Below, piece by piece: positions 1 through 64,000 of a stretch of 64,000 nucleotides of DNA; the first letter of the stretch is position 1, and each line of letters starts with the position of its first letter. Location of the stretch: NCBI GenBank assembly GCA_021816625.1, contig JAKAXM010000007.1, forward strand, positions 1 to 64,000, given 5' to 3'. The position numbers and the translations under genes were made by a program. This stretch comes from Pseudomonadota bacterium. Its GTDB lineage: Bacteria > Pseudomonadota > Gammaproteobacteria > Acidiferrobacterales > Acidiferrobacteraceae. Under the pieces are notes generated by a model. It worked only from the letters and a program-made list of their open reading frames with translations. It was not told where the DNA came from and searched no databases.

Positions 1-306
1 GCAGGCGCCGGGGGCGCCGCCCACCTGCCGGGCATGGTCGCTGCCAAGACCACGCTCCCGGTGCTCGGTGTGCCTATGCCATCGCATGCCCTGAATGGTC
101 TCGATTCCTTGCTTTCGATCGTCCAGATGCCCGCCGGGGTACCGGTTGCGACCTTTGCCATCGGGCGCGCCGGGGCTGTGAATGCCGCGCTCTTCGCCGC
201 GGCCTTGCTCGCCGCGGGCGATGAGACCATCCGGGCGGCCTGGTCGGCCTACCGGAAGCGTCAGACCGACGCAGTACTGGCGCACGGCGACCCGCGCACG
301 CCATGA
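1..306 (+). CDS. purE: PurE, N5-carboxyaminoimidazole ribonucleotide mutase (C-terminal part)
   Basis: The reading frame is open from base 1, so the start lies outside the window. The visible 101 codons begin [12 protein letters not shown], the conserved glycine-rich PurE motif that binds the nucleotide, followed by the typical P-V-L-G-V-P stretch. PurE moves the carboxyl group of N5-CAIR to C4 in de novo purine synthesis. The stop overlaps the purK start (purK ATG at 303), so the two are translationally coupled. Identification rests on motif and neighbour; only the N-terminus is missing. Confidence 0.95.
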
Positions 307-1391
307 TCGTAGGAATCATCGGCGGCGGCCAGCTCGCCCGCATGCTGGCCTTGGCCGGTCAGCCCCTGGGCATCGAGTGCCTCTTTCTGGATCCTGCCGT
401 GGATGCCTGCGCGCGCAGCGCAGGCGAACTCGTCTGCGGGGCTTACGACGACGAGTCTTTGTTGGGCGTCCTGGCCGCGCGCGCCGACGTCGTGACCTAC
501 GAGTTCGAAAACGTACCGGCGACGAGCCTACGCTACTTGGCCCAGCGGGTTCGCGTGCATCCGTCCGCCGAAGCGCTCGGGATCGCGCGCGACCGCTGGC
601 ATGAGAAACGGCTCTTTGCGGAGCTCGGAATCCCGACCCCGTCGTTCATGGCGGTCGACTCATGGGCCGACTGTGAGCAGGCGGTGGCCGCCATCGGTCT
701 GCCCGCGGTCTTAAAGACGCGCACCATGGGCTACGATGGCCGCGGGCAGCGTATGTTGCGTAGCGCCGCAGATCTGAAGGAAGGCTATGCGGCCTTGGCC
801 GGCATGCCCTTGATCCTCGAAGGCTTCGTCCCCTTTGATCGCGAGGTGTCGATCGTGGCGGTGCGTAGCGCGGCCGGGGTCACCCGGTTTTATCCCTTGA
901 CCGAAAACCTCCACAAGGGCGGTGTACTCGTGCAGTCGGTAAGCCGTCCCGCCGATCCCCTGTCGGCTCAGGCCCGCGCGCTCGCGTCGGTGCTCCTCGA
1001 CCGTCTGAACTATGTGGGCGTACTGGCCCTCGAGCTCTTTCAGAGGGGTGACCGCCTGCTGGCAAATGAGATGGCCCCCCGTGTCCATAACTCCGGCCAT
1101 TGGACCATCGAAGGCGCGGAAACGAGTCAATTCGAGAATCATTTGCGGGCGGTTGCGGGCCTGCCGCTCGGGGCCACCGGTGCGCTGGCCGCGGCCGGCA
1201 TGGTCAATTTCGTAGGGCAGATCCCCGACCCCCAAGCGGTTTTGGCGGTGCCCGGCGCGCACCTCCATGTCTACGGCAAGGTACCGCGCCCCGGCCGCAA
1301 GCTCGGCCATGCCACGGTGCGGGCGGCCGACGAAACCGCCCTCTATGCGGCTTTGGCTAGACTGCGAGCCTTGGCCGGGACCGCCTCTTAA
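303..1391 (+). CDS. purK: PurK, N5-carboxyaminoimidazole ribonucleotide synthase
   Basis: The 362-aa product has the usual PurK length and ATP-grasp architecture. An N-terminal pre-ATP-grasp fold begins [13 protein letters not shown], a glycine-rich loop [12 protein letters not shown] lies near residue 145, and [14 protein letters not shown] near 255 is the conserved metal/phosphate site. It makes N5-CAIR from AIR, bicarbonate and ATP, feeding PurE. It overlaps purE by 4 nt. The stop codon TTAA is shared base-for-base with the convergent DinB-like gene. Confidence 0.96.
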
Positions 1392-1915
1392 CCCAGGATT
1401 TCGTGTTGTTCCTGCCACTCCATGTACTCGGGCGCCTCCACGTCCTGCTGGCGCATAAGCAGGTCCATCTGACCCAGGTGGTAGGCGTGGTGTCCCAGGA
1501 TCGACCATAAAAAACCCATGCCGGTATAGTGGCGGGCGGCAAAGACCATGGGCTTGTCGGTATCGCTCGCCGTGAGCGCCTTTAGACGTTCCATATTTTT
1601 CTGGTGGCGTTGTTCATAGATATGGATGAAGCTCGGCACCGTCTTTACGGCCGCAAGGACCGGATCCGGCTCGGGCATGGGCATGGTGGCGCCCGCGGCA
1701 AGTCGCGGCAGCTGACTGATCCAGTGCGACTCCGCTGTGGCCAAGTGGCGCGCCAGCGCCGCGATCGTGATCTTGTTGATCCGCGAACCGAGGTAGAGGG
1801 CATGCGAGTCGCTGGGGATGCCCGCCCACCGCGCCTCGTCTACGGCGCGCAGATAATCGAAGGTGTGCAGGACCTCCTGGTTGAAGAGGGACTGGAAGCG
1901 CTCAAGTTCGGTCAT
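1388..1915 (-). CDS. DinB-family protein
   Basis: A 175-aa product using the ATG at 1915, chosen because AAGGAG lies six bases upstream; the longer track ORF adds an unlikely 32-aa leader. The sequence is helical, with H57 and H64 and a C-terminal HHAYHLGQM (142-150). This matches the DinB/YfiT four-helix bundle, which binds a divalent metal through three histidines. Members include thiol-dependent transferases and proteins of unknown role, so the substrate cannot be named. It is convergent with purK and downstream of the sigma54 regulator, from which it has its own RBS. Confidence 0.75.
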   Translation of the reverse strand: MTELERFQSLFNQEVLHTFDYLRAVDEARWAGIPSDSHALYLGSRINKITIAALARHLATAESHWISQLPRLAAGATMPMPEPDPVLAAVKTVPSFIHIYEQRHQKNMERLKALTASDTDKPMVFAARHYTGMGFLWSILGHHAYHLGQMDLLMRQQDVEAPEYMEWQEQHEILG

Positions 1916-2026
1916 AGGCTGCTCCTTGGGGTATGCATGGGAAGCCGTCTGCCTTCGGGCGGCGCCAAGGCCCATGCTAACGTCCGCGCCTGCCGGGAGC
2001 GACCGGACCAAAGGCGTCTTGCCGTC

Positions 2027-3361
2027 CTAGGCGCGCCCCTTGCCCGGGCTCAAGAGCCCATGCCGTCCCAGGCGCCGGTAGAGTGTGCGTTCGCTTACAC
2101 CAAGCGCCTCAGCCATCGCCCGGCGTCGACCCTGGTGACGTTTTACCAGGCTTTCGAGACGGGCGCGCTCTCCGGCGGGGGCGTCGGATGGCGCGGGTAT
2201 GTGGGGCGCGCGCCGGTCTTCGAGTCCGAGGTCGCTTGCCATGATGGTGTCATCATGACAGAGGGCGGTGGCGCGTTGCAGGATGTTGCGCAGTTCGCGG
2301 ACATTGCCTGGGAAGTCGTATTGCTCGAGGCGCGCCCGCGCCGCCTCCGTGAGTTTGGTACGGCGGCCATTGGCGGTATTGATGGCCGCAAGGAAGGCCT
2401 CCGCCAGGAGCGGGATATCGGCCCGCCGTTCGCGCAGCGCCGGCAGCGTGATGGTGATGCAGGCGATGCGGTAATACAGATCTTCCCGAAAACATCCGGC
2501 GGCAACCGCCGCCTTCAGATCTCGGTTGGTGGCCGCTACGAGGCGTACCTCGGCATGCAAAAGCGCCCGGCCGCCCACCCGCCGGAAGGTCCCGGTCTCG
2601 AGGGTCCGCAAGAGCTTCGCCTGCATGGCAAGGGGGATCTCACCGATCTCGTCTAGAAAGAGCGTTCCGCCATGGGCGCTTTCGAAGAGACCCGTCTTGC
2701 GCCCCAGGCAGCCCGTAAAGGCGCCAGCCTCATGACCGAACATCTCGCTTTCGAAGAGCTGTTCGGACAGCGTCGTACAGTCCACGGCGACGAACGGTCG
2801 GGAGTGGCGAGGACTGTGGTCGTGCAGATAGCGCGCCGCCAGTTCCTTGCCGACGCCGCTCTCACCTTCGAGGAGTACCGCCGCACTGCTTGGGGCTGCA
2901 TGGCTCAATTGGTCGACGGCCCGCGCGAGCCGCTCCGAGCGGCCGAGCATGCGCATGTCTTCACAGTTCATGAGTCCCGGCGGCGCGAGCCTCTGTATGC
3001 ATTCGCCCAGCACGGTTTCGCCGTGGGGGAGGGTTACCGGATAGCCCTTGATGCCGACATATTCAGGGCGCCCTTCGGCGTCGAAGTGGGTGTGGACCAC
3101 GCGTTGCGTGGCGCCCTGAGCAAAGACCTGCTGGTGCGGACAGGCCTCCCCATGCAGGTGGCAGGGCGAGTCGCGGTGGTGGGAGACCTGATAGCACGCG
3201 CGCCCGATGACTTGGGCGTCGTCGACCCCGTAGGCTAGGCGATAGGCCCGATTGGCCGCGACGATACGATAGTCGCGATTTATGAGCACGGCCGGATGGT
3301 CCTGCATGTCGATCAGCGATTGGACCGAGGCGTGCTCGTGAGCTGTCCCTTCTGACATCAT
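2027..3361 (-). CDS. Sigma54-dependent PAS/AAA+ transcriptional activator
   Basis: A 444-aa one-component enhancer-binding protein. An N-terminal PAS domain (about 13-125) carries a Cys/His-rich patch with C56, H61, H62, C67 and C74. The AAA+ domain has Walker A GESGVGKE (166-173), Walker B LFLDEIG (234-240) and an arginine-finger region FREDLYYR (291-298). The sigma54-contacting loop reads GAFTGC (213-218) instead of GAFTGA. A Fis-type helix-turn-helix lies at about 405-432. There is no receiver domain, so it probably senses a signal directly through the PAS cysteines (inference). It is divergent from the DsrE/TusA/SQR operon, whose sigma54 promoter it most likely activates. ATGs at 3361 and 3358 are both possible; neither has a clear ribosome site, and an inverted repeat overlaps them. 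Confidence 0.9.
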
Positions 3362-3393
3362 GACATGACAGCACTGCCACAGCTGTCATGTCA
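3361..3393. promoter_or_regulatory. Perfect inverted repeat, likely enhancer site of the sigma54 activator
   Basis: The arms TGACATGACAGC (3361-3372) and GCTGTCATGTCA (3382-3393) are exact reverse complements, separated by 9 bp, so arm centres are 21 bp apart (two helical turns). The site lies about 75 bp upstream of the -24 element of the dsrE promoter, a normal enhancer distance. It also overlaps the regulator's own start codon, which suggests autoregulation. Binding is inferred, not shown. Confidence 0.75.
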
Positions 3394-3453
3394 ACTGACC
3401 GCGCAGGCCGCGGTTGTTCGCGGAAAGACGTCGCCCGAGGCCCTTTAAAATTG

Positions 3454-3469
3454 TGGCACGGTATTTGCT
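3454..3469 (+). promoter_or_regulatory. Sigma54 (-24/-12) promoter
   Basis: TGGCACGGTATTTGCT matches the RpoN consensus TGGCACG-N4-TTGCW throughout. GG at 3455-3456 and GC at 3467-3468 have the required 10-bp spacing. Transcription would start near 3480, giving a leader of about 75 nt before the DsrE-like gene. The bEBP gene and its inverted repeat immediately upstream support the call. Confidence 0.88.
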
Positions 3470-3556
3470 GTTGCCCCTCAAGCGAACGGTCGCGGTCCGC
3501 GCATGCTGGCCGCAGGGCCCGTCGTGACCCACTACATCCTTCCTCTAAGGAGCGTC

Positions 3557-3946
3557 ATGTCCGATAGTTTGCGCATTATCCTGACCTCGGGGACTCGCGA
3601 AAAACTGCAAATGGCGGCGATGACGGCGGCCGTCGCGGCCGCCGGAGGCGCCGATGTCCAGGTCTTCGTGTCCATGAATGCCTTGTTGTTTTTCCGGCGC
3701 GAGGCGGCGCCGGAGGCCCCCGCTGAAGGGGAGGTTGGGCGCTTGTTGATCGCTCGCAACGCCCCGCGCTTCTTGGACTTGTTTGCCCAGGCCGTGGATC
3801 TCGGGTCGGCCCAGATCTACCCATGTTCCATGGCCATGGACGTTTTGTCCCTGGGATCTGCCGATCTCGCCCCCTATATGGGCAAGCCGCTTGGACTCAC
3901 GAAGTTCCTGAGCGAGCTCGCGGGCAGTCATGTGTTGAGTTTTTAA
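3557..3946 (+). CDS. DsrE-family sulfur carrier/transferase
   Basis: A 129-aa product starting at the ATG preceded by AAGGAG; the longer ORF begins upstream of any ribosome site. The sequence LRIILTSGTREKLQMAAM followed by A/G-rich helices fits the DsrE/DsrF/peroxiredoxin-like fold. It holds a single cysteine in YPCSMAMDVLSL (near residue 93), at the position of the DsrE2-type active cysteine. DsrE proteins carry persulfide sulfur and exchange it with TusA. It is the first gene of the sigma54-driven operon and is followed 14 nt later by tusA. The exact subfamily (DsrE2, DsrE3) cannot be settled by eye. Confidence 0.8.
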   Translation: MSDSLRIILTSGTREKLQMAAMTAAVAAAGGADVQVFVSMNALLFFRREAAPEAPAEGEVGRLLIARNAPRFLDLFAQAVDLGSAQIYPCSMAMDVLSLGSADLAPYMGKPLGLTKFLSELAGSHVLSF

Positions 3947-3960
3947 GGGAGGTTGGGTGT

Positions 3961-4191
3961 ATGAGTGATATGAAAGTCGTCGATGCCCGCGGCAGTTTTT
4001 GCCCCGGGCCCCTCATGGAGTTGATCGCCGCCATGAAGGTCGTGGGCGTAGGCGATGAGCTCGAGGTCTTGTCCACCGACAAGGGCTCGGCCGAGGACAT
4101 ACCCGAATGGATCAAGAAGGTCGGGCACACGCTCGTTTCGAGCGTCGAGGAAGGCGGCGTTTACCGCCTGCGGGTTCGCAAGACCAAATAA
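3961..4191 (+). CDS. tusA: TusA-family sulfur carrier protein
   Basis: A 76-aa TusA/SirA-like protein. The start at 3961 follows GGGAGG by eight bases; the track ORF starting at 3823 is not needed. The signature FCPGPLMELI near residue 14 supplies the sulfur-binding cysteine in a CPGP version of the CPxP motif. TusA proteins pass sulfane sulfur between rhodaneses, DsrE proteins and oxidising enzymes in sulfur oxidisers. Its place between a DsrE-like protein and an SQR-like flavoprotein points to sulfur oxidation rather than tRNA thiolation, though the second role is not excluded. Confidence 0.87.
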   Translation: MSDMKVVDARGSFCPGPLMELIAAMKVVGVGDELEVLSTDKGSAEDIPEWIKKVGHTLVSSVEEGGVYRLRVRKTK

Positions 4192-4229
4192 GTGGTTACG
4201 GTGATCTCACATAAAGGGGAGTGGCACGG

Positions 4230-5366
4230 ATGAAAAGGATCCTCATAGTCGGTGGCGGCACGGGTGGCACCATACTCGCCAATAATCTGGCGCGCCGCTT
4301 AAGGCGCGAGCTCGATGGTGGGCAAGTTGCCATCACCATGCTCTCGGCGAGCGCCCGGCACATGTACCAGCCAGGGCTGCTGTACGTCGCCTTCGGCAAG
4401 ATCGCGGCCGCCGACCTTTATCGGGATCAAGAGTCTATCCTCGATCCCGCGGTGCGTTTTCACGTGGATCCGGCCGAGACCTTCGATCTCGATCACAACG
4501 AGGTCAAGGGTAAGAGCGGGACGGTCTACGGCTATGACTATCTCGCGATCTGTACGGGCTCGCGTCCGGTCTTGGCGCAAGTGCCGGGCCTTACGGAGGC
4601 CGCGCACCACGTCTATACCGAGGAGGCGGCGCTTAAGACCTGTGAGGCCTTGCGGACCTTCACGGGCGGCCGTATCGCCATCGTGACCGGCGTCCCCCAT
4701 AAGTGTCCCATGGTGCCGCTTGAGCTCACCTTTATGATGTACGACTACTTCAAGGACCGGGACCTTTTGGATAAGGTGAGTTTCACCTACACCTATCCTA
4801 TTGGTCGCATCCACTCCCTTGAGAATGTCGCCAAATGGGCAGCCCCCGAATTCGATCGCATGGGCGTACGTTACGAAACCCTGTTCAACGCCAAAGAGGT
4901 GGATGTTGCCCAGAAGCGGGTCCATAGCGAGGAGGGCACTTCTATCGACTTCGATCTCCTGATTTCGGTGCCGCCTCATAAAGGCATGGAGGCGGTCGAG
5001 CAGAACAAGCTCGGAGCCGGGGGCTTTATCCCGACGAACCGGACCACTCTGGCCATGGAAGGCCGCCAGAACGTGTTCGTACTGGGCGATACGACCAATC
5101 TGCCGATCAGTAAGGCGGGATCCACCGCCCATTACGAGGCCGAGGTTCTGGGTGAAAACCTAGCACGTCTGGCGACCGGCGGCGGGGCTATGCGCCCGTA
5201 CGAAGGCAAGGTCTTTTGCTTCATAGAGGCCGGCCGCGACCGGGCGACCTACGCCTCGTTCGATTATAAGAATCCGCCCAAACCGCGCCCGCCGACGCGC
5301 GCCATTCATTGGTTCAAGCTCGCTTATAACGAGCTCTACTGGAATAGCGTACGCGGTCTTCTGTGA
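4230..5366 (+). CDS. SQR-like FAD-dependent disulfide oxidoreductase
   Basis: A 378-aa flavoprotein starting at the ATG with AGGGGAG eight bases upstream; a GTG at 4221 sits too close to it. The N-terminal Rossmann motif is VGGGTGGTILANNL, a second FAD segment is YDYLAICTGS, and NVFVLGDTTNLP closes the FAD site. C159 in PHKCPMVPLE matches the sulfide:quinone oxidoreductase redox cysteine. C330 (VFCFIE) is a candidate partner. A C-terminal amphipathic stretch (HWFKLAYNELYW) suggests membrane association, as in SQR. It probably oxidises sulfide or carrier-bound sulfur to quinone; the real substrate is unknown. The downstream DUF1641 gene may encode a partner. Confidence 0.82.
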   Translation: MKRILIVGGGTGGTILANNLARRLRRELDGGQVAITMLSASARHMYQPGLLYVAFGKIAAADLYRDQESILDPAVRFHVDPAETFDLDHNEVKGKSGTVYGYDYLAICTGSRPVLAQVPGLTEAAHHVYTEEAALKTCEALRTFTGGRIAIVTGVPHKCPMVPLELTFMMYDYFKDRDLLDKVSFTYTYPIGRIHSLENVAKWAAPEFDRMGVRYETLFNAKEVDVAQKRVHSEEGTSIDFDLLISVPPHKGMEAVEQNKLGAGGFIPTNRTTLAMEGRQNVFVLGDTTNLPISKAGSTAHYEAEVLGENLARLATGGGAMRPYEGKVFCFIEAGRDRATYASFDYKNPPKPRPPTRAIHWFKLAYNELYWNSVRGLL

Positions 5367-5377
5367 GGGATGAGGTC

Positions 5378-5995
5378 ATGACTGACACGACAATAAACGG
5401 CGCCGGCGCGATCCTGGCCGAGGCCGGATTCGAAACCTTGACCGACGATATGATAACCCGACTCGCGCGCGCGGCGGGGGACGGCCTTACGCTTTTGGAT
5501 GGGGTTCGTGAGCACAAGACGGCGGAGGCCTTGGCGGTGCTCGGCACCATGGTCTCTTCCGGGGATCTGGCGCGCCTGGCCCATCTCGCCCGGCTCGTCG
5601 GGGCGGCCGAAGATGCGCTTACGGACGATCTCGTGGCCCGTATCGCCCATCTGGCGAGCGATGCCATGACCCTCTTGGACCGGGTCGGACGGCTGGATAT
5701 CGCCCATTATGAGCGGCTGGGGCGGCGTCTCGAGGAATCCTTAAGCCCGGACCTGTTCGAGCGGGTCCTTAAGGCCCTGCCGGTGGCCCTCGATCTCTTC
5801 GAACAGGCCGCGGCCAGCGGTCTCTTGCGTGACGTCTGCGCGGGGCTCGCCGCAACCCGTGAGGAGCTTGCGAAGACCGAGGCCCCGGGTGGGGGGCTTG
5901 GTGGGTTGTGGACCCTCATGAAGGATCCGGGGCACCAACGAACCCTGCAGGGCTTATTACTCTACGCGCGCCGGATCCTCGGGTCTGGGGTTTAG
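5378..5995 (+). CDS. DUF1641 family protein
   Basis: A 205-aa, Leu/Ala-rich helical protein. The ATG at 5378 is preceded by GAGGGATGAGG; a GTG overlapping the SQR stop is an alternative start. Repeated T-D-D-hydrophobic segments (LTDDMITRLARA, ALTDDLVARIAHL) and a C-terminal segment ending LLLYARRILG fit DUF1641, which recurs beside SQR-like and formate dehydrogenase genes. Its biochemical role is not known. Being last in this operon suggests an accessory or assembly role for the flavoprotein. There is no signal peptide. The gene ends one base before the convergent cupredoxin stop. Confidence 0.75.
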   Translation: MTDTTINGAGAILAEAGFETLTDDMITRLARAAGDGLTLLDGVREHKTAEALAVLGTMVSSGDLARLAHLARLVGAAEDALTDDLVARIAHLASDAMTLLDRVGRLDIAHYERLGRRLEESLSPDLFERVLKALPVALDLFEQAAASGLLRDVCAGLAATREELAKTEAPGGGLGGLWTLMKDPGHQRTLQGLLLYARRILGSGV

Positions 5996-5996
5996 G

Positions 5997-6614
5997 CTAG
6001 CCGTGCGCGCGGATCACGAAACGCCCGTACATCCGAAAGGCCCGCGCGTGTCCCGGCACAGGGCATAGGTAATAGTAGGTGCCGGCGCGCGGGGCCACGA
6101 AGGTGGTTGTGGCCTGGGCGTAGCGCGCCGCTTGCGGGCGGGCCTGCGAGCGGGGCGGCAATGTCGGGACGCGGGCCAAGGTATCGGGAAGCGGGCACGT
6201 CAAGACCACGGGATACGGGGGTTTGGCGGTGGTTATGACCAGCCCATGCTGCATACCGTTGCCGTAGTCCATGTTCAGTACTCGCAGCGTCACACGCGCG
6301 CCGGGGTTGACATATACGGTGGGGTCGGTGCGGCCGCCAGCCTCGAAGCTCATGTCGGGGTGTTGAGGCGCGTGGGCCACGAAGGTGATCGTCACCCGTT
6401 GGCCACGGAATACGACGCCGTGCCGCCCTCTGGTGTGCGGGTCTGTCAGGGAGGCATACTGCCGGGCCTGCTGCCATGTCACCCATTGCAGCCCGTGGGG
6501 CGCGGTCTGGGGCATACTCGACCCGGGGATGTGCGGCATGGTCATGGCGTGCGCCATGAGGGGCGTCGTGAGCAAGGCAGTCGGGAACAAGAACAGTCGG
6601 ATGCGCGGGCTCAT
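5997..6614 (-). CDS. Exported type-1 copper protein (rusticyanin/sulfocyanin-like)
   Basis: A 205-aa product; the start at 6614 has GAGG five bases upstream. A signal peptide (hydrophobic 6-20, ending AHA at 21-23) directs export. The C-terminal motif YYYLCPVPGHARAFRM gives C184, H189 and M195 as copper ligands, and GNGMQHGLVI supplies H123. The C-x4-H spacing matches rusticyanin and sulfocyanin, but H to M is x5 rather than x4. A longer N-terminal part and an internal insert (C140 to about 170) resemble those families. It probably moves electrons in the periplasm during sulfur or iron oxidation. It is convergent with the sulfur operon. Confidence 0.8.
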   Translation of the reverse strand: MSPRIRLFLFPTALLTTPLMAHAMTMPHIPGSSMPQTAPHGLQWVTWQQARQYASLTDPHTRGRHGVVFRGQRVTITFVAHAPQHPDMSFEAGGRTDPTVYVNPGARVTLRVLNMDYGNGMQHGLVITTAKPPYPVVLTCPLPDTLARVPTLPPRSQARPQAARYAQATTTFVAPRAGTYYYLCPVPGHARAFRMYGRFVIRAHG

Positions 6615-6673
6615 AGGGCCTCGGGAAGCCAGGGCGTGTGTAGGCACGATCATAGGAGACCGCGTAAGCCCGG

Positions 6674-7486
6674 TCAACGCGCGCTCAGGTCGTATGATGT
6701 GAAGAGTTGTTGCGGTTGCGTCTCGGCGTCGAGCACGAGTCGCCGCAGCTTGGCCTCGGCGGGTACCGAGAACGCAGGCCCCCGCACCAGGGTCTCGATG
6801 TCCCGATCGCCACCCAACACGCGCGCGGCGATCGTCAGGTAGAGGCGCTGGACTACACCGTCTTCGAGCAGACTATGGAAGAGGCGCGGACCCCCGATCA
6901 TGTAGACGCGGCCGAGTTCACGTTCGGCGAGGACGCGCAGCAATTCATGGCCGGTAACATGGGACGGCGAATCGACCGTCACGATCTCGACGCCGGCTTG
7001 GCGGATCGACTGCACCCGGCAGCTGTCGGCGACCTTCGGGCTTACGGTCACGACGGGGCCTGGGTGGGCGGCCTTGAGTTCCGCCCCCGGGAAGTCGAGG
7101 CGCGAGCTTACGACCACGCATGTCGGGTGGCCGCTCAAGCCGCGTGCGCGGCGGTAGTTGCGCAGGTCGGGGTAACGTTTGTGGGCAATCGCCATCATGT
7201 CTTGCTGTTCGCCGGAGGCGATGGCGCGGGCATGATGGGCGGTGGTCAAGACGGCGTCCGCCTGTACCAGCAACTCCGTATATAAACGCCAATCGCGGTC
7301 ATTGGCGATCGCTTCCGGAACGCCCTTGCGGCCGTTGGCGTTACGCATGGCGATGCGCCCATCCAGACTCATCAAAAAGTTGGCGTAGATGAACGGCGAT
7401 CTGCCGTTGGCCGGGATGTCCCCCATATACAGGCCTTCCAGGGCCACCCTTTCCGGGGGTCCCGGGTAGAGAGCCATGACGTTCAT
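6674..7486 (-). CDS. RibD C-terminal-domain reductase (pyrimidine/dihydrofolate reductase-like)
   Basis: About 270 aa from the chosen ATG at 7486; a start at 7594 is possible and neither has a strong RBS. PFIYANFLMSLDGRIA is the usual beginning of the RibD_C/DHFR-like fold, and VYMIGGPRLFHSLLEDG is the conserved NADPH-binding strand-loop. HLTIAARVLGG-type text near the end completes the fold. The stand-alone domain lacks the deaminase half of RibD, so it may reduce a riboflavin precursor or another pterin-like substrate. No riboflavin genes are nearby. Confidence 0.75.
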   Translation of the reverse strand: MNVMALYPGPPERVALEGLYMGDIPANGRSPFIYANFLMSLDGRIAMRNANGRKGVPEAIANDRDWRLYTELLVQADAVLTTAHHARAIASGEQQDMMAIAHKRYPDLRNYRRARGLSGHPTCVVVSSRLDFPGAELKAAHPGPVVTVSPKVADSCRVQSIRQAGVEIVTVDSPSHVTGHELLRVLAERELGRVYMIGGPRLFHSLLEDGVVQRLYLTIAARVLGGDRDIETLVRGPAFSVPAEAKLRRLVLDAETQPQQLFTSYDLSAR

Positions 7487-7745
7487 GGACGCGCGCGGGC
7501 CGACGGCAGCGGTGTCTGTCTCAGTGCCCGGCCGGCCGCCCAGATAGCTGTCATATGCCCTGCCCCCTGATGGGGCCGCGGCGGGGACGCCCATGCCGAT
7601 GCGCCCGCGCGGGGGTCGCCGCTACAGGGGGTGCGAACATCATCGCGACAGCACATCATAGCGGTGTCCCACCGTTAGGGTCGGCGGGCCTCGGGTGGCC
7701 TTGATCGTCCTACTCTAAACCCGCGGCCGTAGGCCGGCCCGGGTC

Positions 7746-10142
7746 CTAGGTCTGATGGCGCAGCATATCGCTCACCCCGGCCGCCGACAGCGGCCGCGCT
7801 ACGAGATAGCCTTGCACCACGTCGCAGTGTTGCCGGCGGAGAAAGGCGAGTTGATCTTCCGTCTCCACCCCTTCGGCCACGACATCGAGCCCTAGTTCGT
7901 GACCGAGCGTAATGATTGCGCTCGTGATGGCTCCCCCGTCGCCGTGGCGCGCGAGATCGGCTACGAATGATTGATCGATCTTGAGCGCGTTCAAAGGAAA
8001 GCGCTTGAGATAGCTCAAGGACGAGTAGCCGGTCCCGAAATCATCCACGGCGAGCCGGATACCCATGTCGCTCAAGGCCTCCAGCATGTTCACGGCCCCT
8101 TGTGCGCTCTCCATAAGCACCGATTCCGTAAGTTCGAGCTCCAGCAGGCCTTCGGCGTGCGGCCAGCGGTCCAGGATGTCGGCAAGCACCGCAAGCAGCG
8201 CGCGATGGCGGAATTGGCGGCCCGAGATGTTGACGGACATGCGGATGCCAGCAAGACCCTCATCGCGCCAGGCCTCGGTCTGGGCGAGCGCTGTTTGCAG
8301 GGCCCATTCGCCAACCGGCACGATGAGCCCCGTCTCCTCGAGGAGCGCTATGAAGCCGCCGGGACCTACGAGCGTGCCATCGGGTTGTTGCCAGCGCATC
8401 AGGGCCTCGACGCCTAGTATGCGGTTGGTGGCCATGTCTCTTTGCGGCTGATACAAAAGACACAGCTCGTCGCGCTCCAAGGCGCGCCGCAGGCGGCTCT
8501 CGAGCGTCAGGCGTTCCAATGCCTTGGAGTTCATGTCGGCGGTATAGAATTCGTGGGCGCTGCCGCCCCGAAGCTTGGCCCGGTCGAGGGCGCTGCCCGC
8601 GTTCTTCAACAGGGTTTCGGCATCCGTGCCATCGGCAGGTGCGAGACTTATCCCGACACTGACCGTAAGGAAGAATTCGTGGTCATCCACAGCAAAGGGG
8701 TCGGCCACGAGCGCCCCCAGATGGTCTGCGAACACGCTGGCCTCCTGACCGGATTCGATACCACTGAGCAAAGCCGCGAATTCATCGCCGCCGAGCCGCG
8801 CAATCAGGGCCTTCTTTCCGAGCTTCAGGCGCAGGCGCTCCGCAAACTCCTGCACGATGCGGTCTCCCACAAGGGGTCCAAAGGTATCGTTCACCCGCTG
8901 AAAGCGATCGAGGTCAAAAAGGAGGATGGCAAGGATCTCTCCTTGGTCCTGGCCCGCGGCCACCGCCTGATCCACCTGTTCGGAGAATAAAACGCGGGTC
9001 GGCAGGTTTGTGAGCGGGTCGTGATGGGCTAAGTGATTGATGCGCTCTTCCGTGGCTATATGTTCGGTCATATCCTTGCCGGTCGACACGAAGTAAGTAA
9101 TGGCGCCGCTGTCGTCACGCAGGGGGGTGATGGTCGACTGCTCGTAGTAGAGGGCGCCATCCTTGCGCCGGTTTATGAAGAGATCGCGGTAGACGCTACC
9201 GGCGCGTATGGCCCGCCATAGGTCCCCATAGAAACCCTTGGGATGACGTCCCGAACGTAGGATCCGCGGCGTCCGGCCGATCGCTTCCTCGCGGGCGTAG
9301 CCTGTTATGGCCTCAAAGGCCTTGTTTACGTAGCGGATGACGCCACGGGTATCCGTAATAAAGACCGAGTCTCCGGACTGCTCTATGGCAATCAAAAACC
9401 GGCGCAGTTCCTGTTCGGTGCGCTGACGTTCCGCGATCTCGGCGGAGAGTTCGGCGGTACGGTGGGAATGTAGGAAATGCAGGCGTTGCAAGTGGGCGCG
9501 CGAACGCTCGCGTTCAAGGGCGCTCGTAACGCTGCGGCCCGCCGCGAGCAGCGCTGTGCGCACAGGCGGGGCCAGCGCCTCTTGGCTCACGGCGAGTTCG
9601 ATGAATCCGATGATGTGGCGGTCGTCCATGAGGGACAAGGCGGCGCGTTGCTGATCGGGCGCGAGCGGCAGCGGGGGCGAGCGGCGCGGTCGGCGCAGCC
9701 GTCCGGCGCGTTGGGTGTCAGCCACGCTCGGGAAGCCCTCGCGCCGGGGGGCCGTCCGGTGCTCAGGGTAGAGAACGATGCGCGCCGCATGGACCCCAGG
9801 AAAGCGCAAGAGCGCTGCCTTGGCGGCGCGCGCCACACGTTCCTCCCCCTCGATGCCCAGGAGATCGGTGATGAGCGCAGGCAAGGCCCTTAACACCGCG
9901 CGCGATCCGTGGCGCGCCCGCAACGACGACAGGCCCGGATGGCTGCGCCGCAGGAGAGGAGGGGGCCGCGCCCCCCGGGCCACGACCACGAGCGCCCCTT
10001 CGCGGCGCACGCCGGTCGGGGCGATGCTTGTGCGAATCACGCGCGTCCCCGGTTCCCGCAGGAAGGGGGCCAGCTTGCGGCCACAGTCGTCGGGATCCAT
10101 GAGGATTATGACGCGGATCGCCTCGTCCGTAGGTCTGCTCAT
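7746..10142 (-). CDS. PAS-GGDEF-EAL cyclic-di-GMP signalling protein
   Basis: About 798 aa from the ATG at 10142; a GTG at 10226 is the only longer option and no ribosome site decides. The N-terminal ~230 aa are not recognised and may be GAF-like. They lead into a short coiled coil (about 225-255) and a PAS domain ([13 protein letters not shown] onward). The diguanylate cyclase motif [11 protein letters not shown] and the phosphodiesterase motifs [26 protein letters not shown] and AEGVET are all intact, so both activities are possible. It is cytosolic, with no membrane segment. With the neighbouring protein it probably adjusts the motile/sessile switch. Confidence 0.88.
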
Positions 10143-10397
10143 GGACTGTGAGTATAAAAGAGCGTGCACCGCGCCGACTCGGCCTTCCAGCCGGGGCCGT
10201 TTTGCCGAGCTCGGACACGTCTGCACGCCGCTCGTTTCGCGGCCACGCCCCGTTTGGCCTACACTCCTATAAGGGGCAGGGCGCTCCGTAAGGGACGCGC
10301 CGATTGCCGAATCGGCCGTGGTTGTATCCCCAAAACGGCGCGGATGGAGGCGCTGGATGTGGGTGACCGGTTAAGGGTGATGTAAGAAGGGGGTACC

Positions 10398-13085
10398 GTG
10401 GACGCTAAGCGGCGAGGGCGGACGATCAACATCATGGCGGCAGCACTCGTGTTGGCCGTGGGCACCGGTGTGGGTCTCATCGTCTTTCTTGTCATGCGCG
10501 CCAATGCGGACGTCGCCTTACGCCGTAGCTTGGTTTCGGCGCTTGCGTTGCGGGAGGAATGGGTGGCCCGGGATCTCCATGCCGGGCGCGCGCGGATTCA
10601 GATGGTGGCTACCCGCCCCTTTTTGGCGCGTCAGCTCGCCATGGCGGATCGTGGGCGCCCGGACACCCATTACGTGCAAGTCATGCGAGGTTTGGCCGCG
10701 TTTCGCGGCATGGGGCTGTCGGCCCTCATTCTGTATACGGCTAAGGGCCAGCTATTTGCGCAAGCAGGCGCCTTTATGGCCCATCCGGTCCTGGCCGTGC
10801 CCTTGCGTCATGAGCTCGGTACAACGCTTCTTTGGAACCCGCGCCAAAGGTTCGTGATTCGGGCCGTGGTTCCGATGTATCGCCACCGTACCATCGTCGG
10901 CTGGGTGGCAGGCGAGGCCCCTCTGCCGGATATCGAGCGGCTTTTGCGTTCCGCAAAACGTCTGCGTGCGGCCGCGAATCTGGCCCTGTGCGGACCGCGT
11001 GTGACGGCCATGAGTTGCTTTCCCGATACCCTTGCGCCCACCCAGCCCTTTCCGAGGCTGGCGCGTCGCTACCAGGGACGGCCCTTGCCCATGAGTTATG
11101 CGCTTGCGGGCCATAAGGGCTATGTCGTAACGCGCAACTACCTAGGCTCACGCGTGGCCGCCGCCTATGAACCTGTCGACGACACCGGGCTTGGCATGGC
11201 GCTCACCATGAATTTCGCCGCACTCTATGCCCCCGTTTACCGGGAATTCGCCCTCGTCCTGCCGCTTATCATCGGTGTGATGGGGGCCGCGCTTTTATTG
11301 TTGCGCTGGCAGCTCGCGCCGCTCGTTCAGGCCCTGGTTGAATCGGGGCGGCGGGCCCGCGAGGCCCATGCGCGTCTGCGCGACAGCCAAAACTATATGC
11401 AGGCGGTATTGCGCGATGTCGACGAGGGGATCACGACCATTTCGGAGTCCGGGATCGTGGAGACCTTCAATCCTGGGATGGAGCGGCTCTTTGGCTACCG
11501 CGCCGCCGAGGTCATCGGCCGCAATGTGAGCATGTTGATGCCGGAGCCGTATCGTAGCGCGCATGATGACTATCTGCGTCGCTATCGTGACACGGGTGTT
11601 GCGCATGTGATCGGGGGCGCGGGACGCGAGCTCGTGGCGCGGCGCAAAGACGGCCAGGAATTCCCGATGGATCTGCATGTCTCCGAGTTCTTCGTGGACG
11701 GCCGGCGCCGCTTCATCGGCACCATCCGCGACGCGACTGGCCGCAAGGAGGCCGAACGGCGTATGGAACACAGGGCGACGCATGATGCCCTGACCGACCT
11801 CCCGGGACGCGTCTTGATCAATACACGTGCCGAGCAGCTTATACGGCGGGCCGAACGCAGCGGCCAGCTCTTTGCGGTCATGTTTCTGGACCTGGATGGA
11901 TTCAAAGGTATAAATGACAGGCTTGGTCATGCCGCCGGCGACCAGCTTCTACGGATGGTGGCCGACCGGCTCAAAAAGACCCTGCGGGTCGAGGACATGG
12001 TCGGGCGGATCGGGGGTGATGAATTCGTTGTGCTCGTCACGAATCTCGTGGCAGTCGCGGATGCTGCCATTGTCGCCGACAAGATCCTCAAGGCCTTGTC
12101 GCAACCCTACGAGATCGGTTCGGCGTGCCTTGGCTGCGGGGTCAGTATCGGTATCGCCTTCTATCCGCGCGATGGCCGCGACGCCGAGGAGCTCATAAAG
12201 CGCAGCGATCTCGCGATGTACGAGGTGAAACGCGCCGGGCGCGGCGGCTACCATTACGTCGACGACCCGATCTGCGAGAAGACCACCCCTGACATCGAAG
12301 GGGTCTGCGCCGTACACCGCGCGCTCGGCGGTGACGAACTCGCGCTCTACTGGCGCCCCGTCCGCGCTTGCCAGGGCGCAGGCCTCGTGGCCCTTACCGG
12401 ATTACTCAGGTGGCGGAACTTAGGGCACGACATGCCCGACGGGGGCGATTGCGCCGCTACGACCGCCGAGGCGGCGTTCTGCACCGCGCTTGCGGAATGG
12501 ATGCTGCGCGAGGTGCGCCGCGGTCTACGATCGCTCGCGGGCGGGTTGCCGGCCTTACCGCCGGTCCTGATCGGCTTGTCGCCCCCTCTTTTCTGCGATG
12601 CCCACCTCCCCGAACGTTTTGCGGCCATCCTCGCGGAAGAGGGCGCGCCTCTGGGCCCGATAGCAGTCGCTGTCCGGGAGGCCGATGTGCGGGCCGACCT
12701 TGAGGGGGCATGCGCCGCCGCGGCCCGCTGGCAGGCCCACGGCTTGCTCGTGGCGCTCATACACTATGGCGCTGACCTCACAGCCGGCGTGCCGCTGCGC
12801 GCCTTCAAACCGGCCCTGCTCTGTCTGGACGAGGCATGGGTCGCGGCGGCCGGCACGCCAGAGACGGCGGCGCATCTTGCCGCCGTCACCGCGTCCGCGC
12901 ATGCGCTGGCAATCCCGGTCATCGCGACCGGGGTCACGAGCGCATCGGAGCGCGGGCTTGCCACCGCTTGCGGCTGCGATGGCTATGAGGGGGATGCGGC
13001 CGGCGCCCCTCTGCCTATCGGCGCCTGTGAGGCATGGTTCCCGGCCGTTGCTAAAACGGATCGTTGGCAAAGTCCGCCCTCCTGA
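10398..13085 (+). CDS. Membrane-bound PAS-GGDEF protein with degenerate EAL domain
   Basis: An 895-aa protein starting at GTG with AAGGGGG just upstream. A membrane segment at about 11-33, a periplasmic sensor region to about 285, and a second membrane segment (LVLPLIIGVMGAALLLL) lead to a coiled coil. A PAS domain (VDEGITTISESG...) follows. GGDEF is intact (RIGGDEFVVLV), predicting an active cyclase. The C-terminal 280 aa align in layout with EAL domains, but EAL reads ALTGLLRW, ELTE reads READVR, and DDFGTG is lost. That half is therefore probably non-catalytic. It is divergent from the other c-di-GMP gene, separated by about 255 bp. Confidence 0.85.
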   Translation: MDAKRRGRTINIMAAALVLAVGTGVGLIVFLVMRANADVALRRSLVSALALREEWVARDLHAGRARIQMVATRPFLARQLAMADRGRPDTHYVQVMRGLAAFRGMGLSALILYTAKGQLFAQAGAFMAHPVLAVPLRHELGTTLLWNPRQRFVIRAVVPMYRHRTIVGWVAGEAPLPDIERLLRSAKRLRAAANLALCGPRVTAMSCFPDTLAPTQPFPRLARRYQGRPLPMSYALAGHKGYVVTRNYLGSRVAAAYEPVDDTGLGMALTMNFAALYAPVYREFALVLPLIIGVMGAALLLLRWQLAPLVQALVESGRRAREAHARLRDSQNYMQAVLRDVDEGITTISESGIVETFNPGMERLFGYRAAEVIGRNVSMLMPEPYRSAHDDYLRRYRDTGVAHVIGGAGRELVARRKDGQEFPMDLHVSEFFVDGRRRFIGTIRDATGRKEAERRMEHRATHDALTDLPGRVLINTRAEQLIRRAERSGQLFAVMFLDLDGFKGINDRLGHAAGDQLLRMVADRLKKTLRVEDMVGRIGGDEFVVLVTNLVAVADAAIVADKILKALSQPYEIGSACLGCGVSIGIAFYPRDGRDAEELIKRSDLAMYEVKRAGRGGYHYVDDPICEKTTPDIEGVCAVHRALGGDELALYWRPVRACQGAGLVALTGLLRWRNLGHDMPDGGDCAATTAEAAFCTALAEWMLREVRRGLRSLAGGLPALPPVLIGLSPPLFCDAHLPERFAAILAEEGAPLGPIAVAVREADVRADLEGACAAAARWQAHGLLVALIHYGADLTAGVPLRAFKPALLCLDEAWVAAAGTPETAAHLAAVTASAHALAIPVIATGVTSASERGLATACGCDGYEGDAAGAPLPIGACEAWFPAVAKTDRWQSPPS

Positions 13086-13135
13086 CTAGGCGGCGCGGGG
13101 GGGGCGTGTGCGAGCGTCTAGGCGCTCCTCGCGGC

Positions 13136-13978
13136 CTAGGTGGTCTCCTGGGCGCGCAGGCGTTCGCGGCGCCGCTCCAGGCGCTTTTCGAGGGCGCCGG
13201 GCCGTTCCGGGATCGTGTTCTCCCCGAATAGGGATTGTTTCAGGAACCGAAACCCAAAGCGCATCAGGGCGACCTCGTCGTTCAGGAGCTGCTGGTGTTC
13301 CGCGGGATCGACATCATAGACCTCGCTGAAAGACGCGGTACTAATGAAGTCGCGAAAGCCGTCCAGATCGTAACTCGCCAGAAAAAACAGCTGCAGGCTG
13401 CGATCCGAAGGTTTGCCGAGCGTCGGTCCGCACGATCTTTTCTTCAAGATCACCTGGCGCCATTCCCGGTTTAGCTCATCGTATGTATCGACGCCTTGGC
13501 TTTTGCGGTAGGCGGCCACGGTCTGGACCTTGGGCTCGTAATGACCGAGACAGTGGTCTTCCTTGACGACGAAATAGGAATCCTCGTCCACCGGCGAATC
13601 CTTCTTGCGCATCGACATAAGGCCTAATGCATAGTAGCGGCATGCCGTCGGCCGGTCCTCATAGACGCTACAGCCGTCTGCGCCCAGGAATTGGCACTGG
13701 GGTGTCTCGTCCCGGGTGCGCAGCTTGAGCCCCGGGACGCCGTGCCCATCCATCTCGAAAGGTACGGTGTAACGGAACAGGAATTCGCGCGCGCTGATGC
13801 CAAGACGGGTCTTTAGACGCAGTATGTCGTAGGGGGTGAGCTGGATGTCGATATTTTGACAGCATTTGTTGAAGCACCCGATCCCCTTGTGGCATGAGAA
13901 CTGGAAGTTATCCTCGAGCTCCAGCTTGATCGGGGTGATAGGGCTTGATGGCAGGGTCTCGGAAGCGTCGTCACTCAT
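13136..13978 (-). CDS. YkgJ-family cysteine cluster protein
   Basis: A 280-aa protein starting at 13978, with GAGGT six bases upstream. The first half has the metal-binding pattern of YkgJ/UPF0153: CHKGIGCFNKCC near residue 30, then CQFLGADGC and a CRYYALG motif near 100-112. The cysteines likely hold a zinc ion or Fe-S cluster. The C-terminal ~120 aa are helical and not recognised. The function of the family is unknown. It follows aprA but is separated from it by a strong terminator, so transcription is probably independent or by read-through. Confidence 0.78.
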   Translation of the reverse strand: MSDDASETLPSSPITPIKLELEDNFQFSCHKGIGCFNKCCQNIDIQLTPYDILRLKTRLGISAREFLFRYTVPFEMDGHGVPGLKLRTRDETPQCQFLGADGCSVYEDRPTACRYYALGLMSMRKKDSPVDEDSYFVVKEDHCLGHYEPKVQTVAAYRKSQGVDTYDELNREWRQVILKKRSCGPTLGKPSDRSLQLFFLASYDLDGFRDFISTASFSEVYDVDPAEHQQLLNDEVALMRFGFRFLKQSLFGENTIPERPGALEKRLERRRERLRAQETT

Positions 13979-14021
13979 GATCTACCTCGTGGAAATCTGG
14001 GGGTACTGTGTAGGCATAGGC

Positions 14022-14050
14022 AAAAAAAGAGGGTCCCGAAGGACCCCCTC
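14022..14050 (-). terminator. Intrinsic terminator after aprA
   Basis: On the minus strand, GAGGGGGTCC-TTCG-GGACCCTC forms an 8-10 bp stem with a stable UUCG tetraloop, followed by seven T. It lies about 35 bp after the aprA stop and should end the sat-aprB-aprA transcript. Confidence 0.92.
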
Positions 14051-14084
14051 ATTCTACCTCTTTGCAACCCCGAAGTAACGCGGT

Positions 14085-16004
14085 TTAGGCCGCGGTGGGC
14101 TTGGAGACGAGGTCGACATGTGGCCGCTTGAAGACATTCCACTTTTTGGTCTTGCGGTCGTAGGTTGAGTTCACGAAGCACTTCCAGTTCTTTTCGTCGA
14201 CCATGTTGAAGTCCATCCGGTAGTAGAAGCCCGGATAACGCGACTCCTCCCGGAACTGGATGTGTTTCATGTGCGCCTCGGCAGCCAGCACCCGGTGGTA
14301 ATTTTCCCAGGCGCGCAGCAGCTCATGCAGATCCTTGGCGCGCATCTTCAAGGCGTCTTCCTTCAACATCTCGAGCTTCTCTTCGGCTACGGACAACATC
14401 TTGGCGTTGGTCTGGTACCAAGTCGCCACGCCCGCCACATACTCGTCCATGATCTTCTGCAGGCGGAACTGCAGCATCCTGGGGGTGATGTAATGCGGGT
14501 TAATGTCGATCGCCGTCGTGTAGTCCTTATGCTGCAGGAAGGTTCGCACCGGCCGGTAGATCTCCTCGACCAGTTCATTGACCGGGGTATCGAGTTCCGG
14601 CACCCAGTCCTTGTTGTCGAGGGCAAACTTCACCATGCCCTTGGCGGCGATGCGGCCTTCGGCATGCGAACCCGACGAGAACTTATGCCCGGAGGCCCCG
14701 ACGCCATCACCGGCGGTGAAGAGTCCCTTGACAGTCGTCATGGAGCGATAGCCCCAATGCCAGTCATCGGGCGCGCCCAGATCTTCCGGTCCCGAGACCC
14801 AGATGCCAGAGCATCCGGAGTGCGAGCCCAGCAGGTAGGGCTCGGTGGGCATGAGTTCCGACGGCTTCTTCTCGGGCTCGATGTTCTCGCCCGCCCAGAC
14901 GCCGGCCTGACCTATGCACATGTCCAAAAAGTCTTCCCAGGCCTCCGCCTCGAGGTGCTTGATCTCCTTCGGTGTCATGGTCTCGGCGAGTTTCGCAAGC
15001 GCCGTCGGCGTGTCCATGTAGATGGGTCCGCGGCCTTCCTTCATCTCGTGAAGCATGAGGTGGTTGCGCAGGCAGCTCGCTGGCACATGGGCGAGGCCGT
15101 AGGGAGGATACTGCTTGAGCATCTCCTTGTTGCGCTCCATATAGACTTCGCCGAAGGCGTTTATGGCCTTGGCCTTAAAGAGCAAGAACCAGGCGCCCAC
15201 CGGCCCGTAGCCGTCTTTGAAGCGTGCCGGCACGAAGCGGTTTTCCATCATGGTGAGCTCGGCACCGGCTTCCGCCGCCATGGCGTAGGTCGAGCCAGCG
15301 TTCCACACCGGATACCAGGCCCGGCCTGTGCCTTCGCCGACCGAACGGGGCCGGAAGATGTTCACCGCGCCGCCAGCCACCAGCAGGCAGGCCTTGAACT
15401 TGTAGACATAGACCTTGTGCTCGCGGACACTAAAGCCCACCGCGCCGGCGACCCGCTTCGGATCTTTCTTGTCATTCACGAGCTTTACGATAAAGACGCG
15501 CTCTTGAATGTTGTCCATACCCAGGGCCTTCTTCGCGGCCTCGGCCACGATGACCTTGTAGGACTCGCCGTTGATCATGATCTGCCATTTGCCGGAGCGT
15601 ACGGGCTTGCCGCCGTCCTTCAAAGGCTTGTCTTCATCCCCCGGCTGTTTCCAGATGGGTAGACCCCATTCCTCGAAGAGATGCACGGAGTCGTCGACGT
15701 GGCGGCCGACATCGTAGGCGAGATCGTCGCGGGTGATGCCCATGAGGTCGTTTGCGACCATCCGGGCGTAGTCGGCCGGATCCTGGCCGCCCATGTAGGT
15801 GTTGATGGCGGACAGGCCCTGGGCCACGGCGCCGGAGCGATCCATGGCGGCCTTGTCGACCAACTTTATCTTGAGTCCAGTGCCTTCGGTCCAGCGCATG
15901 ATCTCATAGGCTGCGCCGCACGCCGCCATACCGCCTCCGATGAGGAGGATGTCGACGGTTTCCTCAACGATCTGCGGGTTCCCAAACGTAGCTTCAGTTG
16001 ACAT
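14085..16004 (-). CDS. aprA: Adenylylsulfate (APS) reductase alpha subunit
   Basis: A 639-aa flavoprotein, normal length for AprA. FAD-binding begins ILLIGGGMAACGAAYE (about 20-35). A second FAD stretch, YRSMTTVKGLFTAGDGVGASGHKF, lies near 440-465, and the conserved MMENRFVPARFKDGYGPVGA region near 265 lines the active site. In sulfur oxidisers the enzyme runs in reverse, combining sulfite and AMP to APS and passing two electrons on through AprB. It is the last gene of sat-aprB-aprA, with GGGGTG before the start. No aprM or qmo gene is seen beside it. Confidence 0.97.
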   Translation of the reverse strand: MSTEATFGNPQIVEETVDILLIGGGMAACGAAYEIMRWTEGTGLKIKLVDKAAMDRSGAVAQGLSAINTYMGGQDPADYARMVANDLMGITRDDLAYDVGRHVDDSVHLFEEWGLPIWKQPGDEDKPLKDGGKPVRSGKWQIMINGESYKVIVAEAAKKALGMDNIQERVFIVKLVNDKKDPKRVAGAVGFSVREHKVYVYKFKACLLVAGGAVNIFRPRSVGEGTGRAWYPVWNAGSTYAMAAEAGAELTMMENRFVPARFKDGYGPVGAWFLLFKAKAINAFGEVYMERNKEMLKQYPPYGLAHVPASCLRNHLMLHEMKEGRGPIYMDTPTALAKLAETMTPKEIKHLEAEAWEDFLDMCIGQAGVWAGENIEPEKKPSELMPTEPYLLGSHSGCSGIWVSGPEDLGAPDDWHWGYRSMTTVKGLFTAGDGVGASGHKFSSGSHAEGRIAAKGMVKFALDNKDWVPELDTPVNELVEEIYRPVRTFLQHKDYTTAIDINPHYITPRMLQFRLQKIMDEYVAGVATWYQTNAKMLSVAEEKLEMLKEDALKMRAKDLHELLRAWENYHRVLAAEAHMKHIQFREESRYPGFYYRMDFNMVDEKNWKCFVNSTYDRKTKKWNVFKRPHVDLVSKPTAA

Positions 16005-16075
16005 ATTTCACCCCAATGTTAATCCCGGCCGGGATCACGGCCCGTTTCGCCGGGTATCGTTTCACAAACCGCGCC

Positions 16076-16543
16076 TTACTTGACTCGTATGAGCTGGCTG
16101 GGGTCGCACGGATAGGGCTTGCTCTCGGTGAAGAGGGCGTTTTCCGTGAGCTTGCTCAGGTCCGCCTTCGGCTTGTTGCCGTAGGGGTTGATGGAGCCTT
16201 CCGGGGTGGTCCGGATCGGGAACTTGAACCGCTTCATGTTGCCGTTGCGGAACTTAATGGTCCACATGATCGAGTCGGTGCCGCGCAGCGGCTGTACCGA
16301 GCCGCCCATGGGAACGACGTCGGCGTAGTGGCGGGCCTCGATCGCATTCTGGGGGCAGATCTTCACGCAGGAGTAACACTCCCAGCACTGCTCAGGCTCC
16401 TGATTGAAGGCCTTCATGGCATGGCCGGTCTTGGAACCGTCCTTGTCGAGCAGCATCAGGTCATGGGGGCAGATGTACATGCATGCGGTCTTGTCCTGAC
16501 CTTTGCAGCCATCGCATTTATCGGTGCGAACAAATGTTGGCAT
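16076..16543 (-). CDS. aprB: Adenylylsulfate reductase beta subunit (two 4Fe-4S)
   Basis: A 155-aa protein. The ATG at 16543 is preferred over the GTG at 16555 because GTGGAG precedes it and the protein then begins MPTFVRTDKCDGC as in known AprB. Two ferredoxin motifs are visible: CDGCKGQDKTACMYICP, where the insert between cysteines is typical of AprB, and CWECYSCVKICP. These carry electrons from the FAD of AprA. The C-terminal tail wraps around AprA in known structures. It lies between sat and aprA in the same transcript. Confidence 0.96.
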   Translation of the reverse strand: MPTFVRTDKCDGCKGQDKTACMYICPHDLMLLDKDGSKTGHAMKAFNQEPEQCWECYSCVKICPQNAIEARHYADVVPMGGSVQPLRGTDSIMWTIKFRNGNMKRFKFPIRTTPEGSINPYGNKPKADLSKLTENALFTESKPYPCDPSQLIRVK

Positions 16544-16600
16544 GGTTGACTCCACTTATGAGAAAAATAAAAACGCGTCCCGGGAGAGGTCGATCCCAGG

Positions 16601-17818
16601 TTATTTCGCCGAATGGCCGCTCAGTTTGACCTCGACCTTTTCGTCATCTTTTAGGTCCGCGTAATAATCCCGCAGAATGGCCAGGACCTCGGGGCGGCTA
16701 AACTCCGCCGGAACCTCCTGTCCCTCCGACAAGGCCTTACGCAATTTCGTGCCTGACAGCAGCAGGCGGTCCTTCTCGCCGTGGGGGCATGTCCGGGTTG
16801 ACGCCATGCCGCCACATTTGTAACACCAGAACGTCCAGTCGATCTTGAGGGGCTTGGTTTCCAAGGCGCCCGCGGGGATCTCGTCGAAGATCTTGTGGGC
16901 ATCAAATGGCCCGTAGTAATCCCCGACACCGGCATGATCCCGTCCCACGATCAGGTGGGAGCAGCCGTAATTCTGGCGGAAAAGGGCGTGTAACAGTGCC
17001 TCGCGAGGTCCGGCATAACGCATGTCCAGGGGATACCCGGACTGGACTACCGTATCCTTGACGAAACCCACCTCGATCAGTTTGGCGATGGCTCGCGAGC
17101 GCACCTCGGCCGGTATGTCGCCCGGCTTTAATTTGCCAAGCAGGGAGTGGATCATGACCCCGTCGCAAATTTCGACGGCGATTTTAGCGAGATACTCGTG
17201 GGAGCGGTGCATCGGGTTGCGGGTCTGGAAGGCGGCGACGGTTGACCAGCCTTTACTCTCGAAGAGTGCCCGCGTCTGGGCCGGGGTCATGTAGGTCCCG
17301 GCATATTTTGTCGGGAACTCGCCTTGCGAGAGGACCTTTACCGGGCCTGCCAGGTTGACCGCACCCTGCTCCATGACCATCTTGACGCCGGGGTGGGCCA
17401 GATCGGTCGTCTTGAAGACCTTTTGGCATTCGTGGCCCTTGTCGATGGTGTACTTCTCGGTGACCTTCATGGTCGCCATGATTTCGCTGGACTCGCTGTC
17501 CTGCAGCGCGATCTCCGCTCCCACCTTGAGTGTGCCGGCCGTCGCTTCGTCGGTCGACAAGGTGATGGGGATGGGCCAGAAGACGCCGTTGCTCAAACGC
17601 ATGTCATCGCAGACCCCGCGCCAGTCGGCCTTGCCCATAAAGCCGTCCAAGGGTGTAAAACCACCGATACCGAGCATGATGACGTCCCCGGTCTCGCGCG
17701 ATGTCATCCGCAGAGTCGGCAGGGCCTTGGCCCGTTCTTTTTCCGCGGCCGCTGCCTTTCCTTCGAGGAGGAGGGGTTTGAGCGAGGCGCTGCCATGCGG
17801 CTTGACCAATTTGGACAT
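16601..17818 (-). CDS. sat: Sulfate adenylyltransferase (ATP sulfurylase)
   Basis: A 405-aa homo-oligomeric type Sat. The ATP/sulfate motif [12 protein letters not shown] lies near residue 200 and [16 protein letters not shown] near 295. A CYKCGG...CPHG set near 335 likely binds zinc, as in several dissimilatory Sat proteins. With AprBA it converts APS and pyrophosphate into sulfate and ATP, giving substrate-level phosphorylation from sulfite. It is first in the operon, with GAGGAAAA before the ATG. The upstream ~120 bp is unusually AT-rich and probably holds the promoter. Confidence 0.97.
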
Positions 17819-17878
17819 TATGGATTTTCCTCGGTTATAGGACGGATACCCAGTGCAGCCGGACGGCGAGACTCTATA

Positions 17879-17945
17879 GCCTTGTTCGGCATAAAACTAA
17901 TTAGATTTACACAAAACCGATAAAGCCCCTTTATAAAAGAAAAGT
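17879..17945 (-). promoter_or_regulatory. AT-rich candidate promoter region of the sat-apr operon
   Basis: This stretch is far more AT-rich than its surroundings. On the minus strand TTTTGT and TATGCC are separated by 17 bp, and a TATAAA lies further up. Neither pair is a strong sigma70 match, so only the region is proposed, not an exact start. Confidence 0.35.
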
Positions 17946-18055
17946 CTTAAATTGAGCGGGTCGCTGTCGCCGGGCGCGGCCGGGGTCCAGTGTCCGGGCT
18001 TTTGCCGCGGCGAGCAAGCCAGCCCCGACGGTAGTCGGAGGCCGCGGCCCGGTCT

Positions 18056-18460
18056 TTAGCGGACGGCAGCCACGGCGTGCTTGGCGGCGGCCACGCGGGC
18101 CGCGACGAGCCGCAAGGCCGTGCTGCGCCAGCGCACGAGACAACGTGCGCGCGGGATTGGTGTCATTTCCAGTTCGCGGCGCACGGCTTGCCAGCGGGCC
18201 AGGCGGCGCCGGCTCCCGGCCGCCATTCTGGCCGCGGGTATCCGGGCGGCCGGCGGCGGCTGGCGTCGCCGGGATGCGTGCGCCCAGACGGGCGGGGTCG
18301 TGGAGACGACGACGGGCCGCGAGATGCAACCCGCCGGCCGGGTGGCGGCATAGGCCCAGTCACCGTTGGCGGTGCGGCACTTAACGACCGCCGCCGGGAG
18401 GGTCCCCGAGAGGAGCAGGCCGGCAAGGAGGCTTAAGATGCGCTGGCGCAGGTTCAGCAT
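18056..18460 (-). CDS. Small secreted protein, DUF4124-like N-terminus
   Basis: A 134-aa product not recognised as a whole. It opens with a clear signal peptide (MLNLRQRILSLLAGLLLSG, cleavage likely after LPA). A short KCRTANGDWAYAATRPAGC segment follows, resembling the disulfide-bounded start of DUF4124-like proteins. The rest is rich in Ala, Arg and Pro with no fold evident. No convincing RBS is present. A competing ORF (17931..18329) in another frame lacks a signal sequence and is less likely. It is divergent from the permease gene. Confidence 0.5.
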   Translation of the reverse strand: MLNLRQRILSLLAGLLLSGTLPAAVVKCRTANGDWAYAATRPAGCISRPVVVSTTPPVWAHASRRRQPPPAARIPAARMAAGSRRRLARWQAVRRELEMTPIPRARCLVRWRSTALRLVAARVAAAKHAVAAVR

Positions 18461-18498
18461 GAGTTAGAATTAAGGCCCAAGGATCCGAGAAGTCAACT

Positions 18499-19245
18499 GT
18501 GAATCATATACTTGTGCTCGCGGCCGTGGCCTTCGTGGCCAATGCCTTTGCCGCCATTGCCGGGGGTGGTGTGGGCCTCATACAGCTGCCGCTGCTCTTG
18601 TTTTTGGGGCTGCCCTATCCGCAGGCGCTGGCTACGCACAAGGTGGCGAGCGTGGCCCTCGGGGTCGGCGCGGGTAGCCGGTATTGGCGTAGCGGCCTGT
18701 TGGAGGCCCGTTTCACGCTGCTCGTCTTGGGCGCCGGGCTTCCAGGCGTTCTGCTTGGCGCTTTGGTCATACTCACAGTCCCGCCCCATCTCACGCGCAT
18801 CGCGCTGGGGCTCCTTACGGCCGGGCTCGGTGTCTATTCCTGGCTGCGGCGGGACCTTGGGCAGGTCATCGCGCCGCGCCACCGGGATGTGCGCGGTTTG
18901 TTGATCGGCTCGCTCGGGATTTTCGTCATTGGTTTTTTGAATGGTTCCATAACTTCCGGTACAGGACTCTTTTGCACGTTGTGGCTGGTCCGTTGGTTCG
19001 GACTCGATTACAAGTCGGCTGTCGCTTATACGCTCGCGCTCGTAGGGCTTGTATGGAACGCCCTCGGGGCTGCGACCTTGGGTTCGCTTGGCCAAATCCG
19101 CTGGACATGGCTTCCCGGGCTTCTGGCGGGGGCGTTGGCCGGCAGTTACGCGGGCGCGCATATCGCCGTGGGATCGTCAAACCGTTGGATCAAACGCGCA
19201 TTCGAGGTCCTTACCATAGGGGTTGGTGTGCGCCTGTTGATCTAA
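18499..19245 (+). CDS. TauE/SafE-family anion permease (putative sulfite/organosulfonate exporter)
   Basis: A 248-aa integral membrane protein with about seven to eight hydrophobic segments. The start is GTG, with a weak GAGAAG upstream. Two glycine-rich inverted repeats are visible, GGGVGLIQLPLLLFLGLP and GFLNGSITSGTGLFCTLWLV, as is usual in this family. Members export sulfite, sulfoacetate or related anions. Near sat-apr the role may be sulfite or sulfate release, but it is not in that operon and the substrate is inference. Confidence 0.82.
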   Translation: MNHILVLAAVAFVANAFAAIAGGGVGLIQLPLLLFLGLPYPQALATHKVASVALGVGAGSRYWRSGLLEARFTLLVLGAGLPGVLLGALVILTVPPHLTRIALGLLTAGLGVYSWLRRDLGQVIAPRHRDVRGLLIGSLGIFVIGFLNGSITSGTGLFCTLWLVRWFGLDYKSAVAYTLALVGLVWNALGAATLGSLGQIRWTWLPGLLAGALAGSYAGAHIAVGSSNRWIKRAFEVLTIGVGVRLLI

Positions 19246-19654
19246 GATCAACCGGCCCCATTGTCCCGGTAACGGCCGCCCAGCGACAGGGGATTGGCGG
19301 TGAGATGCGGCCGCCATGGGCCATGGCCGGCTTGTTGGCAACGGTATAAGTGGTAGTGTCGAATGCGGGTGAGCCCGAAGATGGGGCGAGGCGGGATCCG
19401 GGGCCTATGCGTCCGGGGGGATGCGGTCTGCGCAGGAACGCCCCATTCGGGGCCGCATCAGGCTCTGCTTGTATGTGCGGGGCGCGGTCCCTTAAGGGGG
19501 CCATAGCGCCTCGCGACCGTTTATGAGGTATCGAGGCTGTCTAGGACGGTGCCGCGGGGCGCCAAGGTCATGCCCTCGGGGATCTGCAGGCGCCCCAGGG
19601 ACCGGCGGCGCCGTTTAGCAGCGGTCAAGGTGTTGTTCCGTGTAGGGAGGCATT
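19246..19654. other. Intergenic region without a convincing gene; possible RNA structure
   Basis: No ORF with a ribosome site or family likeness was found in these 409 bases. The middle part contains nested complementary arms: GATGCGG (19420) with CCGCATC (19453) around GCCCC-ATTC-GGGGC. A GGCGC...GCGCC hairpin around CCCTTAAGGG follows at about 19480-19510. A TATAAG lies near 19345. An RNA or leader is conceivable but not shown. Confidence 0.3.
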
Positions 19655-20527
19655 ATGCGGGTGAGCATTGTGGGCATGGGGGCCATGGGGCGGTCCCTGG
19701 CGTCGCGGTTGGTGGAGGCCGGTCATGAGGTCTGGGCCTGGAACCGATCGCCCTTAGAGCGGTCTGCCTGGGAGGCCCGCGGCCTCAAGGTCGCCACCTC
19801 ATGGGCCGAGGTGGCGGGCGCGGAGGTCGTGGTGTCGATGCTCGCCCATGACGAGGCCGTGACGCAGGTCTTTCTCCAGGACGGCCTCTTGGCGGCGCTG
19901 CGCGATGGCACTGTGCACGTCAACATGGCAACCGTGTCGGGCCGTCTCGCCCAGGATCTGGCGGCCCGTCATGAGGCCCTCCACCGGCCCTATGTGGCGT
20001 GCCCCGTACTCGGTCGCCCGGACGCGGCCGCGGCGGGGAAGCTGCATCTGCTCGTGGCCGGCGATCCCGCGGTCGTCGCGCGCCTGCAGCCTTTATGGAG
20101 CACGCTCGGACAACGGACCTGGTCGTTCGGCACGCGGCCTGAAAACGCCAATATCGTAAAGATCGCCGCCAACCTGATGCTCGCCTGCGCCATCGAGGCG
20201 ATGGGCGAAGGCGCGCAGCTCGTACAGGGCTATGGTATGGAGGCGGCCCCGTTCCTGGAGATGCTGGCTGGGACGCTCTTTGCGGCCCCGGCCTACCAGC
20301 TGTACGGGGCGCTCATTGCCGAAGGCCGGTTCAGTCCGGCCGGGTTTCGGGCCGAGCTGGGCCTTAAGGACGCGAAGCTCGCGCTCGACGCCGGTGAGCG
20401 CGCGCGTGTGCCGCTGCCCTTCGCCGGCGTTGTCCGGGACAATTTTCTAGACTGCCTGGCCCATGGCGAAGGGGGCTTGGATTGGTCGGTGCTGGCCAGG
20501 GCCGCGGCGCGCCGCGCCGGTCGCTAA
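19655..20527 (+). CDS. NAD(P)-dependent beta-hydroxyacid dehydrogenase (3-hydroxyisobutyrate dehydrogenase family)
   Basis: A 290-aa protein with GGGAGG five bases before the ATG. The Rossmann motif VGMGAMGRSLASRL starts at residue 6. Arg in AWNRSP after strand beta-2 suggests NADPH preference. The catalytic lysine lies in NIVKIAANLMLA near residue 170. The substrate motif, normally DAPVSGG, reads CPVLGRPDAAAAG, as in the glyoxylate/succinic semialdehyde reductase-like branch. It probably reduces a small aldehyde or oxidises a beta-hydroxyacid. No linked pathway gene helps to choose. Confidence 0.82.
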   Translation: MRVSIVGMGAMGRSLASRLVEAGHEVWAWNRSPLERSAWEARGLKVATSWAEVAGAEVVVSMLAHDEAVTQVFLQDGLLAALRDGTVHVNMATVSGRLAQDLAARHEALHRPYVACPVLGRPDAAAAGKLHLLVAGDPAVVARLQPLWSTLGQRTWSFGTRPENANIVKIAANLMLACAIEAMGEGAQLVQGYGMEAAPFLEMLAGTLFAAPAYQLYGALIAEGRFSPAGFRAELGLKDAKLALDAGERARVPLPFAGVVRDNFLDCLAHGEGGLDWSVLARAAARRAGR

Positions 20528-20559
20528 AGGTCTGCGGGTCGCCTTTACGCGGTCTCTGT

Positions 20560-20964
20560 TCAGGACGTGCTACGGGTGTCGAAGTTCATCTCATCGGGAG
20601 AGAGGATACGCTCCTGGGTGATGCGCCACTTATCGTCGGCCTCTTTGCTCATCAAGACCTCGAGACCATGATCGTTCACGGTGCCGTCAGTACCCTCGGT
20701 TCGCTCGATCGTTTTGAACAGGATATGGCGGGACGTGCTCGTGACCACACGGACGCCTGTGTAGGTCACCCGTTTCAGAAGCTTATGGGTGAATTCGTGC
20801 CGGCATTGCCGGGCCCAGTCATCGTAGCCGATGACATCGAAGCCGGGTACACCGAAGACCTGAACCGCAGACGAGATGAGCGCCATATGGGCGGCGTAGT
20901 CGAGGGCGTTCGCCGTCTGGGCGAGCGCCGTCAGCATGTCCTGGGGGGTCGAGGGGTCGGCCAT
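20560..20964 (-). CDS. SnoaL/NTF2-like small protein, function unknown
   Basis: A 134-aa protein beginning with a helix and a W-A-R-Q-C-R-H segment. Beta strands follow, ending with KWRITQERILSPDE, a pattern seen in NTF2-like (SnoaL) cone-shaped proteins. No catalytic residues can be assigned. It has no signal peptide and only a distant GGAG before the start. It is convergent with the dehydrogenase gene and lies upstream of pyrE on the same strand, probably as a separate unit. Confidence 0.55.
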   Translation of the reverse strand: MADPSTPQDMLTALAQTANALDYAAHMALISSAVQVFGVPGFDVIGYDDWARQCRHEFTHKLLKRVTYTGVRVVTSTSRHILFKTIERTEGTDGTVNDHGLEVLMSKEADDKWRITQERILSPDEMNFDTRSTS

Positions 20965-21080
20965 GGTCGTCGTGCACTCCGGGTCGGGACCGTCAGTGTA
21001 GGCCCACGCGGCCGGTCTTGGCGAGGGCGGGTGCGCACCCGGCGAGGGGCGTCGCCGCGAAGAGACCCCGCTGGCCGCCG

Positions 21081-21728
21081 TTAGGCCGTGAGGCCGTAGC
21101 GCGCCCGGTAGTCCGCCACGGCCTGCCAGTGGCCGGCCATGGTCTCGTGATCGGCGAGGTAGGCGAGCAGTCCCGACAGGCGCCCGAGGGCGATTACCGG
21201 GATGCCAAAACGTTTCTCCACCTCGGTGGTTGCCGAGTCGGGCCCTTGGCCGCGTTCCTCGCGGTCGAGGGCGATGAGCACCGCGGCCGGGACGGCACCC
21301 GCGGCCTTGATGAGGGCGGTCGATTCACCGACCGAGGTCCCCGCCGAGATGACGTCATCGATGACGAGGACACGCCCGGTGAGGGTGGCCCCTATGATGA
21401 TGCCTCCCTCACCATGATCCTTGGCCTCCTTGCGGTTGAAGGCGTAGGCGACATCCTGGCCATACTCGAGGGCGAGCCCCATGGTGAGTGCTGCGGCGAG
21501 CGTGATCCCCTTGTATGCGGGGCCAAACACCATATCGTAACGGACGCCGCTTGCGTGCAGGGCGCGGGCATAGAGGCGCCCCAGGGCCAGCGTCGCGGCG
21601 CCCGAGGCAAAGGCCGCCGCATTGAAGAAGTAAGGGCTTTGCCGGCCTGATTTGAGGGTGAAGTTGCCAAAGCGCAGGGCGCCGCAGGAGACGGCCAGAT
21701 CAAAAAACGCGTTCTCAGTGTCAGTCAT
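21081..21728 (-). CDS. pyrE: Orotate phosphoribosyltransferase
   Basis: A 215-aa protein of standard PyrE length. The PRPP-binding motif VLVIDDVISAGTSVGES lies near residue 122, FTLKSGRQSPYFFN near 25 and YAFNRKEAKDHGEGG near 100; the last is the flexible catalytic loop. It joins orotate to PRPP, forming OMP, in pyrimidine synthesis. The ATG at 21728 is used; the track ORF begins with an upstream TTG. The pyrB/pyrC' genes lie 11 kb away. Confidence 0.95.
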   Translation of the reverse strand: MTDTENAFFDLAVSCGALRFGNFTLKSGRQSPYFFNAAAFASGAATLALGRLYARALHASGVRYDMVFGPAYKGITLAAALTMGLALEYGQDVAYAFNRKEAKDHGEGGIIIGATLTGRVLVIDDVISAGTSVGESTALIKAAGAVPAAVLIALDREERGQGPDSATTEVEKRFGIPVIALGRLSGLLAYLADHETMAGHWQAVADYRARYGLTA

Positions 21729-21785
21729 GACGGACAATCTTTAGGTATCTTCGGGCAAGGGTAGCATAAAGGCGGGCCCGGTCCC

Positions 21786-22562
21786 CTAGAGATCGTAGTC
21801 GATGATGAGCGGCGCGTGGTCGCTGAAACGCTGCTCCTTGTAGACCGATACCGCCCGGGCGCGTGTCCCAAGGCCAGGCGTTGCAATCTGGTAATCGATG
21901 CGCCATCCCACGTTTTTCGCATAGGCCTGGCCGCGGTTGCTCCACCATGTATAGCATTCCTCCTGATCCAGAGGACGCAGGCGCCGGTGGACGTCGACAA
22001 ACCCGAGTTCCGCGAAGACCTGGCCGAGCCACGCCCGCTCTTCGGGCAGAAAGCCGCTGTTTTTTCGGTTGCCCCGCCAATTCTTGAGATCGATCTCCTG
22101 GTGGGCGATATTGAAATCGCCGCACAGAAGGACCTCGCGTCCGCAGTGGGCTAACCGGGCCAGATGGGGGAAGAACTGTGCCATGAAGGCGAACTTGGCG
22201 GCTTGGCGTTCGGGTCCGCTCGACCCTGACGGTAGATAGACGGATATCACCGACAGGGCCCCGAAGATGAGTTCGAGGTAACGGCCCTCGGCATCGATCG
22301 GTGGGCACGCGAGGCCTGCAATGACTGTGTCCGGCGTCCGGCGCGTGTAGATGCCTACGCCGCTGTAGCCGCGCTTTTCAGCGCAATGGAAATAAGCTTG
22401 GTAACCGGCTGGGGCCTTCATGGCCGGACTCAAGTCCGTTTCCTGGGCCTTCAGCTCCTGGACGCAGATCACATCCGCCCCCTGATCGGTCATCCAGGAC
22501 AGGAAGCCCTTGCTGCAGGCCGAGCGGATGCCGTTTAGGTTGGCGGTTATCACCCTAAACAT
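21786..22562 (-). CDS. xthA: Exodeoxyribonuclease III
   Basis: A 258-aa AP endonuclease/3'-exonuclease. The start at 22562 overlaps the end of the MFS gene by 8 nt and gives the classic opening MFRVITANLNGIRSA. Catalytic motifs are VQELKAQ near 37, GDFNIAHQEIDL near 150 and SDHAPLIIDYDL at the C-terminus. It acts in base-excision repair. The overlap implies translational coupling to the upstream transporter. Confidence 0.95.
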   Translation of the reverse strand: MFRVITANLNGIRSACSKGFLSWMTDQGADVICVQELKAQETDLSPAMKAPAGYQAYFHCAEKRGYSGVGIYTRRTPDTVIAGLACPPIDAEGRYLELIFGALSVISVYLPSGSSGPERQAAKFAFMAQFFPHLARLAHCGREVLLCGDFNIAHQEIDLKNWRGNRKNSGFLPEERAWLGQVFAELGFVDVHRRLRPLDQEECYTWWSNRGQAYAKNVGWRIDYQIATPGLGTRARAVSVYKEQRFSDHAPLIIDYDL

Positions 22563-24051
22563 CGGCTGCCCCATCCACGGGTCCGGCCACGCCGGGGGGG
22601 CGATCATGGGGCCCCATGGCGCGCAGCATGCGATGGGCGGCCGGCAGCAGCAGGTAGGCGGGTAGTGCGAGGAAGAATGTCAGGAAGAAATACCAGGCGT
22701 AACCGAGGTCGTGAGCGCCAAAGCCGCTGGCAAAGCCGGCGAGCCTCAGGCTTACCGCAAATAGTGACGACAAGAGCGCATATTCGGTAGCGGCGCGCTC
22801 CTTGCGCACGATGGCCATGAGGAAGGCCAGAAAGGCCGCGGTCCCGAGGCCCGCCGCAAAGGACTCGAGTCCGCTTACGGAGTAGAGCAGGAGTTGGTGA
22901 CTGAGGGGGATCGGGCTGCCGAGCGTAATGCGCGGTAGCCGCTCGGCGCACCAGGCATAGCCGAGGTTTGGTAGGACCTGGACGATGCCCAGCACCCAAA
23001 GCCCCCGGTAGATCCCGATGCGGTCGGTGATGTAGCCACCGACAAGCCCCCCCAGGATGGACAGGCCGATGCCGGCCAGGACCGATACCGTGCCAATCTG
23101 TGCGGCGCTAAACCCCCGGTCCACCCAAAACGGTTTGATCATGAAGCCGATTGCACTGTCCCCGAGCTTGTAGAGCACAATGAAGGCAAACACCGGGATG
23201 ATCCCCGGACGGTTCGTTATCTCGAGCAACGCGCCAAAAAGTGGGCCACCGGTTGCGGGTGCGGCCGTCTTATCGCGCCGCGCGAGACTTACTCCCCACA
23301 TGATCAGGCCCGCCATCCCCGCGTACAGCAGGAGGTGGGGGATGGTGCGTGACCAGCGCAGGGTGTCGTTGGCAAGCCACAGGGCGCCCAGCAGCAAGGC
23401 GAGCACCAGGGCCAAGGCCCGCGGGCGACGGGTGAGCGACGCAAGCTCGCGGCCAAGGCCTTGCTCGCGTACCGCGATGCGGGCTCGCTCGCGCGGGGCT
23501 CGCAAGCACATGAGGCCGTCCATGACGAGAAGGCCTGCAGCCAGCAGGTAGGCATAGCGCCAGCCGATGTAGGTGCTGGCTATGAGGACCAGTCCTGCCG
23601 CCAGCATCCCGGCGCGATAAAAGCCGATGCGCAGGCCGTTGGCAACACCCATCTCGCCCACTTCCAGGAGTTCTAGGGTGTAACCGTCGATGGCGATGTC
23701 GTTGGTCGCGGACAGTACCGTAAAGAACCCGATGGCCAGCAGGGCCTTGGGGCCCACCCCGTAGGCCCAGGCGAGCCGGCCCAGGGCCAACGCCATGAGG
23801 ATGTCTGCCCCCAGCATCCAGAGGCGGTGGTGCCGAAAATAATCGACGGCCGGCGCCCATAGAAACTTAAGTGTCCAGGGGAGCCCGAGCAGGCTGATGG
23901 CGCCGATCTCGGTCAGTGGCGCATGACCTTCGCGGAAGGCCACGGGAAAGACATCGCTGAAAAGTCCAAACGGCAGGCCTTCGGCCACGTAAAGAATGGC
24001 GACCCACAAGAGCCGGCGGCGGACTTCGGGACGCCTAAGGTAGCTCGGCAC
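22555..24051 (-). CDS. AmpG-like MFS transporter
   Basis: A 498-aa, 12-14 segment membrane protein. The start RRLLWVAILYVAEGLPFGLFSDVFPVAFRE and the ATNDIAIDGYTLELL motif in segment 4 are typical of AmpG/PAT-type permeases. Those carry muropeptides or acetyl-CoA-like solutes. TDRIGIYRG after segment 8 is the second MFS loop motif. A role in peptidoglycan recycling is plausible but unproven. Its start overlaps metW by 17 nt and its end overlaps xthA. Confidence 0.82.
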   Translation of the reverse strand: MPSYLRRPEVRRRLLWVAILYVAEGLPFGLFSDVFPVAFREGHAPLTEIGAISLLGLPWTLKFLWAPAVDYFRHHRLWMLGADILMALALGRLAWAYGVGPKALLAIGFFTVLSATNDIAIDGYTLELLEVGEMGVANGLRIGFYRAGMLAAGLVLIASTYIGWRYAYLLAAGLLVMDGLMCLRAPRERARIAVREQGLGRELASLTRRPRALALVLALLLGALWLANDTLRWSRTIPHLLLYAGMAGLIMWGVSLARRDKTAAPATGGPLFGALLEITNRPGIIPVFAFIVLYKLGDSAIGFMIKPFWVDRGFSAAQIGTVSVLAGIGLSILGGLVGGYITDRIGIYRGLWVLGIVQVLPNLGYAWCAERLPRITLGSPIPLSHQLLLYSVSGLESFAAGLGTAAFLAFLMAIVRKERAATEYALLSSLFAVSLRLAGFASGFGAHDLGYAWYFFLTFFLALPAYLLLPAAHRMLRAMGPHDRPPGVAGPVDGAADV

Positions 24052-24646
24052 GCCGGAACCTGTAGAGGGCGATCTCGCCTAGCAGGTTGGGGAAGAGCCG
24101 CAACCAGAGCTTTTGCCGGTGCGCATGATCCACGACCTGGGACTCGAGGATCGTGATGGCCTCGCGCGCGCAGAGACGCTCGAAATCATGCAGCGTACAG
24201 AGATGGATGTTGGGCGTGTCGTACCATTGGTGCGGCAGGGCCTGGGATACGGGCATGCGCCCGTGCGCGCCGAGCTGCCAGCGCGCCCGCCAGTGGCCAA
24301 AATTGGGGAAGGTTACGATGCCTTCCGTGCCGACCCGCAGCATCTCGCGCAGCAGCCGATCGGGATACTTCACGGCTTGCAAGGTAAGAGACAGGATCAC
24401 GAAGTCAAACGAACCCGCGTCGAATTCCGATAGGCCGGCATCGAGGTCGGTCTGGATGATATTTACCCCACGCCTCATGCATTCCCCGACGCGCACGTCA
24501 TCGATCTCGAGGCCATAGCCACTGGCGCCCTTGCTCTGTGCCAGATAATCGAGCAGGGTGCCGTCGCCGCAGCCCAGATCTAGCACCCGGCTGCCCGGCT
24601 TGATCCAGTCGCTTATGATACGAAAATCACTGCGGGCCGGGGTCAC
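24035..24646 (-). CDS. metW: MetW, methionine biosynthesis methyltransferase-like protein
   Basis: A 203-aa class I SAM-binding fold with [15 protein letters not shown] near residue 20 and [11 protein letters not shown] in the second motif. [25 protein letters not shown] follows. MetW proteins work with MetX in methionine synthesis or its regulation, and the two genes overlap here by 4 nt. The family role is partly unclear, since MetW lacks a proven methyl-transfer substrate. Confidence 0.92.
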
Positions 24647-25788
24647 GGGCGCGTATCCTTCAGGACGCGGTTCATGTAGGACTTCAATAGGTCTACGTAA
24701 CGCGGAATCGGCATCAAGAAGGCGTCATGACCGTGCGAGGCCGTCACCTCCGCGTAGCTCACGTTCAGGTCGTTGTCGTGGAGGGCCTTTACGATCTCGC
24801 GTGACCGCGCGGGCGCGAATCGCCAGTCACTCGTAAAGGCGAGCACCAGGGTGTCGGCCTTGACAGGGGCGAGCGCTGCCGAGAGATCGCCGTCGGTGGC
24901 ACCGGCCGGGTCGAAGTAATCGAGCGCCTTGGTCATGAGCAGGTAGGTATTGGCGTCGAAACGGCCGACGAAGCTGTCGGCCTGGTGCCGCAGGTAACTC
25001 TCGACCTCGAAGGCCACCTGGTAGTCGAAGTTCAATTTGCCGCCGCGGATGTCGCGGCCGAATTTCTCGCGCATGATATCTTCGGACAAGTAGGTAATGT
25101 GTCCGAGCATGCGTGCGATGCGCAGGCCGCGGCGCGGCTCCGTCCCGTGGTCATAGAAGCGCCCGTCGTGAAAATCGGGATCCGTCAGGATCGCCTGGCG
25201 AGCGACCTCGTTGAACGCGATGTTTTGGGCGGTGAGCTTAGGGGCGGCGGCTATGATAATGGCATGGCCCAGCCGTTCGGGGTAATCGATGGCCCACTGC
25301 AGGGCCTGCATGCCACCGAGGCTGCCGCCGACCACGGCCGCCCAGCGGGCGATCCCCAAATGGTCGGCGAGCCGGGCTTGGCTTTCTACCCAGTCGCGTA
25401 CGGTGACCATCGGGAAGTCCGGTCCGTAGGGCCGGCCCGTGGCTGGGTTTGGGGATGCGGGCCCCGTGGAACCGTAGCAGCTCCCGAGGTTGTTGCAGGC
25501 GACGACAAAAAACCGGTCGGTGTCTATGCTCTTGCCCGGTCCTACATGGTGTTCCCACCACCCGGGCCGCTTGTCGGACACGCTGTGGTAGCCTGCGACA
25601 TGGTGACTGCCGCTCAAGGCGTGACAGACCAGGATCGCGTTACTCGCGGCGCTGTTCAGTTCCCCGTAGGTCTCGTAGACCAGTTCATAATCCGCAAGAA
25701 TGCCACCGCTCGTGAGGGCCAACGGCTCGGAAAATCGCAACCGGGCTGGGGTCACCAGTCCCACTGAATCGGGGGGAATGGGCGTCAC
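24643..25788 (-). CDS. metX: MetX, homoserine O-acyltransferase
   Basis: A 381-aa alpha/beta-hydrolase. The nucleophile elbow [12 protein letters not shown] lies near residue 150, with the usual Asp ([15 protein letters not shown]) and His (HGHDAFL) of the triad at about 315 and 350. [14 protein letters not shown] near 55 forms the oxyanion region. It acylates homoserine at the start of methionine synthesis. Proteins paired with MetW are often succinyltransferases, but the acyl donor cannot be read safely from the sequence. Confidence 0.94.
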
Positions 25789-25848
25789 GAGTCCACAGGA
25801 TCACGGAAAGCCCGCAGTGTACTGGCTCACCGATGGGGCCGCAATGGC

Positions 25849-26262
25849 TCAGTGCTGATGACCCTCGTCCCCATGGTCATGGCCACAACAACCGTGGTCG
25901 TGCTCGGATTCTTCGGCCACTTCGCGCCGCACCTCGTCCATGTCGACTGCACGCACCTGCGCGATGACCTCATCCAAGGCCTGTCGGGGGAGGCTGCCCG
26001 GTTGCGCAAACAGGATGATCTGGTCACGGAAGATCATGAGTGTCGGGATCGAACGTACCTGAAAATGCGCGGCAAGCTCGGTCTCGGCCTCGGTGTTCAC
26101 CTTCGCGAACACGATGTCTGGGTTCTGTTCCGATGCGGCCTCGAAGATCGGCCCAAAGGCCCGGCAGGGCGCGCACCAGGGTGCCCAGAAATCCACGATA
26201 ACGAAGGGATTTCCGTCGATCAGTTCCTCAAAATTTGCCTTTGTTGCCTCAACTGTGGCCAT
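25849..26262 (-). CDS. Thioredoxin with His-rich metal-binding tail
   Basis: A 137-aa protein whose ATG at 26262 follows GAGG by seven bases. The thioredoxin fold holds WAPWCAPCRAFGP near residue 30 and the cis-proline SIPTLMIF near 75. After the domain comes an acidic, His/Cys-rich tail ending HDHGCCGHDHGDEGHQH, which should bind nickel, zinc or copper. The reductant or chaperone role with metals is inference. It is transcribed alone; a TATAAT lies about 25 bp upstream of the start. Confidence 0.9.
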   Translation of the reverse strand: MATVEATKANFEELIDGNPFVIVDFWAPWCAPCRAFGPIFEAASEQNPDIVFAKVNTEAETELAAHFQVRSIPTLMIFRDQIILFAQPGSLPRQALDEVIAQVRAVDMDEVRREVAEESEHDHGCCGHDHGDEGHQH

Positions 26263-26286
26263 AATATGTCCTCGGGAAGTGCCATC

Positions 26287-26292
26287 ATTATA
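26287..26292 (-). promoter_or_regulatory. Consensus -10 box of the thioredoxin gene
   Basis: TATAAT on the minus strand, 25 bp before the ATG, leaving room for a short leader with the ribosome site. No recognisable -35 hexamer is present at 16-18 bp. Confidence 0.5.
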
Positions 26293-26376
26293 CAACAAAA
26301 AGGACGCATCCCGGCCCCGCCCCGGCAGAAATAATGGCGCGGGGCCGCACGATGCCGGCTGGCAGGGGGTGGTATC

Positions 26377-26553
26377 GTGTATCCAAAGTGGATTTATGAG
26401 GGCTTGCCGCTCTTCTATGCCGCGGCGGGCGTTGCGTGCCTCAAGGTATTATCATGGCCGTATGCCCTGCTCCCCGTAGGGGCCTTCGTCGGCGCGGCGG
26501 GACTCGTCTTGATCCAGCGCTGGTATTACCGGCGGCAGCTCGACGGTCCCTAA
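26377..26553 (+). CDS. Small membrane protein, 58 aa
   Basis: This gene is too short for the ORF track. The GTG at 26377 is preceded by AGGGGGTGG. The translation begins VYPKWIYEGLPLFYAAAGV and ends RWYYRRQLDGP. It has two hydrophobic stretches (about 11-27 and 30-49) with an aromatic, basic C-terminus facing the cytoplasm. Aromatic and proline placement looks selected rather than random. No family is recognised. It is divergent from the thioredoxin gene and convergent with the TlpA-like gene, from which it is 8 bp away. Confidence 0.65.
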   Translation: MYPKWIYEGLPLFYAAAGVACLKVLSWPYALLPVGAFVGAAGLVLIQRWYYRRQLDGP

Positions 26554-26561
26554 AACGGATT

Positions 26562-27053
26562 TTAGGACGTGAGGTGGAGGCCGGCGAGCCAGAGGCGCGC
26601 CAAAAGCCCGGCCGTGGTTGTGTAGCCTGCGACCACCGCGCGTACGCGGCCGCGGGGCCCCAGGATGAAGGCCATGGGCAGTACCGTAGCCCCGTAGCGC
26701 GTGGCGATTCGTCCCTCGGGATCGAGGACCACGGGAACTTGCCAATGATGGCGGGCGGCGAACGACCGGACTGCCCGGCGCGGGGATTGGGTGGCCACCA
26801 CGATCACCGGGGCATGACGGGCAGCGCCCGCTACGGCCGACTGGTCAATCCGGCAGATGGGACACCAGGTGGCAAAGAAATCGATCAGCACCGGTCGTCC
26901 GGCACCGATCGCCGGGCCGGGACCGTTTAGGGTGGCCTGCGGTAACGCGGGCGCCATTCCCCCCGCCGCGCCCCGCGTCCTGTAGGCATTGACGGCGAGC
27001 ACGATCGCCGCCATCACCGCGATCTCGAAGACGAGCGCGCGCCCGCGCCTCAC
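26562..27053 (-). CDS. Membrane-anchored TlpA/DsbE-like thiol-disulfide oxidoreductase
   Basis: A 163-aa protein with an uncleaved N-terminal anchor (LVFEIAVMAAIVLAVNAY). A thioredoxin-like domain facing the periplasm carries FFATWCPICR near residue 62 and the cis-proline TVLPMAFILG near 125. Protein disulfide oxidoreductases of this shape help cytochrome c or other envelope proteins. Its start overlaps the end of yggT by 4 nt, so it belongs to the proC-yggT unit. Confidence 0.84.
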   Translation of the reverse strand: MRRGRALVFEIAVMAAIVLAVNAYRTRGAAGGMAPALPQATLNGPGPAIGAGRPVLIDFFATWCPICRIDQSAVAGAARHAPVIVVATQSPRRAVRSFAARHHWQVPVVLDPEGRIATRYGATVLPMAFILGPRGRVRAVVAGYTTTAGLLARLWLAGLHLTS

Positions 27054-27622
27054 GCGAGCAGGGACAGACCCAAGTGGTGCAGGGGCTGCACGACCAGTAT
27101 CGCCACCAACTCAAACCCGATCACGACCAGTACCGGTGACAGATCGATCCCCGAAATGAGCGGCAGGAGCCGCCGCGCCGGACGCATAAAGGGTTCCGTG
27201 AGGTGTATGGCGAGATCGGTGAAGGGGTGTTCGCCATAGGGGCTCACCCAGCTCATGAGGACCCGCACGAAGACTGCCCCGATCAAGACATAGAGCGTGA
27301 GCTGAATGAGATCGGCAAAGCTTAGGATTAGGATGCCGGCCAGATGCGGTATCGCTTGGACGAGGAGCGTCATCAAGGTGATCTTGATCGCCTCCAGGAC
27401 GATCAGTAGCACCGCCGAGGCAAAGTCGATGCCGAAGAAGCCCGGGATGAGCCGTCGTAGCGGCAGCAAGGGACCGTTCGTGACGCGCACGATGAACTGG
27501 CTAAACGGGTTGTAGAAGTCGGCATGGGTAAGTTGCAAAAGGAAGCGCAGCAGTACCAGGATGATGTACATCCCAAACAGCGTATCGATCAAGAAGGCTA
27601 GGGCCTGGCTCAGGTAGCTCAT
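27050..27622 (-). CDS. yggT: YggT family membrane protein
   Basis: A 190-aa protein with two YggT repeats. Each has paired hydrophobic helices and a P-L-x-x-x-R-R-L-I/L-P motif (PLLPLRRLIPGFFGIDFA and FMRPARRLLPLISGIDLSP). The start at 27622 overlaps the proC stop as ATGA; the track adds an upstream leader that is not needed. The function is unclear, with osmotic or cell-division roles proposed for relatives. Confidence 0.9.
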   Translation of the reverse strand: MSYLSQALAFLIDTLFGMYIILVLLRFLLQLTHADFYNPFSQFIVRVTNGPLLPLRRLIPGFFGIDFASAVLLIVLEAIKITLMTLLVQAIPHLAGILILSFADLIQLTLYVLIGAVFVRVLMSWVSPYGEHPFTDLAIHLTEPFMRPARRLLPLISGIDLSPVLVVIGFELVAILVVQPLHHLGLSLLA

Positions 27623-28443
27623 AAGGCCCCCAGCTCGGCGCCGAGCGCGCGCGACCGATCGCGCGCGGCCAGGATGGCCCGCGCCCACATCTCCCGGAAG
27701 CCATCGCCCAGGAGACTCGCCACGGCCCGTTCCGTCGTGCCGCCTGGCGAGGTGACTGCCGCGCGCAAGGCTGCGGCATCCGCCGGTTTCGAGGCGAGCA
27801 TGCGCGCGGCCCCCAGGATGGTGTTGGCCGTCAAGCCCGCGGCCAGATCGGCCGGCAGACCCGCCGCTACCCCGGCCTCGGCCAGGGCCTCGGCCAGCAA
27901 AAAGACATAGGCAGGTCCGCTGCCCGACAGGGCCGTAGCGGCATCCATCAGCGCCTCATCCGCCAGCCAAAAGACCTGGGAAACCGCCCCCAGCACGGCC
28001 GCTGCCACCGTGCGCTGCGCGTCCGACACCGCCGGGCTCGCCCATAAGGCCGTGGTTCCGGCCTGGATCAAGGCCGGTGTGTTGGGCATGGCACGGACGA
28101 CCGCCTGGCCGCCGCCTAGCCACCGGTCGATATCGGCGCCCCGCACGCCGGCCGCCACCGAGATGAATAGGGGTGCCCGGTGGGCGATGAGCGGCGCGAT
28201 GGAGTGGCAGAGCGCGCGTAGCCCCTGCGGCTTGACGGCCAACACTACGGTGGGGCTGGCCGCGACGACGCCGGCTGCGTCCGGGCATACCGTAAGGCCG
28301 AGCGCCTGGGCCCGGCTCTGGTGGGTGGGGTTGCGGTCATAGACGCCGATGTGGGCCGGTGCCGCGTAGCCGGCCGTGAGTCCCGTGGCGAGCGCAAGAC
28401 CCATGTTGCCGGCGCCAATGATGCCTATCGTAAAGTTCTGCAT
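27619..28443 (-). CDS. proC: Pyrroline-5-carboxylate reductase
   Basis: A 274-aa protein with the NADPH motif GIIGAGNMGLALATGL. AVKPQGL lies near residue 73, RAMPNTPALIQAG near 118 and SGSGPAYVFLLAEALAEAGV near 163, which is the catalytic/dimer region. It reduces P5C to proline. Translation is coupled to yggT. The gene yggS, which often sits beside proC and pilT in relatives, is absent here. Confidence 0.96.
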   Translation of the reverse strand: MQNFTIGIIGAGNMGLALATGLTAGYAAPAHIGVYDRNPTHQSRAQALGLTVCPDAAGVVAASPTVVLAVKPQGLRALCHSIAPLIAHRAPLFISVAAGVRGADIDRWLGGGQAVVRAMPNTPALIQAGTTALWASPAVSDAQRTVAAAVLGAVSQVFWLADEALMDAATALSGSGPAYVFLLAEALAEAGVAAGLPADLAAGLTANTILGAARMLASKPADAAALRAAVTSPGGTTERAVASLLGDGFREMWARAILAARDRSRALGAELGAL

Positions 28444-28485
28444 GGGGTGAGTGTAAGGGGACTCGACTTTAAGGGAAAGACCGCC

Positions 28486-28513
28486 TTGTGTCCGTGCTTG
28501 CGCCCGTTATACT
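28486..28513 (+). promoter_or_regulatory. Candidate sigma70 promoter of pilT-pilU
   Basis: TTGTGT (28486-28491) and TATACT (28508-28513) are separated by 16 bp. The predicted start near 28520 is 25 bp before the pilT ATG. Confidence 0.5.
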
Positions 28514-28544
28514 TCAATTAACCCTTATCTTGGTAACACACCGT

Positions 28545-29618
28545 ATGGATATCGCAGAACTCCTGGCCTTCGCCTTCAAGCAAAAGGCCTCCGATCTACA
28601 TTTGTCCGCGGGCTTGCCGCCGCTCATTCGCGTCGACGGAGACGTCAAACGGATCAACGTAGACCCTCTGGACGAGCGTGCCGTTCATAATATGGTCTAC
28701 GACATTATGAACGACAAGCAGCAAAAGGAGTATGAGGAGCGGCTGGAGTGCGATTTTTCCTTCGAGCTACCGAATATCGCGCGCTTTCGCGTCAACGCCT
28801 TCAATCAAAACCGCGGCCCAGGCGCGGTCTTTCGTACCATACCATCCAAGGTACTGACGCTCGAGCAGTTGAACGCCCCGGCGATTTTCAAGCAAATCGC
28901 CGACCAGCCGCGCGGCATCGTGCTCGTGACCGGTCCCACGGGGTCCGGTAAATCGACGACCTTGGCTGCGATGATCGATCACGTGAACGAAAGCCGCCGC
29001 GAACATATCCTTACCATCGAGGATCCTATCGAGTTCGTTCACACGAGCAAGAATTGCCTTATAAACCAGCGCGAGGTCCATCGCGACACGCTGGGTTTCG
29101 ACAACGCCCTGCGCTCGGCCCTGCGCGAGGACCCGGACGTGATTCTCGTGGGCGAATTGCGCGATTTGGAGACCATCCGTCTGGCGTTGACCGCAGCAGA
29201 GACCGGACATCTCGTATTTGCAACCTTGCATACGAGTTCTGCCGCCAAGACCATAGACCGCGTGGTCGACGTGTTTCCGGCAGCCGAGAAGGAGATGGTG
29301 CGCTCCATGTTGTCGGAGTCGCTGCGCGCCGTTATATCTCAGACCCTGCTCAAAAAGGCCGGCGGCGGCCGCATCGCGGCCCACGAGATCATGATCGGGA
29401 CCCCGGCGATCCGCAACCTGATCCGCGAAAACAAGATCGCGCAGATGTATTCGGCGATCCAGACGAGTCAGTCGGTCGGTATGCAGACGCTCGATCAATG
29501 TCTCATGGAGCTCGTACGGCTGCGTCAGGTTACGGTCGACGAGGCGCGCAGCAAGGCCGCGAACAAGGATGCGTTTGGCAACAATGCGGCCGCCCCGGCG
29601 ACCGCTGCGCGGAGGTAG
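28545..29618 (+). CDS. pilT: Twitching motility ATPase PilT
   Basis: A 357-aa hexameric retraction ATPase. The start MDIAELLAFAFKQKASDLHLSAG is typical; the track start 19 codons earlier is not. Walker A GPTGSGKST lies near residue 135, the Asp box EDPIEFVH near 163, and VGELRDLETI (Walker B) and HTSSAAKTIDR near 205-230. AIRNLIRENKIAQM near 290 is the PilT-specific retraction motif. It drives type IV pilus retraction together with PilU. Confidence 0.97.
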   Translation: MDIAELLAFAFKQKASDLHLSAGLPPLIRVDGDVKRINVDPLDERAVHNMVYDIMNDKQQKEYEERLECDFSFELPNIARFRVNAFNQNRGPGAVFRTIPSKVLTLEQLNAPAIFKQIADQPRGIVLVTGPTGSGKSTTLAAMIDHVNESRREHILTIEDPIEFVHTSKNCLINQREVHRDTLGFDNALRSALREDPDVILVGELRDLETIRLALTAAETGHLVFATLHTSSAAKTIDRVVDVFPAAEKEMVRSMLSESLRAVISQTLLKKAGGGRIAAHEIMIGTPAIRNLIRENKIAQMYSAIQTSQSVGMQTLDQCLMELVRLRQVTVDEARSKAANKDAFGNNAAAPATAARR

Positions 29619-29623
29619 CCATC

Positions 29624-30736
29624 GTGGGATTTCTGGATCTCTTGCGGCTTATGACCGAGAAGGGGGCGTCCGATCTCTATATTACGGCGGGTGTCGCGCC
29701 CAGTATGCGCGTCGACGGCAAACTGGTGGCGGTGACCCGTCAGCCGTTAAACGGCGAGCAGGCGCGGCAGTTCGTCTACAGCATCATGAATGAAGATCAG
29801 CGCAGCGAATTCGAGGAGACGAACGAGTGCAACTTCGCGATCAGCCCGCAAGGCATAGGGCGATTTCGCGTGAATGTCTTTCGTCAGCAACAACGCGTGG
29901 GCATGGTGTTGCGCAAGATCGAGACTCGTATCCCGCACTTTGAGGAATTGAATCTTCCACCAGTCTTGAAGGACATCGCGCTCACCAAGCGCGGGCTCGT
30001 GATCTTCGTGGGCGCCACCGGTTCAGGTAAGTCGACATCGCTTGCGGCCATGGTCGGTTACCGCAACGAGTATTCGAGCGGCCACATCATCACGATCGAG
30101 GATCCGATCGAGTTCGTGCACGAGCACAAGAGCTGCATCATTACCCAGCGCGAGGTCGGGGTCGATACGGACTCGTTTGAGACCGCTCTCAAGAATACCT
30201 TGCGCCAGGCGCCGGACGTGATCCTGATCGGTGAGGTACGCGCCCGCGAGACCATGGATTATGCGATCGCCTTTGCCGAGACCGGCCACTTGTGCCTTAC
30301 CACCTTGCACGCCAACAGCGCCAATCAGGCCCTCGACCGCATCATCAACTTCTTTCCCGAGGACAGGCGTGGGCAGTTGCTCATGGACCTCTCTTTGAAT
30401 CTCAAGGCCGTGGTATCGCAACGCCTGATCCCCAAGCGCGATGGCAACGGCCGGGTCGCAGCCGTCGAGATCATGATCAATACCCCGTTGATCGCGGATC
30501 TGATCCTAAAGGGCGAGATCCATGGGATCAAGGAACTCATGGCCAAGTCCGGGGAGGCCGGCATGCAGACCTTCGATCAAGCCCTGTTTGGCCTGTACGA
30601 GGCCGGCCTCATAGGGTATGACGAGGCCATGCGCAACGCGGATTCCCAGAACGATCTGCGGCTGCGCATCAAGTTGCAGAGCAAGGACGCGAAAGACGGG
30701 GCCCTGGGCGACACGCTACGCAACATCACATTCTGA
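29624..30736 (+). CDS. pilU: Twitching motility ATPase PilU
   Basis: A 370-aa PilT-type ATPase starting at GTG 29624, with GGAGG eight bases upstream. The long 560-aa track ORF is an out-of-frame run through pilT and not a fusion. Motifs: GATGSGKST near 130, EDPIEFVH near 158, GEVRARETM (Walker B). The AIRNLIRE-type motif is replaced by LIADLILKGEIHGIKE, the usual PilT/PilU difference. It helps PilT in forceful retraction. It starts 6 nt after the pilT stop, so the two form an operon. Confidence 0.96.
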   Translation: MGFLDLLRLMTEKGASDLYITAGVAPSMRVDGKLVAVTRQPLNGEQARQFVYSIMNEDQRSEFEETNECNFAISPQGIGRFRVNVFRQQQRVGMVLRKIETRIPHFEELNLPPVLKDIALTKRGLVIFVGATGSGKSTSLAAMVGYRNEYSSGHIITIEDPIEFVHEHKSCIITQREVGVDTDSFETALKNTLRQAPDVILIGEVRARETMDYAIAFAETGHLCLTTLHANSANQALDRIINFFPEDRRGQLLMDLSLNLKAVVSQRLIPKRDGNGRVAAVEIMINTPLIADLILKGEIHGIKELMAKSGEAGMQTFDQALFGLYEAGLIGYDEAMRNADSQNDLRLRIKLQSKDAKDGALGDTLRNITF

Positions 30737-30783
30737 TACCGGATTGGGAGGCTGCTCGGTTTCAAGGAGCGGACGGCCTTGCC

Positions 30784-30813
30784 TTGGCGGCAGGCGCGAA
30801 CTCGCGCTAGAAT
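30784..30813 (+). promoter_or_regulatory. Candidate sigma70 promoter of murI
   Basis: TTGGCG (30784-30789) and TAGAAT (30808-30813) with 18 bp between. The murI ATG is 90 bp downstream. Confidence 0.4.
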
Positions 30814-30903
30814 CCGCGGGTCGTTAAAGGACGTGCCGAGAGGGGCGCGGCGCGCGCCCATGGGACGGATCCGCCGCCATGATGACGTAAGGCAGGAAGA
30901 TTG

Positions 30904-31707
30904 ATGACCCGTGAGCGTCCCATCGGCGTATTTGATTCCGGCATCGGCGGCCTTACGGTCGTGCACGCCCTGATGCGGGCCTTGCCAAACGAGCGCATCG
31001 TGTATTTTGGCGACACGGCGCGGCTGCCCTACGGCACCAAGTCGTCGGCGACCATCGCAGGCTATGCCGCGCAGATTACCGAATTCCTGTTGAAGCGCGA
31101 CGTGAAGATGCTCGTCGTGGCCTGTAACACCATGGCCGCGGTAGCCTTGCCGGTCGTGACCGGCCTGTCTCCGGTCCCCGTGGTGGATGTTCTCGACGCG
31201 GGCGCCCGCGCGGCGGCCGGTGTGAGCCGGGTCGGGCGGGTCGGCGTCCTTGCGACCCTCACCACCGTGAGCTCCGGTGCCTATGAGCGCGCCCTGCGTA
31301 TTCATGCCCCAGAACTGCATGTGGTGGCCAAGGCCTGCCCTCTGTTCGTCCCGTTGGTCGAGGAAGGGTGGTTGGATCATCCGGTAACCGAGCTTACGGC
31401 GCAGGAGTACCTGCGACCAGTGCTGGCCCAGGGCGTCGATACGCTCGTGCTCGGCTGCACCCATTACCCGTTGCTGAAGCCTTTGCTTACGCGTCTCGTG
31501 AGCGATACGACGGTCCTCGTGGATTCCGCGGAGACCACCGCGGCCCGTGTCGCCGCGGTTTTGCAGGCGCAGGACCTGTGCCGGCCGCCAGGGGACATGC
31601 CGCCCGCGCATGAATACCACGTTACCGATGTCCCGCAACGCTTTCGGGCGGTGGGCGCCTTGTGTCTTGGCGGACCGCTTCCCGACGTTCATCTCGTGCG
31701 CTGGTAG
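30904..31707 (+). CDS. murI: Glutamate racemase
   Basis: A 267-aa protein starting at the ATG at 30904 (a TTG precedes it). GVFDSGIGGLTVV, with the catalytic-loop Asp/Ser, lies near residue 8. CNTMAA near 74 and LGCTHYPLL near 185 hold the two catalytic cysteines that exchange protons. It makes D-glutamate for peptidoglycan. A glycosyltransferase-like gene follows 8 nt later. Confidence 0.95.
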   Translation: MTRERPIGVFDSGIGGLTVVHALMRALPNERIVYFGDTARLPYGTKSSATIAGYAAQITEFLLKRDVKMLVVACNTMAAVALPVVTGLSPVPVVDVLDAGARAAAGVSRVGRVGVLATLTTVSSGAYERALRIHAPELHVVAKACPLFVPLVEEGWLDHPVTELTAQEYLRPVLAQGVDTLVLGCTHYPLLKPLLTRLVSDTTVLVDSAETTAARVAAVLQAQDLCRPPGDMPPAHEYHVTDVPQRFRAVGALCLGGPLPDVHLVRW

Positions 31708-31715
31708 GAGGAGTC

Positions 31716-32810
31716 GTGGGCCCCGCGCCGCTCATGAGTTCCGCTCAGTGGTATTGGCCCGGCCGGCCGCCGCTTCCGGACGCTCACTTCGTCGTCGCAA
31801 CCGCGGAGGCCGCAGCGCAAGCGACGGCGCTGCTGGTTGCCCTTAAGGAGGCAACGGCCAAGCCGTTTGCGCTGCTCTTGTTGGATGAAGGCCCTTATCA
31901 TGGGCCCTTGCCGTGGCTGCGTCTCCCGGGTTTGCGGCCCCGACGGGTGCTTGCGCGTCTTAAGGCGCGCTCGCTCTTATGTCTCGTAGACGGCGAACGG
32001 GTACGCGCGCTGGCTGCGGCGGCGAATTGTCCGGTCGTGTGGGTAAATGGCCGTTCCCGTGACCTGCTCACCTTGGGACAGGTATGCGTGGCGAGCCGGG
32101 CCGTGGCCGATCATATCGGCGGGGGCACGGTCACGGGCGATCCCCTGGTCACCTGGTCGCCGTCCGTTACGACGGCGGACGCGGGATTTTGTGGGCGCTT
32201 TGCGGCCGTGCGCACGGCCGGCCGCTTCATCCTGTATTTCGGGAATACCGTCGCAGGCGACGAGACCGTGGCCTACCAGACTTTTCTGGGCGTGCGCGCG
32301 GGGGCGGGCGGTCTGCTTGCGCTGGCCCCGCACGACCCCACGCGCCACGAAGGCGTGTATCGGGACGCGATCAAATATCATCTACAGACCGTGCGCCAAA
32401 CCCGCCTCATGACATCCGAGGTCCCGGCCAAGACTCGCGTGTATTACATCGAGAGCCCGGCGGCACGCCAGGCGATGTACGCCTGCGCCGATGTGATCGT
32501 AGTCGGCGGCACGTTCACGGACACGCCTGCGCCGCCCCTGGATGAGGGGATCTGGTGCGGGACCCCGCTTGTGCTTGGACCCTATCCCAAAGACGCTCGG
32601 CTGGCCGCCGCGCAGGCCGCCCTGGTGGCCGCAACAGGCCCCACCGCGGAGGCCGTGGCCGCCGAGGTGCAGGCCCTGCTCGCCGACCCGGACCTGCGGG
32701 CGCGCCGGTCGCAGGCCTGGCGGGAATGGTTGACGCTCCAGGGTACGGCACAGGCGCGCTTCGTGACATGGTTTCAGCGGTTCGATGCGTCTCCGACAGC
32801 GTTGCCGTAG
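31716..32810 (+). CDS. KdtA-like (GT30-type) glycosyltransferase, divergent
   Basis: A 364-aa protein. The GTG at 31716, with GGAGGA four bases upstream, is chosen over the track start inside murI. CVASRAVADHIGGGTVTGDPLV near 120 and ADVIVVGGTFTDTPAPPLDEGIWCGTPLVLGPYP near 260-295 follow the layout of the C-terminal half of Kdo transferase (WaaA). The overall match is loose, and the membrane-anchoring N-terminus of WaaA is missing. It may modify lipopolysaccharide or another surface sugar. Co-transcription with murI suggests an envelope role. Confidence 0.55.
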   Translation: MGPAPLMSSAQWYWPGRPPLPDAHFVVATAEAAAQATALLVALKEATAKPFALLLLDEGPYHGPLPWLRLPGLRPRRVLARLKARSLLCLVDGERVRALAAAANCPVVWVNGRSRDLLTLGQVCVASRAVADHIGGGTVTGDPLVTWSPSVTTADAGFCGRFAAVRTAGRFILYFGNTVAGDETVAYQTFLGVRAGAGGLLALAPHDPTRHEGVYRDAIKYHLQTVRQTRLMTSEVPAKTRVYYIESPAARQAMYACADVIVVGGTFTDTPAPPLDEGIWCGTPLVLGPYPKDARLAAAQAALVAATGPTAEAVAAEVQALLADPDLRARRSQAWREWLTLQGTAQARFVTWFQRFDASPTALP

Positions 32811-32824
32811 GCCCCGCACTCCGC

Positions 32825-34108
32825 TTATCGCGCCCGCCCCCGCTCATAGGCGATCTCGCCGTCCTTGATGGTCATGACGACCTGTCCGCGCACGGTTTTT
32901 CCAAAAAACGGGTTATTGCAGCCCTGCGTCTGCCGAGAACCGAGGTCCAGTGTCCAGGTGGCGGCGGGGTCGTAGAGGCAGATGTCGGCCGCGCCGCCGG
33001 GCTTGAGGGTGCCGGCTGCGATCCCAAGCGCTGCGGCGGGCCCGGAGGTGAGTGCTGCCAGGGCCCGTACGAGCCCGATATCCCCCCCTTCCGCGAGTTC
33101 CAGAGTGAGCGGCAGGAGCGTTTCGAGACCCGCGATCCCGGGCGCGGAGTCACTGAAGGGCCGCTCCTTGGCATCGGGCTCGTGCGGTTGATGGTCCGAG
33201 CACACCGCATCGATCACGCCGCCGGCTACGGCCGCCCGCAAAGCCGCGCGGTCTGCTACGGTCCGTAGCGGGGGCCGCACGTGATAGTTGCTGTCGAAGA
33301 CCCCGATATCGTCTTCCGTCGCGTGGAGCTGGTGGATGGGCGTATCCGCCGTGATCTTTAGTCCGCGCTGCTTGGCGTCGGCGATCAAGGCTGCGCCACG
33401 CGCCGTCGAGATGCCGCAGAAATGGGCGCGCGCGCCGGTCTCCTGAATGAGCGCCAAGGCCCGGAATATCTCGATCAGCTCGGCGCTTTCCGGTATGCCC
33501 GCAAGCCCGAGCCGGGTCGACACACGCCCCTCATGGACTACGCCCTGTGCACCCAGCCACGGGTCCTCGGGGGTCAGGAAGACCAGCAGGTCCATCCCGG
33601 CGGCATACTCGAGGGCGTGGCGCAAGACGGCTGTGTCTTTGATGGGCGCACCCGCGTTGCCAAGCCCGATGCAGCCGGCCGCGTGCAAGGCGTGCATGTC
33701 GGCTAAATGGCCGCCGGATAGCCCGCGCGTGAGGGCGCCTATGGGTAGGACCCGGGGCCCTGCGACCTCGCGGGCGCGATTGATTAGCCACTGGACGGCG
33801 GTCGGATGTTCGAGAACGGGCTCGGTATCCGGTGGACAGCACAGGGTAGTGACGCCGCCCGCCAGGGCGGCGCGACCTTCGCTTGCGACCGTGCCCTTGT
33901 GTTCAAGGCCCGGTTCGCGCAAGCGGGCCCGCATGTCGATGAGTCCCGGGCACACCACGAGCCCCTGGGCCTCGATAGTGCGGTCGGCGATGAAATCTGC
34001 GGGCGGTGCAAGCCCCGCGATCTGCGCACCCTTAACATAAAGGGTCGCCACGCCGTCCCAACCGGTGCCAGGATCGATGACGCGCCCGCCGACGATGGCG
34101 ATGTTCAC
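32825..34108 (-). CDS. pyrC': Dihydroorotase-like protein PyrC' (probably non-catalytic)
   Basis: A 427-aa amidohydrolase fold. The late zinc motif DHQPHEPD survives, but three metal or catalytic signatures are altered. The normal D-x-H-x-H-L-R-E-P-G reads [10 protein letters not shown], the H-x-E-D site reads FLTPEDPW, and H-v-S-T reads FCGIST. No carboxylated lysine is evident either. This matches the inactive PyrC' that forms a complex with PyrB in Pseudomonas-type ATCases. The gene order pyrR-pyrB-pyrC', with 4-nt overlaps, supports that. A catalytic dihydroorotase must lie elsewhere. Confidence 0.9.
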
Positions 34109-35079
34109 GATGTCTTGGCCTCCGCCGCTTGGGCCCCGGCCAGTCGTGCCAAGATCGCCATGCGTACGGCGATACCGTTCGTGACCTGGGGCAGGATGAC
34201 CGATTGGGGCCCGTCGGCGACCTCCGAGGCAATCTCGAGGCCGCGGTTCATGGGCCCGGGGTGCATGACGATTGCCTGCGGATGGGCGTGCCGCAGACGA
34301 TCGGGCGTAAGTCCGTATAGTGCAAAATACTCGCGCGCGCTTGGGATGAGGGCCCCGCTCATGCGCTCGAACTGCAGGCGCAACATAATGACGACATCGA
34401 CGTCCTTCAGGCCCGCGTTCATGTCGGTGTAAGGGGTGACCCCGAGGCTTGCGACCGCGGCGGGCATGAGCGAGCGGGGCGCGATTACGCGGATCTCTTT
34501 GGTGCCAAGCGCCGTCAGTGCATGGATCTGGGAGCGTGCCACTCGCGAGTGCAGGACATCACCTACGATGGCTACCGTAAGACGACGAAAGTCGCCCTTG
34601 TAGCGGCGTATCGTGAACATGTCGAGCAAGCCCTGGGTCGGATGGGCGTGGCGCCCATCCCCGGCATTGACCACATGCACATGCCGGGGGACGGAGCGCG
34701 CAATGAGGTCTGCGGCTCCGCTTAGGGGATGACGGATCACGAACAGGTCCGTATGCATGGCCTCGAGATTGCGCACGGTGTCGAGCAGGCTCTCGCCTTT
34801 CTGGGTGGCCGATACGCTCGTATTGATGTTGATGATGTCGGCCGAGAGGCGCTTGCCGGCGATCTCGAACGTGGTGCGCGTGCGCGTACTCGCCTCGAAA
34901 AACAGATTGACTATGGTCTTGCCGCGCAGCAGGGGGACCTTTTTGATCTCGCGCTCACCCACGCTTATGAAGGATTCGGCAGTGTCGAGGATTTCTGTGA
35001 TCGTCCGCCCGCTCAGGGTCTCGGTCGTGAGAAAATGCTGACGTTGCTCCGCGCTTTCGCGCGTTCCTTCGGCAATCAC
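34105..35079 (-). CDS. pyrB: Aspartate carbamoyltransferase catalytic subunit
   Basis: A 324-aa protein with the carbamoyl-phosphate loop [13 protein letters not shown] near residue 60. [14 protein letters not shown] lies near 143, MLRLQFERM near 235 and [13 protein letters not shown] near 278. It catalyses the first committed step of pyrimidine synthesis. It overlaps pyrR and pyrC' by 4 nt each. The N-terminal extension fits the class that assembles with PyrC'. Confidence 0.96.
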
Positions 35080-35564
35080 TCCGGTTTCTCCGTGATCCGG
35101 ACGCCCAGCGGGTTTGGTCCGGTGAGTTTTATGTGCTGATGGGGGCTCAACGTCACCGCCGCTCCCACGATATCCGGTTGCACGGGGAGTTCGCGTCCGT
35201 CGCGCACGATCAATACCGCGAGTGCTACGGATGCGGGGCGTGCAAAGTCGAATATCTCGTTTAAGGCCGCCCGGATGGTGCGGCCGGTGTGGAGTACGTC
35301 ATCGACCAGGATGATATGGCGCCCGTCGAGCGATACGGGCAAGTAAGACGTCTTGACCTGCGGATGGATGCCCACCCGACTGAAGTCGTCCCGGTAGAAG
35401 GAGATGTCGAGCGTCCCCAGGGGCTCCGTGAACGCGAGCCGTTTATGCAGACGTTCGGCGACCCACACGCCGCCGGTGTGGATGCCGATCATGAGCGGCT
35501 TGCGTTCCTTGAAGGGACCGGCCCCGTCGACCATGCGCGCCAAGGCGTGCTCCACGTCGATCAC
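35076..35564 (-). CDS. pyrR: Bifunctional PyrR, uracil phosphoribosyltransferase/regulator
   Basis: A 162-aa protein with the PRPP motif [21 protein letters not shown] near residue 85 and [13 protein letters not shown] near 48. In Gram-positive bacteria PyrR regulates pyr mRNA; in proteobacteria the attenuation role is less certain, and it may act mainly as a weak UPRTase. It is embedded between yqgF and pyrB with 4-nt overlaps on both sides. Confidence 0.94.
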
Positions 35565-36013
35565 AGTTTGCCTACCTCGTTTTCCGGTGCGTCCGGTCGG
35601 CGCTCATCGAAAAAGGCCTGAAGTATGGTGACGGCCGCCAAGGTATCGAGTGTGGCCTTGCGCCGGCTCTTGCGCGCGCCGGTGTCTGTCAGCTGCTCGC
35701 GCGCCCATAGCGTCGTCAACCGCTCGTCGACCCAGTATACCGGGAGATGGTAGCGGCCGTCCAAGCGGTGCCCAAAACGCCGGCTCAAGCCCGTCATCGG
35801 ATTGTCGCTGCCATCCATGTTGCGGGGCAGACCGATGACGAGACCGACGGGCTCCCAGAGGCGCAGCAGGCGTTCGATCGCCGTCCAGTCAGGCCCGCGG
35901 CGCGAGCATTGAACGGCCCCTGCGCCCTCGGCATGACCGGCGGGCGAGCGTCCCACCGCTACGCCTATGCTCTTGGTGCCGTAATCGAACCCTAGAAATA
36001 TCCCGTCGGTCAC
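35561..36013 (-). CDS. yqgF: YqgF/RuvX, Holliday-junction resolvase-like protein
   Basis: A 150-aa RNase H-fold protein. The GTG at 36013 overlaps the yqgE stop (GTGA); the longer track start adds 7 codons. The catalytic Asp is in FLGFDYGTKSIGVAVG, LVIGLPRNMDGSDN is the mid motif, and VDERLTT near 105 is another acidic motif. Relatives process pre-16S rRNA. It lies in the conserved yqgE-yqgF-pyrR order. Confidence 0.93.
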   Translation of the reverse strand: MTDGIFLGFDYGTKSIGVAVGRSPAGHAEGAGAVQCSRRGPDWTAIERLLRLWEPVGLVIGLPRNMDGSDNPMTGLSRRFGHRLDGRYHLPVYWVDERLTTLWAREQLTDTGARKSRRKATLDTLAAVTILQAFFDERRPDAPENEVGKL

Positions 36014-36573
36014 GCGTGCCCGGCGTCCCCGCACAGCCGTGTCACGTCGACCCCCAGGAGATGTGCCGCCGCCGCCCAGCGGGCCTCGGGCGGGGTCTTA
36101 AACAAGACCTCGGAGGTCGCCGGGACACTCAGCCAGGCATTGTCGGCGATCTCTTGCTCGAGTTGCCCCGGTCCCCACCCGGCATAACCGAGGGCCAGGA
36201 TAAACTGTTTGGGGCCCTCGCGGTTGGCGATCGCCTGGAGGATGTCCCGGGAGGTGGAGACTCCGAGGGTTTCGCTAACCGCCAGGGTCGATTCCCAGGT
36301 GCCGAGCGGTTCATGGACGACGAAGCCCCGATTGTTTTGGATGGGGCCCCCGAAGTACACCGGTTGCCGGGCGGCGAGGGTATCGGGGTTTTCGATCTCG
36401 AGTTGCTGAAAGACCTCCCTCAAGGCCAGTTCGATGGGCCGGTTGATGATGATGCCCATGGCGCCTTCGGCGCTATGTTCGCAGATCAAGGTCACGGTCC
36501 GGAAGAAATTGGGATCGCCCAGACCGGGCATGGCGATCAGGAATTGGTTGGCGAGCGGTGTGGTCGCGTTCAT
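36010..36573 (-). CDS. yqgE: YqgE/AlgH family protein
   Basis: A 187-aa protein with GGAGG before the ATG. It begins with NQFLIAMPGLGDPNFFRTV, then GAMGIIINRP near 38, VYFGGPIQNNRGFVVH near 73 and LALGYAGWGPGQLEQEI near 130, all typical of UPF0301. The biochemical role is unknown. The gene is usually linked to yqgF, as here. Confidence 0.94.
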   Translation of the reverse strand: MNATTPLANQFLIAMPGLGDPNFFRTVTLICEHSAEGAMGIIINRPIELALREVFQQLEIENPDTLAARQPVYFGGPIQNNRGFVVHEPLGTWESTLAVSETLGVSTSRDILQAIANREGPKQFILALGYAGWGPGQLEQEIADNAWLSVPATSEVLFKTPPEARWAAAAHLLGVDVTRLCGDAGHA

Positions 36574-36746
36574 GACGTCCTCCCAGCGAAGTGGTGGGCA
36601 CGTGGGCCGAGACTGTAAAGGCCCCCTGAGTACGGCTTAAACGAGCGACGAGAGGCGTGGGAATCCCGTCTAAGTATTGCCTCGCCCAGCGCCTGTTTCT
36701 TGGCTGCGCCCTAGTATCCGGCATGGTCTGCGCGGTTTCAAGGGAA

Positions 36747-37622
36747 TCACGGGCGCGCCCCCAGGGTTTGCACCGGGCCGGCGCCCGCCATTCGCCCCCC
36801 GCGAAATCGCCAGGTGCGGATGATCGCGAGACTCGGTGGTGCGCCCCCCGACACGGCGGGCAGCGGCGGGAATGGCGCAGCCCCGCGGACGATGGCGATG
36901 GCCGCACGGTCGAGGGCCGGGTAGGGCGATGGCCGCAGGATCTTCACGGCCTCAAGCTGGCCGTTACGTGCGATACGGGCCTCGAGCACGAGCGAGCCGG
37001 TCAAGTGGCGGGCGGCGAGGGTCGCAGCATAGGCACGGCTGCCGATCCGTTCCATGCGCCGGTTCCAGTTCATGATGTAGCGGGCGTACGCGAAGCGCCG
37101 CGCCGATACCCCCCCGTGGCCCTGTCCGGCGGTCTGTGTGTTGCGCAGATCGCGCCGGATCTCCGCCCTGAGCTGCGCCGCTTCGGCGGCGATCCGCCGA
37201 CTGATCCCCATCTGCTCGGAAATCGCCGCCTGCAATTGCCAGGTGGGTTTGACAAAGCTCAGGGTAAGCGGCGACTGGCGCACGCGCAGGATGCGAAATC
37301 GGCGCTGGTGGGCTGCGGTCGTGTGCGGCCTTCGGCGCGGTTTAGGTGTCCCGCCGCCGGTATGGGTGGCCGCAAACGGGCTATGCGCGGCATGGTGGCG
37401 GTGGACCCCGCCGCCGCCACGGGTATTGACCTGAGCCCGGCGGCTCGCGGTCTGGGGCTTGGCCGGGGTGCGGGTTTGCACGAGCGTCACGTCGAGGCTG
37501 CGCAAGGCGCCGGGCTTGGGCATGCGAAAGCGCAGCCCCAGGATGAGCACGAGATGGAAGAGTGCCGCGAGGAATAGGGCGATCCCCAGCCGGTCAGCGG
37601 GTTTGAGCCGCGCGGCCGTCAT
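36747..37622 (-). CDS. TonB-family energy transducer
   Basis: A 291-aa protein with one N-terminal membrane anchor (LGIALFLAALFHLVLILGL). A basic Pro/His/Gly-rich linker (about 50-115) and a helical region follow. The C-terminal TonB domain has MNWNRRMERIG, LVLEARIARNGQLEAVKILRPS and LDRAAIAIVRGAAPFPPLP. In Pseudomonas the equivalent gene beside gshB (tonB3) affects twitching. No exbB or exbD is nearby. It overlaps gshB by 4 nt. Confidence 0.86.
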   Translation of the reverse strand: MTAARLKPADRLGIALFLAALFHLVLILGLRFRMPKPGALRSLDVTLVQTRTPAKPQTASRRAQVNTRGGGGVHRHHAAHSPFAATHTGGGTPKPRRRPHTTAAHQRRFRILRVRQSPLTLSFVKPTWQLQAAISEQMGISRRIAAEAAQLRAEIRRDLRNTQTAGQGHGGVSARRFAYARYIMNWNRRMERIGSRAYAATLAARHLTGSLVLEARIARNGQLEAVKILRPSPYPALDRAAIAIVRGAAPFPPLPAVSGGAPPSLAIIRTWRFRGGRMAGAGPVQTLGARP

Positions 37623-38578
37623 GATCGGCGTGCGGCGAGCCGGCGCTCGAGGGCCGTAAAGAGGTCCCCGGCGATGTTCAACTGAAAGCTTGCGTCGAGC
37701 TCACGCAAGCCGGTAGGGCTCGTGACGTTGATCTCCGTCAGGCGGTCGCCTATGACGTCCAGACCAACGAAAAGCAGTCCGCGCTCGCGCAACACGGGCC
37801 CCACCCGTTCGCAAATCTGGCGATCGGTGGCGCTCAGGGCTTGCCCGACCCCGGTTCCGCCGGCTGCCAGATTGCCCCGGGTCTCGCCGGGCGCCGGGAT
37901 CCGCGCGAGCGCGAAGGGTACCGCTTGGCCGTCGATCATGAGGATGCGTTTATCGCCTTCGGTAATGGCAGGCAGATAGCGCTGGGCCATGGTGTAGCGG
38001 GTCTCGTTGCCGGTCATGGTCTCAAAGATGACGGCGATATTGGGGTCGGCTGCCGTGACCCGGAATATCGAGGCCCCGCCCATGCCATCCAAAGGTTTTA
38101 GCACGATATCTTGATGTTCGCGCAGAAAGGCCGTAAGCGCGGCCTTGCGCGCGCTGACCAAGGTAGCGGGCATGCAGTCGGCAAACCAGGTCGTAAAGAG
38201 CTTTTCGTTGGCGTCCCGTAGGCTCGCTGGACGATTCACGACCAAGACCCCGGCCCGTTCGGCCTGTTCGAGGAGATAGGTCGTATAGATGTAGTCCATG
38301 TTAAAAGGCGGGTCTTTGCGCATCAAAATGATGTCGCAATCGGCAAGTGCGATCTCGCGCGCGGGCCCGAGCCTACACCAATCATCATCGGAGTCTTGCA
38401 CAGTGAGGGGGCGCGCCTGACCCACTGCCCGATCGCCCCGTAGGCCGAGGTCGCGCGCCTCGAGGAAGTCGATCTGGTAAGAGCGGCGCTTTGCCTCCCT
38501 GAGCAGACCGACGGTGGTGTCTTTGTAGGCCTTGATGTGATCCACCGGATCCATGACGACTGCCAAACGCCGATTCAC
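37619..38578 (-). CDS. gshB: Glutathione synthetase
   Basis: A 319-aa ATP-grasp enzyme from the GTG at 38578, which overlaps the gshA stop as GTGA, with AAGGAGG just upstream. The 548-aa track ORF wrongly extends through gshA in another frame. Motifs: MRKDPPFNMDYIYTTYLLE near 90, VLKPLDGMGGASIFRV near 155, and LDVIGDRLTEINVTSPTG near 275. It joins glycine to gamma-glutamylcysteine. Confidence 0.96.
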   Translation of the reverse strand: MNRRLAVVMDPVDHIKAYKDTTVGLLREAKRRSYQIDFLEARDLGLRGDRAVGQARPLTVQDSDDDWCRLGPAREIALADCDIILMRKDPPFNMDYIYTTYLLEQAERAGVLVVNRPASLRDANEKLFTTWFADCMPATLVSARKAALTAFLREHQDIVLKPLDGMGGASIFRVTAADPNIAVIFETMTGNETRYTMAQRYLPAITEGDKRILMIDGQAVPFALARIPAPGETRGNLAAGGTGVGQALSATDRQICERVGPVLRERGLLFVGLDVIGDRLTEINVTSPTGLRELDASFQLNIAGDLFTALERRLAARRS

Positions 38579-39888
38579 GAGCGAGCCTCCTTCGGTGCAC
38601 TCTGCAGTTCGCGCGCCGCGGCGAGCAGGGCCAGTCGGCCGATGACCCCGTAGGCGTAAAAGCGGTTGGGCCCCGCATCGGGGGCTTGGCGGCCGTCGGG
38701 ATTGGCGCAGGATTCGGCAAAGGCGAGCGAGCGAAACTGCATCCCCGGGGCATTCAGGTTCTCGTCGGTCCCACGCGTGGTATGGACGCGGTAGAACCCC
38801 CCGACGACGAAGCGGTCCACCATATACACGACGGGCTCGGCGACCGCTTGGTCGGGACCCAGGGTCTCGAAGGTGTACACACCTTCCTGCACCATCACCT
38901 CCTGCACGGTTTGACCTTCCTTGATGACCGCCATCTTGTTGCGCTGTTTGCGGTTCAGTTGCCGGACCTCGTCGGCGTGCCGGACGGTCATGATGCCCAT
39001 GCCGTAGGTCCCGGCGTCGGCCTTGACGATGACGAAGGGCTCCTGGGTGATCCCATACTCGCGGTACTTCTCGCCGACGAGCCGCAGCACCTCGTCCACC
39101 TTTTGCGCCAGGCACTCCTCGCCGTCGCGCTTTTGGAAATCGATGCAGCCGCAGCGCCGGAATATCGGATCGATCAGCCAGGGGTCGATGCCCGTCAAGG
39201 CCCCAAACTCGGCGGCCAGCGTCTGATACTCGGTGAAGTGCTGGGATTTCAAGCGGTTCCACCACCCCAGTGACAGCGGCGGCATGACCGGTTGGGCGAG
39301 GTTTTGCAAGATATCCGGCGGTCCGGCAGACAGGTCGTTATTCAGGAGCACGAGACAGGGATTGAAGCCTGCCACGCCTACCCGGTCGCCGGCCCGGGTC
39401 AGCGGCTCCACGGCTATGGTCCGTCCGTTCGCAAGAGCCATGTCGTAGCGTCCGGCCTCTCCCGTCATGAGCGATCCGACCCGCACCCGGTAGCCGGCGC
39501 GCTCGAGGAGCATGACAAGGGCCCCCACATTCTCCCAATAAAACGTATTGCGTGTATGGTTTTCCGGGACCAGCAGGATACGCGAGGCCTGCGGGCATAG
39601 GCGCTCCACCGCCGCCTGCAGGGCCTGCACGCACAAGGGGTGGAATGCCGGGTTCAGGTTATTGAAGCCGGCCGGAAATAGATTCGTGTCGACCGGGGCG
39701 AGCTTGAAGCCCGCGTTACGCAGGTCCACGGAGGTGTAGAAGGGCACGGGGGTGCTGAGCCATTTTTCGTGAAACCATTGCTCTATCAAGGTCTCGTTTT
39801 GCAAAAATCGCTCTTCGAGCGCGAGCAGCGGGCCGGTCAGGGCCGTCGTCAGGTGGGGAACGGCCTGATGCATGGGCTCAAAGTCCAT
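38575..39888 (-). CDS. gshA: Glutamate-cysteine ligase, T. ferrooxidans type
   Basis: A 437-aa protein from ATG 39888, with GAGG eight bases upstream; the track ORF adds an untranslated 50 codons. The sequence DLRNAGFKLAPVDTNLFPAGFNNL near 50, VPENHTRNTFYWENV near 100 and KADAGTYGMGIMTV near 265 fit the proteobacterial gshA family first seen in Acidithiobacillus, distinct from the E. coli type. It starts glutathione synthesis, coupled to gshB. Glutathione persulfide is a central intermediate in sulfur oxidisers, which may link it to the DsrE/TusA operon. Confidence 0.92.
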   Translation of the reverse strand: MDFEPMHQAVPHLTTALTGPLLALEERFLQNETLIEQWFHEKWLSTPVPFYTSVDLRNAGFKLAPVDTNLFPAGFNNLNPAFHPLCVQALQAAVERLCPQASRILLVPENHTRNTFYWENVGALVMLLERAGYRVRVGSLMTGEAGRYDMALANGRTIAVEPLTRAGDRVGVAGFNPCLVLLNNDLSAGPPDILQNLAQPVMPPLSLGWWNRLKSQHFTEYQTLAAEFGALTGIDPWLIDPIFRRCGCIDFQKRDGEECLAQKVDEVLRLVGEKYREYGITQEPFVIVKADAGTYGMGIMTVRHADEVRQLNRKQRNKMAVIKEGQTVQEVMVQEGVYTFETLGPDQAVAEPVVYMVDRFVVGGFYRVHTTRGTDENLNAPGMQFRSLAFAESCANPDGRQAPDAGPNRFYAYGVIGRLALLAAARELQSAPKEARS

Positions 39889-40065
39889 GGACAAACCTCG
39901 TGTCGTTGAGAGGGTGAATAGTGACACTATGTGCGGAGGAAAGGGAAGGCGCGGCCGCCCGTCGCCCCAGAACACCGGGTCCGGCCGCCAGCCCCGGGGG
40001 CCGTACCCTTGAGCGGCCGGGATGGCCTCGGGCCGCACAACGGTCTAGAATTTTTTATCGGCGGG

Positions 40066-40094
40066 TTAAATGGATTTTGGCCGTAGCTTATGCT
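40066..40094 (+). promoter_or_regulatory. Weak candidate promoter of the pil-chp operon
   Basis: TTAAAT (40066-40071) and TATGCT (40089-40094) with 17 bp between, in an AT-rich patch 80 bp before the pilG start. Both hexamers deviate from consensus. Confidence 0.3.
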
Positions 40095-40174
40095 AGTAAA
40101 TCAGTAGGGTGGGGAAACGAGCGCAGGGACGGTCTCAAAAAACGGCCGTACCCGGCACAACGGCGAGGGGTCCC

Positions 40175-40540
40175 GTGGGTATTAAGGTTATGATAATCGA
40201 CGACAGCAACACGATCCGGCGAACGGCGGAGGCCCTGCTAAAGAAGGCGGGCTACGACGTGTATACCGCCGGGGATGGCTTTGAGGCGATGGCCGTCATC
40301 ACCGACCGCCGCCCCGACATCATCTTTGTGGATATCATGATGCCGAGGCTCGACGGGTACCAGACGTGCCTTCTGATTAAGAACAACAAGGCCTTCAAGC
40401 ACATCCCGGTCATCATGCTCTCGAGCAAGGACGGGTTGTTCGATAAGGCCCGCGGCCGTATCGCAGGCTCGGAGGAGCATGTGAACAAGCCCTTTACGCA
40501 GGAAGAGCTGGTCGAGGTCATCAGCAGGCATGTCCACTAG
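40175..40540 (+). CDS. pilG: PilG, twitching response regulator
   Basis: A 121-aa single-domain receiver. The GTG at 40175, with GAGGGG four bases upstream, gives MGIKVMIIDDSNTIRRTAEALL; the longer track start is unsupported. Phospho-acceptor Asp is in IIFVDIMMPRLDG, the switch Ser in IMLSSKDG and the Lys in EEHVNKPF. In the Pil-Chp system PilG promotes pilus extension. It is the first gene of pilG-H-I-J-chpA. Confidence 0.94.
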   Translation: MGIKVMIIDDSNTIRRTAEALLKKAGYDVYTAGDGFEAMAVITDRRPDIIFVDIMMPRLDGYQTCLLIKNNKAFKHIPVIMLSSKDGLFDKARGRIAGSEEHVNKPFTQEELVEVISRHVH

Positions 40541-40604
40541 CGCGTCCCGTCACCCAAGGTTTTTACGGGTTTTGGCTGTTTGGACATACGAGGAGAGATA
40601 GGCA

Positions 40605-40967
40605 ATGGCGATAAAGAGCATTCTGGTAGTCGACGACTCGCCCACCGAATTGCATCTTCTACAAGAGATGTTAGGCCGTAACGGCTTTACGATCTCCACA
40701 GCGCGTAGCGGCGAGGAGAGTCTGGAGAAGCTTAAGACCATGCGGCCCGACCTGATCCTGATGGATGTCGTGATGCCCGGCATGAGTGGGTTCGAGGCGA
40801 CGCGTACTATTGCGAAAAGCCCGGCCACGGCGGGAATACCGATAATCATCTGCACGACCAAGGGTCAGGAGACCGACAAGGCCTGGGGGCTGCGGCAAGG
40901 GGCCAAGGACTATATCGTAAAGCCCGTTGTTGAAAGCGTTCTGCTCGACAAGATCCGCGCCTTGTGA
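40605..40967 (+). CDS. pilH: PilH, twitching response regulator
   Basis: A 120-aa receiver with VVDDSPTELHLL, DLILMDVVMPGMSG and IICTTKGQETDKAWGLRQGAKDYIVKP, the hallmark of PilH. GAGGAGA precedes the ATG. In Pseudomonas PilH opposes PilG, favouring retraction or acting as a phosphate sink. It overlaps pilI by 4 nt. Confidence 0.94.
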   Translation: MAIKSILVVDDSPTELHLLQEMLGRNGFTISTARSGEESLEKLKTMRPDLILMDVVMPGMSGFEATRTIAKSPATAGIPIIICTTKGQETDKAWGLRQGAKDYIVKPVVESVLLDKIRAL

Positions 40968-41509
40968 GCGATAGCGCCCAGGATAGCGCCTTCGCCCTGC
41001 TTTTGAAGATGCAGGCGCAGGCCCGTGCCAGCGCCCCCGGCCTGCCCGAGCAGGTGGCGGCGACGCCGCTTTGGAGCGGTCTTGGGTTTCGTCTTGCCGG
41101 ACTTTCGTTGCTGGTGGCCTTGGATCAGGTAGCGGAGGTCCTCGTACGCCCCGAGGTAACCCGGGTGCCAGGCACCAAACGCTGGGTTAAGGGCATCGCC
41201 AACGTCCGTGGTACGCTGCTTACCGTCATCGATTTGGCGGAGTATTTCGGTAAGCCCGCGGTTCCGGTCGATGATAAGGCGCGCCTTTTGGTTATGCATG
41301 TGGGTGATTTCAGCACGGGCCTCGTGGTCAACGAGGTCTTGGGTTTGAAGCATTTCGATGCCGAGCGGGATCGGCGCGACATCGCGGGGCTCGATAACGC
41401 GGTACTGATGCATGTACAGACGGCATACATGCAAGAAGACGTGTTGTGGGGCGTATTTGATCTGCGTTCCTTGACGGAGAGCCTGACATTCAAGCACGTC
41501 GCCGCCTGA
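40964..41509 (+). CDS. pilI: PilI, CheW-like adaptor
   Basis: A 181-aa CheW-domain protein. The GTG start overlaps the pilH stop (GTGA). RLAGLSLLVALDQVAEVLVRPEVTRVPGTKRWVKGIANVRGTLLTVIDLAEYFG is the typical CheW core, and YMQEDVLWGVFDLRSLTES the end. It links the receptor PilJ with the kinase ChpA at the cell pole. Confidence 0.92.
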   Translation: MSDSAQDSAFALLLKMQAQARASAPGLPEQVAATPLWSGLGFRLAGLSLLVALDQVAEVLVRPEVTRVPGTKRWVKGIANVRGTLLTVIDLAEYFGKPAVPVDDKARLLVMHVGDFSTGLVVNEVLGLKHFDAERDRRDIAGLDNAVLMHVQTAYMQEDVLWGVFDLRSLTESLTFKHVAA

Positions 41510-41567
41510 TGGCGGTGTCCGGTCTGCTTGGGGCGCGCAAAAAGAACGTTAAAAGAGGTTATCAATC

Positions 41568-43697
41568 ATGGTGGCGAGACTGTCCAAAAAGAAGGGGGTC
41601 GTTTTGGATCAGCCGACCGAAGAGCTGGCGTCAGTGGGCGGCGGACAGGGCGAACAATTTATCGATGTGCAGCCTGCGGCCACGAAGCGCGCCAAGGCCA
41701 AGGGTGCCAAAAAGGATTCCCGTTTCGGGCGCGGGATCACGAGCGTCACGGTCCTTTTGTTGTTGATGGTGGGATCGCTGATCGGGGTCGCGATACTCTT
41801 TGGTTCGGAGGCCGAGCAGGCCAGCCGCGACTCGCAGTACATCGAGCAATCCGACCAGCTCCTGATGCTGTCCCAGCGTATCGCCAAGGATTCGGCCGCG
41901 GCGACGCTTGGCGAAGAGAGCGCGTTTAGCGATCTCAAGCATTCGCGTGCCGAGTATCAGACCATCATCAACAGCCTGAAAAACGGTAACGCCGCACTGG
42001 GTATCCCGCCAAGTCCCGCGGCCGTGCGCCCAGCCCTCATGGCCTTGGACACCCGCTGGCACCTGGTGCGCCACCACGTCGATCAGATCATAAAAGAGGA
42101 AGAGCCCTCGCTCATGATGCATGACTACGTGGCCACGGTGGACCAGACCGCGCCCATGTTGTTGGCCTTGTGGGACGAGATCGTAACGCGCGGCATCCGG
42201 GCCCATATGTCGCCGCAGCTCATCTATCTGGCGGGCCGCCAGGGCATGTTGAGCCAGCGGATCACGATGGAGGTCAACCTCTTCGCACAAGGAGGCAGCT
42301 CCGCGGCCGTGGCAGCCGCCGAGTTTGGTCAGGACACCAAGCTCTTCAAAGAGACCCAGGATCAGCTCGGACCCGAATTACCGGCCGTGACGCAAGCCAA
42401 GTTCGCCGCGGCGGTCAAGACCTTCACGGCCATGGACGTGAGCGTGCAGGGTATTTTGGCCGACGCCGCACCCCTCTTCGTGGCCCAGCGCGCGGGTACC
42501 CTCATTTTCCATGAGAGTAACAAGCTTTTGGCCCGCAGCCGGGCGCTTGTGAACGCTTATGTGGCCCTGTCGCACCGGCGCCAGTTCGAGGAGTACGTGG
42601 GCTATGGCCTGGGCGCACTGTCCCTGGTGTTCCTGTTGCTACTCGGACGCAAGCTCGTGGGCGACGAACGGGCCCGCGCGCGACAGAGCGCGAACCAAAA
42701 CCGCGAGACTCAGGACGCCATCTTGAAGCTCTTGGATGAGATGGGCGATTTGGCCGACGGCGATCTCAGCATCCAGCCCGAGGTGACCGAACAGATCACG
42801 GGGGCCATCGCCGACTCCATCAACTATGCCGTAAAGGAGATGCGTAACGTCGTGTACCGCATCAACTCGACGGCCCAGGAAGTGGCCGCGGCCTCGAACC
42901 GCAGCCGCAAGACCGCCGCCGAGCTCAACGAGGCGGCGACCCGCCAGGCAAGCCAGATCCTGGCCACGACCGAGCGTATACGGGCCATGGCCAAATCGAT
43001 GGACGAGATGTCCCAGAGCGCCGGAAAGTCGGTGGAGGTGGCGCAAGGCTCGGTCGCTACCGCCAAGCGCGGCGCCGAGGCCGTGCAAAACACGATCAAG
43101 GGTATGGATGAGATGCGCGAGCAGATTCAAGAGACCGCCAAGCGTATCAAGCGCCTAGGCGAGAGCTCGCAGCAGATCGGTGAGATCGTGGAGCTGATCA
43201 ACGACATCGCCGAGCAGACGAACATCCTGTCCCTGAACGCCGCCATCCAGGCCGCCATGGCCGGCGATGCGGGCCGCGGGTTCGCGGTGGTGGCCGACGA
43301 AGTCCAGCGGCTTGCCGAGCGTTCCGGGGCGGCTACGAAGCAGATCGCCGATCTCGTGAAGACCATTCAGGCCGATACCAACGAAGCGGTGAGCTCGATG
43401 GAAAAGGCCACGAATGGCGTGGTCGAGGGTACGCGACTGGCGGATGCCGCGGGTCAGGCCCTTGGGCAGATCGAATCGGTGTCCGAACAGTTATCCGGCC
43501 TCATCGTGCGCATCGCGAAAGACGCCCATGTCCAGTCCCAGGCGGCGACTACGGTGTCGAGCAGCATGAGTGAGATCCAGGAGGCGACGGCAACCACGTC
43601 TGCGGGTACGCAGCAGACCGCCGAATCCATTGCGAAGCTGTCGGATCTCGTGGGTGAACTGCAGGCCTCAGTCGCGGGCTTTAAGCTGCCGGCCTGA
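41568..43697 (+). CDS. pilJ: PilJ, chemoreceptor-like protein of type IV pilus signalling
   Basis: A 709-aa methyl-accepting protein. A basic cytoplasmic N-terminus is followed by membrane segment 1 ([22 protein letters not shown], about 60-80). A periplasmic region with two PilJ-type helical modules (about 85-340) includes [18 protein letters not shown]. Segment 2 is [16 protein letters not shown], then HAMP. The signalling tip reads [27 protein letters not shown], the PilJ variant of the MCP hairpin. The dedicated methyltransferase pilK and methylesterase chpB are missing nearby. Confidence 0.95.
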
Positions 43698-43719
43698 TCT
43701 CATACCGTCCGGGGGTAAG

Positions 43720-46700
43720 ATGGTCACCGAAAGCAGTGTCGACCTCGGAACTCTGGGGTGGGTTAAAGACGAGATCGATGAGACCTTGAGGCAAGCCCGG
43801 CTTGCCCTCGAGGCCTTCGTCGAGCAGCGGGCCGACGAGGCCAAATTGCGGTTGTGTGGCACCTACCTGCACCAGGTGAGCGGGACCCTCACTATGGTCG
43901 AGTTGGACGCCTTGGCGGAGCTCGTCGGCGAGGCCGAGGCCTCCGTGCAGGCCCTGCTGGTCGGCACCGAGGCCCCGCGCGAAGAGGTCTTGGAGCCCCT
44001 CGCGCGCGCCCTCCTGTTGTTACCGGATATCGTCGATCGCGTCCAGGTACGCGGGCTCGGCGACGGTCAGGACCTGCTCAGACTTGCGAACGAATTGCGG
44101 GCCGGCCGGGGACTTGCACCCTTGCCTGCGCAGACGTTTTTCGTGGTGGATTACTCCGTACGGCCCCCTGATGCCACTGCCCGCGACGATGCGGGCTTTG
44201 TCGCAGCGTTCCGCCAGCAACGGCGAGTTTTTCAGGCGGCCTTACTGGCCTGGCTCAAGGGTCTGCGCGCGCCTGACGACATGACCATGGCCGACCTCCT
44301 GCAGGATTGGCGGTTACGCGTGGCATTCATGCCGGTGGCCCAATGCCTGTGGGTGGGCGAGGCCTTCTTGCGGCATATCCTGGGTGCCACTGCGGCGGGC
44401 GCGGACGACAAGAAGCTCGTCTCCCGGCTCGACCAGTTGCTCAAACGTTTTGCCGACGGCCAGGATAAGGGTGGGGTACGCACCCAGTGCGAGCGCCTGA
44501 CCCGCGATATGCTCTTCGTGCTCCGCGGAGCGGCTGACACCGATGAGGTTGTGGCGGCCGTCGCCGCGGCCTTTGGTCTGGGTCGGGGCGAGGAGGAGCC
44601 TTCGGGCCCGTCCATTGCGGCGCTGCGTTCCATCGCAAGCGCCCTGAGTCAGGAGATCGCCCAGGGCCAGGCCTTGCTCTCGCGTTGTTTCGACTCGAGC
44701 CAGAGCGGCACGGCCGCCGATGGCGAATTGGTCGATTTGCTCGACAAAATGGCCAAGACCTTCCTGGCGCTCAATATCGAACCCCTGAAGGAACTGGTGG
44801 GCGAGGCGGCCAATGTTTGCCGGGCCGTCGGGGAGGGACGGCTCGCCAAGTCCGGCGCTGTGGCCATGGCGCTTGCCCAGGCGCTGCTCCAGATCGAGAC
44901 CGCCGCCCGCGACATCCCTTATGGGGTGGCCGGCTGGCAAGCGGGGGTCGAGGACCAGCGTCGGACCCTCGTCAACCTGTCGGTAGCACCCGACACCACC
45001 GGCATGGAGGTGTCCGAGGCCCCGCTGTCAGTGCAGGATCGTCGGCAGCTGATCGGGGCCGTGGGGGCTGAGATTCTTGCCAATCTGGCCCAGATCGAGG
45101 AACGATTCATCGCCTTTGCCGCTTCGCCCTGGGACCACGGGGGGCTTTCCGGGGTCGCGGCGCTCGCCGGGCAGGTCGAAGCGGCCTTGCAGGTCCTGGA
45201 AGAGGGGGTGGCGGCCGGTCTCGCCGGGATCCTCTTTCAGGCCTTGCAGGGCTTTGCCGAGGGGCGGCTGCGTCCCGAGGGCGCGGCCGCGGAGGCCCTG
45301 GCGGCTGCCGTGGCTGGTCTCGAGGCCCACGTCAACGGACTCAAGCGCGGGCGTCCCCTCGCACCCTCCGAGATCGACGCCTTAGGCGCCGGTCTGCGCG
45401 CCGCACTCGCGGCGGCCCCGTCCTCGGCGGAGCCTGCCCCGGCGGGATCTCCGGCGGCGGCCCCCGAGCCTTGCTCAAGCGCACACCCCCCTATCGACCC
45501 CGAGATCCTGCCGGTCTTTCTGGAAGACGCCCATCAGGCAATAGCGCAACTCGACGAGGCGCTGCCGGCCTGGCAGGCGGATGGCGCCGACGAAACCGCG
45601 ATTGGCCTGGCGCGGCGTGCCTTCCATACCCTAAAAGGCAGTGGTCGCATGGTCGAGGCCGGCGAGATCGCCGAACTGTGTTATGACGCGGAGACCCTGT
45701 TGAATAAGGTCCGCGCGCGCGAACTCGGGACCCTGCCGGCGACCGTCAGCTGGATCGGGCAGGCCGCGCAGGCGGTCCGCGACTGGGTGCAGGCCATCGA
45801 AAGCGGCCGGCCCTTGCCGGAGATGATGGCCATCCGACAGGCCTTGCAGACCTTAAGCGCCGGCGGTGAACTGTCGGCTGCGCCGCCACCTGAGGCCCGC
45901 AGGGCGCCGGCTATCGGGGAAGGAGAGGTGCTGGTCTTGGCGACCCCCGCGCCCGCGGCGGAGGTCGATGCCGTGGTCGCACCGATACCGGGCGCCGAGG
46001 ACGGTGCCAGACACGATCCCGATGCCTCGCTGCTCGCCCACGATCCGCTGTTGCGTGACATCTTCGTGAATGAGACGCGCGACCATTTGGCGGTATTGCG
46101 GGACGTATTCGCTACGGGTGCCGAAGCGCCGGTATCCGCACCGCTTTTGCGGGCCGTCCACACCATGCAGGGCAGCGCGCGTTCGGTATCGCTCGTCGCC
46201 ATGGCGGAGGCCTGTGCGGGCATCGAGCATTACCTCCAGAGACGGGAACTCAATCAGGAACCGGTCGGGGCCGAGGGCGTGCAGCTGTTGACCGACCTCG
46301 CGCGCGAGACCGAAGGCCTTTTGGAGGCCTTGGTGAGCGGTGTGGCCGGCGGCGACTTCAGCGGGCTTGCACTGCGGCTTGCGGCGATCGCCCACGAGGA
46401 TTTGCCGGCCCCTGAATTGACGTGGTGGCAAAAGAATTCGGCTATGCAGGAGTCGGCGCGGATCGGGACCGAGGCGGAGGCGAGTGCGGCCGCCGAGGAT
46501 CCTGCAGCCGTCCCCGAGGAGCGGGTGCCTGCGGCCGCGGTCTTCGTGCCGCACGAGGAGGCGCAAGGCCCCGAGATCCCGGCCCCGGCGGCCCTGGGCG
46601 CGGGCGAGACGCCCGAGACCATAGATCCCGAATTGCGCGACATCTTTCAAGATGAGGCACGCGATCTGCTGGAGTCCTTCGAGGCCGCCCTCGCGGACTG

Positions 46701-48963
46701 GCGTGGTCAGCGCGAGAACAAGGAGTACCTGGGGTCGCTCAAACGCGTCTTACATACACTCAAGGGCGGCGCACGGATGTGCGGGGCGATGCGCATGGGC
46801 GACTTGGCCCATGCGACAGAGGAGTTGTTACGGCGTGTCGAGGAGGGCGGCGCCGTAGACGACTCTACCTTCGCCCTTATGGACGCGGCCGCCGAGGGTC
46901 TAGGGGCCCTGTACAAGGCCTTCGTGACCGGCCGCAGTCTGGCCCTGACCCCCGAACATACGCGGCTGCTTGCGGCCTTGCGGGGCGAGACACGCCCGGG
47001 CGAGGGCGGCGCGGTGCCGGTTGGGGCGCCCCCGCGCGCCACCGATGAGCCCCCACGCGATGAGCCAGGCACCGCGGAGGTCGCACTGAAAGCGGCGGGC
47101 GATACGGCGCCTGCGGCCTTGCCCGAGCCGCATGAGGACCTGTTTCAACCCGAGGTGGCGACCCAGGTCCGGGTTCGCACCGCGCTCTTGGACCGCCTCG
47201 TTGCCTATGCCGGCGAGGTCAGTATTGCCCGTTCGCGCATGGAACAGCAGGTCTTTAGCCTGAAAGAGCATCTCGTGGAGCTAAACGGTAATGTGAAACG
47301 CTTCCGCGAACAGGTCCGCGAGCTCGAGATCCAGGCGGAGTCGCAGATCGTGGCGCGCGCCCAGATCGATCAAGGCAATGTGGCGCAAGATTTTGACCCG
47401 CTCGAGTTCGATCGCTATTCGCGTCTCCAGCAGCTATCGCGGGGCTTGACCGAGAATCTGCACGATCTGATTACCCTCCATGGCACCCTGGATGGGGTGG
47501 CAAGCCAGGCCGAGGCCGTGCTCCAGCAGCAGGCACGCGTCAACACCGAGCTCCAAGAGGGCTTGATGCGTACGCGCATGGTGAGCTTTGCCACGCAAGC
47601 CCATCGATTGCGCCAGATCGTCCGGCAGACGTCGCGGGAACTCAATAAGCGGGCCGAACTGATCCTCGCGGCGGCCGATGTCGAACTCGATAGGCACCTG
47701 CTGGAGCGCATGATCGGTCCCTTTGAGCACATGATCCGCAACGCCATCGATCACGGTCTAGAGCCGGTGGCCGAGCGTGAGCGTCTGGGCAAGCCGGCCA
47801 CCGGCAGCATCACGATCCAGGCCGCCCACGAAAGCGGTGAGATCGTGATCCGCGTGTCGGATGACGGTGCCGGTCTCAATATCGATCGCATACGCGCCAA
47901 GGCCATAGAGCGCCGGCTCGTCCCGACCGCCGCCTTATTGAGCGATGAGCAGGTCATGCAGTTCATATTGTTGCCCGGGTTTTCGACGGCAGCGAAGGTG
48001 ACTCATCTGTCCGGACGGGGCGTCGGCATGGATGTGGTTCATAGCGAGGTCAAAAAGCTCGGCGGCGCGATCACGGTGGACACCAAGCCTGGCCGCGGCA
48101 CGACCTTCGTGATCCGTCTGCCGTTGACTCTGTCCATCACACAGGCCCTCATGGTGAGCTGCGGCGACCAGATGTTCGCGGTGCCGCTCGCGGCCATCGT
48201 TAACATCGTCGAGGCGCCCGGAGGGGCGATCGCCGATGCCTTGCGCCAGCCGAAACCCATTCTGCGTTACGGCGGCAAGGACTATCCCTTCATGGATCTC
48301 GGGGCGCGATTAGGCATTACCCGAGCAGGCGATGTGCCACGCAAACTGCCTGTGTTGTTGCTGCGGCTCGATGCCCGGGAGGTGGCGGTGGCCGTTGATG
48401 GACTGTCGGGGACGCGCGAGGTGGTCGTAAAGTCCCTGGGGCCCCAGTTGAGCGAGATCCGCGGCCTATTTGGCGCCACCATCTTAGGTGACGGCCGCGT
48501 GTTGCTGATCCTCGATATCCCGGCCTTGTGGGCGGAAGACGAGGGGCTGCGGGTAGTGCCCATGACCCCCGAGGCCCCGGCGGCGGCGCGACCCCATGTC
48601 CTCGTGGTCGACGATTCCCTCACCGTGCGCAAGGTGACGACACGCTTCCTGCAGAAACAGGGGTTCGACACGGCGGCCGCCAAGGATGGCATAGAGGCCC
48701 TCGAGCATCTGCGCGAACGAATACCCGACGTCATGCTGGTCGATATCGAGATGCCGCGCATGGACGGTTACGAACTCACCGCGCGCGTCCGCGACGACGT
48801 CCGTCTGCGGCATATCCCGATCATCATGATCACGTCGCGCTCCGGCCATAAGCACCGCGAGCGGGCCTTGAGCCTGGGTGTCGACACCTATCTCGGCAAG
48901 CCCTATCAGGAAGAGGATTTGCGCAAAGAGATCAGCGCGCTCTTGCGCCGGGGTCACGCATGA
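43720..48963 (+). CDS. chpA: ChpA, hybrid CheA-type kinase of twitching motility
   Basis: A 1747-aa protein starting at ATG 43720 (MVTESSVDLG); the track start 50 codons earlier lies within pilJ in another frame. The N-terminal ~580 aa are helical, Hpt-like but without the phospho-histidine motif. Three Hpt domains with H-T-x-K/Q-G follow: FHTLKGSGRM near 635, VHTMQGSARS near 813 and LHTLKGGARM near 1011. Next come the dimerisation region, an ATPase with HMIRNAIDHGLE near 1340 and VSDDGAGLN, and a CheW domain. A C-terminal receiver has VDIEMPRMDG near 1674. It is shorter than Pseudomonas ChpA (about 2470 aa, eight phosphotransfer-like domains). Confidence 0.95.
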   Translation: MVTESSVDLGTLGWVKDEIDETLRQARLALEAFVEQRADEAKLRLCGTYLHQVSGTLTMVELDALAELVGEAEASVQALLVGTEAPREEVLEPLARALLLLPDIVDRVQVRGLGDGQDLLRLANELRAGRGLAPLPAQTFFVVDYSVRPPDATARDDAGFVAAFRQQRRVFQAALLAWLKGLRAPDDMTMADLLQDWRLRVAFMPVAQCLWVGEAFLRHILGATAAGADDKKLVSRLDQLLKRFADGQDKGGVRTQCERLTRDMLFVLRGAADTDEVVAAVAAAFGLGRGEEEPSGPSIAALRSIASALSQEIAQGQALLSRCFDSSQSGTAADGELVDLLDKMAKTFLALNIEPLKELVGEAANVCRAVGEGRLAKSGAVAMALAQALLQIETAARDIPYGVAGWQAGVEDQRRTLVNLSVAPDTTGMEVSEAPLSVQDRRQLIGAVGAEILANLAQIEERFIAFAASPWDHGGLSGVAALAGQVEAALQVLEEGVAAGLAGILFQALQGFAEGRLRPEGAAAEALAAAVAGLEAHVNGLKRGRPLAPSEIDALGAGLRAALAAAPSSAEPAPAGSPAAAPEPCSSAHPPIDPEILPVFLEDAHQAIAQLDEALPAWQADGADETAIGLARRAFHTLKGSGRMVEAGEIAELCYDAETLLNKVRARELGTLPATVSWIGQAAQAVRDWVQAIESGRPLPEMMAIRQALQTLSAGGELSAAPPPEARRAPAIGEGEVLVLATPAPAAEVDAVVAPIPGAEDGARHDPDASLLAHDPLLRDIFVNETRDHLAVLRDVFATGAEAPVSAPLLRAVHTMQGSARSVSLVAMAEACAGIEHYLQRRELNQEPVGAEGVQLLTDLARETEGLLEALVSGVAGGDFSGLALRLAAIAHEDLPAPELTWWQKNSAMQESARIGTEAEASAAAEDPAAVPEERVPAAAVFVPHEEAQGPEIPAPAALGAGETPETIDPELRDIFQDEARDLLESFEAALADWRGQRENKEYLGSLKRVLHTLKGGARMCGAMRMGDLAHATEELLRRVEEGGAVDDSTFALMDAAAEGLGALYKAFVTGRSLALTPEHTRLLAALRGETRPGEGGAVPVGAPPRATDEPPRDEPGTAEVALKAAGDTAPAALPEPHEDLFQPEVATQVRVRTALLDRLVAYAGEVSIARSRMEQQVFSLKEHLVELNGNVKRFREQVRELEIQAESQIVARAQIDQGNVAQDFDPLEFDRYSRLQQLSRGLTENLHDLITLHGTLDGVASQAEAVLQQQARVNTELQEGLMRTRMVSFATQAHRLRQIVRQTSRELNKRAELILAAADVELDRHLLERMIGPFEHMIRNAIDHGLEPVAERERLGKPATGSITIQAAHESGEIVIRVSDDGAGLNIDRIRAKAIERRLVPTAALLSDEQVMQFILLPGFSTAAKVTHLSGRGVGMDVVHSEVKKLGGAITVDTKPGRGTTFVIRLPLTLSITQALMVSCGDQMFAVPLAAIVNIVEAPGGAIADALRQPKPILRYGGKDYPFMDLGARLGITRAGDVPRKLPVLLLRLDAREVAVAVDGLSGTREVVVKSLGPQLSEIRGLFGATILGDGRVLLILDIPALWAEDEGLRVVPMTPEAPAAARPHVLVVDDSLTVRKVTTRFLQKQGFDTAAAKDGIEALEHLRERIPDVMLVDIEMPRMDGYELTARVRDDVRLRHIPIIMITSRSGHKHRERALSLGVDTYLGKPYQEEDLRKEISALLRRGHA

Positions 48964-49415
48964 CGGCTGTGCGGCATTACCTCGAGTTGCGTTTTGCGGG
49001 CGGCGTCTTTCTTATGCCGAATCTGCCGGATCTGCTCGTCGAGCCGCGCGAGAACATGTTAGTCGAGATCCGCGGGCGTGCCGCGGCGGTCCGCAGCGTG
49101 CAGTCGGTGACCTGGCGCGCCTACGCCCTCGGCCCGGACTGGGCCCCCGTGACCGACAGTCCCTGGACGCGCGCCGTATTCCTGGGCGCACCGGGCCGCC
49201 GGCCGGTGGGTTTGTTGGTCGAGGACCTAAAGCTGCTCGCCGCCGATGGTCTGCGCATCGAGCCCTTCACCCCTTTGGGGCCGGCGCCGGTGAGCGGTCA
49301 GCACCTATTCAAGGCGGCGGCGATGAGGACGGGGGCGCTGACCCTGGTCCTCGATCCTGACGCCCTGGCGTCTTATTTGCGCGCACAGGAGGACATCCAT
49401 GGCCCTGGCCGCTGA
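48960..49415 (+). CDS. CheW-like small protein downstream of chpA
   Basis: A 151-aa protein whose ATG overlaps the chpA stop as ATGA. The second half, VGLLVEDLKLLAADGLRIEPF...GALTLVLDPDALASYL, has the layout of the C-terminal half of CheW. The first half is divergent. There is no signal peptide. It is coupled to chpA and overlaps the next gene, so it is probably an extra adaptor in the Pil-Chp array. Recognition is by pattern only. Confidence 0.6.
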   Translation: MTAVRHYLELRFAGGVFLMPNLPDLLVEPRENMLVEIRGRAAAVRSVQSVTWRAYALGPDWAPVTDSPWTRAVFLGAPGRRPVGLLVEDLKLLAADGLRIEPFTPLGPAPVSGQHLFKAAAMRTGALTLVLDPDALASYLRAQEDIHGPGR

Positions 49416-49890
49416 TCGTATCCACGGCCTCTTATTACCGGTGGCCGACCGCTACCTTCTGGTGCCGAGCGCGCTCGTGGCCGAGATCGGCCTGCCCGAT
49501 ACGCTGACCCCTTTACCGCTCGCCCCGCCCTGGCTATTAGGGGTCATGAATTGGCGGTCGCGTCCGGTGCCCGTGTGTGACCTCGGCCGTTTTTGGGGCC
49601 CTCCGGTGGTGCCGGGACCCAAATCGCGGGCGGTCGTGTTTTATCCGCTCCCGGGGCGCGGGCCCGCCGAGTTTTTCGCCATCCTGACCAATGCGGAGCC
49701 GCAATCCCGCACCATAGACTCGCCGGCTGTGCTTTTGACGGATGAAGACGCGGTTCATCCCCATCTCGCGGTATCCCTGGATCTCGACGGCAAGCGCGTG
49801 GGCATCCCCGATCTCGTGAGCTTGAGCGAGCTTTTCTATGATCCCGTCGCGTCCCCCGACGGGGGATCGCTGGACCTCGTGCCGGCCTAG
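49399..49890 (+). CDS. ChpC-like CheW-domain protein
   Basis: A 163-aa protein starting at ATG 49399, overlapping the previous gene by 17 nt. IHGLLLPVADRYLLVPSALVAEIG and PPWLLGVMNWRSRPVPVCDLGRFWG are CheW signatures; the usual G-x-x-N-x-R-G reads GVMNWRSR. It resembles ChpC, which couples additional receptors to the Pil-Chp kinase. Its stop overlaps the convergent bioA stop by 4 nt. Confidence 0.78.
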   Translation: MALAADRIHGLLLPVADRYLLVPSALVAEIGLPDTLTPLPLAPPWLLGVMNWRSRPVPVCDLGRFWGPPVVPGPKSRAVVFYPLPGRGPAEFFAILTNAEPQSRTIDSPAVLLTDEDAVHPHLAVSLDLDGKRVGIPDLVSLSELFYDPVASPDGGSLDLVPA

Positions 49891-51239
49891 GCGTCGGCCG
49901 TCGCGACGTCGATGCCGGCCGCCAGGACCTTCACGAGCGCGTCGATCTCGTCTTCGCGGATGACGTAGGGGGGCATAAGGTAGAGGGTGTCGCCCAAGGG
50001 TCGCAAGAGCGCTTCATGCTCGAGCCCATGACGGTAGACGCGGAGACCCCGGCGTTCCCCGGCCGGGTAGGCACGTCCGGCGGCCTTGTCGGCGACGAGA
50101 TCGAGGGCCGCGATCATGCCGGTCTGACGGATACCCGTCACATGCGGGTGGTCGCGTAGGGTAGCGAGCGCCTCACCCATGGTGGCTGCGAGTCCACGAT
50201 TGACGGCCAGCGCATCGGTTTGGATAAAGATATCGAGCGTTGCGAGTGCCGCTGCGCACGCGAGCGCATTGCCGGTGTAGCTATGGGAGTGCAAGAAGGC
50301 CTTTCCGGTCCCGTAGTCGTCATAAAAGGCCGCATAGACGGCCTCCGTGGTAAGACATACCGACAGCGGCAGATAGCCTCCCGTCAAGCCCTTGCCGAGT
50401 AACAGGAAGTCGGGCGTGATCTTCGCCTGCTCGCAGGCAAAGAGCGTGCCGGTGCGGCCGAAGCCCACTGCGATCTCGTCTGCGATCAGATGCACGCCAT
50501 ACTCGTCACAGAGCGCCCGCAGGCCTTGTAGGTAACTCGGGTCGTGCATGCGCATGCCCCCAGCGCATTGCACGAGCGGTTCCACGATGATGGCGCACAG
50601 ACGCTCATGGTGGCGGGCCAGTATGTCCGCGAGTCCGGACAGTGCGGCGGCGGCGCTCTCTTTGGCCGTGGTGCCGGGCGCCGCCGCGCGCGGATCGGGT
50701 GAGGGTGCGACATGGGTCGTAAACAAGAGTGGCGCATAGGCGTCCTTATAGAGCCCTACATCGCTTACCGATAGTGCCCCTACGGTCTCGCCGTGGTAGG
50801 AGTGCGCGATGGTGACGAAATCGGTCTTGTGCGCCTTGCCGATGTTGCGCCAATAGTGAAGGCTCATCTTCAGCGCGATCTCGACTGCCGAAGACCCGTT
50901 GTCGCCAAAGAAACAGCGCGTAAGCCCCGGCGGCGCAAGCCTTACCAAGGACTCGCATAGGCTGATGGCCGGCTCATGGGTAAAGCCTGCCAGCAACACA
51001 TGTTCCATGTTTCCGAGCTGCTGGCGGACGGCTTCGTTGATGGCCGGATGGCTGTGGCCGAAGAGATTGACCCACCAGGAACTGATGGCGTCGAGGTAGC
51101 GGCGTCCCTCGAAGTCCTCAAGCCATACGCCCTGCGCGCGGCGTATCGGTATCAAGGGGACGGTCAGGTGGTCGTGCATCTGGGTGCAGGGGTGCCAGAG
51201 CACCTTGAGGTCGCGTTCGACTAAGGGACCGTTCGGCAT
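49887..51239 (-). CDS. bioA: Adenosylmethionine-8-amino-7-oxononanoate aminotransferase
   Basis: A 450-aa class III aminotransferase. It begins VLWHPCTQMHDHLTVPLIPIRRAQG, with YLDAISSWWVNLFGHSHP near 50, the typical BioA substrate segment. The PLP lysine is in LLLGKGLTGGYLPLS near 285, and LIADEIAVGFGRTG near 255 binds PLP. It makes 7,8-diaminopelargonate in biotin synthesis. No other bio gene is in the window. Confidence 0.95.
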   Translation of the reverse strand: MPNGPLVERDLKVLWHPCTQMHDHLTVPLIPIRRAQGVWLEDFEGRRYLDAISSWWVNLFGHSHPAINEAVRQQLGNMEHVLLAGFTHEPAISLCESLVRLAPPGLTRCFFGDNGSSAVEIALKMSLHYWRNIGKAHKTDFVTIAHSYHGETVGALSVSDVGLYKDAYAPLLFTTHVAPSPDPRAAAPGTTAKESAAAALSGLADILARHHERLCAIIVEPLVQCAGGMRMHDPSYLQGLRALCDEYGVHLIADEIAVGFGRTGTLFACEQAKITPDFLLLGKGLTGGYLPLSVCLTTEAVYAAFYDDYGTGKAFLHSHSYTGNALACAAALATLDIFIQTDALAVNRGLAATMGEALATLRDHPHVTGIRQTGMIAALDLVADKAAGRAYPAGERRGLRVYRHGLEHEALLRPLGDTLYLMPPYVIREDEIDALVKVLAAGIDVATADA

Positions 51240-51454
51240 GGGGACAGTCTCACCGGTTCGTGGGCGGGGCGCTGCGCGGGCTGTGTGCCGCGCGCCTTAC
51301 AGGCGCTACCCGGCAGGCCCTATCATAACCGCGTGCCGACTGTGCACCAAACCGCGGCGGGCGCAGGCCGCCGCCCTCGGGCTGCGGCCGAGAATCCTCG
51401 TGCCCTCTGCGACTTACGTCCCGGGGCAGGTGTAGACAGGGGTCGATCAAGGTG

Positions 51455-51463
51455 TGCCATAAT
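51455..51463 (+). promoter_or_regulatory. Extended -10 promoter candidate
   Basis: TGC-CATAAT is an extended -10 element 35 bp before the redoxin ATG. An imperfect -35 (TAGACA) sits 19 bp upstream. Confidence 0.4.
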
Positions 51464-51497
51464 GCACCCCCCTGGTATGGCTAGGTGACGAGGCGGT

Positions 51498-52052
51498 ATG
51501 GTGAGTACGCAAACCCCAGTCTGCGATTTCGGGCGACCGGTCGTGGATTTCAGGCTGCCTGCCACCGACGGCAGGACGCTTGCGGTCGCCGATGTGCGGG
51601 GCCCACGCGGCCTGCTGGTCATGTTCATTTGCAACCATTGCCCCTACGTGAAGGCCATTCGCGATCGTTTGATCCGGGACGTCGCGCAACTGCAGGATCA
51701 CGGGATTGGGGCCTGCGCGATTATGTCGAATGATCCGACCGACTACCCCGAGGATTCGTTTGCGAACATGCAGCGGATCGCGCAGGAGTACAAATTCCCC
51801 TTCCCCTATCTGTTTGACGAGACACAAGAGGTCGCGCGGCGTTTCGGCGCGGTGTGCACCCCCGATTTCTTTGGCTATAACGCCGACCTGAGGCTCCAGT
51901 ACCGTGGTCGCCTCGACGCGAGCCGCAAGGAGCCGGCCCCGGATGCCCGGCGCGATCTTTTTGAGGCCATGGTCCAGGTCGCGCGGACCGGCGAAGGCCC
52001 GCGCGACCAGATCCCGAGTATCGGGTGTTCCATCAAGTGGAAAGAGGCCTAG
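51498..52052 (+). CDS. Redoxin/AhpC-TSA-like thioredoxin-family protein
   Basis: A 184-aa cytosolic protein. FRLPATDGRTLAVADVRG begins the fold, and MFICNHCPYVKAIRDRL near residue 50 holds the C-N-H-C active site of a widespread alkyl-hydroperoxide-reductase-like group. A further cysteine in AVCTPDFFGYN and GCSIKW at the end may matter. It may be a thiol peroxidase or a reductant, but the partner is unknown. It lies 6 nt before the inositol-phosphatase-like gene and is co-transcribed with it. Confidence 0.85.
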   Translation: MVSTQTPVCDFGRPVVDFRLPATDGRTLAVADVRGPRGLLVMFICNHCPYVKAIRDRLIRDVAQLQDHGIGACAIMSNDPTDYPEDSFANMQRIAQEYKFPFPYLFDETQEVARRFGAVCTPDFFGYNADLRLQYRGRLDASRKEPAPDARRDLFEAMVQVARTGEGPRDQIPSIGCSIKWKEA

Positions 52053-52058
52053 GGCGCG

Positions 52059-52871
52059 ATGGCCTGCCCCGATCCCTGTACTCCGGCCGGCCTGGCGCTG
52101 CTCGAGGACATGGTGCGCGGGGTCGCAGAGCGCGAGATCATGCCGCGCTTTGGAGTCAGCGGGTCGCACGTCAAGGATGACGGCAGTCTCGTGACCGCCG
52201 CCGACACGGCGGTGCAGGAGGCGCTTCTGGCGCAGCTGAAGGTGTTGTGGCCGGACCTTACCCTAATGGGCGAGGAGATGGGGGAGGCCGAACAGTATGC
52301 CTCGCTGGGGTCGGGACACGGGACCTGGTGCCTCGACCCGCTGGATGGGACGACGAATTTCGTAAACGGCCTGCCGTTCTTTGCCGTCTCCTTGGCCCTG
52401 CTCCAAGGGGGCGAGCCGGTGGTCGGCCTCGTGTATGATCCCTCACGCCGCGAATGTTTCAGTGCGCTGGCGCGCCACGGGGCCTGGCTGAACGGCACCC
52501 CCCTGCAGCGCCCGGCCCGGATCCCGGCCCTGCGCCGGTGCGTCGCTTTGGTGGATTTCAAGCGCTTGCGCGGCCGGCTCCCGGGACGGCTGGGCGTCGA
52601 TCCGCCTTACGGGTCCCAGCGCAGCTACGGCTCCTGCGCCCTAGATTGGTGTTGGATCGCGGCCGGTCGCGCCCATCTCTATCTGCACGGTGGCCAGAAG
52701 CTGTGGGATTATGCGGCCGGCAGCCTGATCCTGCGCGAGGCCGGGGGCATCGCCCGGACCCTGGAGGGTGACTTCCTGACCTACGAACGCCTAGGCCCCT
52801 CGTCGGCGGTCGCCGCCCTCACAGACGATCTCTACGAGGCGTGGCAGGCGTGGATCGTTCACAATGCCTAA
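52059..52871 (+). CDS. Inositol-monophosphatase-family phosphatase (HisN/IMPase/FBPase-like)
   Basis: A 270-aa Mg-dependent phosphatase with GEEMGEAEQ near 73, the metal motif WCLDPLDGTTNFVNGLPFF near 90 and KLWDYAAGSLILREAGG near 215. Family members hydrolyse histidinol phosphate, inositol phosphate, PAP or fructose-1,6-bisphosphate. Standing just before the Calvin genes, an FBPase role is worth testing, while 3'(2'),5'-bisphosphate removal would fit sulfur metabolism. A terminator separates it from prk. Confidence 0.85.
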   Translation: MACPDPCTPAGLALLEDMVRGVAEREIMPRFGVSGSHVKDDGSLVTAADTAVQEALLAQLKVLWPDLTLMGEEMGEAEQYASLGSGHGTWCLDPLDGTTNFVNGLPFFAVSLALLQGGEPVVGLVYDPSRRECFSALARHGAWLNGTPLQRPARIPALRRCVALVDFKRLRGRLPGRLGVDPPYGSQRSYGSCALDWCWIAAGRAHLYLHGGQKLWDYAAGSLILREAGGIARTLEGDFLTYERLGPSSAVAALTDDLYEAWQAWIVHNA

Positions 52872-52981
52872 AGGCCCCTGGGCGGGCAGCTATTGCCGAA
52901 GGGGGCCAGGTGAGGGAAAATACGCGGCTCTTGACTGCGGTTGGGTTCGGCGACCTAGCCTAGGTCTCAGTCGGTCGTCGG

Positions 52982-53018
52982 TCCCTTTGGTGAGATACGG
53001 GTCGCCAAAGGGATTTTT
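52982..53018 (+). terminator. Intrinsic terminator upstream of prk
   Basis: TCCCTTTGG and CCAAAGGGA form a perfect 9-bp stem around a 14-nt loop, followed by TTTTTG. It lies 110 bp after the phosphatase gene and isolates the prk operon; an attenuator role is possible. Confidence 0.7.
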
Positions 53019-53136
53019 GTTGCCGGTTGGCGGTGTCCCGGGCGGCAGGACTAAAACGCTTTTTCAATGATGGGTGGGGCGGGCGGCCGGGGCGCACGAG
53101 CGTTCTGCCGCTTAAACCTGATCGAGGAGCAGTGAG

Positions 53137-54063
53137 ATGCAAAAGAGACCGATCCTGTTGGGGATCGTCGGTGATTCGGCGGCCGGAAAGACCACCATTA
53201 CGAGCGGTATCGCGAAGGTCATTGGAGAAGAGCGATGCACGGTGATCTGCACGGACGATTACCACAAGTATAACCGCGTGCAACGGGCGGAGAAGGGGCT
53301 TACGGCCCTGCACCCCGACTGCAATTACATGGACATCATCGAGCAGCACCTGAACCTGCTCAAGGACGGCAAGCCCATCCTAAAGCCCCACTATAACCAC
53401 TCCACGGGTGACTTCGATCCCCCGTCCTACGTGGAAGCCAAGGATTTCATCATAGTCGAGGGGCTCCTCGGTTTCTCGACCAAGGCTATGCGGGACGCGT
53501 ATGATGTCAAACTTTATCTCGCGCCGCCGGAGGATCTGCGTTTTCGGTGGAAGATGAAGCGCGATACCCAAAAGCGCGGCCATACGGCCGAGGCCGTCAT
53601 GAAGGAAATGAAGCTGCGCGAGCCGGACTCGGAGGCCTTTATTCGGCCGCAGCGCAAGTGGGCCGACATGGTCATCTGTTTCTGGCCGCCGTCCACGGAC
53701 AAGGAAGAGACCGGCAGCCGCCTGAACGCGTCTTTGGTCCTGCGCCCGACCCTGCCGCACCCGGATCTCTCCGACGTCTTGGAAGAGGGGGGGAGCAACG
53801 GCATTCATATGGAGCTAGATCGCGATATGGGCTTGCCCGTGGATCGCCTCGAGATCGATGGCAATATCTCGGACGAAAAGGCCAAGCGCCTGCAAGATCT
53901 GCTCTGGCGGCATATCCCGGGCGAACATCACCATCTGCGTAACGATGGGATCGGCGACATCACCGGCACGACGGGCGAGAAACTACGGTCTCATCCGCTG
54001 GCCTTGACGCAGTTATTGGTCGCTTATCATTTGCTGAAGGCAGCGTCCGGTCACTACCAGTAG
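53137..54063 (+). CDS. prk: Phosphoribulokinase
   Basis: A 308-aa kinase with P-loop GIVGDSAAGKTT (9-20), ICTDDYHKYN near 37 and FIIVEGLLGFST near 107. Length and sequence follow the cyanobacterial/plant-type (class II) PRK rather than the 290-aa Rhodobacter type. Of the two regulatory cysteines in chloroplast PRK, the second is present (C38), but the first (Cys16) is Ala16. It makes ribulose-1,5-bisphosphate for RuBisCO, which is not in this window. GAGGAG precedes the ATG, and tkt follows 27 nt later. Confidence 0.96.
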   Translation: MQKRPILLGIVGDSAAGKTTITSGIAKVIGEERCTVICTDDYHKYNRVQRAEKGLTALHPDCNYMDIIEQHLNLLKDGKPILKPHYNHSTGDFDPPSYVEAKDFIIVEGLLGFSTKAMRDAYDVKLYLAPPEDLRFRWKMKRDTQKRGHTAEAVMKEMKLREPDSEAFIRPQRKWADMVICFWPPSTDKEETGSRLNASLVLRPTLPHPDLSDVLEEGGSNGIHMELDRDMGLPVDRLEIDGNISDEKAKRLQDLLWRHIPGEHHHLRNDGIGDITGTTGEKLRSHPLALTQLLVAYHLLKAASGHYQ

Positions 54064-54090
54064 ACTTAAAGCCTTTTTTGAGGATCGATC

Positions 54091-56133
54091 ATGTCAGTAA
54101 AGCCCGAAAGCCACCCGCGGGGGGCAGGTCAAGTGGATCCCCGTAGGCGCGAACTCGCCAATGCGGTTCGCGCCTTGAGCATGGATGCGGTGCAGAAGGC
54201 CAATTCCGGTCACCCGGGGGCGCCCATGGGCATGGCCGACATCGCCGAGGTCCTGTGGAACGACTACCTAAAGCATAACCCGGCGAACCCGAGCTGGCCT
54301 GATCGCGACCGCTTCGTGCTGTCGAACGGCCATGGCTCGATGCTCCTCTATAGCTTGTTGCATCTGACAGGCTATGCGCTGCCGATCGACGAGCTCAAGC
54401 GGTTCCGGCAGATGGGTTCCATGACGCCGGGGCATCCCGAATACGGGTATACGCCTGGGGTCGAAACGACCACCGGACCCTTGGGGCAGGGGCTCGCCAA
54501 CGCCGTCGGGATGGCGATCGCCGAACGGGCGCTGGCCGGCCAGTTCAATAAGCCCGGGCACGATATCGTCGACCACTACACCTATGTATTCATGGGTGAT
54601 GGCTGCCTGATGGAAGGGATTTCGCACGAGGCCTGCTCGCTTGCCGGGCACCTGGGCCTTGGCAAGCTCGTCTGTTTCTACGACGACAACGGGATCTCCA
54701 TCGATGGCGAGGTCCACGGCTGGTTCACAGACGATACCCCGCGGCGCTTCGAGGCCTACGGCTGGCATGTCATCCCCCGCGTCGACGGTCATGATGCCCA
54801 GGCGGTCAAGGCGGCGATCGAGGCGGCCCGCAAGGTCACCGATAAGCCCTCTCTCATCTGCTGCCAGACCATCATCGGTTTTGGATCGCCGAACAAGGAA
54901 GGCAAGGAAGCGAGCCATGGCGCCGCGCTGGGCGAGAAGGAAGTAGCCGCGACCCGCGAGCGTTTAGGATGGAAGTACCCGCCCTTCGAGATCCCGGATG
55001 CCTTGTATCAGGGCTGGGACGCCAAGCCGCGTGGTGCCCAGGCCGAACAGGCGTGGAAGCGGCGTTTCGACGCCTATCGGGCCGCTTATCCGGAGCTCGC
55101 GGCCGAGTTCGAGCGGCGTATGCAGGGTGAGCTTCCCAAGGATTTTCTCGCACAGGCCGACGCCTTCATCGCGGAGACCAATGGCAAGGGCGCGAGTATC
55201 GCGTCGCGCAACGCCTCGCAAAACACCCTGAACGCCTTTGGGCCGAAGCTGCCGGAACTGCTCGGCGGCTCGGCGGATCTGGCTGGATCCAATCTGACGA
55301 TCTGGTCGGGGTGCCGTGGCGTGTCGGCGGAGAATCCCGGCGGCAACTACGTGTATTACGGGGTGCGTGAGTTTGGCATGTCGGCCATCATGAACGGCAT
55401 CGCCTTGCATAAGGGTTTCGTGCCCTACGGCGCGACCTTCCTGATGTTCTCTGAGTATGCGCGCAATGCCTTGCGCATGGCGGCACTCATGAAACAGCGT
55501 GTGCTGTTCGTCTACACCCATGATTCCATCGGTCTGGGCGAGGATGGACCGACCCACCAGCCGGTCGAGCAACTCGCGACCTTGCGCATGATCCCCAACA
55601 TGGCGGTGTGGCGCCCGGCCGATGCGGTTGAGTCGGCGGTGGCCTGGAAAGAGGCCTTGCGGCGCGCCGACGGTCCGAGTTCCTTGATATTTTCCCGGCA
55701 GAAGCTCACGCACCAGTCCCGCGCGAGCGCCACGATCGCGGCCATAGCGCGCGGCGGCTACGTGCTCGCGGATGCCGATGGCAGCCCGGAGCTCATCCTG
55801 ATCGCGACCGGGTCCGAGGTCGGGATCGCCATGGAGGCCTATAAGAAGCTTTCCGGAATGGGGCGCCGGATTCGGCTGGTGTCCATGCCGAGCACCGAAA
55901 TCTTCGATGCCCAGGACGCGGCGTATCGTGCAAGCGTCCTGCCGGCTAGCGTGCGCAAGCGGGTGGCGGTCGAGGCCGGCGTTACGGACTTTTGGCGGAA
56001 GTACGTCGGGCTCGATGGCGCTGTCATCGGTATCGACCGCTTCGGCGAGTCGGCCCCCGCCGAGGCGCTCTTCGAGCATTTCGGGTTTACCGCCGAGCAC
56101 GTCGTCGAGACGGTCCTGGCCTTGCTCAAATAA
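54091..56133 (+). CDS. tkt: Transketolase
   Basis: A 680-aa ThDP enzyme. Motifs include [19 protein letters not shown] near 35, [17 protein letters not shown] near 130 and the ThDP motif [19 protein letters not shown] near 168. [21 protein letters not shown]-like text (YTHDSIGLG...) lies near 475. In the Calvin cycle it moves two-carbon units among sugar phosphates. It is in the prk-tkt-gap-pgk-pyk-fba unit. Confidence 0.97.
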
Positions 56134-56139
56134 TTCAAC

Positions 56140-56177
56140 GGGGTGGGCACGCAAGATTCCTAGGAGAAGCCCGCCCC
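56140..56177 (+). repeat. Hairpin between tkt and gap
   Basis: GGGGTGGGC and GCCCGCCCC pair over nine positions (one G-T wobble) around a 20-nt loop. No T tract follows, so an mRNA stability or processing element is more likely than a terminator. Confidence 0.4.
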
Positions 56178-56212
56178 ATTTCCGGATACTCAATTGAATG
56201 GGAGATGGTGGT

Positions 56213-57226
56213 ATGGCAATCAGAGTCGCGATCAACGGCTATGGGCGCATCGGCCGCAACGTCTTGCGGGCCCTGTATGAATCCGGGCGCAATAAGGAGA
56301 TCGAGATCGTCGCGATCAACGATCTTGGCAGCGCCGAGACCAACGCGCACCTGACCCAGTACGATACCGTTCACGGCCGCTTCAAGGGCCAGGTGTCGGT
56401 CGACGGGGACTATATGATCGTCAACGGCGACAAGATTCGCGTCGTGTCGAACCGCGATCCGGCGCAGTTGCCGTGGAAAGACCTGAACATAGATGTCGTG
56501 CATGAGTGCACGGGCTTTTTTACGACCAAGGAAAAGGCCTCGGCTCACCTCAAGGCGGGCGCCAAGAAGGTGATCATTTCGGCGCCGGGCGGCAAGGATG
56601 TCGACGCGACCGTCGTCTATGGGGTCAATCACGGCGTACTGAAGGCGACGGACACGGTCATATCGAACGCCTCGTGCACGACCAATTGCCTGGCGCCGCT
56701 CGTAAAGCCCCTGCATGAGAAGATCGGGATCAAGCACGGTCTTATGACCACCGTGCACTCCTACACGAACGACCAGGTGCTGACCGACGTATACCATAGC
56801 GACCTGCGCCGGGCGCGCTCGGCGACCCAGTCCATGATCCCGACCAAGACTGGGGCGGCGGCGGCCGTGGGCCTCGTATTGCCCGACCTGAACGGGAAGC
56901 TCGATGGGTTTGCGGTGCGCGTGCCCACCATCAATGTTTCGCTCGTCGACCTGACCTTCACCGCCGCCCGTGCGACCACCAAAGACGAGGTGCATGCCAT
57001 CATGAAGGCGGCCTCCGAAGGCGAGTTGAAGGGCATCCTGAATTACAACGACAAGCCTCTGGTGTCGATGGACTTCAACCACGATCCGGCCTCGTCTACG
57101 TATGAATCGAGTCTGACCAAGGTCATGGAAGGCCATCTCGTCAAGGTGCTGGCTTGGTACGACAACGAGTGGGGCTTCTCGAACCGTATGCTGGATACCA
57201 CCGTAGCTCTCATGAAGGCGCGCTAG
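56213..57226 (+). CDS. gap: Glyceraldehyde-3-phosphate dehydrogenase, type I
   Basis: A 337-aa enzyme. The ATG at 56213 ([16 protein letters not shown]) is chosen over the track start five codons earlier. Catalytic [12 protein letters not shown] near 153, VHSYTNDQ near 177 and [11 protein letters not shown] near 315 are intact. It reduces 1,3-bisphosphoglycerate in the Calvin cycle and works in glycolysis in reverse. IGSAETN after NDL may permit NADPH as well as NADH; this is uncertain. Confidence 0.97.
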
Positions 57227-57241
57227 CGGCGAGGAGGTCTT

Positions 57242-58426
57242 ATGGCGATTCGCAAGATGGCGGATCTCGACCTGGCCGGTAAGCGGGTCTTGATCCGTGA
57301 GGATTTGAATGTCCCCTTGAAGGACGGGCGCGTCGCGGACGATACCCGGATCCGGGCCAGTCTACCGACCATCCAGCTCGCCGCCGCCAAAGGCGGCCAG
57401 GTGATGCTGATGTCGCATCTGGGCCGTCCCGAGGAAGGGATACCGGACGAGAAGTACTCGCTCGCGCCGGTTGCCGACCATCTGGGTCGGCTGCTGGGCA
57501 AGCCCGTGCGGCTAGTTGCGCATTGGCTGGAGGGGATCCCGGAACTGAAGGATGGGGACGTGGTGCTGTGTGAGAACGTCCGTTTCAACAAGGGCGAAAA
57601 GAAGAACAACGACGATCTTGCCCGCAAGATGGCGGCGCTTTGCGACATCTATGTGATGGATGCCTTTGGCACCGCGCATCGCGCCCAGGCCTCGACCCAC
57701 GGGGTGGCGAAGTATGCGCCCATCGCCTGCGCAGGTCCCTTGCTCGCAGCCGAACTCGAGGCCTTGGGACGGGCGCTGCATAATCCCAAGCGTCCCCTGG
57801 TCGCCATCGTGGGCGGCTCCAAGGTCTCGACTAAGCTCGTGGTCCTAGAGAGTCTGGCCAAGCGGGTGGACCAGCTCATCGTAGGGGGCGGCATCGCCAA
57901 TACCTTTATGGCGGCAGCGGGCCATCCGATCGGCAAATCGCTTTCGGAACCGGACCTTATCGATACGGCCAAGCGGCTCATGCAGGACATGAGCGCGCGC
58001 GGGGCGTCGATCCCGGTGCCCGTGGATGCGGTTTGCGCCAAGGCCTTTGCCGCCGATGCCCAGGCGGTCTTGAAGGATGCCCAGGACGTGGCGCCTGATG
58101 ACATGATTTTTGATATCGGGCCAAAGACCATGCGCCTTTTTGCCGATGTCTTGAAGAATGCAGGGACCATTGTCTGGAACGGTCCCGTCGGGGTCTTTGA
58201 GTTTGACCAGTTTGGCGAAGGGACTAAGGCCTTGGCTGGGGCGATCGCACAGAGCTCTGCGTTTTCGATTGCCGGTGGCGGTGATACCCTGGCGGCGGTC
58301 GCGAAGTATGGCGTGGGCGATAAGATTGGATACATATCCACGGGTGGCGGTGCCTTCCTTGAGTTTCTCGAGGGCAAGGTGTTGCCGGCCGTCGCGATCC
58401 TCGAGGAGCGCGGCGCAGGTTCGTGA
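57242..58426 (+). CDS. pgk: Phosphoglycerate kinase
   Basis: A 394-aa protein with GAGGAGG before the [28 protein letters not shown] near 15, [12 protein letters not shown] near 57, and the nucleotide loop [12 protein letters not shown] near 343 are conserved. It exchanges phosphate between ATP and 3-phosphoglycerate. It starts 15 nt after gap. Confidence 0.97.
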
Positions 58427-58484
58427 GGGTTTTGGTAGGGCATATAGCCCCCGGGAGCCGGGGGCGCGCAATCTTGAGGACAGT

Positions 58485-58535
58485 ATGAGTCAGTGTTATG
58501 GGGTGTCGGTGCGTCGTACCCCCGGCGCCGTTTGA
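58485..58535 (+). CDS. Candidate 16-aa leader peptide upstream of pyk
   Basis: ATG at 58485 follows TTGAGGA by four bases and opens a frame reading MSQCYGVSVRRTPGAV before TGA. The stop is 3 nt before the pyk ATG, which itself lacks a ribosome site. The peptide may therefore couple or regulate pyk translation. A GC-rich hairpin (58447-58465) lies just upstream. Coding status is inferred from position and RBS. Confidence 0.45.
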   Translation: MSQCYGVSVRRTPGAV

Positions 58536-58538
58536 TCT

Positions 58539-59981
58539 ATGCAGCGTAGAACGAAGATCGTGGCAACCCTTGGGCCGGCGACGGATGACCCCAAGGTTCT
58601 CGACAAACTCATTGAGGCGGGCGTAGATGTCGTGCGCCTCAACTTTTCCCATGATCTCCCCGAGGTCCACAAGCGGCGCGCGGAATTGGTGCGTGACCGG
58701 GCGCAGGCCCATGGGCGCCAGATCGGCGTTATCGCCGACATGCAGGGCCCCAAAATCCGTATCGGTCGTTTCAAGAATAAACGCGTGCGGCTCGAGGAAG
58801 GACAGCGTTTCGTGATCGACGCCGACCTCCCCTTGAATGCCGGCGACGAGACGCGCGTGGGACTCACCTACAAGGCCTTGCCGCGCGATGTTGCGCGCGG
58901 CGCCACGTTATTGCTCGATGACGGCCGTATCGTCCTTTGGGTCGACGAGGTGAGCGGCAGCGAGGTGATATGTCGGGTGGTGGTGGGTGGCGACCTGTCC
59001 GATAACAAGGGTGTGAATCGGCAGGGCGGGGGCTTGTCCGCCGATGCCTTGACCGACAAGGACCGCGAGGACATCAAGTGGGCGGCCCAGATCCAGGCCG
59101 ACTATGTGGCGATCTCGTTTCCCCGCAATGCCAAGGATATCGAGGAGGCGCGCAGCCTCTTACGCGCCGCCGGGGGTACGGGCGGCATAGTCGCGAAGAT
59201 CGAGCGTGCCGAGGCGGTCGAGGCGATCGAGGAGATCATCCGGGTCTCGGACGCGGTCATGCTGGCGCGCGGCGATCTCGGCGTCGAGATCGGTGATGCG
59301 GCCTTGCCGCCCGTTCAGAAGCGCGTGATCCGCTTGGCGCGCAAGATGAACCGGGTGGTGATCACCGCCACGCAGATGATGGAGTCGATGATCGAGAACG
59401 CGATCCCGACGCGGGCCGAGGTCTCGGATGTTGCCAATGCTGTGCTCGATGGCACGGATGCGGTAATGCTCTCTGCCGAGACCGCGACCGGCAAGCATCC
59501 GGTTGCGGCCGTCGCCGCCATGGATCGCGTCTGCCGCGAGGCCGAGAAGGAAGACGAGGCAGTGTTTTCCATGCACCGCATGTCCAACCATTTCGAGCGG
59601 GTCGATGAGGCCATCGCGATGGCCGTTATGTACAGCGCCAACCATCTCCCGGTGCGGGCCATCGCCTCATTGACGGAGTCGGGGGCCACCCCCTTGTGGA
59701 TGTCTCGGATCAGCTCGGCGGTGCCGATCTACGCCTTGACGCCGCATGTGGAAACCCGTAGAAAGGTCACTCTCTACCGTGGTGTTTATCCGGTAGGATT
59801 TTCGCTTACCTCCGCCGATCCCGCGCGTATCATGACCGAAGCGATCGACGAGCTACGGAGACGCGGCGCCGTCCGTGACGGGGACCTCGTGATTCTGAGT
59901 ATCGGGGAACCGCTCGCCAAACCAGGCGGCACGAACACGATGAAGATCGTTCGTGCGGGCGATTTTGCCGCCGTCGATTAA
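58539..59981 (+). CDS. pyk: Pyruvate kinase
   Basis: A 480-aa protein with [21 protein letters not shown] at the start. [12 protein letters not shown] near 67, [12 protein letters not shown] near 240 and the signature [39 protein letters not shown] near 270-310 are conserved. It makes pyruvate and ATP from PEP. Placement among Calvin genes lets fixed carbon be drawn off to pyruvate, as in Acidithiobacillus clusters. The ATG has no clear RBS of its own. Confidence 0.96.
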
Positions 59982-60019
59982 ATTCGTTACTTTCATTTAG
60001 GAAGTTTAAGGAGAACACA

Positions 60020-61084
60020 ATGCCCTTGGTATCTCTGCGCCAACTCTTAGACCACGCGGCGGAGCACGGTTACGGCGTCCCCGCGTTCAACGTGAACAAT
60101 ATGGAGCAGATCCAGTCGATCATGCAGGCCGCCCACGAGGTGGACAGCCCGGTGATCGTCCAGGCCTCGGCGGGTGCGCGCAGTTATGCGGGCGAGCCTT
60201 TCCTGCGCCATCTGATCCTGGCGGCCATCGAGCAGTATCCGCATATCCCGATCGTCATGCACCAGGACCACGGGGCAAGCCCGGCCGTATGCCAGCGGTC
60301 GATCCGTTCCGGTTTCAGCTCGGTGATGATGGACGGCTCCCTCAAGGAAGACATGAAGACACCGTCTTCGTACGAGTATAACGTCGAAGTCACGAGCCGC
60401 GTCGTCGAGATGGCGCATGCCGTAGGTGTCTCGGTCGAAGGTGAACTCGGGTGCCTTGGCTCCCTCGAATCGGGCATGGCTGGCGAAGAGGACGGGTCGG
60501 GCGCGGAAGGCAAGCTTTCCCATGATCAGCTGCTCACAGACCCGGAGCAGGCCGCGGATTTCGTCAAGAAGACCAAGGTTGATGCGCTCGCCATCGCCAT
60601 CGGCACGAGTCACGGCGCTTACAAGTTCTCGCGGCCCCCGACCGGCGACATCCTGGCCATCGAGCGCATCAAGGAGATTCACCGGCGCATTCCCGACACG
60701 CATCTCGTCATGCATGGCTCGTCGTCCGTGCCCCAGGAGTGGCTGAAGATCATCCACGAATTTGGCGGCGATATCGGCGAGACCTATGGCGTCCCTGTAA
60801 AGGAGATCCAGGAAGGGATAAAGAACGGGGTCCGTAAGGTGAATATCGATACGGATCTGCGGCTTGCGATCACGGGCGCGATTCGCCGCAACCTCGCAAA
60901 GAACCCCAAGAACTTCGATCCGCGCAAATTCATGAAGGACTCGGTGCAGGCAGGTAAGGATATCTGCAAGGCCCGCTACGAGGCCTTCGGATCGGCCGGC
61001 CAGGCCTCGAAGCTGCGGGTCTTGGATCTCGAGGAGATGACCAAGCGCTACACTAAAGGCGAGTTGAACCCGCGGATCAATTAA
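60020..61084 (+). CDS. fba: Fructose-bisphosphate aldolase, class II (Calvin-cycle type)
   Basis: A 354-aa zinc aldolase with AAGGAG before the [21 protein letters not shown] near 25, [13 protein letters not shown] near 80 with zinc-ligand histidine, [13 protein letters not shown] near 155 and [12 protein letters not shown] near 230 are typical of the CbbA type. It makes fructose- and sedoheptulose-1,7-bisphosphate. It is the last gene of the cluster and ends at a strong terminator. Confidence 0.96.
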
Positions 61085-61123
61085 CTAACGCCAAGAGGCG
61101 GTGCCGGTATTGTTCGGTCCGGC

Positions 61124-61155
61124 AAACCCCGTGGACATCCCTCCACGGGGTTTTT
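61124..61155 (+). terminator. Intrinsic terminator after fba
   Basis: CCCCGTGGA (61127) and TCCACGGGG (61142) form a perfect 9-bp stem with a 6-nt loop, then five T. It ends the Calvin-cycle operon. Confidence 0.95.
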
Positions 61156-61267
61156 CGTCTCGCGGCAAGAGGAACCAGGGCCGCCCGCATCCCGGGCGGC
61201 CCTGGTGTCCCTGTCGTTCCCGCGACCTTCGTGGCATACTCTCCGCAGCTGGTCAGTGGGGTATTGT

Positions 61268-61690
61268 ATGGCTTTCGATCCCCGAGCCCATGTTCCAATT
61301 CGCACTATGTCGCGGACCATCGACGCGGCCTGTTACAACCGCGTTTGTCTGGCCGTGGCGCGACTGGGCGAACCGCTCGAGGTCGAGATTGCCTCTTTGC
61401 GCCTGACGGTCCACGTGGAGCGCCGCTTGTGGGTGGCGCGCTCGCTCATCAACGCGATCCCGTTGATGGCATGGCTCGACTTCGATGTCGCGCGCAGCGC
61501 CCTCCACGAACCCGTGTCCTGTCGGGTCCATCTCTATCACTTTCATGCGGGCCTGCTCATGGGGCATACCCCGCAGTTGCTCGCAGGCGTGCTCGAGGAC
61601 CGGCTGAGTCGCCGGCAGCGGGTACCCACAGGGATGGCGCGCGTGACCGCGCTTACCCGCCGTCCCCTCACGGGGCCACGGTCGCCGTGA
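61268..61690 (+). CDS. Hypothetical protein
   Basis: A 140-aa product not recognised. Starting at ATG 61268 (MAFDPRAHVPIR) it looks soluble, with a hydrophobic core of strands (LRLTVHVERRLWVARSLINAIPLMAWL) and a His-rich VHLYHFHAGLLMGHTP near 90. The C-terminus is basic. No strong RBS is seen. Codon use resembles that of neighbours. It stands alone between the Calvin terminator and DUF302. Confidence 0.45.
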   Translation: MAFDPRAHVPIRTMSRTIDAACYNRVCLAVARLGEPLEVEIASLRLTVHVERRLWVARSLINAIPLMAWLDFDVARSALHEPVSCRVHLYHFHAGLLMGHTPQLLAGVLEDRLSRRQRVPTGMARVTALTRRPLTGPRSP

Positions 61691-61733
61691 GGCCTGGCAG
61701 TGTTCCTAAAAATCCGGGATAGGAGATCGCATC

Positions 61734-62144
61734 ATGATTGAAGAAGGGCAGGTCGCGTATGGTTTCGATATCGAGGTCCCCGGGACCTTTGATGCCGTTC
61801 GGGCGCAGGTCGTGGAGGCCTTGAAGACTCAGGGCTTTGGCGTCCTTACCGAGATCGACGTGAGCGCGACCATGAAGGCCAAGCTTGGCAAGGATATGCC
61901 GCGCTACAACATCCTGGGGGCCTGCAACCCGACCCTCGCCCATCAGGCGATCTCCGCCGAGCCCGACATCGGTCTCCTATTGCCCTGTAATGTCGTGGTG
62001 AGCGAGCAGGCGGGCGGGGCGATCAAAGTCGCGTTCATGGATCCCGTCTCGGTATTGGCCCTGGTCGCCAATGCCCGGGTCACGGAACTCGGTTGGCAAG
62101 TACGGGCAAAGCTCGAGGCGGTACGCGACGCCCTCAAGGCCTAA
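61734..62144 (+). CDS. DUF302 family protein
   Basis: A 136-aa cytosolic protein with AGGAG before the ATG. FDAVRAQVVEALKTQGFGVLTEIDVSATMKAKLG and YNILGACNPTLAHQAISAEPDIGLLLPCNVVV are the conserved core of DUF302, including its two cysteines. The function is unknown; relatives are frequent in sulfur oxidisers and may bind a small ligand or metal. Confidence 0.88.
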   Translation: MIEEGQVAYGFDIEVPGTFDAVRAQVVEALKTQGFGVLTEIDVSATMKAKLGKDMPRYNILGACNPTLAHQAISAEPDIGLLLPCNVVVSEQAGGAIKVAFMDPVSVLALVANARVTELGWQVRAKLEAVRDALKA

Positions 62145-62149
62145 AGACG

Positions 62150-62175
62150 GGGGTCGCCACCGGCGTGGCGACCCC
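62150..62175. terminator. Hairpin between convergent genes, possible bidirectional terminator
   Basis: GGGGTCGCCAC-CGGC-GTGGCGACCCC is a perfect 11-bp stem, placed 6 nt after DUF302 and 18 nt from the end of the next gene. It lacks a T tract, so the terminator role is uncertain. Confidence 0.4.
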
Positions 62176-62192
62176 ATCCCGTCGTTCCGGAC

Positions 62193-62525
62193 TCATGGTT
62201 TGCGTCCGCCCCGGCAGTTTTTGAATTCCGTCCGCGTCACGCGTCCGTCGCGCAAGGTGTCGCAGCGCTCAAAATGACGATACAGGGTCGGATCCGTGCG
62301 GCGAACCTCGGCCCGCGTGATATAGGGACGGCCCTGTGATAGGGCGTTGAATCGGGCGCCGCTCGCGCCGCCTGCGGCGTTCATCCCGGCCGCTCCTGTC
62401 GCTGCCCGCGTCGCGGGGCCGTGCACGGGCGTGGTGTCCGCGGACCCATGGTCCTTACCGGATTGCGCTAGTACGAGTCCCGGCGCACACAGGAGCGCTG
62501 TAATAAATAGGATCGCAGGCTTCAT
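62193..62525 (-). CDS. Exported EF-hand-like small protein
   Basis: A 110-aa product from ATG 62525, with GGAG five bases upstream. A signal peptide (MKPAILFITALLCAPGLVLAQ) precedes a His/Gly/Ala-rich linker. The C-terminal ITRAEVRRTDPTLYRHFERCDTLRDGRVTRTEF resembles an EF-hand pair in degraded form, with Asp and Arg at some calcium positions. The cysteines may form a disulfide. A calcium or structural role in the periplasm is inference. Confidence 0.6.
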   Translation of the reverse strand: MKPAILFITALLCAPGLVLAQSGKDHGSADTTPVHGPATRAATGAAGMNAAGGASGARFNALSQGRPYITRAEVRRTDPTLYRHFERCDTLRDGRVTRTEFKNCRGGRKP

Positions 62526-62612
62526 CGGTCTCCGGCCGCGTGATCGCTCAGGGCGCAAGATCCACCCCCTCTGGCGTATACGCTAGGCGATCAGGCGCCT
62601 GCCGCCTTCGGC

Positions 62613-63938
62613 TCAAGGTCGGACGGGATGTGCGTCCAGATCATGCACCCGCGCCCCGACGATCTCGCAGTCGACGAAGTCTCCGGGTCGGGCCGGGCCC
62701 GCGATATGGATGACCCCGTCGATATCCGGTGCCTCGGCGTAGCTGCGGCCGATGGCCCCCTCGGTCGTGCGCGCATCGACCAGGATCCGGCAGCGTTCAC
62801 CTATGCGTTTGCGGAGCCGGGCGGCGCTGACCTGCGCCTGTACCTCCATGAGCCTCTGGAGACGTTCTTCCTTTAGGGTCTCCGGGACTGGATGGGGGAG
62901 GGCGTTGGCCGCCGCTCCCTCGACCGGCGAGTAGGGGAAGGCGCCCAGGCGGTCGATTCCGGCCTCCTGCACGAATTCCAGCAGGGTTTCGAACTCGGCC
63001 TCGGTTTCCCCTGGATAGCCCACGATAAAGGTACTGCGCAGCACGAGTTCGGGACGGGCCGCGCGCCAGGTCTTGACGCAGGCCATGGGGTGGGCCCGGC
63101 CCGCCGGTCGGCGCATGGCGGTCAGTACTCGCGGGTGTGCATGTTGAAAGGGCACATCAAGGTAGGGGAGTACGCCCTCGGCGTCGAGCAGCGGCAGCAC
63201 GTCCTCCACGGATTTATACGGGTACACATAGTGCAAGCGCACCCACACGCCCAGGCGCGCCAGTTCACGCACGAGGCTTACGAAGGACATCTTCGCGGGG
63301 CGGCCGCCCACGAACGCGGTCTTGTGTTTTTGATCGACGCCGTAGGCGCTCGTATCCTGCGACACCACCAGCAACTCGCGAACCCCGGCGGCGACCAGCC
63401 GCTCCGCCTCCGCCATGATGTCGCCGATCGGGCGACTCACGAGCCCTCCTCGCAGCGCCGGGATGATGCAAAACCGGCAGCTATGGTTACAGCCTTCGGA
63501 TATCTTGAGGTAGGCATAATGCCGGGGCGTGAGCTTGATGCCCTGGGGCGGCACGAGATCGACGAACGGGTCATGCGGCTTGGGCAGGTGCCGGTGTAGG
63601 GCCGTCATGACCGCGGCCTCGTCGTGGGGGCCGGTCACGGCGAGCACCTGCGGGTAGCGCGCCCGGATCAGGTCGGCCTTGGCCCCCAGGCAGCCTGTTA
63701 CGATCACGCGCCCGTTGGCACTCACCGCCTCTCCGATCGCGTCTAGCGACTCCTCTACGGCCGAGTCTATGAAGCCGCAGGTGTTGACGATGACGACATC
63801 GGCTTCATCATAGGCCGGTGCGGTCTCGTAGCCTTCCGTACGCAGTTGCGTAAGGATCCGTTCCGAATCTACGAGAGCCTTGGGACAGCCGAGACTGACA
63901 AAGCCGACCTTGGGCGCCGGAGCGGGACGAGGGGCCAC
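62613..63938 (-). CDS. rimO: Ribosomal protein S12 methylthiotransferase RimO
   Basis: A 441-aa radical-SAM enzyme. The N-terminal UPF0004 domain begins [18 protein letters not shown] with cluster cysteines (C19, C54 in VNTCGF, C83 in VTGCLG). The radical-SAM motif [11 protein letters not shown] lies near 150, and a C-terminal TRAM domain closes the protein. It adds a methylthio group to Asp of ribosomal protein S12. The start is GTG at 63938. Confidence 0.96.
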
Positions 63939-63946
63939 GAGCCGAC

Positions 63947-64000
63947 TCAGTTCGCGCCCATGAGGGCTACGAATATGGTTATGAGCCCCAGGACCATGTT
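63947..64000 (-). CDS. C-terminal end of a membrane protein
   Basis: Open to the window edge on the minus strand, the frame encodes [17 protein letters not shown] followed by TGA, a hydrophobic segment typical of a C-terminal membrane helix. It ends 8 bp before the rimO start, so the genes are probably co-transcribed. Nothing more can be said from 17 residues. Confidence 0.4.

Follow-up and report, generated by a model that had tools for sequence, protein, structure and literature searches.

How a sulfur-oxidizing lithotroph times the production of its cytoplasmic sulfur carriers is poorly known, and the published examples that we came across are ArsR-type repressors and two-component systems. 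This question is raised by a locus (positions 2027 to 5995) in a Pseudomonadota bacterium of the family Acidiferrobacteraceae (Acidiferrobacterales, Gammaproteobacteria; GenBank assembly GCA_021816625.1, genome size 2.2 Mb), a probable acidophilic iron- and sulfur-oxidizing organism. The analyzed window covers positions 1 to 64,000 of contig JAKAXM010000007.1, forward strand. Here, an activator gene is divergent from a dsrE-tusA-sqr-like-DUF1641-like operon on the plus strand (positions 3557 to 5995; Table 1). Judging from the sequence, this arrangement probably represents a FisR-type sulfane-sulfur switch, that is, an RpoN-dependent circuit that would sense cytoplasmic persulfide or polysulfide and drive a sulfur-carrier operon; we assign this reading a probability of about 0.72. 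What appears to be new is the pairing: the sensor is of a known kind, but control of this gene set by it has not been reported.

Table 1. Features of the regulator-operon locus (window coordinates)
Feature	Position	Strand	Support
FisR-like one-component sigma54 activator (PAS_4/AAA+/Fis HTH)	2027–3358	−	Pfam domains, full-length orthologues, structure model
Cysteine-triad codons: Cys73 (3140–3142), Cys66 (3161–3163), Cys55 (3194–3196)	3140–3196	−	Alignment
Predicted operator copy 1, TGACATGACA (left arm)	3361–3370	+	Column identity, conserved in relatives
Probable regulator promoter, TTGACA-18 bp-(TGn)TGTCAT	3365–3394	−	Same hexamers and spacing in 12/12 genus-member loci
Predicted operator copy 2, TGTCATGTCAA (right arm)	3384–3394	+	Column identity, word count in genome
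Sigma54 −24/−12 promoter TGGCACGGTATTTGCT, predicted start about 3480	3454–3469	+	Conserved in relatives vs diverged background
dsrE-like sulfur carrier	3557–3946	+	DrsE_2; Cys90 invariant
tusA sulfur carrier	3961–4191	+	PF01206, E 4.8e-22; CPGP motif
SQR-like FAD oxidoreductase	4230–5366	+	Pyr_redox_2; nearest solved structures are sulfide:quinone oxidoreductases
DUF1641-like all-helical repeat protein	5378–5995	+	13/40 family members match PF07849; helical prediction

Genes and products of the operon

The gene list proposed in an earlier note on this DNA holds for the first three genes, whose products contain DsrE/DrsE_2, TusA, and Pyr_redox_2 domains, respectively, but the start of dsrE had to be moved from 3503 to 3557, because homologues align from there and an AAGGAG sequence lies upstream. 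The DsrE-like product scores 34.2 bits against PF13686 (cut-off, 25), and its Cys90 is found in 30 of 30 homologues. In TusA, Cys14 of the CPxP-type CPGP motif is present in 30 of the 31 aligned rows, the remaining row being truncated. The flavoprotein retains Cys159 and Cys330 in all 31 homologues, and these residues align with the cysteines of human SQR (PVKC and SCPLV motifs); since its score against the curated SQR_III_seleno model (284.8 bits) is below the cut-off of 525, it is referred to here only as SQR-like. The product of the last gene is referred to as DUF1641-like: it had no Pfam match even at E = 10, but PF07849 (DUF1641) recognizes some members of its family (Table 1), with a best E value of 3.7e-6. 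Its predicted structure is helical, with low-confidence packing (pTM, 0.38). Pfam searches found no persulfide dioxygenase in the operon, and Rfam and tRNA scans of the 64-kb window returned no matches. A rusticyanin-like gene adjoins the module.

Elsewhere in the genome, there is an rhd-tusA-dsrE2-sHdr-lbpA cluster. The DsrE and TusA carriers, together with the SQR-related flavoprotein and its DUF1641-like partner, would handle the loading and transfer of sulfane sulfur, the most likely destination being the sHdr-lipoate pathway encoded there. It is possible, albeit less probable, that the same circuit controls an operon for sulfide/persulfide detoxification or a biosynthetic sulfur relay rather than for energy metabolism, which would be compatible with a FisR-type switch. 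The characterized FisR systems serve detoxification, and separate tusA and dsrE2 genes are present in the sHdr cluster; however, the operon lacks a persulfide dioxygenase gene, and the sHdr-lbpA cluster and the neighboring rusticyanin-like gene make the host a probable lithotroph.

The regulator and its cysteine triad

The regulator was described in the earlier note as a divergent one-component activator, in agreement with its Pfam domain composition of PAS_4, Sigma54_activat (PF00158), and HTH_8 (PF02954), with no receiver-domain match reported. Its start codon is at 3356 to 3358, and a second ATG is located immediately upstream (3359 to 3361). In the predicted structure (mean pLDDT, 85.6), the AAA+ domain resembles those of sigma54 activators; all matches listed in the fold search were AAA+ sigma54 activators, none of them specific to the PAS domain.

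The PAS domain contains Cys55, Cys66, and Cys73 in a C-x10-C-x6-C arrangement that is invariant in the alignment of 28 regulators and present in each regulator listed, whereas the five other sigma54-activator homologues detected in the genome lack it. While the earlier note left the signal general, proposing an intracellular PAS sensor, this invariant triad points to FisR-type sensing of sulfane sulfur. FisR of Cupriavidus pinatubonensis JMP134 was reportedly described by Li et al. in 2017 as a sigma54 one-component activator of sulfide-oxidation genes. According to two later reports (PMC9495516, PMC8614764), JMP134 FisR is a sulfane-sulfur activator with a Cys53-Cys64 tetrasulfide; like the regulator described here, it is a one-component sigma54 activator with three conserved cysteines, and its 11-residue Cys53-Cys64 spacing equals that of Cys55-Cys66. 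The usual targets of FisR-type activators, including JMP134 FisR, are SQR/persulfide-dioxygenase-type genes; here, they are most likely replaced by the sulfur-carrier genes of the dsrE-tusA-sqr-like-DUF1641 operon.

Other homologues differ in further respects. The one from C. metallidurans (locus L163) is 45% identical to the present regulator, has GAFTGA in place of the GAFTGC found in the present clade, and is encoded divergently from genes for a metallo-beta-lactamase protein and a Pyr_redox_2 protein; its intergenic region lacks the operator word discussed below. Acinetobacter baumannii FisR is likewise a divergently encoded sigma54 activator, and its target operon is induced by sulfide and has a predicted sigma54 promoter, but that operon contains pdo1, sqr, and tauE-type genes, and the protein functions without the sensing cysteines (PMC7315123), so that the triad and the signal are not strictly coupled.

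The same circuit could respond to a different signal at the PAS cysteines, such as thiol oxidation, tetrathionate, NO, or a Cys/His-bound metal, and be induced by redox state or metals. Besides the cysteine-less A. baumannii protein, this rather unlikely alternative draws on His60, His89, and His91 of the PAS domain, also invariant among the 28 sequences, which could form a metal site with the cysteines, and on triad-bearing regulators that adjoin cytochrome bd and NapC/NirT-type cytochrome genes, a respiratory and not only sulfur-related context. However, sulfide itself induces cytochrome bd in A. baumannii (PMC7315123), several genes next to such regulators are of the sulfide-oxidation type, with Pyr_redox_2/SQR-type neighbors in loci L139, L142, and L008, the C. 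metallidurans gene has the neighbors named above, and the present locus encodes a sulfur-carrier operon.

The sigma54-contact loop reads GAFTGC, with canonical residues at positions 1 to 5 and a cysteine at position 6, which varies among relatives (A, S, or C); in most examined members of the order, Cys217 stands where the GAFTGA loop ends in Ala. An extended scenario, which we consider speculative and improbable, is that lithotrophic Gammaproteobacteria have a distinct FisR branch that was rewired from sulfide detoxification to sHdr-feeding carrier traffic, with persulfidated Cys217 acting as a second thiol switch that directly gates the sigma54 contact.

Promoters and operators

The −24/−12 promoter noted earlier was recovered in full: TGGCACGGTATTTGCT is the only match to two −24/−12 patterns on both strands of the 64-kb window. 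In the whole genome, TGGCAC-N5-TTGCW has 6 matches versus 3 for the reversed control, which makes the match by itself modest evidence; conservation was used instead. A single rpoN gene is present in the genome, away from the locus.

The inverted repeat proposed earlier is real, with perfect 12-bp arms at 3361 to 3372 and 3382 to 3393 (12 of 12 positions complementary) and a 9-bp spacer. Six Markov sequences of 64 kb each contained 0, 0, 0, 0, 0, and 2 such repeats, compared to 5 in the window; the other four are grouped near 61.1 kb. The conserved element, however, is not a single long palindrome, as relatives retain two copies of a 10-bp word, the predicted operators; at the present locus, the copies are 23 bp apart from center to center. 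Mean pairwise column identity among 11 genus members is 0.92 for copy 1 and 0.95 for copy 2, versus 0.38 at positions 3395 to 3450; most relatives have the left arm as TGTCATGACA. A search for exact TGWCATGWCA words found five in the genome, two of them at the locus. The other three fall within unrelated genes or at their margins (genes for an IS110-like transposase, an ABC ATPase, and a PIN-like protein) and are thus unlikely to be regulatory sites; a wider regulon based on exact words was accordingly rejected.

The regulator's probable promoter overlaps both operator copies. Its −10 element is followed by the ATG after only 6 nt, so the transcript is probably leaderless; this distance is the same in all 12 genus loci (L129 being counted with ATGACA) except L128 (7 nt).

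Conservation of the regulator-operon arrangement

A conservation search for the regulator-operon pair, whose failure had been named in the earlier note as refuting its reading, did not refute it and found the arrangement conserved in the genus, its sister genus, and five further families, as expected of the regulated module proposed earlier, with the operator and the sigma54 promoter tracking the regulator. Among 21 loci with the regulator divergent from the operon (six gammaproteobacterial families), the operator was found in all 21 (0.43 expected) and a strong sigma54 promoter in 18 (0.16 expected), compared to 1 and 2, respectively, of 31 loci without that arrangement, the regulator being nearby in those cases; the loci are phylogenetically nonindependent. 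In loci L205 and L209, the −12 element is present only in a degenerate form. Downstream of the L204 operon, before a second SQR-like match, the operator word occurs again at a distance of 72 bp from a strong sigma54 promoter.

Within the genus, operator conservation could in part come from the regulator's own promoter, given the shared TTGACA-18-TGnTGTCAT and the near-fixed ATG distance. It is nevertheless highly improbable that the block at 3361 to 3394 is mainly a leaderless sigma70-type promoter of the regulator, with the operon served through sigma54 by another activator or by binding elsewhere: conserved positions reach past the hexamers, the sister genus has lost the −35 element while retaining an operator, operators in five other families are at different distances, and in L202, where the regulator is located past the far end of the operon, a 9/10 operator and the promoter remain at the operon, so that the operator amounts to more than a promoter for the regulator itself.

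Proposed mechanism and relation to other systems

The genes, promoter, operators, linkage, and conserved cysteines are read directly from the sequences; from them, we infer the following course of events for the FisR-type switch. Sulfur from cytoplasmic persulfide or polysulfide would react with Cys55 and Cys66 of the PAS domain (probably also with Cys73), and the resulting di- or polysulfide bridge would free the AAA+ domain. Sitting on the two operators, about 90 to 115 bp upstream of the start, the activated regulator would then cause open-complex formation by RpoN-RNA polymerase at 3454 to 3469. Operator binding would also cover the regulator's own promoter, so that the regulator should limit its own synthesis.

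In Hyphomicrobium denitrificans, sHdrR and SoxR also provide sulfane-sulfur-responsive control of sulfur-oxidation genes, but they are ArsR-type repressors rather than a sigma54 activator (PMC10451225, PMC12423496). TspS/TspR of Acidithiobacillus caldus, also an acidophile, exerts sigma54-dependent control of sulfur oxidation, but as a histidine-kinase two-component system for sox genes, in contrast to the one-component regulator described here (PMC12194929). The DsrE3A-TusA pair of the acidophile Metallosphaera cuprina is likewise encoded near sulfur-oxidation genes, but it is archaeal and adjoins Hdr-like genes, and the abstract of that report mentions no FisR-type regulator (PMC4175335).

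The locus offers a compact, conserved, and testable activator circuit: the operator sequence is specific, the promoter is defined, and three cysteines are candidates for sensing. With the operator word, the regulon can be searched for in other genomes. For the organism and its relatives, this finding would place FisR-type sensing in acidophilic iron/sulfur oxidizers of the kind used for mineral leaching.

Organization of the module

The gene next to the sulfur-carrier operon encodes, as the earlier note had proposed, a divergently transcribed one-component activator (see the table); the Pfam domain search reported no receiver domain in it, and the genome has one copy of rpoN. Among the operon products, Cys90 of DsrE is kept in 30/30 homologues, Cys14 of TusA in 30 of 31, and Cys159 and Cys330 of the flavoprotein, with which the cysteines of human SQR align, in all 31. 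Because the flavoprotein does not reach the score cut-off for the named SQR type, it is described here as SQR-like. For the last protein, Pfam gives no match even at E=10, but 13 of 40 orthologues match DUF1641.

Features of the regulator-operon module and its surroundings
Feature	Positions	Strand	Remarks
Regulator	2027-3358	-	443 residues; PAS_4, sigma54-activator and Fis HTH domains
Inverted repeat	3361-3372 / 3382-3393		Perfect 12-bp arms
Probable regulator promoter	3365-3394	-	TTGACA-18-TGnTGTCAT
-24/-12 element	3454-3469		TGGCACGGTATTTGCT
dsrE	3557-3946	+	Divergent from regulator
tusA	3961-4191	+	
SQR-like flavoprotein	4230-5366	+	Sulfide:quinone-oxidoreductase-like
DUF1641-like protein	5378-5995	+	Helical
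Rusticyanin-like copper protein	5997-6677	-	Convergent, downstream of operon; best PDB match 2cak (E 3.1e-14)

Predicted promoter and operator sites

The predicted sigma54 promoter is the sole strong -24/-12 match in the 64-kb window and is conserved in relatives. Genome-wide, the pattern has 6 matches versus 3 for the reversed control, so that the match alone is not strong evidence. The proposed inverted repeat is also borne out; perfect 12-bp inverted repeats are rare (0 to 2 per 64-kb Markov control). Four more, three of them overlapping, cluster at 61124-61200. The operator word TGWCATGWCA, of which each arm represents a copy, occurs in only five places in the 2.19-Mb genome, two of them in the regulator-operon intergenic region and three within unrelated genes or at their edges.

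Phyletic distribution

Among 60 relatives searched, the regulator is present in 25 genomes and the SQR-like protein in 36. Within the genus of the window, probably Acidiferrobacter, both are encoded by 10 of 13 relatives and neither by 3; all three members of a sister genus encode both, and this genus keeps one operator, as TGTCATGACAGTATGACA. In the intergenic alignment, column identity is 0.92 and 0.95 for the operator copies and 0.88 and 0.91 for the -24 and -12 elements, against a background of 0.38 between operators and promoter and 0.25 in the leader.

The SQR-like protein is found in 28 of 369 genomes of the class, and in five further families a like regulator is divergent from dsrE-tusA-sqr. 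Across all loci with dsrE, an operator (at least 9/10 match) is present in 21/21 loci with a divergent regulator (0.43 expected by shuffling) and a strong promoter in 18/21 (0.16 expected); these loci are phylogenetically non-independent, six families being the fairer count. At dsrE loci lacking a divergent regulator, the figures are 1/31 and 2/31, and these cases come from L202 and L145, where the regulator lies elsewhere in the cluster. In L202, it is past the far end of the operon, with operator and promoter still upstream of dsrE. Locus L204 has an extra operator-promoter pair downstream of the operon, preceding a second SQR-like match.

In all 12 genus-member loci, the minus strand carries TTGACA-18-TGnTGTCAT overlapping the operators, with the regulator ATG 6 nt past the -10 element (7 nt in L128). 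It probably serves as a leaderless promoter for the regulator gene; given its position within the operators, bound activator would be expected to restrain further synthesis of the regulator. Some of the operator conservation within the genus could thus reflect conservation of this promoter, although the arrangement in L202 and in the other families speaks against this explaining all of it.

Candidate sensor cysteines

These results support the reading of the earlier note and refine it: the regulator most likely belongs to the FisR type, a sensor type already known. All 28 sequences of the regulator alignment carry Cys55, Cys66 and Cys73, a triad that is missing from each of the five further sigma54-activator homologues identified in the genome. 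FisR of Cupriavidus pinatubonensis reacts with sulfane sulfur to form a Cys53-Cys64 tetrasulfide (PMC9495516, PMC8614764), a spacing identical to that of Cys55-Cys66, and relies on three conserved cysteines (PMC9774590). In C. metallidurans, the homologue (45% identity) is divergent from genes for metallo-beta-lactamase and Pyr_redox_2 proteins, the expected persulfide dioxygenase-SQR pair; the operator word is absent from its intergenic region. Acinetobacter baumannii FisR lacks the cysteines yet drives a sulfide-induced operon (PMC7315123), which makes the triad good, not conclusive, evidence for the signal.

In the sigma54-contact loop (residues 212-217; 2708-2725, minus strand), as in the majority of the regulators examined from this order, GAFTGC replaces GAFTGA and so places an extra cysteine, Cys217, where the polymerase is contacted. 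In Pseudoalteromonas xiamenensis (L164, 2813-7305) and Marinobacterium marinum (L010, 4944-9287), triad-bearing FisR-like regulators are divergent from cytochrome bd oxidase genes, and another FisR-like regulator adjoins NapC/NirT-type and cbb3-type cytochrome genes (L143, 6151-9221), which suggests a respiratory target. In three loci (L012, 6503-6781; L016, 6502-6873; L042, 6508-6858), a PAS domain with C-x10-C-x6-C spacing is part of a histidine-kinase-like protein whose gene directly precedes that of a sigma54 activator; this may be a related sensor in two-component form.

Probable place in sulfur metabolism

No link between a FisR-type regulator and this carrier operon was found in searches of the open-licence literature. 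We infer the signal, the binding of the regulator and the direction of sulfur flow. Elsewhere in the genome, on contig C7 (L238, 2829-13707), a cluster of genes for rhodanese, TusA, DsrE2, Hdr-like subunits, a lipoate-binding protein and lipoate ligase forms the likely consumer of carrier-bound sulfur. The rusticyanin-like gene is in keeping with an iron- and sulfur-oxidizing acidophile.
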